Of a stretch of DNA of 44,541 bases, positions 1 to 44,541 are shown one piece after another; the first letter of the stretch is position 1, and each line of letters starts with the position of its first letter. A program made the translations under genes and the position numbers. Under the pieces are notes generated by a model that saw only the letters and a program-made list of their open reading frames with translations, searched no databases and was not told the origin of the DNA. Origin of the DNA: Candidatus Rokuibacteriota bacterium (GTDB lineage: Bacteria; Methylomirabilota; Methylomirabilia; Rokubacteriales; CSP1-6); contig JACPCF010000080.1 in NCBI GenBank assembly GCA_016179965.1, positions 1-44,541 on the forward strand, in the 5' to 3' direction.

Positions 1-776
1 AGGAGGATGGCCAGGACGATCCCGATCCCGCTAGCCAGCCGGGCCACCCGGATCGATCCGAGCATGAGGCTGTCGGTCCTGAATCCCTCGACGACCAGCC
101 GCCCCACGGAGTAGAGCCCGACGTAGATCCAGAAGAGACACGCCGGGGCGCGCGCGACCCGATCTCGGAAGACCCAGACGAGGAGCCCGAAGACCAGCAG
201 ATCCCAGAGCGATTCGTAGAGAAACGTCGGGTGGAAGAACTCCTCCTGGGCGTAGGGGAGCGGGCGGTGGGGCGGTGAGATGTAGAGCTTCCAAGGGAGC
301 GCCGTCGGCGTGCCGAACGCCTCCTCGTTGAAGAAGTTGCCCCAGCGACCGATGCCCTGCCCCAGCGCCAGGCTCGGGGCGATGATATCGAGGTAGCGGG
401 GCAGCGGCAGGCTGCGCCACCAGGTGTAAAGCCCCCCGAGAAGGAGACCACCCAGAATTCCCCCGTGAATGGCGAGGCCGCCCTCCCACACCGCGAGGAT
501 CTTCCAGAGCGCGCGGCTGTAGTAATCCCAGCTGAACGCGACGTAGTAGAGACGCGCGCCCACGAGCCCGCCCAGCAGGGCCAGTTCGGAGGTCTTGAGG
601 AGCTCCTCCGGGTCCACCCCCCGCCGTCGCGCGTCGCGATAGGCGAGCCAGAGCCCCAAGGCCATGGCCGACGCCATCAGGACGCCGTACCACCGGATGG
701 TGAGCGTCAGGGGGCCATAGCCGGGGATGGGGAGCGGGCCGATCTGGAAGAAAATGGGCCCGGGGGACGCGAACAT
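1..776 (-). CDS. lgt: Prolipoprotein diacylglyceryl transferase Lgt (3' end cut by window edge)
   Basis: Inner-membrane enzyme that moves a diacylglyceryl group from phosphatidylglycerol to the lipobox cysteine of prolipoproteins, the first step of lipoprotein maturation. The frame is open from an ATG at 776 to the left edge (about 258 residues seen). Several hydrophobic segments are visible. The signature GIGRWGNFFNEEAFG lies near residues 141-155, with Arg144 and an upstream His104 in IHGG matching the catalytic Arg143 and His103 of the E. coli enzyme; a later GRLVVEGFR motif also fits the family. The ATG overlaps the stop of the upstream LolA-like gene (TAATG), so the two are translationally coupled. 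The neighbourhood supplies substrates: Pal and a CpoB-like lipoprotein are encoded just to the right. Identification is firm; only the C-terminus is missing. Confidence 0.95.
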   Translation of the reverse strand, partial: MFASPGPIFFQIGPLPIPGYGPLTLTIRWYGVLMASAMALGLWLAYRDARRRGVDPEELLKTSELALLGGLVGARLYYVAFSWDYYSRALWKILAVWEGGLAIHGGILGGLLLGGLYTWWRSLPLPRYLDIIAPSLALGQGIGRWGNFFNEEAFGTPTALPWKLYISPPHRPLPYAQEEFFHPTFLYESLWDLLVFGLLVWVFRDRVARAPACLFWIYVGLYSVGRLVVEGFRTDSLMLGSIRVARLASGIGIVLAIL

Positions 777-1534
777 TACCGCGACGCTCCCTTGAGGAGC
801 GCGTCGGGATCAAAGAGCGAATCCGGCAGGCCCGTGTTGACCTCCACGTTGCGCACAGCCGTGACCGAGAGGAGCTTGCCGTCCAGGAAGATCTCCTGGC
901 GGAAGGGGTAGAAGAACCCGGCCAACACCTTGCGGTGCTCGGAGAACGCGAGATCCAAAAGCTTGACGCCCTCCAGGCCTTCCTCGCGCGTGATGAATCG
1001 GATCACGCCGTAGTCGGGATCGAGCCAGACGGCCGAGCTCGTCCGATCGCCCTCGCGGGCCCCGATCAACGTCACCGGGCGGCCACCCACCCGCACCGTC
1101 TGGGCCACCTCGGTTTGAACGCCGAGGCCCCGCCACTCGACGAGGAGGTCGGCGGCCGTGCGGCGGAACGGAAAAAGCGTGTGCGCGCGCTGGCGGGCCC
1201 GCTCGAGGGGCGGGGCCTCGAAGACCTTGCCGCCGCGCGCCACGACGAGGCGATCGCCGCTCAGGAGACGCACCTCCCGCTCGCCGGCGATCTCCGTCTC
1301 GACGCGCTGCCGCGCGGGCAGCTTGATCAGGAGCCGCTGCGGCCCCGTGACCTGCTGACGGGAGTCCTTGGGATCGTAGAGGGTCAGGGTCTGGGTCACC
1401 ACCATTTCGGTGACGGTGATCTCGCTGAGCCGGGTCACGAACTGCTCGACCGCAGCGCGGGCGTCCTGGGCCGGGGCCGGCGGGGCGAATACGAGGAGGG
1501 CGACGAGCGTCAGAGGGATGGTTGGGATCCGCAC
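776..1534 (-). CDS. LolA-like exported outer-membrane lipoprotein-sorting protein
   Basis: 252-residue protein with a clear signal peptide (hydrophobic run then APPAPAQ-DA) and a mostly beta-strand body of the LolA/LolB-like type: early Q-T-L-T-L strand, a YDPKDSRQQ segment, an LDPDYGVIRF motif near residue 165 and a C-terminal LPDSLFDPDALL tail. By family it would act in the periplasm on lipoprotein or lipid transfer to the outer membrane; this is inference. The start is GTG at 1534, chosen because the signal peptide begins there; the longer upstream frame reads through the divergent promoter. The promoter at 1541-1570 would begin transcription at or one base before this GTG. The stop overlaps the lgt start. 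Confidence 0.72.
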   Translation of the reverse strand: MRIPTIPLTLVALLVFAPPAPAQDARAAVEQFVTRLSEITVTEMVVTQTLTLYDPKDSRQQVTGPQRLLIKLPARQRVETEIAGEREVRLLSGDRLVVARGGKVFEAPPLERARQRAHTLFPFRRTAADLLVEWRGLGVQTEVAQTVRVGGRPVTLIGAREGDRTSSAVWLDPDYGVIRFITREEGLEGVKLLDLAFSEHRKVLAGFFYPFRQEIFLDGKLLSVTAVRNVEVNTGLPDSLFDPDALLKGASR

Positions 1535-1540
1535 GGTCTC

Positions 1541-1570
1541 CTTATACGGCCCCGGGCCGGGCGCTGTCAA
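1541..1570 (-). promoter_or_regulatory. Sigma70-type promoter for LolA-like gene and lgt
   Basis: On the minus strand TTGACA (1570-1565), an 18-bp spacer and TATAAG (1546-1541). The -10 box overlaps the AAGGAG ribosome-binding sequence, and the expected start of transcription falls at about 1534-1535, on the GTG start codon. A leaderless transcript is therefore likely from this promoter. Confidence 0.7.
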
Positions 1571-1600
1571 CGAAAACCGCGATTCCCTGGGCAAAAGTGT

Positions 1601-1630
1601 TTGACACCCTTCACGGCCATTCGGTATAGT
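1601..1630 (+). promoter_or_regulatory. Sigma70-type promoter of the tol-pal operon
   Basis: TTGACA (1601-1606), an 18-bp spacer and TATAGT (1625-1630). The predicted start of transcription near 1637 leaves only about 13 nt before the GTG of tolQ at 1650, just enough to hold the AAGGAG ribosome-binding site (1638-1643). It is back-to-back with the promoter at 1541-1570 and has the same spacer length. Confidence 0.75.
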
Positions 1631-1649
1631 TGGCGAAAAGGAGTCTTGT

Positions 1650-2387
1650 GTGCCGACCAACGGAATGACCATCGGCGTCGTGGATCTGGTCCTCAACGCC
1701 GGCCCGGTCGCAAAGTTCGTCCTCATCGTCCTCGCGATCTTCTCCATCGTCTCCTGGGCCCTGATCATCGAGAAGTGGTGGCAGTTCCGCCGGATCCGCC
1801 TGGAGAGCATGCGGTTCCTCCGGGCCTTCCGCGAGGGCCGGCGCTTCTCCGTCGTGTACGGCGCGGCCCGCAAGCACCGCGAGAGCCCGCTGGCCCAGCT
1901 CTACGCCTCCGCCTATCAGGAGGTCGGAGGCACGAACCCGCTTCCGGAGATGGTGGACCAGCTCCTCGACGATCCCGAAGAGGCCCTGCCCGTCGAGCGG
2001 CTCGAGGCCGTGAACCGCGCCATGCGGCGCGCGGCCTCCACCGAGATCTCGCGGATGGAGCGCTACCTGCCGTTCCTGGCCACCACCGCCAGCGCGTCGC
2101 CGTTCATCGGCCTCTTCGGCACGGTCTGGGGCATCATGGAATCCTTCCGTGGGATCGGCGCCCAGGGCTCAGCCAGCCTCGCGGTGGTGGCGCCCGGGAT
2201 CTCCGAGGCGCTCATCGCCACGGCGGCCGGCCTCGGCGCCGCCATCCCAGCCGTCATCGCGTACAACTTCTTCGTCAACCGCGTGAAGCACTGGGCCGCG
2301 GAGATGGAAGGGTTCAGCCTGGACCTCCTGAACCTCTTCCAGCGGCCGGCGCCGAAGGCCGCGAGACGGGCGAAAAATGGCCTTTAA
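1650..2387 (+). CDS. tolQ: TolQ, MotA/TolQ/ExbB proton channel subunit
   Basis: Inner-membrane proton-channel subunit of the Tol-Pal machine, which uses the proton motive force to pull the outer membrane inward during division. 245 residues, as expected. A first membrane segment lies at about 20-41, a cytoplasmic loop follows, and two more segments lie in the C-terminal half around the conserved SPFIGLFGTVWGIM and AAGLGAAIPAVIAYN stretches typical of TolQ/ExbB. The GTG start has AAAAGGAG 6 bases upstream. It is first in the operon tolQ-tolR-tolA-tolB-pal-cpoB and overlaps tolR by 11 nt. No ybgC is at the front of this operon; a YbgC-like thioesterase lies 14 kb away at 16424. Confidence 0.95.
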   Translation: MPTNGMTIGVVDLVLNAGPVAKFVLIVLAIFSIVSWALIIEKWWQFRRIRLESMRFLRAFREGRRFSVVYGAARKHRESPLAQLYASAYQEVGGTNPLPEMVDQLLDDPEEALPVERLEAVNRAMRRAASTEISRMERYLPFLATTASASPFIGLFGTVWGIMESFRGIGAQGSASLAVVAPGISEALIATAAGLGAAIPAVIAYNFFVNRVKHWAAEMEGFSLDLLNLFQRPAPKAARRAKNGL

Positions 2388-2814
2388 CCTCGACGCCTCC
2401 GGCGGAGAGCGCGGCCGGCGCATCGGCGCCGCGCTGTCGGAGATCAACGTCATCCCCCTGGTGGACGTCGTCCTCGTCCTCCTCCTGATCTTCATGCTCA
2501 CGGCTCCCATGATGTACCGCGGGATCGACGTGAACCTGCCGAAGACGAGCTCCAAGCCCACCGCGGTCGAGGAGCGAATGGTCCTGACGCTGACGAAGGA
2601 TCAGGTGATCTATCTGAACGAGCGGCCGGTCCCGCTGGCGGGGCTGGACGCGCAGCTCCGCGACATCTTCAAGAACCGCGGCGACAAGACCCTTTACCTC
2701 AAAGCCGACCAGACGCTGTCCTACGGCTTCGTCGTGGAGACGATGGACCGGGTCCGCCGGGCCGGTGTGGAGAAGTTGGGGATGGTGACCGAGCCCTCCA
2801 CCCGGGAGCGCTGA
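2377..2814 (+). CDS. tolR: TolR, ExbD/TolR biopolymer transport protein
   Basis: 145-residue partner of TolQ. It has a short cytoplasmic N-terminus, one membrane helix (about 27-46) carrying the proton-relay Asp30 in EINVIPLVDVVLVLL, then a periplasmic domain with the usual ILSxD-like strands and a final regulatory helix. By family, the Asp is protonated in the TolQ channel and drives conformational change towards TolA. The start ATG lies inside the end of tolQ, so translation is coupled. Length and motif order are those of TolR. Confidence 0.95.
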   Translation: MAFNLDASGGERGRRIGAALSEINVIPLVDVVLVLLLIFMLTAPMMYRGIDVNLPKTSSKPTAVEERMVLTLTKDQVIYLNERPVPLAGLDAQLRDIFKNRGDKTLYLKADQTLSYGFVVETMDRVRRAGVEKLGMVTEPSTRER

Positions 2815-2843
2815 GCATCAGCAGCGCAGTCCTGGAGCATCCC

Positions 2844-3680
2844 ATGAGCCCCTGGAGGCGCCGACTGGGCCCGGCGCTCAGCGCCGGGTCCTTCCCCCTG
2901 TTCGGGATGACGGTGTCCACCGTCGGCCACGTCGTGACCATCACGGCCGGCCTGCTCCTGGCCGGCGTCTGGGGCCAGTGGAACGCCTCCAAGGTGTACG
3001 TCGTCAACCTGGTGCCGGCCGTCTCCATCATGGGCTCCCCGCTCAGCCGCAGCACGGTGCCGAGCCTTCCGCCCCGGCCCGCCGTCACCGAACCCCAGCG
3101 TCAAACGCCCGAGGCCGTCGCCAAAGCGGCGCCGGCGGCGCCCAAGCCCGCCGATCTGCCGCTCCCCGAGCCGCGCGCCGCGAAGCGGCCGCAGGCGCTG
3201 CCTCGCCCGGGGGAGAAGGAGCTGCCGTCCCTGGCGGCGTCCGCAGAGCGCCGATCGGCTGCCACCCCGGCCCCGGCGCGGAGCGAGAATCCCGGCTCCT
3301 CGACGGAGGCCCGGACCTCCGTTCCACCGATTCCCCTCGGGCGTCCCGACGGGTCTCCGACCGGCGTGGCCTCGCTCGCGCTCGAGGTCTCCGATTTCCC
3401 GTTCACGTGGTACCTGAGGCTCATTCAACAGAAGGTCACCGAGAAGTGGGTCCAGCCGAGCCGAGCGACCGAGGCCGGCCTCAGGGTCGTGGTCCTCTTC
3501 GAGATCGCCCGCGACGGGCAGGTGACGAGCCCAAAGGTCGAGAAGAGCTCCGGGAACGTGTGGTACGACCAGTCGGCCCTCCGGGCCGTGATCGAAGCAA
3601 ACCCGTTCCCGCAGCTGCCCGATGGCTTCCCGGGTCAGTCGCTCCGCGTGCATTTCGGGTTCGACTTCAAGCCGAGCTGA
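2844..3680 (+). CDS. tolA: TolA/TonB-type energy-transducing protein
   Basis: 278-residue protein with one N-terminal membrane anchor (about 22-43), a long Pro/Ala-rich and charged periplasmic linker (about 60-185) and a C-terminal TonB/TolA domain with FTWYLRLIQQKVTEKW, a VVVLFEIARDGQV strand and a final VHFGFDFKPS strand. By position it is the TolA component bridging TolQR to TolB/Pal. The linker is much shorter than the helical domain II of E. coli TolA and is Pro-rich, as in TonB, and the C-terminal domain matches the TonB_C profile better than classical TolA. The name therefore rests on operon position. A GGAG lies 6 bases before the ATG. Confidence 0.85.
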   Translation: MSPWRRRLGPALSAGSFPLFGMTVSTVGHVVTITAGLLLAGVWGQWNASKVYVVNLVPAVSIMGSPLSRSTVPSLPPRPAVTEPQRQTPEAVAKAAPAAPKPADLPLPEPRAAKRPQALPRPGEKELPSLAASAERRSAATPAPARSENPGSSTEARTSVPPIPLGRPDGSPTGVASLALEVSDFPFTWYLRLIQQKVTEKWVQPSRATEAGLRVVVLFEIARDGQVTSPKVEKSSGNVWYDQSALRAVIEANPFPQLPDGFPGQSLRVHFGFDFKPS

Positions 3681-3687
3681 TGCTGTA

Positions 3688-5016
3688 ATGCCCCGCCGCC
3701 TCTTGCTCCTCCTGGTCTTTCCTTGCGCCCTCGCGCTCGGGGGGCTCCTGGCCACGCCTCCGCCGGCGCGCGCCCAGGCGGTGGACGTCTTCCTGAACGT
3801 CATGGCCGGCGGGAGCAAGAAGCTCAACATCGCCATCCCCGAGTTCACGCTCGTGGCCGGCCGGGACGCCCAGGGGCTCGCGAAGAGAATCCCCGACGTG
3901 GCCGGCGCCGACCTGAAGTACTCGGCGCTCTTCAGCGTGGTCTCAGGCTCTCCCCCGCTCCCTGCCACCAACGGCGAGACCCTCAAGCAGATGCTGACCG
4001 AGTTCGCCGCCTCCGGCGCCCACGCCGCCCTCCACGGACTCCTGACCCTGAAGGGGGATCGAGCCGAGGCCGAGGTGAGGCTCTACGACCTGACGAACCC
4101 CGAGCAGCGGCTCATCGCCACGAAGCGCTTCGAGCTTCGCGCCGCGGACGGCCGCCGGCTGGCCCACAAGATCGCCGACGAAGTGGTCTACCAGTTCACG
4201 GGGGAGCCGGGCATCGCGGACACCAAGATCGCCCTCGTCTGCGGCGGCGGCCAGAGCAAAGAGCTGTACACCATGGATTACGACGGCGCGGGCCGCCAGC
4301 AGCTCACCGGCAACGACTCGATCAACCTCTCGCCGGCCTGGAGCCCCGACGCCCGCTCTCTGGCCTTCACCTCCTACATGCGGGGGTACCCCTACCTCTA
4401 CCGCCTCTTCGCCTTCGAGCGCCGGCCCATCCAGCTGCTCGCCGGCTTCCTCGGGATCAACACCTCGCCCGCCTGGAGCCCCGACGGCCGGCACGTGGCG
4501 CTGACGCTCTCGAAGGACGGCACCCCGGAACTCTACGTGCTCGACGTGGCGACGGGCGCGGTCCGACGCCTGACGCGGCATCCGGCGATCGACACGGAGC
4601 CGACCTGGTCGCCGACGGGACGGGCGATCGCCTTCGTCTCGGACCGAGCCGGGACGGCCCAGATCTTCGTGATGGACGCCGAGGGCGCCAACGTCCGGCA
4701 GCTGACCACGGTAGGGTTCAACACCCAGCCGCGCTGGTCTCCCAAGGGGGACGCGATCGCCTACACCTCGCGTCAGGGCGGCCACGACATCTGGGCGATC
4801 GGCCCGGACGGCTCCAACGCGCGCCGGCTGACGGCGGGGCCCGGGTCCAACGAGAGCGCCTCCTGGGCTGCCAACGGCCGCCACGTGGTCTTCCAGTCCA
4901 ACCGCCTCGGCGGCTGGCAGCTCCTCACCATGCTGGCCGACGGGTCCGAGCAGCAGCCCCTCACGCGAGGCGGCGGGGAGTGCACAAGTCCTGCTTGGTC
5001 GCCGCGGCTTCCGTGA
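3688..5016 (+). CDS. tolB: TolB, periplasmic beta-propeller of the Tol-Pal system
   Basis: 442-residue periplasmic protein. A signal peptide ends at about residue 30 (PPPARAQA), followed by the N-terminal TolB_N alpha/beta domain (to about 165) and a C-terminal six-bladed propeller built from WD40-like (PD40) repeats with recurring SPAWSPDGRHVA, PTWSPTGRAIAF, PRWSPKGDAIAY and SPAWSPR motifs. It shuttles between Pal and the Tol complex in the periplasm. The ATG at 3688, 7 bases after the tolA stop, is chosen because the signal peptide starts there; an upstream in-frame ATG lies inside tolA. Confidence 0.95.
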   Translation: MPRRLLLLLVFPCALALGGLLATPPPARAQAVDVFLNVMAGGSKKLNIAIPEFTLVAGRDAQGLAKRIPDVAGADLKYSALFSVVSGSPPLPATNGETLKQMLTEFAASGAHAALHGLLTLKGDRAEAEVRLYDLTNPEQRLIATKRFELRAADGRRLAHKIADEVVYQFTGEPGIADTKIALVCGGGQSKELYTMDYDGAGRQQLTGNDSINLSPAWSPDARSLAFTSYMRGYPYLYRLFAFERRPIQLLAGFLGINTSPAWSPDGRHVALTLSKDGTPELYVLDVATGAVRRLTRHPAIDTEPTWSPTGRAIAFVSDRAGTAQIFVMDAEGANVRQLTTVGFNTQPRWSPKGDAIAYTSRQGGHDIWAIGPDGSNARRLTAGPGSNESASWAANGRHVVFQSNRLGGWQLLTMLADGSEQQPLTRGGGECTSPAWSPRLP

Positions 5017-5076
5017 TAGGATGAACCACGTACCGTGCGTGAATCGCCTCACGACTTGAAAGGAGGACGGGACATC

Positions 5077-5682
5077 ATGCTGTACAGACGCTGGCAGCTC
5101 CTGCCCATTGTCCCCGTGCTGGTCCTGGCGCTCTTCCTCATGGGGTGCCCCAAGCGACCGGCTACCACGTCCGCCGCGGCCCCCGCGCCGGGAGCGCCTG
5201 CGCCTGGAGCCCCGGGCGCCGGACCCGCCGGCGTGATGGCTGGGCCCGGTGCCCCTGGCGTCCCCGGCACCCCGGCCCCGGGCGCGCCCGGTGCGGCGGC
5301 GGTGACCCCAGCACGGCCCCCGGCCCCGCGGGAGTTCACGGCCATCGCGACCCTCCAAGACATCCACTTCGACTTCGACAAGTACGACATCCGTCCCGGG
5401 GACGCCAAGACGCTGGATGAGAACGCCAAGTGGATGAAGGCCAACCCGAATCACCTGATCCTGATCGAAGGGCACTGCGACGAGCGCGGCACCAACGAGT
5501 ACAACCTCGCCCTCGGGGAGCGCCGCGCCAAGGCCACGATGAACTACCTGGTCGCCCAGGGCGTCCAGGCCACCCGCGTCACGCTGATCAGCTACGGCGA
5601 GGAGCGCCCGCTCTGCGCCGAGAAGAACGAGGCGTGCTGGGCCAAGAACCGCCGGGCCCACTTCCTGGTCAAGGCCCGCTGA
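5077..5682 (+). CDS. pal: Pal, peptidoglycan-associated lipoprotein
   Basis: 201-residue outer-membrane lipoprotein. The signal peptide ends in the lipobox LFLMGC (Cys about residue 24), a 65-residue Pro/Ala/Gly linker follows, and then the OmpA-like domain with IHFDFDKYDIRP, IEGHCDERGTNEYNLALGE and the terminal NRRAHFLVK. These residues bind diaminopimelate of peptidoglycan. ATG 5077 is preceded by AAAGGAGG ten bases upstream; an in-frame GTG at 5035 has no such site and would place charged residues before the signal peptide. The C-terminal loop holds two extra cysteines (PLCAEKNEACW) that could form a disulfide. Confidence 0.95.
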   Translation: MLYRRWQLLPIVPVLVLALFLMGCPKRPATTSAAAPAPGAPAPGAPGAGPAGVMAGPGAPGVPGTPAPGAPGAAAVTPARPPAPREFTAIATLQDIHFDFDKYDIRPGDAKTLDENAKWMKANPNHLILIEGHCDERGTNEYNLALGERRAKATMNYLVAQGVQATRVTLISYGEERPLCAEKNEACWAKNRRAHFLVKAR

Positions 5683-6515
5683 CCCTTCCGAGCCATCCGA
5701 GGGCGGGAAGGAGCCTCGGGCTCCTCCTCGCCCTGTCACTTCTGGCGGGCTGCGCTCCCCTGGCGGGGAGCGGGGTCGAGCAGGACCTGGCGCAGCTTCG
5801 CCAGGATGTGACCTCCCTCTCGCTGGCGGTCCACCGGGCGCGGGGGGCCACCGAGACCGTCCTGGGCCAGCTGGAGCGCCAGACCCGGGATCAGACGGCT
5901 GAAATCCAGAAGCAGCTCGCCGCCCTCCAGACCCGCACCGAGACGCTGAGCGGCGAGCTTTCCCGCCTCTCGACCCGCGTGGACGAACTCTCCCAGCGGG
6001 TGGAAACGCTGACCCGCCAGGTCCGGGCCACCCAACCCCCCGCGCCGGCAGCGCCTCGACCCGCCCCGGCCCCTCCGCGGGCGCCGGGCGGCCCCCAGCC
6101 CACCGACGTCTATCAGACGGCCTACATCGATTTCAGCAAGGGGAACTACCCCCTGGCCATCGCTGGTTTCCGCGAGTTCCTGAGGCGGTTCCCCGATGCG
6201 GAGCTGGCCAATAACGCCCAGTACTGGATCGGCGAGGCGTACTTCAGCCTGGCCCGGGGCTACGCCAACCAGGGGCAGGCCGACAAGGCCACCGGCGCCC
6301 TGGAGCAGGCCGTGCAGGAATTCCGGAAGGTGATCGTGAACTATCCGAGGGGGGAAAAGGTGCCGACAGCGCTCTACAAGGAGGCCTTGGCCCTCCTGGA
6401 GCTGAAGCAGCCGAGCCTAGCCGAGGCGCGGCTCAAATACCTGCTCGAGCACTTCCCGCAGTCCGAAGAGGCCCCCCTGGCCCGCGACCGCCTCGCCGCC
6501 CTGAAAAAGGAATAG
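5634..6515 (+). CDS. cpoB: CpoB/YbgF, Tol-Pal coordinating TPR lipoprotein (start uncertain)
   Basis: Periplasmic protein that couples Tol-Pal action to peptidoglycan synthesis in well-studied species. The recognisable protein begins with a lipoprotein signal RSLGLLLALSLLAGC (Cys encoded near 5751), then a coiled coil (encoded about 5775-6025), a Pro-rich hinge and three TPR-like repeats (YIDFSKGNYPLAIAGF onward). The start is a puzzle: there is no ATG, GTG or TTG in frame between 5637 and the signal peptide. The nearest canonical codon is GTG 5634, 49 nt inside pal, which gives an unlikely 25-residue N-terminus rich in Pro and Gly. A CTG at 5679 overlapping the pal stop would fit the signal peptide exactly. 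Confidence 0.85.
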   Translation: MLGQEPPGPLPGQGPLTLPSHPRAGRSLGLLLALSLLAGCAPLAGSGVEQDLAQLRQDVTSLSLAVHRARGATETVLGQLERQTRDQTAEIQKQLAALQTRTETLSGELSRLSTRVDELSQRVETLTRQVRATQPPAPAAPRPAPAPPRAPGGPQPTDVYQTAYIDFSKGNYPLAIAGFREFLRRFPDAELANNAQYWIGEAYFSLARGYANQGQADKATGALEQAVQEFRKVIVNYPRGEKVPTALYKEALALLELKQPSLAEARLKYLLEHFPQSEEAPLARDRLAALKKE

Positions 6516-6527
6516 GCGGCCGGTCGG

Positions 6528-6825
6528 CTAGGGGTCCCAGTAGCCGGAGATCCAGATCGGCTGGTAGTAACCCGTGTAAACCGTCAGTGGCACGTAGTAC
6601 CCCTCCACCCAGTACCCGTTCGGGTCGTAGTGGCCGGGAACCCACACGTGGTGCGTGTACACCCGCGGGATCCATTACGTAGATGATCTTCGTGTGCGGG
6701 TGCGTGAACTTGTGGTGGTGGAAGGCGCCGCCGCGGATGATGATCTTCGTGCCGTCGGCGGCCGCGGGGAGGGCCGACACGGTCAGGAGCGCGGCGGCCG
6801 CCAGAGCGCCCGCCGCTGCCTTCAT
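6528..6825 (-). pseudogene. Exported YXWVPGH/WXXGXW-repeat protein with one-base frameshift
   Basis: The gene opens with a signal peptide (MKAAAGALAAAALLTVSALP) and a His-rich stretch, GGAFHHHKFTHPHTKI. After IIYV the frame runs into unrelated sequence, but the next frame gives HVWVPGHYDPNGYWVEGYY and ends QPIWISGYWDP-stop, a typical aromatic YXWXXGXW tail. Removing one T from the pair at 6675-6676 (plus strand) joins the halves into a 98-residue protein. This is either a sequencing error or a recent frameshift. The ATG overlaps the stop of the upstream gene (ATGA), so it belongs to a two-gene unit. Function unknown; the family is found in small exported proteins. Confidence 0.72.
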
Positions 6826-7283
6826 CCCCGGTCTCCGGTCAGGCTCACGGGACGAATCTGCGATTGATCGCCCGGCTGCTCGAGGCCGAAGACCCAGATC
6901 ACGGTCATCTCGTCTTCCGGGCTCGAGAAGACCATGACGTTGCCGTTCGGATGGGCGGTCTCGACCGTATTGACGACCACCCCCGCCGGCAGGGCCGGCC
7001 CTTCCGGAGACGCGACCGGCCAGAGGAGCAGGACCAGGAGAAGCACGCCCGCCACGACGCCGCCCAGGGCCCCACCCAACGCCACGCGGGGGGACCACCC
7101 CCAGGCCTCGCGCCGGCGCGTCGGCCGCTCGCTGAGAATGCGACCGCGGATCCAGCCCCAGAAGCCGGTCCAATCCGGGTCAGGGCCCACCGTGAGCGTC
7201 GAGCGAAGAAGCTCCCGAAGCCGCTCGAGCCGGGACACCTCCCCCCGGCACCCGGGGCAGCCCTGAAGGTGGCTCACCACCGC
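6822..7283 (-). CDS. Anti-sigma-factor-like (ZAS-type) membrane protein, apparently short at the N-terminus
   Basis: About 153 residues. The start shows HLQGCPGC, the H-x3-C-x2-C zinc motif of ZAS anti-sigma factors, then a cytoplasmic stretch, one membrane helix (about residues 68-90, GGVVAGVLLLVLLLWPV) and a periplasmic tail. In frame upstream are the codons for GALDGRAV, the usual lead-in to this motif, but a TAA stop comes just before them, so only GTG 7283 or 7280 can start the protein. The normal first helix and first zinc ligand of the domain are thus missing. No sigma factor gene is adjacent. It overlaps the YXWVPGH gene by ATGA. Confidence 0.6.
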   Translation of the reverse strand, partial: AVVSHLQGCPGCRGEVSRLERLRELLRSTLTVGPDPDWTGFWGWIRGRILSERPTRRREAWGWSPRVALGGALGGVVAGVLLLVLLLWPVASPEGPALPAGVVVNTVETAHPNGNVMVFSSPEDEMTVIWVFGLEQPGDQSQIRPVSLTGDRG

Positions 7284-7327
7284 CCGCCCGTCAAGGGCAC
7301 CCGATTATTCGTGGTAAGGTCAATGGC

Positions 7328-7936
7328 ATGGAAGAAGCCGTCGACATCGAGGTCGGGCCCATCAGCCTGGAGGCGAGATTGGCGATGCCCGACATGGACA
7401 ATCCCGTCGTCGTGCGCGGCGCCGAAGTGTGTCGGGAGGCGGGGCTCGCCACGCTGCGCTTCAACTTCAGGGGCGTGGGCAAGTCGGGAGGGATCCACGA
7501 CCAGGGAGAGAGCGAGCAGGAGGACGTCCACGGCGCCCTGGCGCTGCTGGGTAAAGCCCTCGGCCCCGCGACGCCGCTCGGAGTCATCGGCTATTCGTTC
7601 GGGGCCTGGGTGGGAAGCCGGGTCGCCTGCGCTCACGACCGGGTCGCCGGCCTCGTGGCGATCGCACCGCCGCTCAGCTTCTACGACTTCGGCTTCCTCA
7701 CGGAGTGCCCGAAGACCCTGCTGCTCCTGGCCGGCTCCCGCGACCCCTACTGTCCGAGGGCGGAGTTCGAGGCGCTGGCGGCCCCCCTCCCCCGCGCCGA
7801 GGCGCGCCTCATCGAAGGCGCCGACCATTTTTTCTTTGGAAAGCTCTATCCGCTCGGCGAGACCGTGGCCGCCTGGGCCCACGGGTTTTCAGAACCGAGT
7901 CCGGGGCAGGCGGGACGGGATCGCGGTGCCGGCTGA
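7328..7936 (+). CDS. Alpha/beta hydrolase of the COG2945 type, lacking the HPHP segment
   Basis: 202-residue cytoplasmic alpha/beta hydrolase. The nucleophile elbow GYSFGAWVG gives Ser90, then Asp139 in GSRDPYC and His167 in GADHFFF, completing a triad. The stretch MDNPVVVRGAEVCREAG...LRFNFRGVG is diagnostic of the COG2945 family. In relatives the MDN motif is preceded by a beta strand and an HPHPLYGG-like motif that forms the oxyanion side of the site; here LEARLAMP joins directly to DMDN, so about 20 residues are absent without loss of frame (junction near 7387-7392). It may be inactive. Its 3' end overlaps the convergent DUF502 gene by 48 nt. Confidence 0.75.
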   Translation: MEEAVDIEVGPISLEARLAMPDMDNPVVVRGAEVCREAGLATLRFNFRGVGKSGGIHDQGESEQEDVHGALALLGKALGPATPLGVIGYSFGAWVGSRVACAHDRVAGLVAIAPPLSFYDFGFLTECPKTLLLLAGSRDPYCPRAEFEALAAPLPRAEARLIEGADHFFFGKLYPLGETVAAWAHGFSEPSPGQAGRDRGAG

Positions 7937-8500
7937 GAGAATGATCCGCAACCCCTCTTCGACCGTCAGCCCCGTGTGAATGACCTCGTCCTTCGGCACC
8001 AGGATGACATCCCCCAGGTACAGGTTATTGGTGGGCACGAAGACCGTCACCAGCTCCAGCTTCCCCTCGGGCCCCTCGACCAGGACGTCCCCGGTCCGGA
8101 AGCCGAAGACGTACTCGCCCTTCCGGGGATGCTCGGCCAGGACGACCTCCTTGAATGAGGTGCGCTTCTCGGGCGAGAACGCCTCGAGGAGCTGCTTGAC
8201 CGAGGGGTAGATGCTCCGGAAGATGGGAATGCGGAGCATGAGCCCCTCGAGCCAGGCGACCACGCGCCGGCCGACGACGTTCCGGGCGATGACCCCCACG
8301 ACGAGGATGAGCGCCACCCCCGTGAGGAAGCCGAGCCCCGGAATCCGCCGGCCGAACAGCTTCTCGTACCCCGGGGAGAAGAAGTCGTCGATCTTGTCCC
8401 AGAAGACGTAGAGGAGCCACGAGGTGGCGATGGCGGGAACGGTGACGAAGAAGCCGGTGAGGAAGCGAACCTTGAACCAGTTGCGGATCCCACCGGCCAT
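7889..8500 (-). CDS. DUF502 family integral membrane protein
   Basis: 203 residues. Two strong membrane helices (about 11-29 and 55-74) are separated by a short loop, followed by a soluble C-terminal domain with IPIFRSIYPSVKQLLEAF, a VVLAEHPRKGEYVFGF segment and VPTNNLYLGDVILVPKDEV. These are the hallmark motifs of DUF502 (PF04367), whose molecular role is not established. The ATG at 8500 lies only 9 bp from the start of the divergent SDR gene. The C-terminal coding end runs 48 nt into the convergent hydrolase gene. Confidence 0.85.
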   Translation of the reverse strand: MAGGIRNWFKVRFLTGFFVTVPAIATSWLLYVFWDKIDDFFSPGYEKLFGRRIPGLGFLTGVALILVVGVIARNVVGRRVVAWLEGLMLRIPIFRSIYPSVKQLLEAFSPEKRTSFKEVVLAEHPRKGEYVFGFRTGDVLVEGPEGKLELVTVFVPTNNLYLGDVILVPKDEVIHTGLTVEEGLRIILSAGTAIPSRLPRTRF

Positions 8501-8509
8501 AGCGAACCG

Positions 8510-9286
8510 ATGAAACCACAGGGAGTGGGACGTGTCAAGCAATCGGCCACCGGCGGCCGCCTGAATGGGCAGGTTGCACTCGTCACCGGCGGCGCGATTC
8601 GTCTCGGCCGGGCCATCAGCCTGGCGCTGGCGCGCGAGGGGTGCCACGTGGCGGTGAACTATCTCCGCTCGAGGCCGGCCGCCCTCGCCACAGCCAGCGA
8701 GATTCGCGCCCTTGGAGCGAACGCGGCGGCGATCCGCGCGGACGTAGCAAACCCGTCCGACGTCAAGCGGCTCGTGGCCGAGACGGTTCGGAGATTCGGG
8801 CGCCTGGACCTTCTGGTCAACAACGCGGGGATCTTCTTCCGCACCCTGCTGGCCGAGACGACCCCGGCCCAGTGGGACCGCCTGCTCGGGGTGAACCTGC
8901 GCGGGCCGTTTCTCGTGAGCCAGGCGGCAGCGCGAGCGATGGAGCGGCGCGGCGGCCGGATTATCAACATCGGCGACGTCGGCGGCGTGCGGGCCTGGCC
9001 TTCGTACATCCCCTACTGCGTCTCGAAGGCCGGCCTCCTCATGCTCACGAAGGCCCTGGCCCTCGCGCTGGCGCCCCGCATCCAGGTCAACTGCGTGGCG
9101 CCGGGAGCCGTGCTGCTCCCCGAGGGCTTCCCCGAACGCTTGAGACGGCGCCTCAGGCGCGAGGTCCCGATGGGGCGCGAGGGCGAGCCGGCCGACGTGG
9201 CGGCCGCCGTCCTCTTCTTCGCCACCGCCCCCTCTTACATCACCGGCCAAGTTCTATTTGTGGATGGCGGCGTGACCGCGCGCTAA
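8510..9286 (+). CDS. Short-chain dehydrogenase, pteridine-reductase-like
   Basis: 258-residue NAD(P)H-dependent SDR. Cofactor motif TGGAIRLGRAI (residues 26-36), NNAG at 104-107, active-site Tyr169 and Lys173 in YCVSK, and the C-terminal ITGQVLFVDGG. The usual catalytic Ser, 13 residues before Tyr, is replaced by Asp156 (INIGDVGG). An Asp at this spacing is the catalytic residue of Leishmania pteridine reductase PTR1 (Asp181/Tyr194/Lys198), and FolM enzymes also have Asp there. I therefore prefer a dihydropterin or dihydrofolate reductase role over a FabG-like 3-oxoacyl reductase. Alternative in-frame start: GTG 8525. No pterin gene is nearby to confirm. Confidence 0.8.
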   Translation: MKPQGVGRVKQSATGGRLNGQVALVTGGAIRLGRAISLALAREGCHVAVNYLRSRPAALATASEIRALGANAAAIRADVANPSDVKRLVAETVRRFGRLDLLVNNAGIFFRTLLAETTPAQWDRLLGVNLRGPFLVSQAAARAMERRGGRIINIGDVGGVRAWPSYIPYCVSKAGLLMLTKALALALAPRIQVNCVAPGAVLLPEGFPERLRRRLRREVPMGREGEPADVAAAVLFFATAPSYITGQVLFVDGGVTAR

Positions 9287-9291
9287 GGCGG

Positions 9292-9386
9292 CCCCCTCAC
9301 CCTCACCCTCCCAATACCCCTCACCTCTTCTCCTCTCCCCACTGGGGAGAGGCAGGGTGAGGGGGGAGAGGACAAAGGTGAGGGGG
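9292..9386. repeat. Dispersed palindrome, family B (copy 1)
   Basis: Core 9321-9364 forms a stem CCTCTCCCC / GGGGAGAGG followed by CAGGGTGAGGGG, flanked by further CCCTCACC and GGTGAGGG arms. It separates the convergent SDR and lipid-kinase genes, where a stem-loop could also end transcription. Copies 2-5 are at 19543, 36841, 37537 and 41444; copy 2 matches the core with a single loop difference. Confidence 0.85.
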
Positions 9387-9389
9387 ACG

Positions 9390-10283
9390 TCAGACGCGGA
9401 GGCGGAGGGCGGCGGGAAGGAGCGAGACGCGCACGGGGGTCTGCCCGCAGGGCTCGCCGTCCACGTGGACCGGGAGCGGCGCGGCGGCCTCGATGGTCAC
9501 CGTTCTTCCGCGGGCCGTGCTGATCTTCGGATTCGCCAGATGACGCCCCCGGTACACCGTGGGGAACCACCGCAAGAGCTCCGCCCGACCCAAATTGCCG
9601 AGCACGACGAGGTCCAGCAGGCCGTCGCGGGGGTCGGCCGCCGGAGCGATCTTCATCCCCTGGCCGTAGTACGGCCCGTTGGCGACCACCGCCGCCATGA
9701 TCGGCCCCGACGAATGACGGCGATTGTCCAGGTGGATCGTGGCCGGCGATGGCCGGTACACCCAGAGGGTTGAGAGGAGGGCGCGGACGTACGGAGCCTT
9801 CCCCCTGCCGCGGGCACGCTCGGCGCGCTCAGCCGCTGCCGCGTCGAAGCCGGCGCCCAGCGACATCACGAAGTGCCGCCGCCGGCCATCAGGCCACTCG
9901 GCGACGCCGACATCTATCGGCACATCGTGTCCGTGGACGAGGCGCTCCAGAGCCAGCGGCAAGCGTGACGGCAGATCGAAATTGCGGCGGCAGTCGTTGC
10001 CGCGTCCGGCGTTGAGGATCCCGAGCGTGGGGGGAGCCTCCACGCGCGCCAGGCCGTTCACGACTTCGTTGACCGTGCCGTCGCCACCGAACGCGACCAC
10101 CAGCGGCCATCCATCGAGGGCCGCGCGGCGAGCCAGGTCGGTGGCGTCTCCCCGCCGGGCGGTTTCCGCGAAGTCGAAGCGAAGCCCGAGTCGGGTGAGG
10201 CGGTCTCTACCGGAGGCCCAGAGGCGGGCGGTCTTCCCCCCGCCGGAGACAGGGTTGACGACGAAGAACGCCTCGGAGGCTAT
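9390..10283 (-). CDS. Diacylglycerol kinase family lipid kinase (YegS/DagK-like), non-canonical start
   Basis: About 297 residues. N-terminal NPVSGGGKTARLW, the ATP-site motif GGDGTVNEVVNGL, the GILNAGRGNDCRRNFDLP motif (the usual form is GTGND), a central MSLGAGFDA, and a C-terminal beta domain with HVDGEPCGQTP. The family phosphorylates diacylglycerol or related lipids at the membrane. No ATG, GTG or TTG is in frame between GTG 10559, deep in the upstream gene, and the NPVSG motif. The best-placed codon is ATA 10283, whose last two bases and next base form the TAG stop of the upstream hydrolase (ATAG). Start therefore uncertain, family assignment firm. Confidence 0.85.
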   Translation of the reverse strand: MASEAFFVVNPVSGGGKTARLWASGRDRLTRLGLRFDFAETARRGDATDLARRAALDGWPLVVAFGGDGTVNEVVNGLARVEAPPTLGILNAGRGNDCRRNFDLPSRLPLALERLVHGHDVPIDVGVAEWPDGRRRHFVMSLGAGFDAAAAERAERARGRGKAPYVRALLSTLWVYRPSPATIHLDNRRHSSGPIMAAVVANGPYYGQGMKIAPAADPRDGLLDLVVLGNLGRAELLRWFPTVYRGRHLANPKISTARGRTVTIEAAAPLPVHVDGEPCGQTPVRVSLLPAALRLRV

Positions 10284-10963
10284 GGCAGGACGATGCGGCC
10301 CCCGCCCATGGTCCGAAGAAACTCCCCCAGCGAGGCGAAGCGCATGAACGGGTTCTCGCGCTTCTCGTCGCCGATGGTGGAGGACGGGCCGCCGTAGTTG
10401 TGGCCGGGGAAGAGAATCGTCTCGTCCGGAAGCTTGTAGAGCCGCTGGGTGAGCGAGTAGTACATCTCGGTGGGGTCGCTCCCCGGGAGGTCGGTGCGGC
10501 CGCAGGAGCCGATGAAGAGCGTGTCGCCGGAGATCAGCCGGTCGTCCACCAGGAAGCACTGGGAGCCCGGCGTGTGCCCCGGCGTGTGGAGGAACGTGAT
10601 CCCGAGGCAGCCGACCTGGAGCGTGTCGTTGTTGTCCACCCTGACCAGGTCGGAGCCGAATCCCTTCAGGAACTCGCGCTCGGCCTTGTGGACGTACACC
10701 TTGGCCTTGACCTGCTCCAGCAGCTCCTCGACGCCGGGAATGTTCATCCCGAAGAGATGGCCGCCCACGTGGTCCTGGTGGGTGTGGGTGATGAGCGCCC
10801 CGATGATGGTCATGTCGTCGGCCGCAGCGGTCTGAACGATGGTCTCGATCTCCCAGGCGGGGTCCACCACCACGCACTGCTTGGTCGCCGGGTCCCCCAC
10901 CAGGTAGATGAAGTTCTGCATGGGGCCCAGCTCCATCTGCTTCAGGTACATCCTCGCGCTCAT
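10280..10963 (-). CDS. Metallo-beta-lactamase-fold hydrolase (glyoxalase II-like)
   Basis: 227 residues. The metal motif THTHQDHVGG gives His60, His62, Asp64 and His65; further ligands are in TPGHTPGS, SGDTLF and FPGHNYG. This order is that of hydroxyacylglutathione hydrolase and related thioesterases, including persulfide dioxygenases. The sequence alone does not tell the substrate; the long loop after THTHQDH (FGMNIPGVEEL) suggests a general thioester hydrolase. The ATG at 10963 lies at the predicted start of transcription of an extended -10 promoter (TGCTAGGAT, 10978-10970), so its mRNA may be leaderless. Followed by the lipid kinase with a 4-nt overlap. Confidence 0.85.
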   Translation of the reverse strand: MSARMYLKQMELGPMQNFIYLVGDPATKQCVVVDPAWEIETIVQTAAADDMTIIGALITHTHQDHVGGHLFGMNIPGVEELLEQVKAKVYVHKAEREFLKGFGSDLVRVDNNDTLQVGCLGITFLHTPGHTPGSQCFLVDDRLISGDTLFIGSCGRTDLPGSDPTEMYYSLTQRLYKLPDETILFPGHNYGGPSSTIGDEKRENPFMRFASLGEFLRTMGGGRIVLP

Positions 10964-10969
10964 GCCCTC

Positions 10970-10978
10970 ATCCTAGCA
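10970..10978 (-). promoter_or_regulatory. Extended -10 promoter, possibly leaderless
   Basis: TGCTAGGAT on the minus strand, that is TG-n-TAGGAT. Seven bases downstream is the ATG of the hydrolase gene at 10963. No good -35 box was found. Confidence 0.45.
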
Positions 10979-11159
10979 CGGCCAGCGGGTCCTGTCGGCC
11001 GGCAGCCCCACGGTGCTCACTCCCGCCAACCCGGAACGCGACTCCTCTGGCGGCCCATCGCAGAAGCGGAACGATTGTCCCGCGGTGCGCTCCGCGCCGC
11101 GGGGCTTCCCGCCCGCCGCCTCCCGCTGGCCGGGCCCTGGGAATGCTCCACCCTCAACG

Positions 11160-12938
11160 TCAACCTTGGAGGTCGTCGGGGATCTTGGGAAGGTCGCCCA
11201 GCTGCTTCGGATCCAGCGCGAAAATCGCGGGCGACGTCCCTGTCCTCACGTACACCTTGTCGGCGTCCTTCTTGCCGATCACGAGGCTCCCCAACTCCTT
11301 GCCGTCGGCCTTGTAGAGCGTCACCTCAAGGAGGGGGGCATCGAGGCCATATTGGGCCGCATCGTCGCCCTTGGGCGCCACCAACTCCTTCCAGCGGAGC
11401 GACCGGAGGGTGTACAGGAGGTCGGTGATCTTGTTCTCGCGCGCCTTGCCGGCCTTGGGCTCCGTCACGCGCCAGTCGGCCTCGCCCTTCCGCTCGACCG
11501 ACATCGCCCGGCCGCCGCTCTTGACCCGCATCCGCTTGACGTCTCTGGGGTCGAAGAACCCGAAGAGGGCCCGGTCGCGCACGTCGGAGGTCGTCTTCGC
11601 CAAGTCGTGGAGGTACTGAGCGTCAACCAGCGTCACCGGCCCCTGCCCCACCACCCCCGCATAGGCCATCCGCTTGCCCTGCCGCGTCTCGGGAGAGGGC
11701 CCTAGGAGCAGGATCTTCGCCGCCGCGGCCCCCCGCTCCCGGAGCGTGATCTTCACCTCGGGCTCGGCCAGGTAGCGCTCGATGGCCGCCCGACCCTCGC
11801 CGAGGAAGCCGGCCGCCCGCATTTCGCGGAGCTTGAACAAGAGCCCGCCCACCTCCCCATCGTCGGCCGCGAGCGGCTCGGGGGCCGTGATCTTCCACCT
11901 CTCCCCCTCCTTGGCCAGGGTCACCTTCCCCTTGGGGCTCTCTACCTCGAGCCCGGCCACCTTGTCGCGGTCGTAGTCGAGGACCGTCTTGTCCCTCAGC
12001 GCGCCCACGGTCCTCGGCAGCGCCTTCCAGACATCCTCCCCCAGGAGGAGCACGCTCGGCTCTCCCGGCCGCATGGCGTACACCCCTTGCTTGGCGGGCT
12101 CCTCTTTGCCGAAGAGCAGCGCCTGGGAGGTCCGGTCTTTTTCCTTGCCGAGGAAGATGGTCACCCGCGCCGGGCGGTCGAGGCCGTAGGGGGCCAGCGA
12201 CTTGGGCGACTCGGCCGCGAACTCCTTCACCTTGGTGAAGCGGAGCTTGTCCAGAAAATCCGAGATGGCCTCGCGGTCGGCTGGGAGCGACACGGGCCTG
12301 GTGATTTTCCACTTCGACTCCGCGCCGGGCTCGGCCGCCATGCGCTCGCCGTCGAGCGTGACCTCGAGACCCGTGACGTTGTTCCGGTCGAAGGCCAGGA
12401 TCGTCTTGTCCCTGAGATCGGCGACCGGCTTCGTGACATCACGCAGGGCGCTGTCCGACAGGGTGAAGACCGCCGGCTTGGCCTTGGCCTTGCCGTACAC
12501 CCAGACGCCGGTCGGGTTCTTGCCGCCCAGGAGGAGGGTGAGCGGCTCGCTCTTCCCCTTGACCCGGACGGTGAGGTCCACGACGGGCGGCTCCAGGCCG
12601 AAGTCCGCCAGCCGAGCCGGGTTGGGGTCGATCTCCCGGTCCACACGGGCCGTCACCAGGTTGCTCACGAGATCGTCTACCGTGTTGCGATCAGCCTTGG
12701 CTTTCAGGGGAGCCACCAACACCCACTCCGTCCCCTCGCGCTTGACGTGGATGGTGTCGCCCTTCCGCTTGGCAATCACCTCCTCCACGTCCTTGGCCTC
12801 CACCGCCCAGAGACGCCCCTTCGCCTGCGCCGCCTTCTCGCGCTCGGGCCCGAGGCGCACCTCGTAGACGTAATAGAAGAGCCCGAGGGCGACAAAGATG
12901 AAGCCGAGGACCAGCGTGGTTTTCCAGCGCATGATCAA
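11160..12938 (-). CDS. DUF4340 membrane-anchored periplasmic protein
   Basis: 592 residues: one N-terminal membrane helix (about 6-26) then a large repeated extracytoplasmic region. Three to four DUF4340-like units can be picked out by recurring motifs: KWKITRP and RWKITAPEP (substrate-like strands), YGLDRPARVTI, FGLEPPVVDLT and YGLDAPLLEVTL (unit ends), and LLLGGKNPTGVWVY, LLFGKEEPAKQGVYA and LVIGKKDADKVYV. DUF4340 genes very often follow Gld-type ABC genes, as here (ATPase, permease, GldG-like, DUF4340 in that order). Function unknown; a role in the same envelope complex is inferred. The start could be ATG 12938 or 12932; a family A hairpin lies one base upstream of the first. Confidence 0.85.
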   Translation of the reverse strand: MIMRWKTTLVLGFIFVALGLFYYVYEVRLGPEREKAAQAKGRLWAVEAKDVEEVIAKRKGDTIHVKREGTEWVLVAPLKAKADRNTVDDLVSNLVTARVDREIDPNPARLADFGLEPPVVDLTVRVKGKSEPLTLLLGGKNPTGVWVYGKAKAKPAVFTLSDSALRDVTKPVADLRDKTILAFDRNNVTGLEVTLDGERMAAEPGAESKWKITRPVSLPADREAISDFLDKLRFTKVKEFAAESPKSLAPYGLDRPARVTIFLGKEKDRTSQALLFGKEEPAKQGVYAMRPGEPSVLLLGEDVWKALPRTVGALRDKTVLDYDRDKVAGLEVESPKGKVTLAKEGERWKITAPEPLAADDGEVGGLLFKLREMRAAGFLGEGRAAIERYLAEPEVKITLRERGAAAAKILLLGPSPETRQGKRMAYAGVVGQGPVTLVDAQYLHDLAKTTSDVRDRALFGFFDPRDVKRMRVKSGGRAMSVERKGEADWRVTEPKAGKARENKITDLLYTLRSLRWKELVAPKGDDAAQYGLDAPLLEVTLYKADGKELGSLVIGKKDADKVYVRTGTSPAIFALDPKQLGDLPKIPDDLQG

Positions 12939-12939
12939 A

Positions 12940-12966
12940 CTCGGAGGGGGGTTCCACCCCCCGTCC
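12940..12966. repeat. Family A hairpin (copy 1), abutting the DUF4340 start
   Basis: CGGAGGGGGG-TTCCA-CCCCCCGTCCG forms a near-perfect stem. It begins one base upstream of the DUF4340 ATG. Other copies: 16915-16966, 17917-17968 and 22445-22466. Confidence 0.8.
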
Positions 12967-13054
12967 GATACCTCGCCCCATAGGCGGACCTACTCACAAG
13001 GTCGAAGGATCTTCGTCGGGCCATGAAACCGAAAACGGAGGTGCGAGCACGGCG

Positions 13055-14626
13055 CTAGGAAGACTTGCGGCGGCGGAGGATCACGGCGATCCCGCAAAGC
13101 ATCGCCGCGCCCGGCAGGATCACCAACGACAGCCAGCGGATGACCTGCTCTTGCGCCGCCGTGAGAATCACCGGCGCCACCCGGAGGTCCTTGGGACGGA
13201 TCGCGATCAGGTCCTCTTCCTCCGCGAGCCAGCTGACGGCGTTGAGGAAGAAGTCCCGGTTTCCGGCGGCGCCTAAGTACTGGTTCGAAGCCAGATCCGA
13301 CGTCCCGAGGACGACGAGCCGCGCCTTCGCGTCCTTCTTGCCTCCCGCAGGGGTGGTCGCGTCGATGGTCGCGACGACGGCGACCGGCAGGGGGCCTCTT
13401 TTCTCGTGGGGGTCGCGGCTCGCTTGCTCTTTCTGGAGCACGAGCGGATCGGTCTCCCCCCAGCTCTGGTCGCTGGTCTGGGCGAGCGGCTGAAGCGTGA
13501 CGCCCTTCGGGGGTGTCTTGGCAGGCGTGACCGACCGGGTCAGGGGGAACAGCGTCGTCAACCCGCCCATCTCCTTCGTGATCGGGTGGGGATCGTACTG
13601 GCTGACGACTGGGACCTGGGGGCCGATCCCGAACAGCTGCCCGACGGGATTGATCTCGATGACGAGATCGTCGCCCAGCGTGATCCCGTACTTGGCCAGG
13701 TACTTCTTCATGCCCTCGCCCCGGAACGGGTCCACCGTGAACAGCGCCTTGCCGCCCCGGGCGATGTACTTGTCCAGCGCGTCGAGCTCCGGGGGAAAGA
13801 GGTCGGTCTTCGGGCCAGGCACCAGGACGAGGGCCGCGTCGTCGGGAACCTTGCCGTCGCGCGCCAGCAGGAGGTCCTTCACCTCGTAGTTGGCGCGCTC
13901 CATGGCGGCCTTCGCCTCGCTCAGGCCGGGCCGGTCGGTGCGAGTCACCTCGCGCTCGCCATGCCCCTTCACCACATACACGACGCGCTTGCCCGCGCGG
14001 GTGACCTTGAGGAGCCCGTTGGTGAACTTCTCCTCCTCGGCGTCCAGCACCTTCTCGGACTTGGTCTTGGTCTCGAGCACGATCGTCCCGTAGGTCTCCA
14101 CCGCGTAGCGGCGAGCCAACCCGGGCTCCCGATCGGGGTCCACCGTCTTGGCCTTGAACTTTCCGCCCGAATAGGATTCGTACTGCCGGAAGAGTTCCTC
14201 GGCGGTTCGCTTCCCCGGCTGGTCGGTCCTAAAGAAGGCGGTGGCCGTGACGTCCGTCGGGAGCGATTGGAGGATCTTGATGGTCTGCGACGAGAGACTG
14301 TGGCGCCGGTTCTCGGTCAGGTCCCAGCGATAGGCGTGGCGGATCGCGAGCACGGACACGACGGTGATGATGCCGACGGCGAGCGCTGCCCCGACCACCG
14401 CGTTGAACCAGTATCGGGCGGTGCGGTGACCGAACGCCGCCTGGATCTCGTTGAACTTGAGGGAGGCGCCGAGGGCCGAGAGGCTGAGGCCGAGCGCCAG
14501 CGGAATGACCCACGCCGGAAACCGGGTTCCGGGGAACGGCAGGATGTCGAACAACCAGGTCACCAGGGCGAGCAGGAGGAGCGCCCCGCCGGTCCAGAGG
14601 ATCGCGTTCGGCCTGACGTAGCGCAT
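13055..14626 (-). CDS. GldG-like auxiliary subunit of an ABC system
   Basis: 523 residues. Two or three N-terminal membrane helices (about 9-28, 37-55 and 72-95), a large extracytoplasmic ABC_transp_aux/GldG domain (NRRHSLSSQTIKILQSLP, a VVYVVKGHGEREV motif, ALVLVPGPKTDLFPPEL, ALFTVDPF), and a C-terminal membrane helix ending in RRRKSS. In Bacteroidetes GldA, GldF and GldG are needed for gliding. In other phyla such clusters have no proven role and no other gliding genes are seen here. Follows the permease with a 3-nt gap and precedes DUF4340, separated by 116 nt. Confidence 0.87.
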   Translation of the reverse strand: MRYVRPNAILWTGGALLLLALVTWLFDILPFPGTRFPAWVIPLALGLSLSALGASLKFNEIQAAFGHRTARYWFNAVVGAALAVGIITVVSVLAIRHAYRWDLTENRRHSLSSQTIKILQSLPTDVTATAFFRTDQPGKRTAEELFRQYESYSGGKFKAKTVDPDREPGLARRYAVETYGTIVLETKTKSEKVLDAEEEKFTNGLLKVTRAGKRVVYVVKGHGEREVTRTDRPGLSEAKAAMERANYEVKDLLLARDGKVPDDAALVLVPGPKTDLFPPELDALDKYIARGGKALFTVDPFRGEGMKKYLAKYGITLGDDLVIEINPVGQLFGIGPQVPVVSQYDPHPITKEMGGLTTLFPLTRSVTPAKTPPKGVTLQPLAQTSDQSWGETDPLVLQKEQASRDPHEKRGPLPVAVVATIDATTPAGGKKDAKARLVVLGTSDLASNQYLGAAGNRDFFLNAVSWLAEEEDLIAIRPKDLRVAPVILTAAQEQVIRWLSLVILPGAAMLCGIAVILRRRKSS

Positions 14627-14629
14627 CGG

Positions 14630-15397
14630 TCAGCCCCGCCAGCGCTTGGACTCCAGCGCCCGGAGGGTCAGAAACAGGGACAAGACGATCGCGGTGAGGT
14701 AATAGACCACGTCCTTGGTGTCGATCACGCCCTTGCCGAAGCTGTCCAGGTGCTCGGGGATCGACAGGTACTGGAAAAGGACGCGCCAGTTCCCGCCGAC
14801 GGAGTCCGCGAACCACCCGATGATCCAGAACACCAGCAGGGTGAAGAAGGTCACGACGCTGGCGATGATCTGGTTTTCCGTGAGCGACGAAATCAACAGG
14901 CCCACGGCGAGGAACGCCCCGCCGAGCAGCATCAGCCCGAGATAGCCGGAGAGCAGCGGCCCCCACTCCACGCGCGTGAAATACGCGACGATGGCCGGGT
15001 AGAGGGCCGTGAATCCCAGGAGCACGAGGACCAGCGCCATGGCCGCGGCGAACTTTCCCAGCATCACCTCGCCATCCCGCACCGGGAACGTCAGCAGCAG
15101 CTCGATCGTCCCGCTCCGCTTCTCCTCGGCGAACAGGCGCATGGTCACCATGGGCACGACGAACAGCAGGATGACGCCGGTGTTGGAAAAGAGCGGGCGC
15201 AGGATCGCATCGGTGACGTTCAGGTCCCGCGCGAAGGCGGGGTTCATGGCCGCCTGCCGCGACATCTGGTCGTAAAAGGCGAAGATGTTGTAGAAGAACC
15301 CGCCCATCCCCAGCAGGAAGAACGTGAACACCACGTACGCCACCGGGGAGGTGAAGTAGAGGCGCATCTCCTTCTTGAAGATGGCCCAGACGCCCAT
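14630..15397 (-). CDS. ABC-2 type permease (GldF-like)
   Basis: 255 residues, six predicted membrane helices: about 17-37, 76-96, 110-140, 148-170, 178-198 and 232-248. The cytoplasmic motif FAEEKRSGTIELLLTFPV, after the second helix, is characteristic of ABC-2 permeases of the GldF/NosY type. It would form the channel with the ATPase encoded just upstream, whose stop overlaps this ATG (TGATG). A longer in-frame extension upstream lies inside the ATPase gene and does not resemble the family. Substrate unknown. Confidence 0.9.
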   Translation of the reverse strand: MGVWAIFKKEMRLYFTSPVAYVVFTFFLLGMGGFFYNIFAFYDQMSRQAAMNPAFARDLNVTDAILRPLFSNTGVILLFVVPMVTMRLFAEEKRSGTIELLLTFPVRDGEVMLGKFAAAMALVLVLLGFTALYPAIVAYFTRVEWGPLLSGYLGLMLLGGAFLAVGLLISSLTENQIIASVVTFFTLLVFWIIGWFADSVGGNWRVLFQYLSIPEHLDSFGKGVIDTKDVVYYLTAIVLSLFLTLRALESKRWRG

Positions 15398-16347
15398 CAC
15401 GCCCCCCCGCCGAACTCCTCGCCGGCCACGACCCGCAGGAAGACCTCTTCGAGGCTCATCCCAAGCTGGTGCAGCTCCAGGAGCCCCCACCGCCGCTCGG
15501 CGACCAGCTGGGCGAGGGAGTCCCGGACGTCCCGGTCCCGCATGGATTCCACCAGGTAGATCCCCGCCCCGTCCGCCGGCCCCTCGTGCTCGACCCGGAG
15601 GACTCCCGGGACCTGCCGGAGCGCCGGGCCCACGACCTCGACGGGGCCGACGATCTGAAGCTGAATGCGGGAGGTGGGGAAGAATTCCTCCGCCAGACGG
15701 TCGAGGCTGCCCTGGGCCGCGATCCGGCCACGGTTGATGATGATGACCCCCTCACACACCATTGAGACTTCCGGCAGGATGTGAGTCGAGAGGATCACGG
15801 TGTGCTGGCCGGACAGCGACTTGATGAGGGCACGAATCTCGGCGACCTGCACGGGGTCGAGCCCGATCGTCGGTTCGTCCAGGATCAGCACGTCGGGATC
15901 GTTGACGAGCGCCTGGGCGAGCCCGACGCGCTGTCGGTAACCCTTGGAGAGCTTGCCGATCAGCCGGTGCTGGACGTCGGTGACGTCGCAGCGGTCCATG
16001 ACGTCGGCCACGCGCCGCTTTCGCTCGGAGCGGTCCACCCCCTTGATCTCCGCGACGAAGTCGAGGTAGGCGGACACCGACAGCTCACCGTAGAGCGGAA
16101 TGTTCTCGGGGAGATAGCCGATGCGCTTGCGCACTTCCAGCGACTGGGAGAAGACGTCGTACCCGGCGACCCTCGCGCTTCCCCCGGTGGCAGGCATGAA
16201 GCAGGAGAGGATCCGCATCGTCGTGGTCTTCCCCGCCCCGTTGGGGCCGAGGAAGCCCACGATGCCCCCCTTTTCGACGTTGAAGGAGACGTCACGGATG
16301 GCCGTGACGGGGCCGTACTGCTTGGTCAGTCGATCGACCTGGATCAT
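15397..16347 (-). CDS. ABC transporter ATPase (GldA/CcmA-like)
   Basis: 316 residues. Walker A GPNGAGKT (34-41), the Q-loop region near GYLPENIPLY, signature LSKGYRQRVGLAQAL, Walker B VLILDEPTIGLDP and the switch His in STHIL. The C-terminal 90 residues form the usual DUF4162-like domain of drug/heme-type exporters. First gene of the unit ATPase-permease-GldG-like-DUF4340, all on the minus strand. An extended -10 element lies just upstream (16360-16368) and would give a leader of about 7 nt. Confidence 0.93.
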   Translation of the reverse strand: MIQVDRLTKQYGPVTAIRDVSFNVEKGGIVGFLGPNGAGKTTTMRILSCFMPATGGSARVAGYDVFSQSLEVRKRIGYLPENIPLYGELSVSAYLDFVAEIKGVDRSERKRRVADVMDRCDVTDVQHRLIGKLSKGYRQRVGLAQALVNDPDVLILDEPTIGLDPVQVAEIRALIKSLSGQHTVILSTHILPEVSMVCEGVIIINRGRIAAQGSLDRLAEEFFPTSRIQLQIVGPVEVVGPALRQVPGVLRVEHEGPADGAGIYLVESMRDRDVRDSLAQLVAERRWGLLELHQLGMSLEEVFLRVVAGEEFGGGA

Positions 16348-16359
16348 CGGACGCTCCGA

Positions 16360-16368
16360 ATTCTACCA
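16360..16368 (-). promoter_or_regulatory. Extended -10 promoter of the Gld-type ABC operon
   Basis: TGGTAGAAT on the minus strand. Transcription would start near 16353, about 7 nt before the ATG at 16347 and downstream of the CGGAG that could serve as ribosome-binding site. The identical nonamer occurs upstream of the larA-like gene (41441-41433). Confidence 0.5.
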
Positions 16369-16394
16369 CAGGTCATTCGAGGCCGGTAGGCCGG

Positions 16395-16419
16395 GTACCC
16401 GCGGCGTAGCCGTGGGTAC
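16395..16419. terminator. Strong hairpin after the YbgC-like gene
   Basis: GTACCCGCGGC-GTA-GCCGTGGGTAC, an 11-bp stem with one G-U pair, starting five bases past the thioesterase stop. No U-tract follows, so it is a candidate for RNA end protection rather than a proven terminator. It shares the GGGTACCC core with family A repeats. Confidence 0.45.
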
Positions 16420-16423
16420 GCGC

Positions 16424-16837
16424 TCAGGGGGCATCCGGGATGTCCTCGGCCATCAGCGCCTCGAGCCACTCGGGGATCGGGATCATCTTCTGGGTCTGGG
16501 GATCCCAGCAGGCGTGGCGGGTCTCGCCGGTCGCGAGGAGCTCGCCGGTCTCGGCCTGGGTGATCTCATAGGCGAAGGTGAAGCTGGCCCGCTTGCGCTC
16601 GCTCACGCGACACGTGAGACGGAGGAGGTCGTCAAGCCGCGCGGGCTTGACGTAGCGGCAAGAAGCGTCCACCACGGGCATATGAATCTTCCGGTCCACT
16701 TCGGCCATGGGCCAACCGTGCTGCCGGAGGTACTCGACTCGCCCGACCTCCATGTACACGAAGTAGTTCGCGTAGTAGACGATCCCCATGGTATCGGTCT
16801 CGGCGTAGCGCACGCGGATGGTCGTCTCCGAAGGCAT
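16424..16837 (-). CDS. YbgC/4-hydroxybenzoyl-CoA thioesterase family acyl-CoA thioesterase
   Basis: 137-residue single hotdog-fold protein. RVRYAETDTMGIVYYANY carries the conserved Asp of this thioesterase class, followed by YMEVGRVEYLRQHG and a VVDASCRYVKPARLDD strand. It hydrolyses acyl-CoA or aryl-CoA in the cytoplasm; ybgC is usually the first gene of the tol-pal operon, but here it stands apart from tolQ. I choose ATG 16837 because GGAG sits nine bases upstream; ATG 16846 has the same GGAG directly adjacent, too close to work well. Confidence 0.87.
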   Translation of the reverse strand: MPSETTIRVRYAETDTMGIVYYANYFVYMEVGRVEYLRQHGWPMAEVDRKIHMPVVDASCRYVKPARLDDLLRLTCRVSERKRASFTFAYEITQAETGELLATGETRHACWDPQTQKMIPIPEWLEALMAEDIPDAP

Positions 16838-16914
16838 ACGAGCCATCTCCGTTCCTGAGGGGAGGCAGCCCCCGAAGCCCCGAGCGAAGCGCGGGGGCGG
16901 CTTTGCCGCGGGGC

Positions 16915-16966
16915 GTCCGGGTACCCGGGCCGAAGGCCGGGGTGGGGGCGAAGCCCCCCTCCGAGC
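16915..16966. repeat. Family A repeat (copy 2), inverted partner of 17917-17968
   Basis: 52 bp that begin immediately after the stop of the AAA+ gene (stop at 16969-16967) and are, read on the minus strand, identical to 17917-17968 except for two positions. Includes the hairpin GGGGGCGAAGCCCCC and the palindrome GGGTACCC. Further G+C-rich palindromic sequence continues to about 16860. Confidence 0.85.
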
Positions 16967-17908
16967 TCACAGGTACTGGCCGTAGCGGATCTTCTCCACC
17001 ACTTCCTTGATCCGCCGGTAGCCGTCGATCTCCTGGAGGAGGTCCTGCGTGCTGACGAGCCCCGCCTGCTCCCCCGCGCCGGCGCGGTGCGCCTTGGTCT
17101 CGAGGGCCCGGCGGATCACCTCCTGGATCTCGGCGCCGCTCATCCCACCCATGGGCGGAAGGAGCGAGCGGAAATCCAGCTCGGCGAAGAGCCGACGCGC
17201 CGCCGCCTTTTCGGCCTGCGCCTTGTTCAGGAGGAAGATCTCCTGCTGCCCCTGGGGATCGGGGAGCGGGACCTCGATGAGCCGGTCCAGGCGGCCGGGC
17301 GCCACGAGCGACGGATCGATGGCGTCGGTCCGGCTGGTGGCGGCCACGACGAACACGCGCGAGAAATCCTCGATGCCGTCGAGCTTCTCGGCCAGCACCG
17401 CGATCAAGCGCGCGCTCGCCTCGCGCGCCTGCGGGGGCGGCAACAGATGCTCGAGCGACAGGGCGTCGGCTTCGTCGAGGAAGATCAGCGTCCGGGGCTC
17501 CTGGACCGCGATCGCCAGGATCTCCTGCAGGAGGTCGCCCGCGGTGGGCCCGAACTTGGAGGTCAGGTTCAGGAGCTTCAGATGGTAGAAGGTGGCCTCG
17601 GAGACGGAGGCGAGCGCCCGCGCCAGGAGCGACTTGCCGGTGCCCGGCGGGCCGTAGAGCAGCACGCCCTTGGGCGGGGTGATCCCCCACTGGCGATAGA
17701 CCTCCGGGGCCGTCAGCGCGGTGGCGAACCCGCGGAGCGTGGCCTTGGCCGCCTTGAGGCCGCCGATCTGGTCGAAGGTCGTGTCCGGTCGGTACTTGAC
17801 CTCGAAGCGGCCGGTGAGATCGCCGTACTTCTCAGCGATCTTGGCGAACAGATCCTCGAGCCGTCGCTGGGCCGCCCACTCGGGGTTGGCGGGCTTCGGG
17901 TCCGCCAT
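16967..17908 (-). CDS. AAA+ ATPase, proteasome-ATPase/FtsH-like module
   Basis: 313 residues with a single AAA domain. Walker A GPPGTGKS (86-93), Walker B LIFLDEAD, and a second region of homology ATSRTDAIDPSLVAPGRLDRL with the arginine-finger Arg, then a C-terminal four-helix lid with GGMSGAEIQEVIRRAL. A short N-terminal helical region (about 1-35) precedes the FDQIGGLKAAK entry. No protease or other effector domain is fused, so partner and substrate are unknown. The start ATG 17908 is chosen because upstream codons lie inside the family A repeat. The gene is exactly bracketed by two inverted 52-bp repeats. Confidence 0.88.
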   Translation of the reverse strand: MADPKPANPEWAAQRRLEDLFAKIAEKYGDLTGRFEVKYRPDTTFDQIGGLKAAKATLRGFATALTAPEVYRQWGITPPKGVLLYGPPGTGKSLLARALASVSEATFYHLKLLNLTSKFGPTAGDLLQEILAIAVQEPRTLIFLDEADALSLEHLLPPPQAREASARLIAVLAEKLDGIEDFSRVFVVAATSRTDAIDPSLVAPGRLDRLIEVPLPDPQGQQEIFLLNKAQAEKAAARRLFAELDFRSLLPPMGGMSGAEIQEVIRRALETKAHRAGAGEQAGLVSTQDLLQEIDGYRRIKEVVEKIRYGQYL

Positions 17909-17916
17909 GCGGCTAT

Positions 17917-17968
17917 GCTCGGAGGGGGGCTCCGCCCCCACCCAGGCCTTCGGCCCGGGTACCCGGAC
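17917..17968. repeat. Family A repeat (copy 3), 9 bp upstream of the AAA+ start
   Basis: Inverted copy of 16915-16966 (two mismatches). Begins GCTCGGAGGGGGGCTCCG on the plus strand. It is followed by GCGGGCAAAGCCCGCGCTCG (17988-18007), a second palindrome that also recurs in the 22445-22600 region. Confidence 0.85.
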
Positions 17969-18039
17969 TCCTCCCCCCCGAAGTTGCGCGGGCAAAGCCC
18001 GCGCTCGAACCAGGTCGTGCGACGGTTACGGGCACGGGG

Positions 18040-18573
18040 CTAGAAGTGGGGGCTGGGGCCGGTCTTGGGGCCCAATGTCCCGGACTTGTCGAAGACTCGG
18101 TCCTCCACGAGGATCGGGACCTTCGCCCGGATGGCGAGGGCGATCGCGTCGGAGGGGCGCGAGTCCAGGGTCATGTCGGCCCCGTTGGCGGTGAGATAGA
18201 CGACCGCGTAGTAGATATCGTCCTTGAAATCTGTGATCACCACCCGCGTGAGGGACACCTTGAGCCGGCCGAAGAGCGTGAGGAAAAGGTCATGGGTGAG
18301 CGGGCGTGGAGGCGTCACGCCCTGGAGCGGGATGGCGATGCCGTTGGCCTCGGCGATGCCGATCGCCATGGCGAACTGCCGCTTGTCGCGCTTGCCCTGG
18401 AGGACGACCACGGGCTGGTGGGTGCGCTGGTCGACCATCACCCCGATGACTTCCGCCTCCTGAGGGCCGGTGGCCTTCGGGGGCGGTGTCGGACTCGGTT
18501 CCTTGGCCCCCGTCCCTGTCAGGAGCACCATCGCCAGGAGCCCGAAGAGCGCAATCAATCGCCTCCTACCCAT
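18040..18573 (-). CDS. Bifunctional nuclease (BFN/DUF151) domain protein, exported
   Basis: 177 residues. An N-terminal hydrophobic signal (IALFGLLAMVLLTGTGA) precedes a BFN domain (about 37-165): QPVVVLQGKRDKRQFAMAIG, a THDLFLTLFGRL helix, then the signature DSRPSDAIALAIRAKVPI. Plant and thermophile members have been reported as nucleases or regulators, but the catalytic role of bacterial BFN is not settled. A signal peptide in this family is less common than a cytoplasmic protein and suggests a periplasmic site. GGAGGAGCGGAG precedes the ATG at 18573. Downstream is the family A repeat. Confidence 0.85.
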   Translation of the reverse strand: MGRRRLIALFGLLAMVLLTGTGAKEPSPTPPPKATGPQEAEVIGVMVDQRTHQPVVVLQGKRDKRQFAMAIGIAEANGIAIPLQGVTPPRPLTHDLFLTLFGRLKVSLTRVVITDFKDDIYYAVVYLTANGADMTLDSRPSDAIALAIRAKVPILVEDRVFDKSGTLGPKTGPSPHF

Positions 18574-18645
18574 CTCCGCTCCTCCCCTCCAGCCGGCCGA
18601 CCCACGACCGGCGTGAAAAAAGTATGGGTCTCGCCTCGGGGAAAG

Positions 18646-19352
18646 TCAACTCGGCCGGAGGCGAAAACTGGCCAGAAATCCGGCGACGAAGGTCGGCAGG
18701 AAGGTGAAGATCGTCCCCGTGCCGAGGCCGAAGAAGAACGCCAGCGCCATGTGCAGACGCAGGATCTCCTCCAGTCCCTCCCGGATCACCCGCGCCCCGC
18801 GCGCAGCCCCCGCCAGAGCGCCGGCGGATTCGCGGATCCGAAGCGTCAGGCCTAGCGCCACCAGGGCCAGGAGCGTCGTCAGCGCAAAGAACGCCCGAAA
18901 GCCGAAGCGCCGGATCACGAACTCGCCGGCCAGGGGCGAGAGGGCCGTCGAAAGGAGCCCCGAGATCCCGAAGATGCCCAGCGCCCAGCCCCGGCGCTCG
19001 GGCGGGACCAGGTCCACGACCAAAACCCGATGCCCTGAAGGGCCCTGAGGAGCGCAAACACGGGAAGCGAGGCGAACAGCGCGAAGCCGAGGGAGGCCAG
19101 CACCACGAGGCTGACGCCGAAGAGCATGAGGGGACGGCGGCCGAGGCGATCCACCCAGGCACCCACCAGCGGCTGGCAGAAGATCCCCGTGGCGTTGTAC
19201 ATCCCCATGACGACGCCAATCTGGGCCTCGGTTCCCCCGTGCCGTTGGATGTAGAGGGGGAGGAACGCGTTGACGCTGGCGAAGAAGAAAAAGTTCAGGG
19301 AGGTGACGCGGAAGAACTGGCCGGTGAGAACGGACGAGAGGGGGAGCGTCAC
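18646..19352 (-). pseudogene. MFS transporter remnant, frameshifted by an internal deletion and cut at the 3' end
   Basis: The start (GTG 19352) gives a good MFS N-terminus: membrane helices, then GTEAQIGVVMGMYNATGIF and the loop motif GAWVDRLGRRPLMLFG, as far as ALLRALQGIGF. There the frame shifts: the next frame resumes with VVDLVPPERRGWALGIFGISG. In relatives about nine residues separate these two motifs, so a deletion of roughly 25-30 bp, not a multiple of three, lies near 19021-19027. The second half ends abruptly after IFTFLPTFVAGF with a stop at 18646, so helices 8-12 are absent altogether. Almost certainly non-functional. Confidence 0.8.
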
Positions 19353-19357
19353 GCGCG

Positions 19358-19387
19358 TTGATCTTTCGGGGTCGCCGGCGGTAAAAT
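19358..19387 (+). promoter_or_regulatory. Candidate promoter of the small zinc ribbon gene
   Basis: TTGATC (19358-19363), 18 bp, TAAAAT (19382-19387). Expected start near 19394, eleven nt before the ATG at 19405. No ribosome-binding site is seen in that leader. Confidence 0.45.
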
Positions 19388-19404
19388 GGCACAGGCATTA
19401 TAGC

Positions 19405-19530
19405 ATGAGCGATCCACGGCCGACCGAGACCGCCTACCTTTGCAACGTCTGCGGCGAGCAGATGCAGGAGATCCACTGCAAGATCGTCTGCCCGCGCTGC
19501 GGCTACACGCGCGACTGCTCCGACCCCTGA
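19405..19530 (+). CDS. 41-residue zinc-ribbon protein
   Basis: Tiny protein with paired cysteines: C13-x2-C16, C25-x3-C29-x2-C32 and C38, in the pattern CNVCGEQM...CKIVCPRCGYTRDCSDP. Conserved short proteins of this kind occur in many bacteria with no known role; a zinc-binding or nucleic-acid-associated role is a guess. Start ATG 19405 fits the family length. The 3' end overlaps the convergent SUMF1 gene by 28 nt because that gene has been lengthened by a family B repeat. Confidence 0.75.
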   Translation: MSDPRPTETAYLCNVCGEQMQEIHCKIVCPRCGYTRDCSDP

Positions 19531-20426
19531 CGATGCGTCGTTCCCCTCTTCTCCTCTCCCCGCTGGGGAGAGGCAGGGTGAGGGGCACTCGCGCACCTAA
19601 AGCCGACCATGTCGAGCCCGAAGTGGGGCGGGTTGGCGTGGCGGAGGGTTGACCTGAGGCCCCACGGATCATTCCCCCAGCCGCCACCGCGAATGACCTT
19701 CATGTCTCCCGGAGTGCGATTGACGGGATCGACGCCGGGCGACCGCCGGTAGAAGGCCGGGTCGAACCAATCCTCCACCCACTCCCAGACGTTCCCCGCC
19801 AGATCATCCACACCGAAGGGCGAGCGCCCGAGGGGGAAGCTCCCCACGGGGGCCGTGAAACGGTAGCCGTCGGCGGCGTCGGCCCGGCAGCAGTCGTCGC
19901 TCCCGTAGGAGGCCCGATACCGGCGGCCCTCGCGCGGCGGCGCGTTTCCCCAGGGATAGGTCCGCCGGCCGTCGCCGCGCGCCGCTCGCTCCCACTCGGC
20001 CTCCGTCGGCAGGCGCTTGCCCTTCCAGAGGCAGTAAGCCCGCGCGTCGCGCCAGCTCACCTGCACCACCGGATGCCGGTCGAGGCCTTCAATCGAAGAG
20101 TCGGAGCCGTGGGGGTGACGCCAGTCGGCGCCCCGGACCTCCCGCCAGCGGCCGTCCCAGAGCCACCCCGCGCCGCTCCGCTCGGGATCCGTCACGTGAC
20201 TCGTCGCGGCGACGAAGGCGGCGAACTCGGCGTTCGTAGCCTCGTAGCGGTCCATCCAGAAGGCCGAGACCGTCACGCGGTGCACCGGGCGCTCGGCAGG
20301 CTCGCCGGCGTCGCTGCCCATCGTGAAAGTCCCGCGCGGGACGAGGATCATCTCCTCGCCAAGAAAGACCAGGAGGACAAGGCCCAGCCTTGCGCCGTGG
20401 AGCAAGGTTCCGTAGACTCCAGCCAT
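19503..20426 (-). CDS. SUMF1/FGE-sulfatase-domain protein, catalytic cysteines absent
   Basis: 307 residues. The domain runs from MILVPRGTFTMGSD (about residue 26) through ERPVHRVTVSAFWMDRYEATN, HPVVQVSWRDARAYCLWKGKRLPTEAEWE, DLAGNVWEWVEDWF and RGGGWGND to VGFRCA. Formylglycine-generating enzymes need Cys residues shortly after the RGGSW motif; here the stretch is WGLRSTLRHANPP without them, so it is not a sulfatase activator. The N-terminal 20 residues are hydrophobic and may anchor or export it; a start at ATG 20351 (MILVP) is the alternative. The last 30 residues (SAPHPASPQRGEEKRG on) are encoded by the family B palindrome. Confidence 0.82.
   Translation of the reverse strand: MAGVYGTLLHGARLGLVLLVFLGEEMILVPRGTFTMGSDAGEPAERPVHRVTVSAFWMDRYEATNAEFAAFVAATSHVTDPERSGAGWLWDGRWREVRGADWRHPHGSDSSIEGLDRHPVVQVSWRDARAYCLWKGKRLPTEAEWERAARGDGRRTYPWGNAPPREGRRYRASYGSDDCCRADAADGYRFTAPVGSFPLGRSPFGVDDLAGNVWEWVEDWFDPAFYRRSPGVDPVNRTPGDMKVIRGGGWGNDPWGLRSTLRHANPPHFGLDMVGFRCASAPHPASPQRGEEKRGTTHRQGSEQSRV
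19543..19585. repeat. Family B palindrome (copy 2), inside the SUMF1 gene end
   Basis: Core nearly identical to copy 1 (9321-9364). On the minus strand it is read as coding sequence for the tail PHPASPQRGEE of the SUMF1 protein. Confidence 0.85.
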
Positions 20427-21291
20427 GACCGGTATCGATCAGGTGCTCGCTGAATGCCTCAGCCTGGCTGCCGGGGGCCGGGGCCGTCTCACCCTCGCCG
20501 CCACGCTCCAGGGATTTCCGGAGACGGCTCACGGCGGCGGGGTGCTCGCCGCGTTCGACCGAACCGCCGCACGGTGGATCAACGCTCCCACCAGCGCGCG
20601 GACGGTGACAGCCCAGATTCAGAAAAGCATCCCGCTCCAGACTTCCCTTCCACTGAAGGTCGAAGTCTCAGAGGGAGACGTCACGCTCACCCTCGGCGAC
20701 GACGGCAAGCCGCTGGCACACTGTCGCGTGACGCGCGTCGTGACGCAACCCACGCCTCCGTCGAGTGGCTGGAGCGGGCCGCCCGAGAAGAGCCTCGGGT
20801 TTCCAACCGCCAGAGGATGCCTCGCATGCGGAAGTGAAAACCCCATCGGGCTCAGGGTCCGGCTGCGCTTCGACGCCCGTTGGGTCTGGGCCGAATACAG
20901 GCCCCCCGAGACGTACCGCGCCTCGGACGGTCGGATCGCGTCGGCGCTCTACACGGTGCTCCTGGACGAGATGGCCTGGTGGCTCGGAGCGCTCGCCTCG
21001 GGAGAGGCGGGCGTCACCACGGACATCCGGATCACGCTCCACCAGCCCGCTCACCCGTTCGGCGAGCCACTCCTGGCCGCCGGCCTTCGCGACCGCGTCG
21101 TTGCGACCGACCCACGGGGCCACTTCTGGAAGACCGAGACCGCCATCCTGGCCCCCGACGGCGCGCTCCTGGCCTCGGGGGCGATCACCTTCGCGGGCAG
21201 CCGCGTCTACTCCAAGCGGCTGATCCCTCAGCTGCTGACGAACAACCTGCCCGAGAGTCTCCGCCCCATCTTCCCCACCCACGTCCCGTGA
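20425..21291 (+). CDS. Hotdog-fold (thioesterase-like) protein with CxxC
   Basis: 288 residues. The C-terminal half looks like a PaaI/acyl-CoA-thioesterase-like hotdog: CLACGSENPIGLRVRLRF, then a VWAEYRPPETYRASDGRIASALYTVLLDEMAWW helix region, TDIRITLHQPAHPFGEPL and an ETAILAPDGALLASGAITF strand. The N-terminal half (GVLAAFDRTAARWINAP, LPLKVEVSEGDVTLTL) also has hotdog-like strands, so this may be a double hotdog. A substrate cannot be read from the sequence. The CxxC pair could hold metal or be structural. The ATG shares two bases with the start codon of the divergent SUMF1 gene (CATG). Confidence 0.68.
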   Translation: MTGIDQVLAECLSLAAGGRGRLTLAATLQGFPETAHGGGVLAAFDRTAARWINAPTSARTVTAQIQKSIPLQTSLPLKVEVSEGDVTLTLGDDGKPLAHCRVTRVVTQPTPPSSGWSGPPEKSLGFPTARGCLACGSENPIGLRVRLRFDARWVWAEYRPPETYRASDGRIASALYTVLLDEMAWWLGALASGEAGVTTDIRITLHQPAHPFGEPLLAAGLRDRVVATDPRGHFWKTETAILAPDGALLASGAITFAGSRVYSKRLIPQLLTNNLPESLRPIFPTHVP

Positions 21292-21301
21292 CGACCGCCC
21301 C

Positions 21302-21601
21302 ATGCCCCCGCTGATCCGACGCTACATCAAGACGGTCATGGGCGTGGCGACGTGGATGTTCCCGCGGCCGACGAAGGACGATGCCCGCTACCGGCCCGAG
21401 CTGGCCGAGACCGTCTACTGGGTGATGACGATCTCGACTGCGCTTCGCGCGGTCGCCGAGCTCATGGCGGCCTGGTCGGCAGCGCCGATCCTGCGCGTCC
21501 TCGTGGCGCTGGGCGGGCTGGGCCAGCTCCTGGGCGCCGCCCTCTTCGTGATCAACATGTGGACGCCCGTCAGGATGCCCTCGGTGACCCCTCTCAAGTA
21601 G
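21302..21601 (+). CDS. Small membrane protein, family not recognised
   Basis: 99 residues, starting 11 nt after the hotdog gene and so probably in its operon. It has a positively charged N-terminus with an amphipathic stretch (IRRYIKTVMGVATWMFPRP), then two hydrophobic segments (about 40-60 and 63-86, TALRAVAELMAAW and VALGGLGQLLGAALFVINMW). I see no domain that names a function. The end overlaps the convergent PHP gene by 8 nt. Confidence 0.6.
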   Translation: MPPLIRRYIKTVMGVATWMFPRPTKDDARYRPELAETVYWVMTISTALRAVAELMAAWSAAPILRVLVALGGLGQLLGAALFVINMWTPVRMPSVTPLK

Positions 21602-22442
21602 GACGCGTCGCCCGCGACTCTTCGGCCTTGGCCTTGAGCGCCTCGTAGACGGAGAGCGGGACGGCGGGGCTGCCCAGCGGATTGGTCCGGCCGATGTGGA
21701 TCCCGTGGAAGTCCGAGCCGCCCGTCGCTACGAGATTCAAGTCCTTGCAGATGCGTAGGTAGTTCAGCGTCTTCGCGGCCGAGTGCTCCTGGTAGTAGCA
21801 CTCGATCCCCATGAGGCCCGCGTTGACGAGGGCGGGGATCACCCCGTCCAGGTCTGCCAGGCCGGGATGCGCCAGGACCGGCACGCCGCCGGCCTTGCGG
21901 ATGGTCGCGATCGCCTGGGACGGCGAGAGTGTCTTCCGCGGCACGTTGGCGGACCCGCCCGCGCGCAGGTACCGATCGAAGGCTTCGCGGTAGGTCTTCA
22001 CGTACCCGCGGGCCACCAGGACCTGGGCGACGTGGGGGCGCCCCGCCGAGCCCTCCTTGACGAGCGCGAACACCTCCTCGGGATCGATGGGCATCCCGAG
22101 CTCCGCCAGCCGGGCAGCCATTCGGTACACGCGCTCCTTCCGCTCGGCCCGCTGCTCGCGCAGGAAGGCCTGGAACCACTCCACCTCGTAGTCGAGGAAG
22201 TAGCCCAGGATGTGGACCTCGCCCCCGTCCACGTCGCAGTTGATCTCGATACCGGGGATCAAGGTCATGGGCGGGTGCTTCGCCACCTCGTCGAAGGCCT
22301 CCGCCAGCGCCTCGGTGGAGTCGTGGTCGGTGATGGCCAGGACGCGGACGCCGCGCCGCGCCGCCTCCCGCACCAGCTCCCGCGGCGACAGGGCGCCGTC
22401 GGAGGCGGTCGTGTGGGAGTGAAGATCAACGCCGCCGCTCAT
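21594..22442 (-). CDS. PHP-domain phosphoesterase (RNase AM/YciV-like)
   Basis: 282 residues. The metal-binding motifs appear in order: DLHSHTTASDG (6-16), ITDHDS, GIEINCD, VHILGY, LAHPGL and GGSDFHG near the C-terminus. The helical insertion from about 105-165 (RPHVAQVLVARGYVKTYREAF) is typical of the YciV/Cv1693 group, which dephosphorylates nucleoside 3',5'-bisphosphates and acts as a 5'-3' exonuclease in RNA maturation. The name is by motif similarity. The ATG at 22442 begins two bases downstream of a family A hairpin whose edge supplies GAGG. Confidence 0.88.
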   Translation of the reverse strand: MSGGVDLHSHTTASDGALSPRELVREAARRGVRVLAITDHDSTEALAEAFDEVAKHPPMTLIPGIEINCDVDGGEVHILGYFLDYEVEWFQAFLREQRAERKERVYRMAARLAELGMPIDPEEVFALVKEGSAGRPHVAQVLVARGYVKTYREAFDRYLRAGGSANVPRKTLSPSQAIATIRKAGGVPVLAHPGLADLDGVIPALVNAGLMGIECYYQEHSAAKTLNYLRICKDLNLVATGGSDFHGIHIGRTNPLGSPAVPLSVYEALKAKAEESRATRPT

Positions 22443-22444
22443 AC

Positions 22445-22466
22445 CTCGGAGGGGGGCTCCGCCCCC
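22445..22466. repeat. Family A hairpin (copy 4), 2 bp upstream of the PHP start
   Basis: CTCGGAGGGGGGCTCCGCCCCC. The 153-bp gap to 22595 also carries CCGCGCCACTTCAGGTGGCGCGG (22518-22540) and GCGGCAAAGCCCGCGCTCG, the second resembling 17988-18007, then CCGGTAGTTCATCGGCACGAGCCGG: three stacked palindromes. Confidence 0.82.
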
Positions 22467-22595
22467 CTATTTTCCGACGGAACGCGCGAGCGAAGGCGAG
22501 CCACCTTTGCGGGCACCCGCGCCACTTCAGGTGGCGCGGGTCGCGGCAAAGCCCGCGCTCGAACAGGTGGCCGGTAGTTCATCGGCACGAGCCGG

Positions 22596-24002
22596 TCACC
22601 GGCTGCCCGCCTGCGTCATCAAGTAGGTCAGCACGGTGCGCACCCCCACGCCGGTGCCCCCCTTGGGCCCGAGCGGCAGATCCTTCTCGGTGAAGGCGGT
22701 GCCGGCGATGTCGAGGTGCACCCACGGGACCGAGCCCGCGAATTCCCGGAGGAAGATCCCCGCGGTGAGCGCGCCCCCGCCCCGGGGCCCGACATTGTTC
22801 AGGTCGGCCACGTCGCTCTTGAGCAGCTCCTTGTACTCGTCAATGAGCGGCATCGGCCACATCCGCTCCCCCGCGGCCTCGGCCGCAGCCAGCACGCGGT
22901 CGGCGAGCGGCCTGTCGTTCCACATGACGCCGGAGCAGAGGTTACCGAGCGCGACTACGATCGCGCCCGTCAGGGTGGCGAGATCGATGACTTCCTGCGG
23001 CTTGACCTCTTTGACGGCGTACGCCAGCGCGTCGGCCAGCGTGAGCCGCCCTTCCGCGTCGGTATTGCCGATCTCGATCGTGGCGCCATTCATCGCGCGC
23101 ACGATGTCGCCCGGGCGCTGGGCGGTGCCCGACGGCCCCGACATGTCGTCCTTCATCCTGAGCATGCCGTCGGCCGTCTTGAGGTCGAGGCCGCCCGAGT
23201 CGAAGGTGATCCCCTTCCCGACGATCGCAATCTTCCGGCGTCCCCGGCCGCGCGGCGCATACGTCAGGTGGATGAACTTCGGCGGCTCCTCGCTTCCCTG
23301 GGCCACTCCAAGGTACGCCCCCATCCCCAGCTTCTGGCAGTCACCCCGGTCGTAGATCTTGAGCTTGAGTTTCCCGTCTTTCGCGATCTGGGTGGCCACC
23401 TTGGCCAGATAGGTGGGCGTGAGCTGGTTGGCCGGCTCGTTGACGAGATCCCGCGCAAAGCAGGCGGCGTCAGCGAAGAGCTCGCCGAGGCTGAGGCCCT
23501 CCTTGATCAGCGCCTCCAGACGGCGCTGGGGATCCACCACCCGCAGCTCCTCGACAGCCTTGTCGTTCTTCTCGCGCTTATAGCGGTCGAAGGTGTAGGC
23601 GCCGAGTAGAGCGCCCTCGGCCAGCGCCTGGGCGCGAACCTTCGGCGCGAGACCGTCGCCCAGGAGCGCCGCTGAAACGATCCGAGCGCCGAGGTCCCGA
23701 GCGCGCCTCAGGGCGGCAGCGGTCGCCCGGCGCACCCGCTCGGCGTCCAGCTCCTTCCGCTTCCCGAGCCCGACCACGAGGACGCGCTTGGCGGGAAGCC
23801 GGCCGGCCGTGTGGACGTAGGCGATCTGCTCGGGCTTTCCCGTAAACTTCTCGGCCCTCAGCACCTCCGACAGCAATCCCTTGAGCGCGCGGTCCAGCGC
23901 CGCCATCGGCGGCGCGAGGCGCTTCTCCTCGGCGTAGCCTCCGACGACGAGCACATCGCCGTCGGCCTGGAGCAGCGAGCGCGCGTGGAACGTGAGCCTC
24001 AT
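22596..24002 (-). CDS. pepA: Leucyl aminopeptidase (PepA, M17) with a 30-residue deletion in the active domain
   Basis: 468-residue cytosolic M17 metallopeptidase. Metal ligands and catalytic residues are present: Lys263 and Asp268 in VGKGITFDSGG, Lys275, Asp286 in KDDMSG, Asp314 and Glu316 in NTDAEGR, Arg318. In E. coli PepA 59 residues separate the Asp of the DMCG motif from the Asp of NTDAEGR; here it is 29, because DDMSG joins directly to PSGTAQRPGD. Exactly 30 residues (AAAV... to ...ENM in relatives), a helix and strand of the catalytic domain, are lost in frame at 23134-23139. Folding or activity is doubtful. ATG 24002 overlaps the Nudix stop (ATGA). Confidence 0.88.
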   Translation of the reverse strand: MRLTFHARSLLQADGDVLVVGGYAEEKRLAPPMAALDRALKGLLSEVLRAEKFTGKPEQIAYVHTAGRLPAKRVLVVGLGKRKELDAERVRRATAAALRRARDLGARIVSAALLGDGLAPKVRAQALAEGALLGAYTFDRYKREKNDKAVEELRVVDPQRRLEALIKEGLSLGELFADAACFARDLVNEPANQLTPTYLAKVATQIAKDGKLKLKIYDRGDCQKLGMGAYLGVAQGSEEPPKFIHLTYAPRGRGRRKIAIVGKGITFDSGGLDLKTADGMLRMKDDMSGPSGTAQRPGDIVRAMNGATIEIGNTDAEGRLTLADALAYAVKEVKPQEVIDLATLTGAIVVALGNLCSGVMWNDRPLADRVLAAAEAAGERMWPMPLIDEYKELLKSDVADLNNVGPRGGGALTAGIFLREFAGSVPWVHLDIAGTAFTEKDLPLGPKGGTGVGVRTVLTYLMTQAGSR

Positions 24003-24448
24003 TCCCATTCGAAGAAGTCCTTGAGTTGCACCGCCTTGTTCACCATGGCCGCCAGCCCTTCCGTCGTTTCGTACCGCCCGAGCTCCCCGATGGGCACCCA
24101 CCGCGCGTCGGCGGCATCGCTGCCGGGACGGAGGTCGCCGCTCTCGGGGGCGGCGACATAGTCAATCAGCACGTAATGATACCGGACCCGCCCGTCGGGA
24201 TCGGAGATGATGCGCTCGACGACGCCCGCCAGGCCCTGAAGGCGCACGCGGAGTCCGCACTCCTCCGCCACCTCGCGGACCGCGGCGGCTTCGGTCGTCT
24301 CGCCGAGGTTGACCAGCCCGCCGGGGATGCTCCACTTCCCCTCGGCCGGGGGGCGGTTGCGCCGGACCAGCAGGACGTGGCCGTCCTTCAGCACGACCGC
24401 CCCCACGCCGACCCTCGGGGCCTCGGGATACTCGCGCGCGTCAGACAT
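23999..24448 (-). CDS. Nudix hydrolase
   Basis: 149 residues. The Nudix box GGLVNLGETTEAAAVREVAEE-CGL (G-x5-E-x7-REVxEExGL) is complete, with WSIPGG upstream. This group hydrolyses nucleoside diphosphate derivatives such as ADP-ribose or 8-oxo-dGTP; the exact substrate cannot be read off. The strand HYVLIDYVAAPESGDLRPGSDAADARWVP suggests the ADP-ribose/NADH type or MutT-like. It begins at ATG 24448, where the family length starts, and is followed by pepA with ATGA overlap. Confidence 0.85.
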   Translation of the reverse strand: MSDAREYPEAPRVGVGAVVLKDGHVLLVRRNRPPAEGKWSIPGGLVNLGETTEAAAVREVAEECGLRVRLQGLAGVVERIISDPDGRVRYHYVLIDYVAAPESGDLRPGSDAADARWVPIGELGRYETTEGLAAMVNKAVQLKDFFEWE

Positions 24449-24502
24449 GACAGCCCGAGATGAGGAAATCGGTATATCGGAGGAACGAGCGTTGCCGACC
24501 AC

Positions 24503-25042
24503 TCAGGGCCAGAGGGAGGCCGGATCGAGGGCGAGGTCCGGAAAGGGGGGAAGGAAAGCCGGGGCGCTTCCCTGCATACTTGCGGCGCGTTCGTACGCCC
24601 CTCCCGCGAAGCGATATGCCTCGCTCGTCCGAGCTTCGAGGTCCACGATCCAGTAGTGCGGCACCCCGTGCCGGGCGTAGAGCTGGAACTTCACGCTCCG
24701 GTCGATCTGAACAGTGGACGGCGAGAGGATCTCGATCACGAGGGTCGGCGGCCCCTCGATGCCCCTGGAGCTGATGATCGCCAGCCGCCCTGTTTCCACA
24801 TAGACGATGTCGGGCTGGACCACCGAGATATCGCTCAGGATGCAGTCAATGGGCGAAAACAGCACTTCGCCCAGACCGCGTCCCTTTACATGCTCATGCA
24901 GGGCGATCGCCAGATTGCGGGTGACCTGCTGATGCCTGGGGCTCGGTGCGGGGGTCACGGAGAGCTCTCCCTCGTGGACCTCGTACCGGCGTCCGTCAGC
25001 CGGGAGAGCTTCATAGTCCTTGTATGTGAGGATCGTTCGCAT
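24503..25042 (-). CDS. Uma2 family (PD-(D/E)XK) endonuclease-like protein
   Basis: 179 residues. The Uma2 core is visible: YEVHEGEL near residues 20-27, then VVQPDIVYV, LVIEILSPSTVQIDRSVKFQLYARHGVPHYWIVD and a final EAYRFAGGAYE strand, with PD-(E)XK-like acidic residues in QPD...EILSPST. Uma2 proteins are abundant in cyanobacteria and other phyla, often near mobile or variable loci, and their biological role is not well defined. A TG-C-TAAACT extended -10 lies 22 bp upstream. Confidence 0.85.
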   Translation of the reverse strand: MRTILTYKDYEALPADGRRYEVHEGELSVTPAPSPRHQQVTRNLAIALHEHVKGRGLGEVLFSPIDCILSDISVVQPDIVYVETGRLAIISSRGIEGPPTLVIEILSPSTVQIDRSVKFQLYARHGVPHYWIVDLEARTSEAYRFAGGAYERAASMQGSAPAFLPPFPDLALDPASLWP

Positions 25043-25063
25043 GGCTCATTCTCTCCGATCCAG

Positions 25064-25072
25064 AGTTTAGCA
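25064..25072 (-). promoter_or_regulatory. Extended -10 promoter of the Uma2 gene
   Basis: TGCTAAACT on the minus strand, with an expected transcript start near 25057 and a leader of about 16 nt that includes GGAGAG. The same nonamer is upstream of the epimerase gene (41532-41540). Confidence 0.45.
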
Positions 25073-25134
25073 CGCACACCGCGCCGAGTTCTACTCGATG
25101 GAGCATCATCCCTTTCCTCGCACGCCCCTGAGGG

Positions 25135-26093
25135 TCACTGGATCACCTGGTCGGCGCGGACGAGGACGGACGGGGGGATCGTGAGGCCGAGGGCCCTAGC
25201 GGTCTTGAGGTTGATGACCAGCTCGAACTTCGTCGGTTGCTCGATGGGCAAATCAGCGGGCTTGGCGCCCTTCAGGATTTTGTCCACATAGGTGGCGGCG
25301 CGCCTCCCGCTGGCAGCCTGTGGTTCGCCGCAAGTTCCGCGATCCGCCCCCGGTGAAGACTCGTAAACGGGTCCAGCGTTACGAAGAGGCCGTCGGGGCG
25401 CTCCCGGGAGACCGTAGAGAAGGCGCGCTCGAAATCCGTGGGATCTCCTTGGACCTCCAGCGATTGGAGCTTTACGCCTAACGCCTCGGCTGCGACCCGC
25501 GTCTCCCTGAAGGTGTGCACCATGGCCGGACTGGCCGAATTCCAGAGCACGGCCACCCGGGAGAGCTTGGGCAAAGTCTCCTTAAGCAGTTCCAGCCGTT
25601 TCCCCGCCAGCTCCGGAGCTAGGAGGGACAGCCCCGTGACGTTCCCCCCCGGCCGGGCGAGGCCGGCCACGAGCCCGGTGACGACCGGATCGCCAACGGC
25701 CGCCATGACGATGGGAATCGTGCTGGTCGCCTTCTTCGCAGCTTGGATCGCAGGGGCGGAGGATGTGACGATGACGTCCACCTTGAGACGGACCAGCTCG
25801 GCCGCGAGGTCGGCGAGCGGATCCAGCTTCCCCCCCGCCCACCGGTACTCGATCGCAATGTTCCGGCCCTCCACATAGCCCAGGTCCCGCAGCCCTTGTA
25901 AGAGGGTTTCAAGGGTCGCCAAGCGAGCAGGTGGCGTCGGAGGGGACCCCGGGAGCAGGATGCCTATCCGTGGAACTTTCGCCGGCTGTTGAGCGTCGGC
26001 CGCTGGCGGTACGACGAGCCCAGCCAGGGTGACGATAAGCGCAAGTGTCCTGGCGGTCTTGAGGGTGACGAGGAGCCTGGCCGTTTCGCGCAT
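25135..26093 (-). pseudogene. ABC substrate-binding protein (PF04392 type) broken by internal deletion
   Basis: The first 270 codons give a normal ABC_sub_bind protein: signal peptide (LVVPPAADAQ), VPRIGILLPGS, LRDLGYVEGRNIAIEYRWA, AAVGDPVVTGLVAGLARPGGNVTG and [27 protein letters not shown]. Then the frame stops, but in the next frame the rest of the family reads [39 protein letters not shown] and [14 protein letters not shown] to a stop at 25135. About 24 residues normally found between these parts (the MYGFREFVDAGG-like section) are missing, with a frame change, near 25301-25311. It sits 25 nt downstream of lipM, at the tail of the gcv operon. Confidence 0.85.
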
Positions 26094-26118
26094 GACGTTC
26101 GCCTCCTGGTGCCGCCCC

Positions 26119-26961
26119 TCAGGGGGAGGAGGCAGCGATTGAACTCACATCCGCGACAGTTTGGGCGTTGAGCGTCCAGGCTTCGGTGGCGTACTTCTCG
26201 CGGATGAGGCGGTCCATGAGAGACTCCTCGTCGCGGGTGAGGTCGCCGGGTCTCAGGTCGAGGCCGTGGGTTTCGCGAAGGCCGGCGGCCAGGGCCTCGA
26301 TGACCTCGTCGAAGGTGGGGCGGCGGCCCAGGGCCTCTTCGAGCGTGGTCATCCCCGCCAGGGGATCGCCCTCCTGGGGGAAGAGCAGGCAGAGGCGCGC
26401 CACGTCGGCGCCGAGGAGGACGGAGCCGTGCTGGAGAAAGGCACCGCCCTGACGGCGCTGGGCGCTCCCGACCAGTTTCTTCCCGCCCACCTCCACCTCA
26501 TAGGAGCCGGTACGAGCGAAGCAGAAGGTCGGCATGGCGGACGGGTCCGACGGCTTCACGGGAACCATCTCGGCGGGCACTCCAAGACGCCGGAGCCCCG
26601 CCGTGAGCCCGGCGCCGATCCAGCGGTACGTCTCGAGCAGGTCGCCGCTTCCGTCAAAGTCCCCGCCGCGGGCCACAACGCTATAGGTGACCTCACGCTC
26701 CAGCGTGTCGTGGTAGATCGCGCTCCCGCCTGTGGGCCGGCGCACCAGCCCCACGCTGAACTGCCGGCACGCTTCAACGTTGATGGCGTCCAGCCGCTGG
26801 CCGTAGCCGAGGGAGATCGTCGGCGGGTCCCAGGAGAAAAAGCGGAGGGTCGGCGGCGCGATCTCGTGGATCCGCGCCTGGAGGATCGCCTCGTCCAGGG
26901 CCATGTTCGTGGCCCCGTCGAGGGGGCTCGTCACGAGCAATCGCCAACGTGACTCAGGCAC
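26119..26961 (-). CDS. LipM-like octanoyltransferase / lipoate-protein ligase A family
   Basis: 280-residue BPL/LPL-fold enzyme that transfers octanoyl or lipoyl groups onto lipoyl domains such as that of GcvH. Substrate motifs: [12 protein letters not shown] (74-85), the LGYGQ strand at 51-55, and CFAR-x6[16 protein letters not shown]. Cys147 aligns with the acyl-enzyme Cys150 of Bacillus LipM, which favours octanoyl-ACP transfer over ATP-dependent lipoate ligation; the enzyme class remains to be confirmed. The start overlaps the end of gcvPB by 8 nt, so it belongs to the operon that makes its target protein. Confidence 0.85.
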
Positions 26962-28414
26962 GTCGCGGCCTCCAGCGGAGGTCGGGCTGGCGGGCGGCCA
27001 GGGTCTGGTCCAGGCGCCGCACCGGCGTCGTCTGGGGCGCGTCGTGGATCACCTGGGGGTTGGACTCGGCCTCCCGGGCGATCTGGATCATCGCGTCGCA
27101 GAAGGCGTCGAGGGTCTCCTTGGACTCGGTCTCGGTGGGCTCGATCATCAGCGCCTCCTCCACGATCAGGGGGAAGTACGTGGAGGGGGCGTAGAAGCCC
27201 AGGTCCAGGAGGCGCTTGGCCACGTCCATGGCCGAGACGCCGAGCTTCTTCTGCCGGCGCGCCGAGAAGACGCACTCGTGCATGCACGGGCCCGGGTGCG
27301 GCAGGTCGTAGTAGGGCTCGAGGCGCTTCATGAGATAGTTCGCGTTCAGGATCGCGTTGTCGGCCACCGCCCGCAGCCCGTCGGGCCCCATGGTGCGGAT
27401 GTAGGTGTAGGCGCGCACGAGCATCCCGAAGTTCCCCCAGAAGGCCTGGAGCTTTCCGATGGACTGGGGTCGCTTCCAGTCGAGGGCGTAGGCGTCGTCG
27501 GTCTTCGTTACCACCGGCGTCGGAAGGAACGGCTCGAGGTGCGCCTTCACTCCCACGGGCCCGGCGCCGGGACCGCCGCCGCCATGGGGCGTGGTGAAGG
27601 TCTTGTGGAGGTTGAAGTGGCACACGTCGAAGCCCAGGTCGCCCGGGCGCGTGATCCCGAGGATCGCGTTCAGGTTGGCGCCGTCCATGTAGACCTGCGT
27701 CCCCTTGGCGTGGCACATCTCGCTGATCTCGAGGATCCGCGGCTCAAAGAGGCCGAGGGTGTTCGGGACCGTGATCATGAGGGCGGCGACTTCTTCATCG
27801 AGGCTCCGCTCCAGGTCCATGAGATCAGCCCCGCCCTCGGAGTCGGACTTGAGCTGGACGACCCGATAGCCGGCGATCGCGGTGGAGGCAGGGTTGGTCC
27901 CGTGGGCCGAGTCGGGCACCAGCACCTTCGTGCGCCGCTCTCCCCGGGCCAGGTGGTACGCCCTGATCATCAGGACCCCGGCCAGCTCGCCCTGGGCGCC
28001 GGCGGCCGGCTGGAGCGAGACGGCGTCCATGCCCGCGATCTCAGCCAGGTCCTGGCCGAGCTCCCACATGAGTTGGAGCGCCCCCTGGGCGCAGGCCTCC
28101 GGGGCGAGCGGGTGGAGCCGCGCGAAGCCCCCGAGCCGCGCCATGTCCTCGTTGATCTTCGGGTTGTACTTCATCGTGCACGACCCGAGCGGGTAGAAAT
28201 GGGTATCTACCCCGTAGTTCATCTGGGAGAGGCGGGAATAATGGCGGACGACGTCGAACTCTGAGACCTCGGGCAGCTCGGGCGGCGTGGCCCGCAGATG
28301 CTTTGACGGGAGGAGCTCTTTCGGATCGGAAGCGGGAACGTCGGCAGCCGGCAGCGAGTAGCCGATGCGGCCGGGAGAGGAAAGCTCGAAGATCAGCTTG
28401 TCGTATCCGGGCAT
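26954..28414 (-). CDS. gcvPB: Glycine dehydrogenase (decarboxylating) subunit 2, P-protein beta
   Basis: 486-residue C-terminal half of the split P-protein. The PLP lysine is Lys271 in [34 protein letters not shown] and [13 protein letters not shown] are further conserved segments. With gcvPA it forms the P-protein that decarboxylates glycine and passes the aminomethyl group to the lipoyl arm of GcvH. The N-terminal [11 protein letters not shown] begins the family pattern. It starts 10 nt after gcvPA. The C-terminal 20 residues run past the usual end and overlap the lipM start. Confidence 0.95.
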
Positions 28415-28424
28415 TGTGGACTCT

Positions 28425-29771
28425 TCACGCGACGGCCTGAGACAGGGCCTGGACGAACATGTCGATCTCCTGACGGGTGCGCTTCTCCGTCACGGCGACA
28501 AGCAAGCAGTCCTTCAGTGTCCGGTCGAAGGGCTTGAGCGGGATCCCCGCCAGGATTTTCTCCTTGGCCAGGCGCTTCACGACGCGCTCGGGGGACTTCG
28601 GGAGCTGGAGGACGAACTCCTTGAAGAAGGGCGCGGTGAACCTGAGGCGCACCCCGGGGATCTTGGTCAGCGCCTCCGCCGCATAATGGGCCTTGGCCAG
28701 CGCCAGCTCGCCGACCTTGCGCAGCCCCTGCTTGCCCAGGAGCGCGACGTAGATCGTCGCCATCAGGGCGCAGAGGGCGACGTTGGTACAGATGTTAGAC
28801 GTCGCCTTCTCCCTGCGGATGTGTTGTTCGCGCGTTTGCAGCGTGAGCACAAACCCGCGCTTGCCGTCCCGATCCACCGTCGCGCCAACGAGGCGCCCGG
28901 GCAGGCGGCGGATCAGGTCCGTCGTGGTGGCGAAGACGCCGAGGTTGGGGCCACCGTAGGAAAGGGGCACCCCCAACCCCTGGCCTTCCCCCACGACGAT
29001 GTCGGCGCCGAGGGCTCCCGGAGGGGTAAGGAGACCTAGGGAAACAGGATCGGTGGCAACGATCATCAGCGCCCCGCCCCCGTGGCAGATGTCGGCCGCC
29101 GCCTGAACGTCCTCCAGGCACCCGAAGAAGTTCGGGGACTGGATGATGACCGCCGCGGTCTTCCCCGACACGGCCTTCTTGAGCGCGGCGAGATCGGTGG
29201 CGCCGTCGCTGATGGGGATTTCCTTCATCCGGAGCGCCGGACCCTCGGCGTAGGCGGCCACCACCTGGCGGTGAAGCGGGTTCACCCCGCGCGAGATCAC
29301 GAGCTCGGCCCGCCCCTCGGTCGCGGAGTGAGCCATCAGCGCCGCCTCAGCCAGCGAGGAGGCGCCGTCGTAGATCGAGGCGTTGGCCACGTCCATCCCC
29401 GTGAGCTCGGCGATCATCGTCTGGTACTCGTAGATGGTCCGGAGCGTCCCCTGGCTCGCCTCGGGCTGGTAGGGGGTGTAGGCGGTGAAGAACTCGCCCC
29501 GCGAGATCAGGTGGTTGATGGGGCTCGGGATGTAGTGGTCGTAGGCGCCGCCGCCGAGGAAACAGACGACCTCGTCGGCGTCGGCGTTGCGGGAGGCGAG
29601 CCGGCGCATGTGGCGGATGAGATCGGCTTCGGCCAGCGCCGCGGGGAGGTTGAGAGGCCGCGACAGCCGCGCCTTGGAGGGAATCGGGGAGAGGAGGTCC
29701 TCGAGGCTGGCCGCCCCGATGGACCGCAGCATCTCCTTCTGCTGGGCGGAGGTGTTGGAGATGTACCGCAT
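28425..29771 (-). CDS. gcvPA: Glycine dehydrogenase (decarboxylating) subunit 1, P-protein alpha
   Basis: 448 residues, the N-terminal half of the split P-protein. [17 protein letters not shown] opens the family; [53 protein letters not shown] and [22 protein letters not shown] are conserved. This half lacks the PLP lysine, which lies in GcvPB. The start ATG 29771 follows the gcvH stop by one base; an upstream in-frame extension is inside gcvH and can be dismissed. The order gcvT-gcvH-gcvPA-gcvPB is the usual one where the P-protein is split. Confidence 0.95.
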
Positions 29772-29772
29772 C

Positions 29773-30165
29773 TCAGTGCCCACCCTTGGCGAGGAACTCC
29801 TCGTACTGCTGCGCGGTGAGGAGCGCGTTCGCCTCCTGCGGGCTCGACACCTGGATGACGAGCATCCAGCCTTTGCCGTAGGGGTCCTGGTTGACGAGCT
29901 CCGGCTTCTTGACGAGCTCCGCGTTGACCTCCACGACCTCACCCGACAGCGGCGCGAAGAGGTCCGACACCGCCTTGACCGATTCCACGACGCCGAACGG
30001 CTGCATCTGGGAGACCTTGGTGCCGACCTTGGGCAGCTCGACGAAGACCACGTCCCCCAGCTGCTCCTGGGCGTAGGCCGTGATGCCGACGCGCGCCCGG
30101 TTCCCCTCCATCCGGGCCCACTCGTGCTCCTTGGTGTACTTGAGGTCCGCCGGATAATTGCCCAT
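29773..30165 (-). CDS. gcvH: Glycine cleavage system H protein
   Basis: 130-residue lipoyl carrier. LKYTKEHEWARMEG begins the domain and the lipoyl-attachment Lys64 is in FGVVESVKAVSDLFAPLSG; GWMLVIQVSSPQEANALL ends it. It shuttles the aminomethyl intermediate between the P-, T- and L-proteins. ATG 30165 is chosen because the family starts here. A gap of only 8 nt separates it from gcvT, and one base from gcvPA. The L-protein (lpd) is not in the window and must be supplied elsewhere. Confidence 0.95.
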   Translation of the reverse strand: MGNYPADLKYTKEHEWARMEGNRARVGITAYAQEQLGDVVFVELPKVGTKVSQMQPFGVVESVKAVSDLFAPLSGEVVEVNAELVKKPELVNQDPYGKGWMLVIQVSSPQEANALLTAQQYEEFLAKGGH

Positions 30166-30173
30166 GCCCTCTC

Positions 30174-31280
30174 CTAGGATTTCTTGACCTTCGATGGATA
30201 GAACGGCGTCTGGACGACCTTCGCCCGCTGGCCCTTCCCGCGCACTTCCACTTCGAATTCGTCGCCGACCATGGAGCACTCGGTGGGCACGTACCCCATG
30301 CCGATGTACCGGTCCACCTGCGGGCCGTAGGAGCCCGAGGTCACTACGCCGATTTCGGCCCCGCCCTTGAGAATCCGGTAACCGTGTCGCGCCACCGCCC
30401 GGTCCACCATCTCGAAGCCGACCAGCTTCCGACGCGGCCCCTCGGCCTTGACGCGCTCGACAGCGGGGCGGCCGATGAACTCTCCTTTGCCGATCTTCAC
30501 CACCCAGCCGAGCCCGGCCTCGATCGGATTCGTCGTCTGGTCGATGTCGTTGCCGTAGAGCGCGTACTTCATTTCGAGCCTCAGCGTGTCCCGCGCCCCC
30601 AGCCCCACGGGCACGATGCCGTCGGCCTTGCCCGCGTCCATGAGGGCGTCCCAGAGGTCGACAGCCTGGCCGGCGGACACGTAGAGCTCGAAGCCGTCCT
30701 CGCCCGTGTAGCCCGTGCGGGAGATGATGGCGGAGACGCCCGCGACCTTGCCTCTCGCAAACCGGTAGTAGCCGATGGCGGTGACGTCCACGTCGGCCAG
30801 CCGTCCCGCCAGCGCTTCGGCGCGCGGTCCCTGAACTGCCAGGAGCGCCGTCTCGGCGGAGATGTTCTTCCAGCGCGCGTCGCCGCGGCCCTCGGCTGTC
30901 ACCCACGCCCAGTCCTTGTCGATGTTCGCGGCATTGACCGTCAGCATGAAGCGATCGGCGTCAAGACGGTATATCGTCAGGTCGTCAACGATGCCGCCGT
31001 CGGGGTCGCAGAGCAGCGAGTACTGGACCTGCCCCACGGCCAGGGCGCTCGCGTCGTTGGTGGTGAGGCGCTGGAGAACGGCGGGCGCGCCCGGGCCCGC
31101 GATCTCGAACTCCCCCATGTGGCTGACGTCGAAGAGCCCGACGGCGCTGCGCACGGTGCGGTGCTCCTCCACGATGCCGGCGTACTGCACCGGCATCTCC
31201 CACCCGCCGAAGGGGACCATCCGGGCCCCCGCCCTGACGTGCACGCCGTAGAGCGGCGTGCGCTTGAGCGCCTCAGCCAA
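30174..31280 (-). CDS. gcvT: Glycine cleavage system T protein (aminomethyltransferase)
   Basis: 368 residues. Transfers the methylene group from GcvH-bound aminomethyl to tetrahydrofolate and releases ammonia. Diagnostic segments: MVPFGGWEMPVQYAGIVEEH near residue 25, FDVSHMGEFEI, a VNAANIDKD stretch in the folate domain, SRTGYTGEDGFELYV and the C-terminal FEVEVRGKGQRAKVV. The start is TTG at 31280, preceded at seven bases by GGAG and overlapping the end of ald by 8 nt. A longer frame runs on into ald and has no resemblance to the family. Confidence 0.94.
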   Translation of the reverse strand: MAEALKRTPLYGVHVRAGARMVPFGGWEMPVQYAGIVEEHRTVRSAVGLFDVSHMGEFEIAGPGAPAVLQRLTTNDASALAVGQVQYSLLCDPDGGIVDDLTIYRLDADRFMLTVNAANIDKDWAWVTAEGRGDARWKNISAETALLAVQGPRAEALAGRLADVDVTAIGYYRFARGKVAGVSAIISRTGYTGEDGFELYVSAGQAVDLWDALMDAGKADGIVPVGLGARDTLRLEMKYALYGNDIDQTTNPIEAGLGWVVKIGKGEFIGRPAVERVKAEGPRRKLVGFEMVDRAVARHGYRILKGGAEIGVVTSGSYGPQVDRYIGMGYVPTECSMVGDEFEVEVRGKGQRAKVVQTPFYPSKVKKS

Positions 31281-32385
31281 AGCAGTTCTCCAGGGGCACG
31301 GCCGGCTCGCCGAACGACTCAGCGACACCGGGGTGCACGATCTTCCCTCCCCAGACATTGACGCCCTTTGCCAGCGCGGGATTTTCTCTCACCGCGCGCC
31401 CCGGGCCCTTGGCTGCCAGCTCGAGCACGTAGGGGAGCGTCGCGTTAGTGAGGGCGAAGGTCGAGGTGCGCGGCACGAGGGCGGGCATGTTGGCGACGCC
31501 GTAGTGGACCACGCCGTAGAGGGTGTGCGCGGGCTCCAGGAGCGTCATGGGGCGGATCGTCGCCACGCACCCGCCCTGGTCCACCGCCACGTCTACGATG
31601 ACCGCGCCCTCCTTCATGGTCTGCACCATCGCCTCGGTGACCAGCACCGGCGCCTTGGCGCCCGCCACAAGTACGGCACCGATCAAGAGATCCGCGCGCT
31701 GGACCACCTGGGCCACGTTGAAGCTGTTGGAGACCAGGGTGACGACCTGGCCGTGGAACAGGTCGTCCACGTGGCGCAGCCGGTCCAGGTTGATGTCCAG
31801 GATCGAGACATCCGCCCCGAGCCCCACCGCTATCTTCGCGGCGTTGAGGCCGACGGTCCCGGCGCCGAGGATCACCACATTGCCGCGTGGCACCCCCGGG
31901 ACGCCCGAGAGCAGGATCCCCCGGCCGCCGTGGGCTTTGCCCAGGTAAAACGCGCCCTCCTGGACGGCGAGCCGCCCTGCCACCTCGCTCATCGGAGTCA
32001 GGAGGGGAAGGCTTCCGTCGGCGCGCTGCACCGTCTCGTAGGCGATCCCGATCACGCGCCGCTTCAGGAGCGCCTGCGTCAGCTCGGGCGCCGGCGCCAG
32101 GTGAAGATACGTGAAGAGCGTCTGTCCCGCCCGGAGCCGCCCGTACTCCTGGGCGAGCGGCTCCTTCACCTTGAGAATCAGGTCGGCCTCGGCCCAGATG
32201 CCCTCGGCCGCGGCGAGCGAGGCACCGGCCTTCGCGTAGTCTTCGTCCCGGATCCCGCTGCCGGTGCCGGCGCCGCGATCGATCAGGAGCCGGTGCCCCG
32301 CCTCGGTGAGCGCGTGGGCTCCGGCGGGCGTGAGCGCCACGCGCTGCTCGCCCGGCTTGATTTCTTTCACGACGCCGACGATCAC
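31273..32385 (-). CDS. ald: Alanine dehydrogenase
   Basis: 370 residues. N-terminal [18 protein letters not shown], substrate residues Lys74 (LKVKEPL) and His95 (YLHLA), the Rossmann motif [12 protein letters not shown] (about 172-183) and DVAVDQGG. It interconverts L-alanine and pyruvate with NAD and ammonia; in mycobacteria the same family also aminates glyoxylate to glycine. Being the first gene of the gcv operon, a glyoxylate/glycine role is as likely here as alanine catabolism, an inference from context. Start GTG 32385; the preceding sequence has no good ribosome-binding site, and the REP-like palindrome at 32415-32486 forms the likely leader. Confidence 0.92.
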
Positions 32386-32414
32386 GGCAGAAGACCCCCC
32401 TCATAGTACTGAAA

Positions 32415-32486
32415 GGGGTCAGGTCTTGCAATGCAACACCTCGACAACGGCGAGAAGGCGAATGTGTTATTGCAAGACCTGACCCC
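32415..32486. repeat. REP/MITE-like palindromic element (family C, copy 1)
   Basis: An 18-nt perfect inverted repeat, GGGGTCAGGTCTTGCAAT (32415-32432) against ATTGCAAGACCTGACCCC (32469-32486), with inner arms AACAC/GTGTT and CTCG/CGAG that extend the fold. It lies between ald and a hypothetical gene. It is followed by two tandem copies of ACCCCGCGACTAG (32482-32507), whose CTAG supplies the stop codon of the neighbouring gene. A half-copy is at 39099-39116. Such GGGGTCAGG...CCTGACCCC ends are often tied to REP-associated tyrosine transposases, none of which is present here. Confidence 0.88.
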
Positions 32487-32503
32487 GCGACTAGACCCCG
32501 CGA

Positions 32504-33217
32504 CTAGCGGCAGGACGGAAGAACCCCGGCGAAGGCGTCGCGGCGGGCGGGGACGCCGTCGGCGCCCGCGAGCCAGGCGCAGAAGGCCGCAGGCTCGCGC
32601 GCGGCCCACTCGCTCACCTTCGCGGTGACGTTGAAGGTCTCGGCGATCTTGCGGTCGGCGTAGCCGGAGAAGAGCGGCAGCAGGAGCCGGGCGAAGAACG
32701 CCGCCACCGGGTTGTCGATGCGCACAAACGTCTCGACCCGCTGGGCCACCTCGGGAACCCCATCGGCCGCGCGGCGGGGCTCGAAGGAGAGCACCGTGAG
32801 CGAGACCCCGCCGATCCTGCCGAGGATGGCGCCCTCGTGACTTCCACGCGTGAGCATGATGCGCCGGCGCTCGTCCTGGGCGAGCACCTGGTAGGTCCCC
32901 TTCGCGCCCTCGCCGTCGTCGGCGGCGAACCGGTCGGGACCGACCGCCTCGACCCGGTACTTGGCGAGTCCCAACTGCCGGGCGGCCGCGGCGCTGACGT
33001 CGGGATAGTCCACGAAGAGCCGGTAGATCTCGAGCGGGGCCCGCGCCGGCCGGCCGTCAACCGTCCGGGTCAGCGTGTAGTCGGTCCAGACGCTGAGGAT
33101 CTCGGAGCGGACGTCGGGGGGAAATTCGGCAGCGCCGGGCAGAAAGGGGGGGAACTCCTCCGCCGCCTGGGCCACGCGGGCCAGGAGGAGCCAGGCGAAG
33201 GCAAGGGCGAGGCCCAT
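32504..33217 (-). CDS. Exported protein of unknown function
   Basis: 237 residues. A signal peptide (LALAFAWLLLARVAQA-A) is followed by a soluble body with alternating strands: VWTDYTLTRTVDGRPAR, PLEIYRLFVDYPDVSAAAARQLG, RRRIMLTRGSHEGAILG, a VLSFEP strand, then a late hydrophobic patch (FFARLLLPLFSGYADRKIAETFNVTAKVSEW). No family comes to mind with certainty; it is not a lipoprotein. The stop lies inside a 13-nt tandem duplication at the edge of the family C palindrome. Confidence 0.65.
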   Translation of the reverse strand: MGLALAFAWLLLARVAQAAEEFPPFLPGAAEFPPDVRSEILSVWTDYTLTRTVDGRPARAPLEIYRLFVDYPDVSAAAARQLGLAKYRVEAVGPDRFAADDGEGAKGTYQVLAQDERRRIMLTRGSHEGAILGRIGGVSLTVLSFEPRRAADGVPEVAQRVETFVRIDNPVAAFFARLLLPLFSGYADRKIAETFNVTAKVSEWAAREPAAFCAWLAGADGVPARRDAFAGVLPSCR

Positions 33218-33276
33218 CAGGGCCCCTCGGACGGCGAGGGGGACGCGACGCGCCCCCTCGCCGTCAAAGCGCTTGG

Positions 33277-33696
33277 CTACTCGACGGTGTAGCCCCGGGT
33301 CTTCATGCAGGCCGCGTAGGCCCGGTCGTACCCTTCCTTGTTCTTCGTGTACCCGAGGGTGCCGCCGATGCCGGCGCCGCCGATGCCGCCCGCCGCCGCG
33401 CCGATCGCCGCGCCCGTGCCGGGGCTCCCGGTGGCGGCGCCGATCGCCGCGCCCGCGGCCGCGCCGCCCACTGCCCCGATCAGAGCGCCCAACCCGGCGC
33501 CCTTGGCGGTGTCCATCGTGGGGTCAAAGCCCGTCTGCTGCTTGGCCCACGCCGTGCACTCGTTCATGTCGCGGGACTGCTGCTCGGCGCTCTGCCCCTT
33601 CGCCGGATAGGCGTACACGCTCGGCTGCGTCCCGGCGCAGCCCGCGACCGCGATCCCGAACACCATCACGACCAACCCTGCCATCACGCGTCTCAT
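33277..33696 (-). CDS. Glycine-zipper lipoprotein
   Basis: 139-residue putative outer-membrane lipoprotein. Signal peptide with lipobox AVAGC (Cys about residue 20), a YAYPAKGQSAEQQSRDMNECTAW segment, then a glycine-zipper run (GAGLGALIGAVGGAAAGAAIG and GAAAGGIGGAGIGGTLGY, about 66-114) and a charged C-terminus. Such Gly-zipper segments insert in or stabilise membranes and are found in stress-linked envelope proteins. AAGGAGGA eleven bases upstream fixes the ATG at 33696. Two further cysteines (Cys47 and Cys131) could pair. Confidence 0.82.
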   Translation of the reverse strand: MRRVMAGLVVMVFGIAVAGCAGTQPSVYAYPAKGQSAEQQSRDMNECTAWAKQQTGFDPTMDTAKGAGLGALIGAVGGAAAGAAIGAATGSPGTGAAIGAAAGGIGGAGIGGTLGYTKNKEGYDRAYAACMKTRGYTVE

Positions 33697-33764
33697 TGCC
33701 GCTCCTCCTTAGGCTTCATCCTCGCGACCCTGTCGCCGCGGTTCCGCACGCTCTTTATCCTAGT

Positions 33765-34544
33765 TTACTGCGCCGGGAGCCAGTCGCGAAGCGATTTGAC
33801 CGCGACGCCGGCCTTCTCCAGCGCCTCCCGCACGGCACGGACGATCTTCTCGGCGCCCGGGGTATCACCGTGGCAGCAGATCGTCTGCACCGAGATGTCA
33901 ATCTCCACTCCGTCCAGCGTGAGCACCTTGCCCGTGGTCGCCATCTTCACCGCCTGCTGCGCCGCCCCCACGGGATCCGTTATGAGGGCCCCGGGTAGCC
34001 TCCGAGACACCAGCGTGCCGTCCACGTTGTAGGCGCGGTCGGCGAACCCCTCCGAGGCGACCCGGCATCCCATCTTCCGGCACGTCGCGTCGTACTTCCC
34101 CGAGGCGAGCGTCATCAGAATGAGCCCGCGCCCGGACTCCATCGCGGCTTCTCCGATGGCTTGGGCAAGCGCCTCGTCGCGCTCCGCCATCGTATAGAGA
34201 ATACCGTGGGGCTTGACGTGCTGGAGGTCACTGCCGGCGACCCTGACAAACTCCCGGAGCGCGCCGGTCTGGTAGGAGATGTAGTCTTTGATCTCCAGCG
34301 AGGTCACGTCCATCGCGCGGCGGCCGAAGCCCATCAGGTCGGGCAGACCCGGGTGGGCCCCGATGGCCACCTTGTGCCTGAGGGCGAGCGCCACGGTCTT
34401 CCTCATCACGTGGGGGTCGCCGCCGTGGTAGCCGCACGCGATGTTGGCCGAGGTGATGAAGGGCATGATGGCCTCGTCCGCGCCCAGCGTCCAGCGCCCG
34501 TAGCCCTCGCCCATGTCGCAGTTGAGGTCAATGGTCCTGGCCAT
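33765..34544 (-). CDS. pxpA: 5-oxoprolinase subunit PxpA (LamB/YcsF family)
   Basis: 259 residues. DLNCDMGEGYGRW opens the family; ANIACGYHGGDPHVM and IGAHPGLPDLMGFGRRAMD carry metal-site and substrate residues; QHVKPHGILYT and VQTICCHGDTPGA follow. With PxpB and PxpC it hydrolyses 5-oxoproline (pyroglutamate) to glutamate with ATP. Last gene of the minus-strand cluster; pxpB and pxpC lie upstream at 37542 and 35891, with a class III aminotransferase between pxpC and this gene. Confidence 0.93.
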   Translation of the reverse strand: MARTIDLNCDMGEGYGRWTLGADEAIMPFITSANIACGYHGGDPHVMRKTVALALRHKVAIGAHPGLPDLMGFGRRAMDVTSLEIKDYISYQTGALREFVRVAGSDLQHVKPHGILYTMAERDEALAQAIGEAAMESGRGLILMTLASGKYDATCRKMGCRVASEGFADRAYNVDGTLVSRRLPGALITDPVGAAQQAVKMATTGKVLTLDGVEIDISVQTICCHGDTPGAEKIVRAVREALEKAGVAVKSLRDWLPAQ

Positions 34545-34568
34545 GCCTTGCTCCTTATTCTCTCACTC

Positions 34569-35894
34569 TTAGTCGCTTTGGAGAACCCCCTCGAGCGCGG
34601 CCACAAATCCGTCCACGTCGGCCTCGGCCATCGCGGCCGAGCAGCACCCCAGCCCGCGCTGGGTGAGCAGAACGCCGTGGTTCAGGAGGCCCATGAAGAC
34701 CCTGAGCGGCTGCCCCGGGTCTTCTGGACGGCTGGACCGATAATCAGTCAGCCTTTTCTTCGTCCAGTGCAGGCAGAAGAGCGAGCCCACCCCGCTCACC
34801 TGGCCGGGACGCTTCAGCCGTCGAAGGAGCGCCGTCATGCCCGAGCGGAGCCGCTCCCCCAGAAGGTCGAGCTGGCGGTAGCGCTCGGGGGTCAGCGCCT
34901 CCAGCGTGGCGACGCCGGCCGCCATGGTCAGGGGGTTGGCGTTGAACGTCCCCCCGTGGCTGATCCGGCCCCGACCTCCGCGCGGGTCGAAGGCCGCCAT
35001 CACATCCGCCTGTCCGCCAAAGGCGCCGACCGGCAGGCCGCCGCCGATGATCTTGCCGAGGGTCGTCAGGTCGGGCCTGACGCCGAAGCGCTCCTGGGCC
35101 CCGCCGGGAGCGACCCGGAAGGAGATCACCTCGTCGAAAATGAGGAGGATGCCCCGGCGGGCCGTTACCTCACGCAGCCGCTCGAGGAAGCCCGGCGCGG
35201 GCGGCAGGACGCCTCCAATCCCGAGGAGCGGATCCACGAGGAGGGCGGCGAGCGAGTCGGCCTCCCGGACCAGGGTCTTCTCGCAGGCGTCGGGGTCGTT
35301 CCAGGGCAGGACCACCACGTGCTTGAGCACGGCGGGAGGGATCCCCGCGGACCCCGCCACGGGCTTCGGGCGCTTGCGCGAGCCGGCCAGGGCGAGGTCC
35401 GGCGTCACGCTCACCATCACCCAGTCATGGGTGCCGTGGTAGGCGCCCTCGAACTTGGCGATCTTGTGCCGGCCGGTGAAGGCGCGCGCCACGCGCACCG
35501 CGTTCATCGTGGCCTCCGTCCCGGAGTTGGCGAAGCGCACGGTCTCCATGGAGGGGATCCGCTGAGTCAGGATCTCGGCCAGGCGGACCTCGTGCTCGGT
35601 GGGCGCCGGGAAGGACGCGCCGAGCGCCGCAGCCTCCTGGATCGCCTTCACCACTTCGGGAGGCGCGTGGCCCAGGATGAGGCTCGTATAATTGCCGTTG
35701 AAGTCGAGCCGCTCGACGCCGTCCACGTCCCAGATCCGCGCGCCCTCGCCTCGCGCGGCGTAGAAGGGGTAGGGGTCGAAGAACGTGGTGGTGCGGCTGT
35801 TCCCGCCGGGCATGACCTTGACGGCCCGCGCGTGAAGGGCCTTGGAGCGCGGAGTCCGGGCTTCGTATTGTCGGCTGAACCGGTCGAGGCTCAT
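34569..35894 (-). CDS. Class III aminotransferase, glutamate-1-semialdehyde aminomutase-like
   Basis: 441 residues, PLP fold type I. N-terminal MPGGNSRTTTFFDPYPFY resembles GSA aminomutase (HemL-like) enzymes; FANSGTEATMNAVRVARAFTG binds the PLP phosphate, Asp254 is in LIFDEVISFR and the PLP Lys281 in LGKIIGGGLPVGAFGG. It lies between pxpC (overlap 4 nt) and pxpA (24 nt), so it is likely part of catabolism rather than tetrapyrrole synthesis; the substrate is unknown. Many such paralogues in soil bacteria act on beta- or omega-amino acids or D-amino acids. Confidence 0.87.
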   Translation of the reverse strand: MSLDRFSRQYEARTPRSKALHARAVKVMPGGNSRTTTFFDPYPFYAARGEGARIWDVDGVERLDFNGNYTSLILGHAPPEVVKAIQEAAALGASFPAPTEHEVRLAEILTQRIPSMETVRFANSGTEATMNAVRVARAFTGRHKIAKFEGAYHGTHDWVMVSVTPDLALAGSRKRPKPVAGSAGIPPAVLKHVVVLPWNDPDACEKTLVREADSLAALLVDPLLGIGGVLPPAPGFLERLREVTARRGILLIFDEVISFRVAPGGAQERFGVRPDLTTLGKIIGGGLPVGAFGGQADVMAAFDPRGGRGRISHGGTFNANPLTMAAGVATLEALTPERYRQLDLLGERLRSGMTALLRRLKRPGQVSGVGSLFCLHWTKKRLTDYRSSRPEDPGQPLRVFMGLLNHGVLLTQRGLGCCSAAMAEADVDGFVAALEGVLQSD

Positions 35895-36838
35895 CGTATT
35901 GCGCCCTCCAGTTTCTTCCGTTCCCGCCTGAGAACCGAGTGAGCTTCGGAGACGGTGATGGCCCTGAAGCGGAGGCGCTGGCCCGGTTTGACCTGGCCGA
36001 CCGTCCCGATGTCGAACGAGCAGACCGTCGCCACCTTCGTGTAGCCGCCGGTGGACTGGCGATCCACGAGGAGAACGATCGGCTGGCCCTCGCCCACCAC
36101 CTGGATCCCGCCGAGAGGGATCCCATCTGAGATGATGTCGTGGCCCCGCGTGTGGGTCACCGGCGCGCCCTTGAGCCGGGCGCCCATCCGATCCGCTTGG
36201 GGCGTCATCTCGTAGGGTTGGCCCAGGAACGCCTCGATCCCCTCGCGGGTAAAGCGATCCGCCTGGGGTCCCAGGATCACCCGCACCTCGACCTCGTCGG
36301 GATAGGACGGGATCACCTCGGGCCTCACGCCCCGAGGGCGGTGCGCGACAGCCGCTGGCGGCGGGAACAAGTTCAACACATCTCCCTTCTTGAGCTGCCG
36401 CCCGTGGACCCCTCCCAGAGCCCCTCTAAGGTACGTGGAGCGCGAGCCCAAAGCCAGGGGGACGTCAATCCCGCCGGCGAAGGCGACGTAGGCTCTCACC
36501 CCCCGCCGCGCAGGTCCCAGCTTCACGACGTCTTCGGCCCTGACGGGAACGGCGGCCCAGCGCTCGACTTCTCGGTCGTTGACGCTCACGGGCATGTCAG
36601 CGCCGGTCACGGCGAGGACGCTCTCCCCGAGGATCTCGAGCCGGGGGCCGATCAGCGTGCACTCCAGCGCGGCGGCGTTGTCGGGGTTGCCCACGAGGCG
36701 ATTCGCCAGCAGGAAGGCGGCCAGATCCATTGGGCCCGAGGGCGGGATCCCGTAGCGCAGATAGCCCGCCCGGCCCAAGTCTTGGACCGTGGTCTGGGGA
36801 CCGGCTTCGTGGACCAGGAAACTAGTCACGGCGAGCAC
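35891..36838 (-). CDS. pxpC: 5-oxoprolinase subunit PxpC (biotin-dependent carboxyltransferase fold)
   Basis: 315 residues. VHEAGPQTTVQDLGRAGYLRYGIPPSGPMD is the family opening; LGSRSTYLRGALGGVHGRQLKKGD and QVVGEGQPIVLLVDRQSTGGYTKVATV are further conserved segments. It is usually fused to or adjacent to PxpB, whereas here about 700 bp of coiled-coil and a gene remnant separate them. Start is GTG 36838 or GTG 36829; AGGGAG lies ten bases before the second, and that sequence is supplied by the family B repeat upstream. Overlaps the aminotransferase start by 4 nt. Confidence 0.92.
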   Translation of the reverse strand: MLAVTSFLVHEAGPQTTVQDLGRAGYLRYGIPPSGPMDLAAFLLANRLVGNPDNAAALECTLIGPRLEILGESVLAVTGADMPVSVNDREVERWAAVPVRAEDVVKLGPARRGVRAYVAFAGGIDVPLALGSRSTYLRGALGGVHGRQLKKGDVLNLFPPPAAVAHRPRGVRPEVIPSYPDEVEVRVILGPQADRFTREGIEAFLGQPYEMTPQADRMGARLKGAPVTHTRGHDIISDGIPLGGIQVVGEGQPIVLLVDRQSTGGYTKVATVCSFDIGTVGQVKPGQRLRFRAITVSEAHSVLRRERKKLEGAIR

Positions 36839-36840
36839 AC

Positions 36841-36880
36841 TCCCTCTCCCTTCCAGGGAGAGGGTCGGGGTGAGGGGAGG
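36841..36880. repeat. Family B palindrome (copy 3), leader of pxpC
   Basis: Diverged copy with stem CCCTCTCCCT/AGGGAGAGGG. Lies between the coiled-coil gene stop and the pxpC start, and on the minus strand provides a Shine-Dalgarno-like AGGGAG for pxpC. Confidence 0.75.
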
Positions 36881-36882
36881 GA

Positions 36883-37311
36883 CTAGAGGCGTTCCGCCTC
36901 AAGGCGCAGGAGGCGTCGATCCACCTTGCGGAAATCCTCGTGGACCTCCTCCCGGAAACGCTCGACCTTTTCGCCCAGCGCGCCGAGCCCCTCGGCAACC
37001 AGCTGGACCTTGGACAGCATGCCCTCCGCCACGACGTCGAAGTGCCGGCGCGTCTCCGCCGCGACGGCGTCAACATGGCTGCGCGTCTCCACCGCACTAG
37101 CCTCGATCTGCTGGCGCAGCCCTGCCGCGACGGCATCGACGTACTGCCGGGTCCCGCCAGCGCTGGCCTGGATCTCCTGACGCAGGTCCCGACCCAGTTC
37201 TGTCGCGACGCCATCAACGTACTGCCGCGTCTCGGCGGCGCTAGCATGGATATCCTGCCGCAGCTCTTGCCGCACCTCATCCAGGGAAGGATCACGGGCA
37301 TCCCGGTCCAC
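36883..37311 (-). CDS. Coiled-coil protein with hendecad repeats
   Basis: 142 residues, almost entirely helical. Four similar segments begin at residues 27, 53, 75 and 86 (ETRQYVDGVA, GTRQYVDAVA, ETRSHVDAVA, ETRRHFDVVA), with spacings of 26, 22 and 11, mostly multiples of 11, as in hendecad coiled coils. The C-terminus, EKVERFREEVHEDFRKVDRRLLRLEAERL, continues the coil. No enzyme motif. The GTG start at 37311 lies 3 nt past the stop of the upstream remnant, and the gene sits between pxpB and pxpC. Function unknown. Confidence 0.65.
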   Translation of the reverse strand: MDRDARDPSLDEVRQELRQDIHASAAETRQYVDGVATELGRDLRQEIQASAGGTRQYVDAVAAGLRQQIEASAVETRSHVDAVAAETRRHFDVVAEGMLSKVQLVAEGLGALGEKVERFREEVHEDFRKVDRRLLRLEAERL

Positions 37312-37314
37312 GGC

Positions 37315-37527
37315 TCATAGTCTCTCCGTCCCATCCACGTACCCGAGTTCCCGCAGCCCTTGGAAGAACACCTCCCAGAGACGCGAGGCCTCCGGGGTAG
37401 TCGGCGGGACGGTCGCGAGAATACCTATTCGAAAAACCTTTGCTGGCTGCTGGGCGTCGCCAGTGAGCGGCGCCGAGAGGATGCCGGCGGCGAGCGCCAG
37501 GACGAACGCGACAACTGCGCGTCTCAT
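37315..37527 (-). pseudogene. N-terminal remnant of an ABC substrate-binding protein (PF04392)
   Basis: 70 codons: a signal peptide (VAFVLALAAGILSAPLTGDAQ), then QQPAKVFRIGILATVPPTTPE and FFQGLRELGYVDG, the standard opening of this family, followed at once by TERL-stop. The remaining roughly 250 residues are absent. Its opening is like that of the broken gene at 25135-26093, so the window holds two different remains of this family. It interrupts the pxpB-pxpC pair. Confidence 0.8.
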
Positions 37528-37536
37528 GGCCCCTTC

Positions 37537-37572
37537 TCCCCTCACCCTGCCCTCTCTCCAGAAGGGAGAGGG
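37537..37572. repeat. Family B palindrome (copy 4), inside the pxpB end
   Basis: CCCTCTCTCC-AGAA-GGGAGAGGG with a CCCCTCACCCTG flank. The pxpB stop (37544-37542) lies within the repeat, so the repeat encodes the last residues ARPLPSGERAG of PxpB. Confidence 0.8.
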
Positions 37573-38291
37573 CGCGCCGATCCTTCTTCGATCCGGGGGT
37601 GGTAGGTGCCGGCGGCCACGGCGGCGGCGATGGCGTCGAACTCCGCCCGGTCCACGGGGCGGAACCGGACGCGGTCCCCAGGGCGGAGAAGGGTCGGGTC
37701 TGCGCTCGTGGGGTCGTAAAGCCTGAGCGGCGTCCGACCGAGGACCCAGAACCCGCCGGGGCTCTCCACCGGATAGATGTAGCACTGAACGCCGCCGATC
37801 CCCACGCTCCCGACCGGGGTCTTGGTGCGCGGCGTCTCGAGCCGCGGGATGGTCAGGCGCTCGGGCATCCCCGTCATGTATGCCCCACCGGGGCTGAAGC
37901 CCACGAAGTACACGTAGTAGTCGCCGGACGCGTGAAGGCGCGCCATCTCCTCCGGCGTGAGGCCGAGCCGTCTGGCCGCCGCCTCCAGCTCGAAGCCGAG
38001 CTCTCCGCCGTAGCAGCACGGGATCTCCACGGTCCGGGCCGGCGGGAGCACCTCGGGACGGGCCTCGGGGACCAGGGCCGTGAGCGCGGCGACGAGCTCC
38101 TCGTAGCCGACGACGAAGGGGTCGTAGTAGACGAGGAGCGAGCGGAAGGTGGGGACGGTTTCGAGAACGCCGGGGAGGCCCTTCTGCTGGATCAAATATT
38201 CGAGCGCCAGGACCCGGGCGTTCACCTCCCGGCTGATCTCATCGCCGAGCTCCACGGAGACCGCCAGGTCGCCCGCTGGCAGGAATCTCAC
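37542..38291 (-). CDS. pxpB: 5-oxoprolinase subunit PxpB, with repeat-encoded tail
   Basis: 249 residues. Family segments: RFLPAGDLAVSVELGDEI at the start, IPCCYGGELGFELEAAARRLGLTPEE, VYFVGFSPGGAYMTGMPERL and LRPGDRVRFRPVDRAEFDAI. With PxpA and PxpC it forms the ATP-dependent 5-oxoprolinase. The domain ends near AAAVAAGTYHP; the rest (RIEEGSARPLPSGERAG) is not family-like and its last part is read from the family B repeat. It follows the DUF1445 gene by 6 nt and precedes the substrate-binding remnant. Confidence 0.92.
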   Translation of the reverse strand: MRFLPAGDLAVSVELGDEISREVNARVLALEYLIQQKGLPGVLETVPTFRSLLVYYDPFVVGYEELVAALTALVPEARPEVLPPARTVEIPCCYGGELGFELEAAARRLGLTPEEMARLHASGDYYVYFVGFSPGGAYMTGMPERLTIPRLETPRTKTPVGSVGIGGVQCYIYPVESPGGFWVLGRTPLRLYDPTSADPTLLRPGDRVRFRPVDRAEFDAIAAAVAAGTYHPRIEEGSARPLPSGERAG

Positions 38292-38297
38292 AGCGGC

Positions 38298-39092
38298 TCA
38301 GATCACCGAGAGCGCGTGGTTGGGCAGGTCGGTGATGAACATGTGCCCCGGGCTGTGCGTGATCATGAACGGCGGCCGCGAGGCGAGGGCCACCGCTTGG
38401 GGCGTCACCCCGCAGGCCCAGAACACGGGCACGTCCCCGGGGCTGAACTTCTGCGGGTCCCCCCACTCGGGCCTGGCCACGTCCTTGATCCCGATGGCCG
38501 CGGGATCACCGATGTGGACGGGGGCGCCGTGGGCCATCGGGAAGCGCGCCGTCACCGTCACGGCCTTGGGGACCAGGGCTGCGGCGATCGGGCGCATGGA
38601 GACGACCATAGGCCCGTGAAAGCGGCCGGCGGGTCGGCAGGCGAGGGACGTCCGCCACATGGCGACGTTCCCTCCCTGCTCGATGTGGCGCATCGGAATC
38701 CCGGCGTCCATCAGCGCCCACTCGAAGGTGAAGGAGCACCCCAGGAGGAATGCCACCAAGTCGTCCCGCCAGTAGGGCGTGATCTCCATCACCTCATCGG
38801 CCATCTGACCGTCCTTGTAAATCCGGTACTTCGGCACATCCGTGCGGAGATCGGCGCCGGGGGCCACTCCCGAGGGCTCGGGAGACCCCACGTCAGTCAC
38901 CTCGATCAGCGGGCACGGGCGCGGGTTCCGCTGGCAGAAGAGGAGGAAGTCGTAGGCGGACTCCCTGGGGAGGATAGCGAGGTTGGCCTGGACGAAGCCC
39001 GGCGCCAGCCCCGCCGTGACGCCGGTCAGTTTGCCGCGGCGGATATCTTCACGGATCTCCTTCGGCGATCGGCTATCGATGGGCATCGGCAT
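38298..39092 (-). CDS. DUF1445/UPF0317 putative hydro-lyase, D-glutamate-cyclase-like
   Basis: 264 residues. Conserved family stretches: GKLTGVTAGLAPGFVQANLAILP, YDFLLFCQRNPRPCPLIEVTD, TPYWRDDLVAFLLGCSFTFEWALMDAGIP, PVHIGDPAAIGI and VFWACGVTPQAVAL. The family includes mammalian D-glutamate cyclase, which turns D-glutamate into 5-oxo-D-proline, and bacterial members are often beside pxp genes. That fits here: the gene lies 6 nt upstream of pxpB. Start ATG 39092 or 39086; the half-copy of the family C repeat at 39099-39116 sits just before it, leaving little room for a leader. Confidence 0.85.
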   Translation of the reverse strand: MPMPIDSRSPKEIREDIRRGKLTGVTAGLAPGFVQANLAILPRESAYDFLLFCQRNPRPCPLIEVTDVGSPEPSGVAPGADLRTDVPKYRIYKDGQMADEVMEITPYWRDDLVAFLLGCSFTFEWALMDAGIPMRHIEQGGNVAMWRTSLACRPAGRFHGPMVVSMRPIAAALVPKAVTVTARFPMAHGAPVHIGDPAAIGIKDVARPEWGDPQKFSPGDVPVFWACGVTPQAVALASRPPFMITHSPGHMFITDLPNHALSVI

Positions 39093-39098
39093 TGTCGT

Positions 39099-39116
39099 AA
39101 TGCAAGACCTGACCCC
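39099..39116. repeat. Family C half-element (copy 2)
   Basis: TGCAAGACCTGACCCC (39101-39116) matches the right arm of the palindrome at 32469-32486. It lies between the DUF1445 start and the dehydrogenase stop, with only AT-rich TATATATT beyond it. The left arm is absent. Confidence 0.8.
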
Positions 39117-39124
39117 AGTATATA

Positions 39125-40117
39125 TTAGCGGAGGTGGGAGAGCCGCGGCCAGAAGTCGGGGTTGCCGAGCGCCTTGGGCTTCTCGCCACGCAGCACGCGC
39201 AGGATCTCCGACGCCACCTGGGTGGCGATGTTGCGGTTGGCGTTCTCGCTCACGCCGGCGACGTGACACGTGGCGACTACGTTCTCAAGGTTCAGCAGCG
39301 GGCTGTCGGCCGGCACGGGCTCTTCCTCCCAGACATCCAGCCCGGCCGCACTCAGCTTTCCCCGGGTGAGGGCCTCGAAAAGGGCCCGCTCATCCTGGAC
39401 TTTGCCCCGCGACGTGTTGATGAAGACCGCCCCGTCCTTCATCTGGGCGATCGTCTTCTCGTTCATCATGTGGTGGGTTTCTGGGGTGTGCGGGGTGTGG
39501 CAGGTGACCATGTCCGACTGGCCCAGCAGCGTGGCGAGCTCCGACACCGGCTCCACTTCCCGCTGCCTGAGCTCATCGGCGGGCACGTAGGGATCGTAGC
39601 CCAGCACCCGCATGCCGAAGCCGTGCGCCAGGTGGGCGACCCGCCTGCCGATGTTCCCGACCCCGATGATCCCGAGGGTCATGCCCTTCAGCTCCCCGAT
39701 CCCGCGGAGGCGCTGCCCCCGCCACTCGCCCTTGCGCGTGGCGCGATCAATGGGGATGAGGTGCTTGGTCGCCGTGAGCATGAGCATGATCGCGTGCTCG
39801 GCCACGGAGTCGGAGTTGGAGCCGGGGGCGTGGACCACGGCGATGCCGAGGCGCGTCGCCGCCGCGAGGTCCACCGTGTCGAGGCCCACGCCGTAGCGCC
39901 CCACTACCTTCAGCTTCGGGCAGGAGGCCATGAGCCGCTCCGTGCACGGCGGCTTGATCCGGAAGAGGATCGCCTCGGCCTCCTGCGCCGCGGCGATGAC
40001 GCCCTCTTCCGAGAGGTCTTCGGGAATCACCACTCGCGCCTCGGTCTTCAGGAGCTCCAGGCCGGCGGGATGGATGGCTCCGCCGACGACGACGAGCGGT
40101 TTCTGATCGGTGGCCAT
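39125..40117 (-). CDS. D-isomer-specific 2-hydroxyacid dehydrogenase (SerA/GyaR-like)
   Basis: 330-residue NAD(P)-dependent enzyme. GRYGVGLDTVDL in the substrate domain, the Rossmann motif GIIGVGNIGRRVA (150-162), then Arg237 (INTSRGKVQD), Glu266 (DVWEEEPVP) and His285 (CHVAGVSENA) form the catalytic set; the last is TCH rather than the usual TPH. It could act on 3-phosphoglycerate, glycerate, glyoxylate or lactate-type substrates. It follows the LarA-like gene by 14 nt, suggesting it takes the D-hydroxyacid made by that racemase; this is inference. Confidence 0.88.
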   Translation of the reverse strand: MATDQKPLVVVGGAIHPAGLELLKTEARVVIPEDLSEEGVIAAAQEAEAILFRIKPPCTERLMASCPKLKVVGRYGVGLDTVDLAAATRLGIAVVHAPGSNSDSVAEHAIMLMLTATKHLIPIDRATRKGEWRGQRLRGIGELKGMTLGIIGVGNIGRRVAHLAHGFGMRVLGYDPYVPADELRQREVEPVSELATLLGQSDMVTCHTPHTPETHHMMNEKTIAQMKDGAVFINTSRGKVQDERALFEALTRGKLSAAGLDVWEEEPVPADSPLLNLENVVATCHVAGVSENANRNIATQVASEILRVLRGEKPKALGNPDFWPRLSHLR

Positions 40118-40131
40118 GGGGAAACGCCTCC

Positions 40132-41415
40132 TTATGAGGGGAGAACCGGAATGGCGGCGACGCCGTGGGGGATCACGAGCACTCTCGCGTCACGACCGAG
40201 GGTCGCCAGGGCATAAGCCAACGCCTCCTGGACGGTCGCCATGGGCGTCAGCCGCACCTCCCGAATCATCGGCCCGGGGATCTGACAGTCCGTCACGATG
40301 ATCTCGGAAGCGTGGGTCAGGAACCGGCCGAACCGATACGCCATGTGGGTCCCCTCGGGGATCCCCTCCCGGCGCGCCTTTTCCACGATGCTCTTGCCGT
40401 CGGGCGTATCCCGCATCCACACGCGCGACGTCTCCTCCCCCACCCCGTCGGGGCACGGGGCGGGAATGATGACGATGCCGCCCGCGCGCACCACCGGACG
40501 CGGCCCCAGGATAGCCGGGTACGCAGCGCGCGTCGCCTGGTAGAGGTTGAGGTTCTTCGGCGAGCCCGGAAGGGAGATCACGATGTCCGCCACGGCGGGC
40601 GCCAGCACCTCGAAGACGCTACGAGCGAAGCGTACGCCTGCCGCGTACACGGCCGCCGGGCGCCCCGCGAAGGCGCGGATCAGGCGCTTGTCCGGGTCCA
40701 CGACGAGGTTGACGACGAAGTCCACCCCGACTCGCTCGCCGGCCCGGTTGATGAAGCGCCGGAAGATGGAGTCGGCGTTGCCCAGGCGCGACGAGTCGTG
40801 GGAGAGGACCGCGTAGCCGTGGGTGGCGGCGATGGTCGCGTGGCCTCCCGCGCCGATCACCATTGTTTTCGCCCCGCCCGAGTAGCCGGCGAAGAGGTGT
40901 GGCTCGATCACGCCCGTGGCCAGCCGGAGGTCGGCCTCCACGATCTCCCGGTTCACCTGGATCGGAAACCCTTCCTCCGTCCCGACGGTTGCGAGCGCCC
41001 AGTCATCCTTCCAATCGTGGTTCAGGATGCGGTAGGCGTCGGAGATCCGCGGCCCCAGCTTGGCTCGGATCTCCGGCGGCGTCATGGGGCGGTGGGAGCC
41101 CAGCGCCAGGACGAAGGTGATGGCCGAGGACGGGACGCCGGCGCTCGCCAGCTCACCCAGGATCGCGTCCACCAGGAGGTCGTCGGGGCAGTAGCGGGTG
41201 ATGTCGGTGACCGCGATCTCGATCCGCTTCTTGCCGCGGGCGAGATCAACCAGCCGCGGGCTCTCCACGGGATCGGCCAGAGCGCGACGGATTTCAGCGG
41301 CGGGATCCGCGACGGCAGGATGGCGGGACAGGTCGGCGGACCCGAGGTAGTTTCGCTCGGGGATCGTCAACGTGAGCGCGCGGCCCTGGTCGTACGGCAG
41401 CGAGACGGTCGGCAT
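40132..41415 (-). CDS. LarA family nickel-dependent racemase-like protein
   Basis: 427 residues. Residues of Lactiplantibacillus LarA recur at almost the same positions: His108 in LGSHRPMT, His173 and Lys183 in EPHLFAGYSGGAK, His199 in ATIAATHG (LarA has His108, His174, Lys184 and His200). Lys183 would hold the pyridinium-type nickel pincer cofactor. Homologues racemise lactate and other 2-hydroxyacids. No larB, larC or larE cofactor genes are in the window. An extended -10 (41441-41433) precedes it. First gene of the minus-strand run towards pxpA; a dehydrogenase for the D-form follows directly. Confidence 0.9.
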   Translation of the reverse strand: MPTVSLPYDQGRALTLTIPERNYLGSADLSRHPAVADPAAEIRRALADPVESPRLVDLARGKKRIEIAVTDITRYCPDDLLVDAILGELASAGVPSSAITFVLALGSHRPMTPPEIRAKLGPRISDAYRILNHDWKDDWALATVGTEEGFPIQVNREIVEADLRLATGVIEPHLFAGYSGGAKTMVIGAGGHATIAATHGYAVLSHDSSRLGNADSIFRRFINRAGERVGVDFVVNLVVDPDKRLIRAFAGRPAAVYAAGVRFARSVFEVLAPAVADIVISLPGSPKNLNLYQATRAAYPAILGPRPVVRAGGIVIIPAPCPDGVGEETSRVWMRDTPDGKSIVEKARREGIPEGTHMAYRFGRFLTHASEIIVTDCQIPGPMIREVRLTPMATVQEALAYALATLGRDARVLVIPHGVAAIPVLPS

Positions 41416-41432
41416 CGGGCTCCCGGCCGCTC

Positions 41433-41441
41433 ATTCTACCA
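41433..41441 (-). promoter_or_regulatory. Extended -10 promoter of the larA-pxp cluster
   Basis: TGGTAGAAT on the minus strand; start expected near 41426, a leader of about 12 nt before ATG 41415. The same nonamer lies upstream of the Gld-type ABC operon. Confidence 0.5.
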
Positions 41442-41443
41442 CC

Positions 41444-41490
41444 CCCCCTCACCTGAATCCTCTCCCCACCTGGGAGAGGCAGGGTGAGGG
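41444..41490. repeat. Family B palindrome (copy 5)
   Basis: CCTCTCCCCACCTGGGAGAGG with flanks CCCCTCACC and AGGGTGAGGGG. It lies between the divergent larA-like and epimerase genes, the only copy in a divergent intergenic space. Confidence 0.85.
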
Positions 41491-41531
41491 GGGCGTCAAC
41501 GCGAGGGGCGCTTTCGGCTGGGTAACACCTC

Positions 41532-41540
41532 TGCTAAACT
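41532..41540 (+). promoter_or_regulatory. Extended -10 promoter of the epimerase gene
   Basis: TGCTAAACT, identical to that before the Uma2 gene; transcript start expected near 41547, about 78 nt before the ATG at 41625. No good -35 box was seen. Confidence 0.4.
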
Positions 41541-41624
41541 TCGGCTCTGAGGTGAATCCAGTGCAGACGAGGAAGCCGAGGGTCAAGGCAATTAAACCGT
41601 CGGAGGGAGCGGAATGACAGTCCG

Positions 41625-42599
41625 ATGGCGACGCTGGTGACGGGAGCGTTCGGCTGTATTGGCTCGTGGGTGGTGCGGCGGCTCCTGGCGGCGGGAGAAA
41701 TCCCCGTCGTCTACGACTTCGGAGACGACCCGTGGCGGCTCAGGATGATCGTGGGCTCTGAGCGGCTCCCGGATGTCCCGCTCATCAAGGGCGACATCGC
41801 GGACCTCGAGCATCTCAGCCGCGTCGTGGGCGACCGCCGGATCACGCGCATCATCCACCTGGCGGCCTGGCAGGTGCCCCTCTGCCGCCAGGACCCGGCC
41901 GGCGGCGCGCGCGTCAACGTCGTCGGGACCACCAATGTCTTCGAGGCGGCCCGCGCCCACAAGGAGCAGGTGACGCGGATCGTGTACTTCTCCTCCGCCG
42001 CGGTGTTCGGTCCCCCCGAGCTCTACAGCCCTGGCCCGCTGAGCGACGACGCGCCCCCGAAGCCCGCCACGCACTACGGGGTGTACAAGGTCGCTAACGA
42101 GGAGACGGCGCGCATCTACTGGGAGGAGCACCGCATCCCCTCCATCGGCTTCCGCCCGCTGTCCGTGTACGGGCCGGGGCGCGACTTCGGCGTCACCGCC
42201 GACCCGACGCTGGCGATGAAGGCGGCCGTCCTGGGCCGTCCCTTCAAGATCCGCTTCGGCGGCAGCACCGATCTGATCTACGCCGAGGACGTGGCGACGG
42301 CGTGCCTCGCCGCGGCCGATTCCAATCTCCCCGGCGCCCGCGTCTATAACCTCCACGGCGAGTCGGCGGCGATCTCCCGCGTGATCAGCCTGATCGAGGA
42401 AGCGTGTCCGGCGGCGCGCGGCAGCCTGAGCCTCGCCGAGACCCCGCTCCCCTTTCCGGCCGCCCTCGCCGACCACGGCTACCAGCGAGACCTCGGGCCA
42501 AAGCCCCGCACCGCGCTGGCCGACGGAATCCGGAAGACCATCGGCGAGTTCGAGCGGCTTAAGAAGGAAGGGCGCCTCGACGCGCGGGAGTTCCAATGA
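41625..42599 (+). CDS. NAD-dependent epimerase/dehydratase (extended SDR)
   Basis: 324 residues. TGAFGCIGSWV (6-16) binds NAD, Asp31 starts the acidic cofactor loop, the catalytic Ser is in YFSSAAVFG and Tyr/Lys in HYGVYKVANE. The C-terminal half (SVYGPGRDFGV, RFGGSTDLIYAEDVATACL) is typical of nucleotide-sugar epimerases and related hydroxyacid or uronate dehydrogenases. Nothing beside it points to a sugar pathway, so the substrate is open. Ends with ATGA overlapping the acetyltransferase start. Confidence 0.87.
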   Translation: MATLVTGAFGCIGSWVVRRLLAAGEIPVVYDFGDDPWRLRMIVGSERLPDVPLIKGDIADLEHLSRVVGDRRITRIIHLAAWQVPLCRQDPAGGARVNVVGTTNVFEAARAHKEQVTRIVYFSSAAVFGPPELYSPGPLSDDAPPKPATHYGVYKVANEETARIYWEEHRIPSIGFRPLSVYGPGRDFGVTADPTLAMKAAVLGRPFKIRFGGSTDLIYAEDVATACLAAADSNLPGARVYNLHGESAAISRVISLIEEACPAARGSLSLAETPLPFPAALADHGYQRDLGPKPRTALADGIRKTIGEFERLKKEGRLDAREFQ

Positions 42600-43093
42600 C
42601 CGACATCAAGATCCGCCCCGCCACGGCAGCGGATGCTGAGGCGATCGCCACCATCTACAACCAGGGGATCGAGGACCGGGTCGCCACGCTGGAGACCGAC
42701 CTCCGGACGCCCAACGAGCGCCGGCAGTGGCTGGCGGCGCGCGGCCCACGCCATCCCGTGATCGTGGCGAAGGCCGGGGGCGAGGTCGTGGGCTGGGGGA
42801 GCCTGAACGCGTTCAGTCCTCGGAAGGCCTACGACTACGTGGCGGACTTCTCCACCTACATCGAGCGCGGCTGGCGCGGAAAAGGCGTCGGGAGCCGGCT
42901 GCTGACGCGGCTCATCGAGCTGGCGCGCGAGCTGGGCTACCACAAGCTCGTGCTCTCGGCCTTTCCCTGGAACGCGGGCGGGATGGCGCTCTACCAGAAG
43001 CTCGGCTTCCGCACCGTGGGCACCTACAAGGAGCAGGGCAAGTTGGACGGCCGCTGGGTGGACACGCTCATCATGGAGAAGCTCTTGGAGTGA
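42596..43093 (+). CDS. GNAT acetyltransferase of the phosphinothricin/methionine-sulfoximine type
   Basis: 165 residues. IRPATAADAEAIATIYNQGI is the family opening; the acetyl-CoA loop RGWRGKGVGSRLL (about 91-103) and the closing NAGGMALYQKLGFRTVGTYKEQGKLDGRWVDTLIM match PAT/YncA-like N-acetyltransferases, which acetylate phosphinothricin or methionine sulfoximine analogues. The native substrate here is not known. Translation is coupled to the epimerase by a 4-nt overlap. Confidence 0.88.
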   Translation: MTDIKIRPATAADAEAIATIYNQGIEDRVATLETDLRTPNERRQWLAARGPRHPVIVAKAGGEVVGWGSLNAFSPRKAYDYVADFSTYIERGWRGKGVGSRLLTRLIELARELGYHKLVLSAFPWNAGGMALYQKLGFRTVGTYKEQGKLDGRWVDTLIMEKLLE

Positions 43094-43107
43094 CGCTGCC
43101 CCGTGGG

Positions 43108-43401
43108 TTACGGCAGGCCCGCGATGATCTTCCTGAACTCCTCCCGGTTGAAGGCCCGCATTGTCACGGTGCGGACGTTGCCCAGCGATGCGGTGGCCAG
43201 TGCGAGCTTCGCCGCCGTCTCGTCGTTGGGGGCCTCGGTCACGACCACGAGGTCGTACTCCCCCAGCACGAGATAGAACTCCTTCAGCGTTCCGCCCGCC
43301 GCCTTCACGGCCGCCTCGAAGGCATCCGCGCGTTTGGGAGAATCCTTGACGTTCCTGATTCCCTGGTCGGTCCAGTTGACGAGAATCACGTAACTCGGCA
43401 T
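43108..43401 (-). CDS. GYD domain protein
   Basis: 97-residue ferredoxin-like alpha/beta protein. YVILVNWTDQGIRNVKDSP at the start and FYLVLGEYDLVVVTEAPNDETAAKLAL with the GEYD variant of the GYD motif are diagnostic. The family is common and has no defined function. AGGAG precedes the start. It lies 18 nt past the alcohol dehydrogenase stop on the same strand and is probably co-transcribed. Confidence 0.85.
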   Translation of the reverse strand: MPSYVILVNWTDQGIRNVKDSPKRADAFEAAVKAAGGTLKEFYLVLGEYDLVVVTEAPNDETAAKLALATASLGNVRTVTMRAFNREEFRKIIAGLP

Positions 43402-43419
43402 AGGGCACCTCCTGTGTGG

Positions 43420-44439
43420 TTACGGTAGAAGCAGGGCCTTGATGTACTCCTCGGGGGGCGCGGTGATCAGCTGGCGGAAGACGCGCGCCCCCTCGCTGAG
43501 CGAGAACGGCCTGACCCACGGCGCGACCTCGATCTTGCCGTGGGCGAAGAGGCCGATGGCCGTCTGGAGGTCGCGCGGCGTGACGGCGTAGGAGCCCGAG
43601 ACCCGCCGCTCTCCCAGCACCACGTCGAACCCCGACAGCTCGGTGGCGTCCTCGTGGAGGCCGATCCAGACGACCTCGCCGCCCGGGCGGCTCGCCGCCA
43701 CCGCCTGCCGGCGGGTGACGGAGGCCCCGACGGCGTCGATGACCACGTCGGCGCCGCGCCCCCGCGTGAACTCGCGGATCGCCGTGACCAGATCGCCCCG
43801 CACGGGATTGAAGACCGGCTCGGCGCCGAGTGTGTGGGCCACCTCGAGGCGGCGCTCGTTCGTGTCGGCGCAAACCAGCCGGAAGGCGCCCATCGCCTTC
43901 GCCACCTGGAGGGCCATGAGCCCGATGGTCCCCGCCCCGATCACGAGCACGGTCTCGGGAAGGCGCTGCGCCACGAGCGAGAGGGCGTGGACGCCGTTGG
44001 CCAGGGGCTCCACCAGCGCTCCCTCGACGGGGGAGACCTTTTCCGGGAGCGGCAGCAGAGTCGAGGCCGGGACCGCGCAGAGCTCGGCGAAGCCGCCGGG
44101 GCGCTTCATCCCGAAGACCTCGCGCGCGGGGCAGAGGTGGGACTGCCCGTCGCGGCACGCGGGGCAGCGCCCGCAGGAGATCACTGAGTTCACGACGACC
44201 CGATCTCCGGGGCGGTGGCCCGACACCCCTTCGCCCACCTCGGCGATCTCGCCGCAGAACTCGTGGCCCATGATGAGCGGCGGCGTGCGACGCGGGCTCC
44301 GGTTCGCGAAGCCCTCCAGCTCAGAGCCGCAGATCCCTACCGCTGCCACGCGGACGACGACCTCCCCGGGCTTGGGCTTCGGCTCCGGGACGTCGCGGAC
44401 CTCGAGCTGATCCCAGTCGGGATAGACGAGCGCTCTCAT
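43420..44439 (-). CDS. Zinc-dependent medium-chain alcohol dehydrogenase
   Basis: 339 residues. Catalytic zinc ligands Cys37 and His59-Glu60 (GHEFCGEIAEVGEGV), structural zinc Cys89, 92, 95 and 103 in CGRCPACRDGQSHLC, the Rossmann motif VIGAGTIGLMALQVA (about 167-181) and a second-domain DAVGAS. Similar proteins include threonine, sorbitol and galactitol dehydrogenases. The start overlaps a 30-residue membrane peptide (ATGA). Substrate not readable from sequence alone. Confidence 0.9.
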   Translation of the reverse strand: MRALVYPDWDQLEVRDVPEPKPKPGEVVVRVAAVGICGSELEGFANRSPRRTPPLIMGHEFCGEIAEVGEGVSGHRPGDRVVVNSVISCGRCPACRDGQSHLCPAREVFGMKRPGGFAELCAVPASTLLPLPEKVSPVEGALVEPLANGVHALSLVAQRLPETVLVIGAGTIGLMALQVAKAMGAFRLVCADTNERRLEVAHTLGAEPVFNPVRGDLVTAIREFTRGRGADVVIDAVGASVTRRQAVAASRPGGEVVWIGLHEDATELSGFDVVLGERRVSGSYAVTPRDLQTAIGLFAHGKIEVAPWVRPFSLSEGARVFRQLITAPPEEYIKALLLP

Positions 44440-44528
44440 GCGTAGAGCCGGAAGACGCCGTAGAGGATCGTGCCGGCGATCAGGAGCGCCGCCAGCAGCG
44501 TCAGGACGATCTCAGCGGCCCGGGTCAC
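44436..44528 (-). CDS. 30-residue single-helix membrane peptide
   Basis: GTG 44528 with GGAGGAG 5 bases upstream encodes 30 residues: a short charged N-terminus, then one membrane helix (about 6-25, EIVLTLLAALLIAGTILYG) and a polar RLYA end. Its stop overlaps the alcohol dehydrogenase start (ATGA), an arrangement typical of coupled genes. No family recognised; upstream context is cut by the window. Reality is supported by the ribosome-binding site, the coupling and the clean helix. Confidence 0.55.
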   Translation of the reverse strand: MTRAAEIVLTLLAALLIAGTILYGVFRLYA

Positions 44529-44541
44529 GCCTTCTCCTCCC

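Follow-up and report, generated by a model that had tools for sequence, protein, structure and literature searches.

A short COG2945-type hydrolase gene without its oxyanion-loop segment in a Rokuibacteriota genome: probably a recently disabled copy

Our analysis of a 44,541-nt stretch of DNA from Candidatus Rokuibacteriota bacterium (assembly GCA_016179965.1, contig JACPCF010000080.1; hereafter the window, and its genome G000) indicates that the short hydrolase ORF listed in Table 1 quite probably represents a COG2945-type gene for an ordinary lid-less serine hydrolase, in a copy that was disabled recently. We suggest that a 54-nt deletion took out strand β3 together with the HPHP oxyanion loop, and that a separate loss removed the probable −35 box of the hydrolase promoter along with the 5′ end of the divergently transcribed anti-sigma gene. 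Deprived of one central strand and of half its oxyanion hole, the product is expected to fold poorly and to be unable to hydrolyse esters; the copy is probably dead. We further infer that the gene would not be expressed, and that the sequence as assembled represents a true allele. As an account of the locus a disabled gene is the most likely, an assembly fault being its main rival and a working short enzyme being unlikely.

Table 1. Features of the hydrolase locus (positions in the window)
Feature	Position	Strand	Basis
ORF, presumably anti-sigma-like; N-terminal MKRRLAPY..DGALSGER segment damaged	6822..7280	−	Comparison with relatives
Reduced upstream region, TAAGGT kept at 7315–7320	7285..7320		Alignments; promoter boxes by eye
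COG2945-type α/β hydrolase ORF, short form, 202 aa	7328..7936	+	Best PDB sequence matches 2i3d, 3trd, 2fuk
Deletion junction; 54 nt/18 residues PAPAGGVTLCHPHPLYGG absent versus sister	7388..7391	+	Sister alignment, 68 loci
Codon of Ser90, nucleophile, in GYSFGA	7595..7597	+	Conserved; role by family knowledge
Codon of Asp139, triad acid	7742..7744	+	Conserved; role by family knowledge
Codon of His167, triad base	7826..7828	+	Conserved; role by family knowledge
Neighbour, presumably DUF502-type; 3′ end overlapping hydrolase 3′ end	7889..8575	−	Stretch kept in sister and G002

In the translated ORF, LEARLAMP runs directly into DMDNPVVV, just as the initial annotation had read it, and the family that it had named also proved right: sequence homology to COG2945 α/β hydrolases extends across the hydrolase body (in relatives, in PDB matches, which agree in fold as well, and in the relatives' profile), COG2945 being the number that we take to apply both here and to 2i3d, 3trd and 2fuk. 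Pfam places the ORF in general α/β hydrolase families, and NCBIfam gave no match to it above the curated cut-offs. The Ser90–Asp139–His167 triad, which was said to remain, is intact, each of the three residues being conserved in at least 90 % of the relatives; their roles as nucleophile, acid and base are those that we assume from knowledge of the family. The ORF contains no stop and no frameshift. Within the host genome, a 2.99 Mb draft in 166 contigs, a search revealed no second close copy of the hydrolase (the next match had E 4.8e-4 over 68 residues), and there was no Rfam match within 6500–8700. A literature search found no paper on COG2945, nor one on ‘oxyanion hole’ in combination with HPHP and hydrolase.

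The sister genome, that of Rokubacteria bacterium CSP1-6 (G001), encodes an orthologue with 82 % identity over residues 21–202, relative to which the window hydrolase lacks 18 residues, 54 nt net and in frame, between LAMP and DMDNP; a second aligner placed a 56-nt loss at the same site. In the sister PAPAGGVTLCHPHPLYGG stands between LAAP and DMDNP, where the window has nothing, and the locus of the missing segment reads LEARLAAPPAPAGGVTLCHPHPLYGGDMDNPVVV. In relatives, 68 hydrolase loci were read, comprising the best 29 from a search of 60 genomes (in which 39 of the 60 gave some match, those beyond the best 29 being weak) and all 39 from a named collection, with at least six contigs common to both sets. 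The segment is present at all 68 loci, as HPHP in 56, HPHS in nine and PPHP in one, and it is cut in the remaining two, which are one contig seen twice that starts inside the segment and shows PHPLYGG. The claims that about 20 residues had been lost, and that these comprise a β strand and an HPHP loop kept by relatives, are therefore borne out, the window hydrolase having neither the HPH[PS]xxGG oxyanion segment nor the strand that precedes it. Homologues with the same short form, which in the initial annotation would count against its reading if they were of the same clade and active, were found at none of the 68 loci. Relative to intact orthologues, essential parts of the gene have thus been lost, as in a pseudogene formed by deletion.

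In this family the HPHP loop is understood to supply part of the oxyanion hole. In the AlphaFold model of the sister protein (mean pLDDT 93.3) the lost residues, 22–39, contain strand E27–31 and the loop that follows it, whereas the model of the short form has a mean pLDDT of 83.5, falls below 50 at residues 1–4, 11–21 and 50–52, and does not form the strand equivalent to sister E59–63. Compared with 2i3d_A, the sister model gave a TM score of 0.84 and an rmsd of 2.9, and the short form 0.73 and 6.4, values that come from models of these two forms alone, AlphaFold being no test of stability. It is conceivable, albeit very improbable in our estimation, that the short form works as a hydrolase, with β2 replacing β3 and with an oxyanion hole built from the residue after Ser90 and the backbone near Pro21–Asp22. 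Such an enzyme would be in keeping with the retained triad and open frame, and with a pairwise dN/dS of 0.24 between the window and sister genes (the fourth highest among 25 genes, yet far below 1); the absence of two strands and the low-confidence stretches in its model, the presence of the segment at every locus read and the damage to the promoter described below all argue against it.

With regard to a disabled copy, the reading that we prefer, the ORF itself shows little wear. Replacements in the hydrolase, polarised with 30 other relatives, number four on the window branch and four on the sister branch, and neither these nor dN/dS give any sign of the relaxed selection that a pseudogene might display. 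As nothing in the ORF points to prolonged decay, the deletion is recent if it is real, or else it is a fault of the assembly. The latter, namely that the organism has a full-length gene and that the contig lost the 54 nt (and possibly also the 90 nt of the pepA-like gene considered below) through an assembly or consensus artefact, is a possibility that we take seriously but consider rather doubtful. It gains from the fragmented, draft state of G000 and from the finding that both short ORFs are open and have not accumulated replacements faster than their counterparts (in pepA, 8 polarised to the window branch versus 17 to the G002 branch); inspection by eye, however, showed at the two junctions no long direct repeat through which the segment could have been skipped in assembly.

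The region upstream of the hydrolase also speaks against an artefact, in that the remnant in the window has diverged and is not a simple cut. Some 135 nt in all are absent here in comparison with the sister, the two aligners differing in how they split them, and this loss removes the sister's TTGACT, which sits 18 nt before TAAGGT (promoter boxes read by eye), as well as the opening codons of the divergent anti-sigma-like gene, whose product starts MKRRLAPY in both relatives. One of these relatives, G002, the third member of the genus among the three genomes compared, keeps the upstream stretch that the window has lost, TTGACT included, and has only the last 30 hydrolase codons left at the locus. 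Such a separate loss of the hydrolase at the same place again weighs against an assembly fault in the window, and with nearly the whole gene gone from another member, the genus seems able to do without it at this locus. Since G002 has another hydrolase homologue (45 % identical) on its contig C73, its loss at the locus is nevertheless no proof that the function is dispensable.

A second enzyme in the window with an in-frame loss, as had been claimed initially, is indeed present. It is a pepA-like gene at 22596–24101 (−), which we take to encode a leucyl aminopeptidase, and it is exactly 90 nt (30 residues) shorter than its counterparts in three relatives (G002, G016 and G018), with the junction at about 23135–23137. 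Of the 28 relatives examined, 27 have the 30 core residues that separate the DM[SA]G and PSG motifs, and the 28th (G046) gave no readable protein; a 29th (L117), cut by a contig end, was left out, and the sister, a draft about 90 % complete, gave no pepA match. The window also carries other losses. In an MFS-like gene at 18566–19352 (−), 438 nt are missing at 18684, where the flanks overlap by 4 nt (18684–18687, CGAC), and a further 28 nt are missing out of frame at 19022 relative to G001, G002 and G016. An ABC substrate-binding-like gene at 25272–26093 (−) has an out-of-frame loss of 70 nt at 25308 versus G016, and its C-terminus is altered. Elsewhere in the genome, on contig C37, a protein that is presumably FGE/sulfatase-modifying-like (L207, 30–440, −) lacks 30 residues (90 nt) present in the sister, with flanks 93 % identical; this comparison was with the sister alone and its direction is not polarised, other relatives having served to polarise the loss just for the COG2945 gene, pepA and the MFS-like gene of the window. 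A flank overlap of 4 nt like that at the 438-nt loss is common in real deletions and in this respect weighs against an assembly artefact. Since out-of-frame losses occur on the contig too, the in-frame ones are simply those that leave a readable ORF. The suggestion that two in-frame losses in one window are unlikely to be chance retains weak support, and the idea that they point to something special, given the out-of-frame and 438-nt losses beside them, is not supported.

We also considered whether losses are more frequent in G000 than in its sister. Among 218 orthologous ORF pairs (148 plus 70, two sets that may share ORFs), gaps of at least 5 aa with conserved flanks numbered 12 missing here (9 plus 3) and 6 missing in the sister (2 plus 4), and gaps of at least 15 aa numbered 3 and 0, respectively. 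The excess in G000 is mild and the numbers are small; the count of 3 versus 0 is what an artefact in this assembly might also produce. At the nucleotide level, about 833 kb of G000, window included, was compared with about 837 kb of the sister, giving 49 alignments (157,453 paired columns), paralogous ones among them. The flank filter kept 41 of the 99 gaps of at least 12 nt and discarded 58; of those kept, 25 are missing in G000 and 16 in the sister. An automatic flag marked five gaps as in frame and coding, all missing in G000 and 15–33 nt long, but the COG2945 event, 56 nt long in that alignment, escaped it for this reason, and the flag is therefore unreliable. A genome-wide excision programme was rejected, as 12 versus 6 gaps of at least 5 aa make no clear programme.

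More specifically, one might propose a shared process, acting at CGAC-bearing junctions, that cuts core segments in frame from the hydrolase (54 nt), the leucyl aminopeptidase (90 nt) and the FGE-like protein (90 nt), and that leaves short proteins which retain the residues of their active sites and may work in some other way. Three clean in-frame core losses would fit such a process, as would the 9-mer CCCGACATG, of which the window has just two copies, both on the + strand and one at each of the in-frame junctions (7388 and 23137), with none on the other strand; at least 9 nt were shared in 0.6 % of draws of random site pairs. CGAC or GTCG moreover lies near 8 of 25 loss junctions in G000, compared with 15 % of random places and 2 of 16 junctions in the sister. 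The motif was, however, chosen after the fact: CGACATG is present at only one of the 41 kept events, the COG2945 one itself, and CGAC stands on the right side at only one of the 25 G000 junctions. Striking as CCCGACATG looked at both junctions, its tests were weak, and we do not adopt it as a shared junction signal. Considering also the out-of-frame losses, the unpolarised direction of the FGE-like loss and the 70 further ORF pairs, none of which shows a loss of more than 15 aa, we regard a shared process as the least probable of the explanations and as highly improbable in itself.

Two kinds of repeat were observed elsewhere in the window. An interspersed palindromic repeat, CTCTCCCC..GGGGAGAG, is found at 9321–9364, 19542–19585 and 41448–41491, and 28 matches of about 55–120 nt to the surroundings of its first copy were listed in the sister. 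Inverted repeats of 55 nt (16912–16966 and 17917–17971, 95 % complementary) lie at the two ends of an AAA+ ATPase-like ORF.

Taken as an ordinary broken gene, which is how we read it, the ORF is of small importance in itself, and it is a caution against annotating it as an active hydrolase. It also marks the G000 genome, or its assembly, as one in which genes can lose internal segments cleanly and still read as open frames. Should the short form work after all, a lid-less serine hydrolase could do without its oxyanion loop.

Finally, considering known systems, the window hydrolase matches the lid-less α/β hydrolases Atu1826 (2i3d), 3trd and XC6422 (2fuk) in sequence and fold, and shares with them the GYSFGA nucleophile motif and the conserved Asp and His; in contrast to all three, it is without strand β3 and the HPHPLYGG loop. 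XC6422 has a structure paper (PMC2243109), cited in PMC5113044. According to PMC8212958, the esterase DS-007 from an Indian hot spring, expressed in E. coli, was modelled on XC6422 as a lid-less enzyme with a Ser–Asp–His triad; that protein, of 213 aa, was modelled there as a complete fold, whereas the window copy is shortened. Closest of all is the intact orthologue of Rokubacteria bacterium CSP1-6 (LDXP01000037.1, L228), which has the same upstream and downstream neighbours as the window hydrolase but, unlike it, retains the 18 residues and a longer upstream region.
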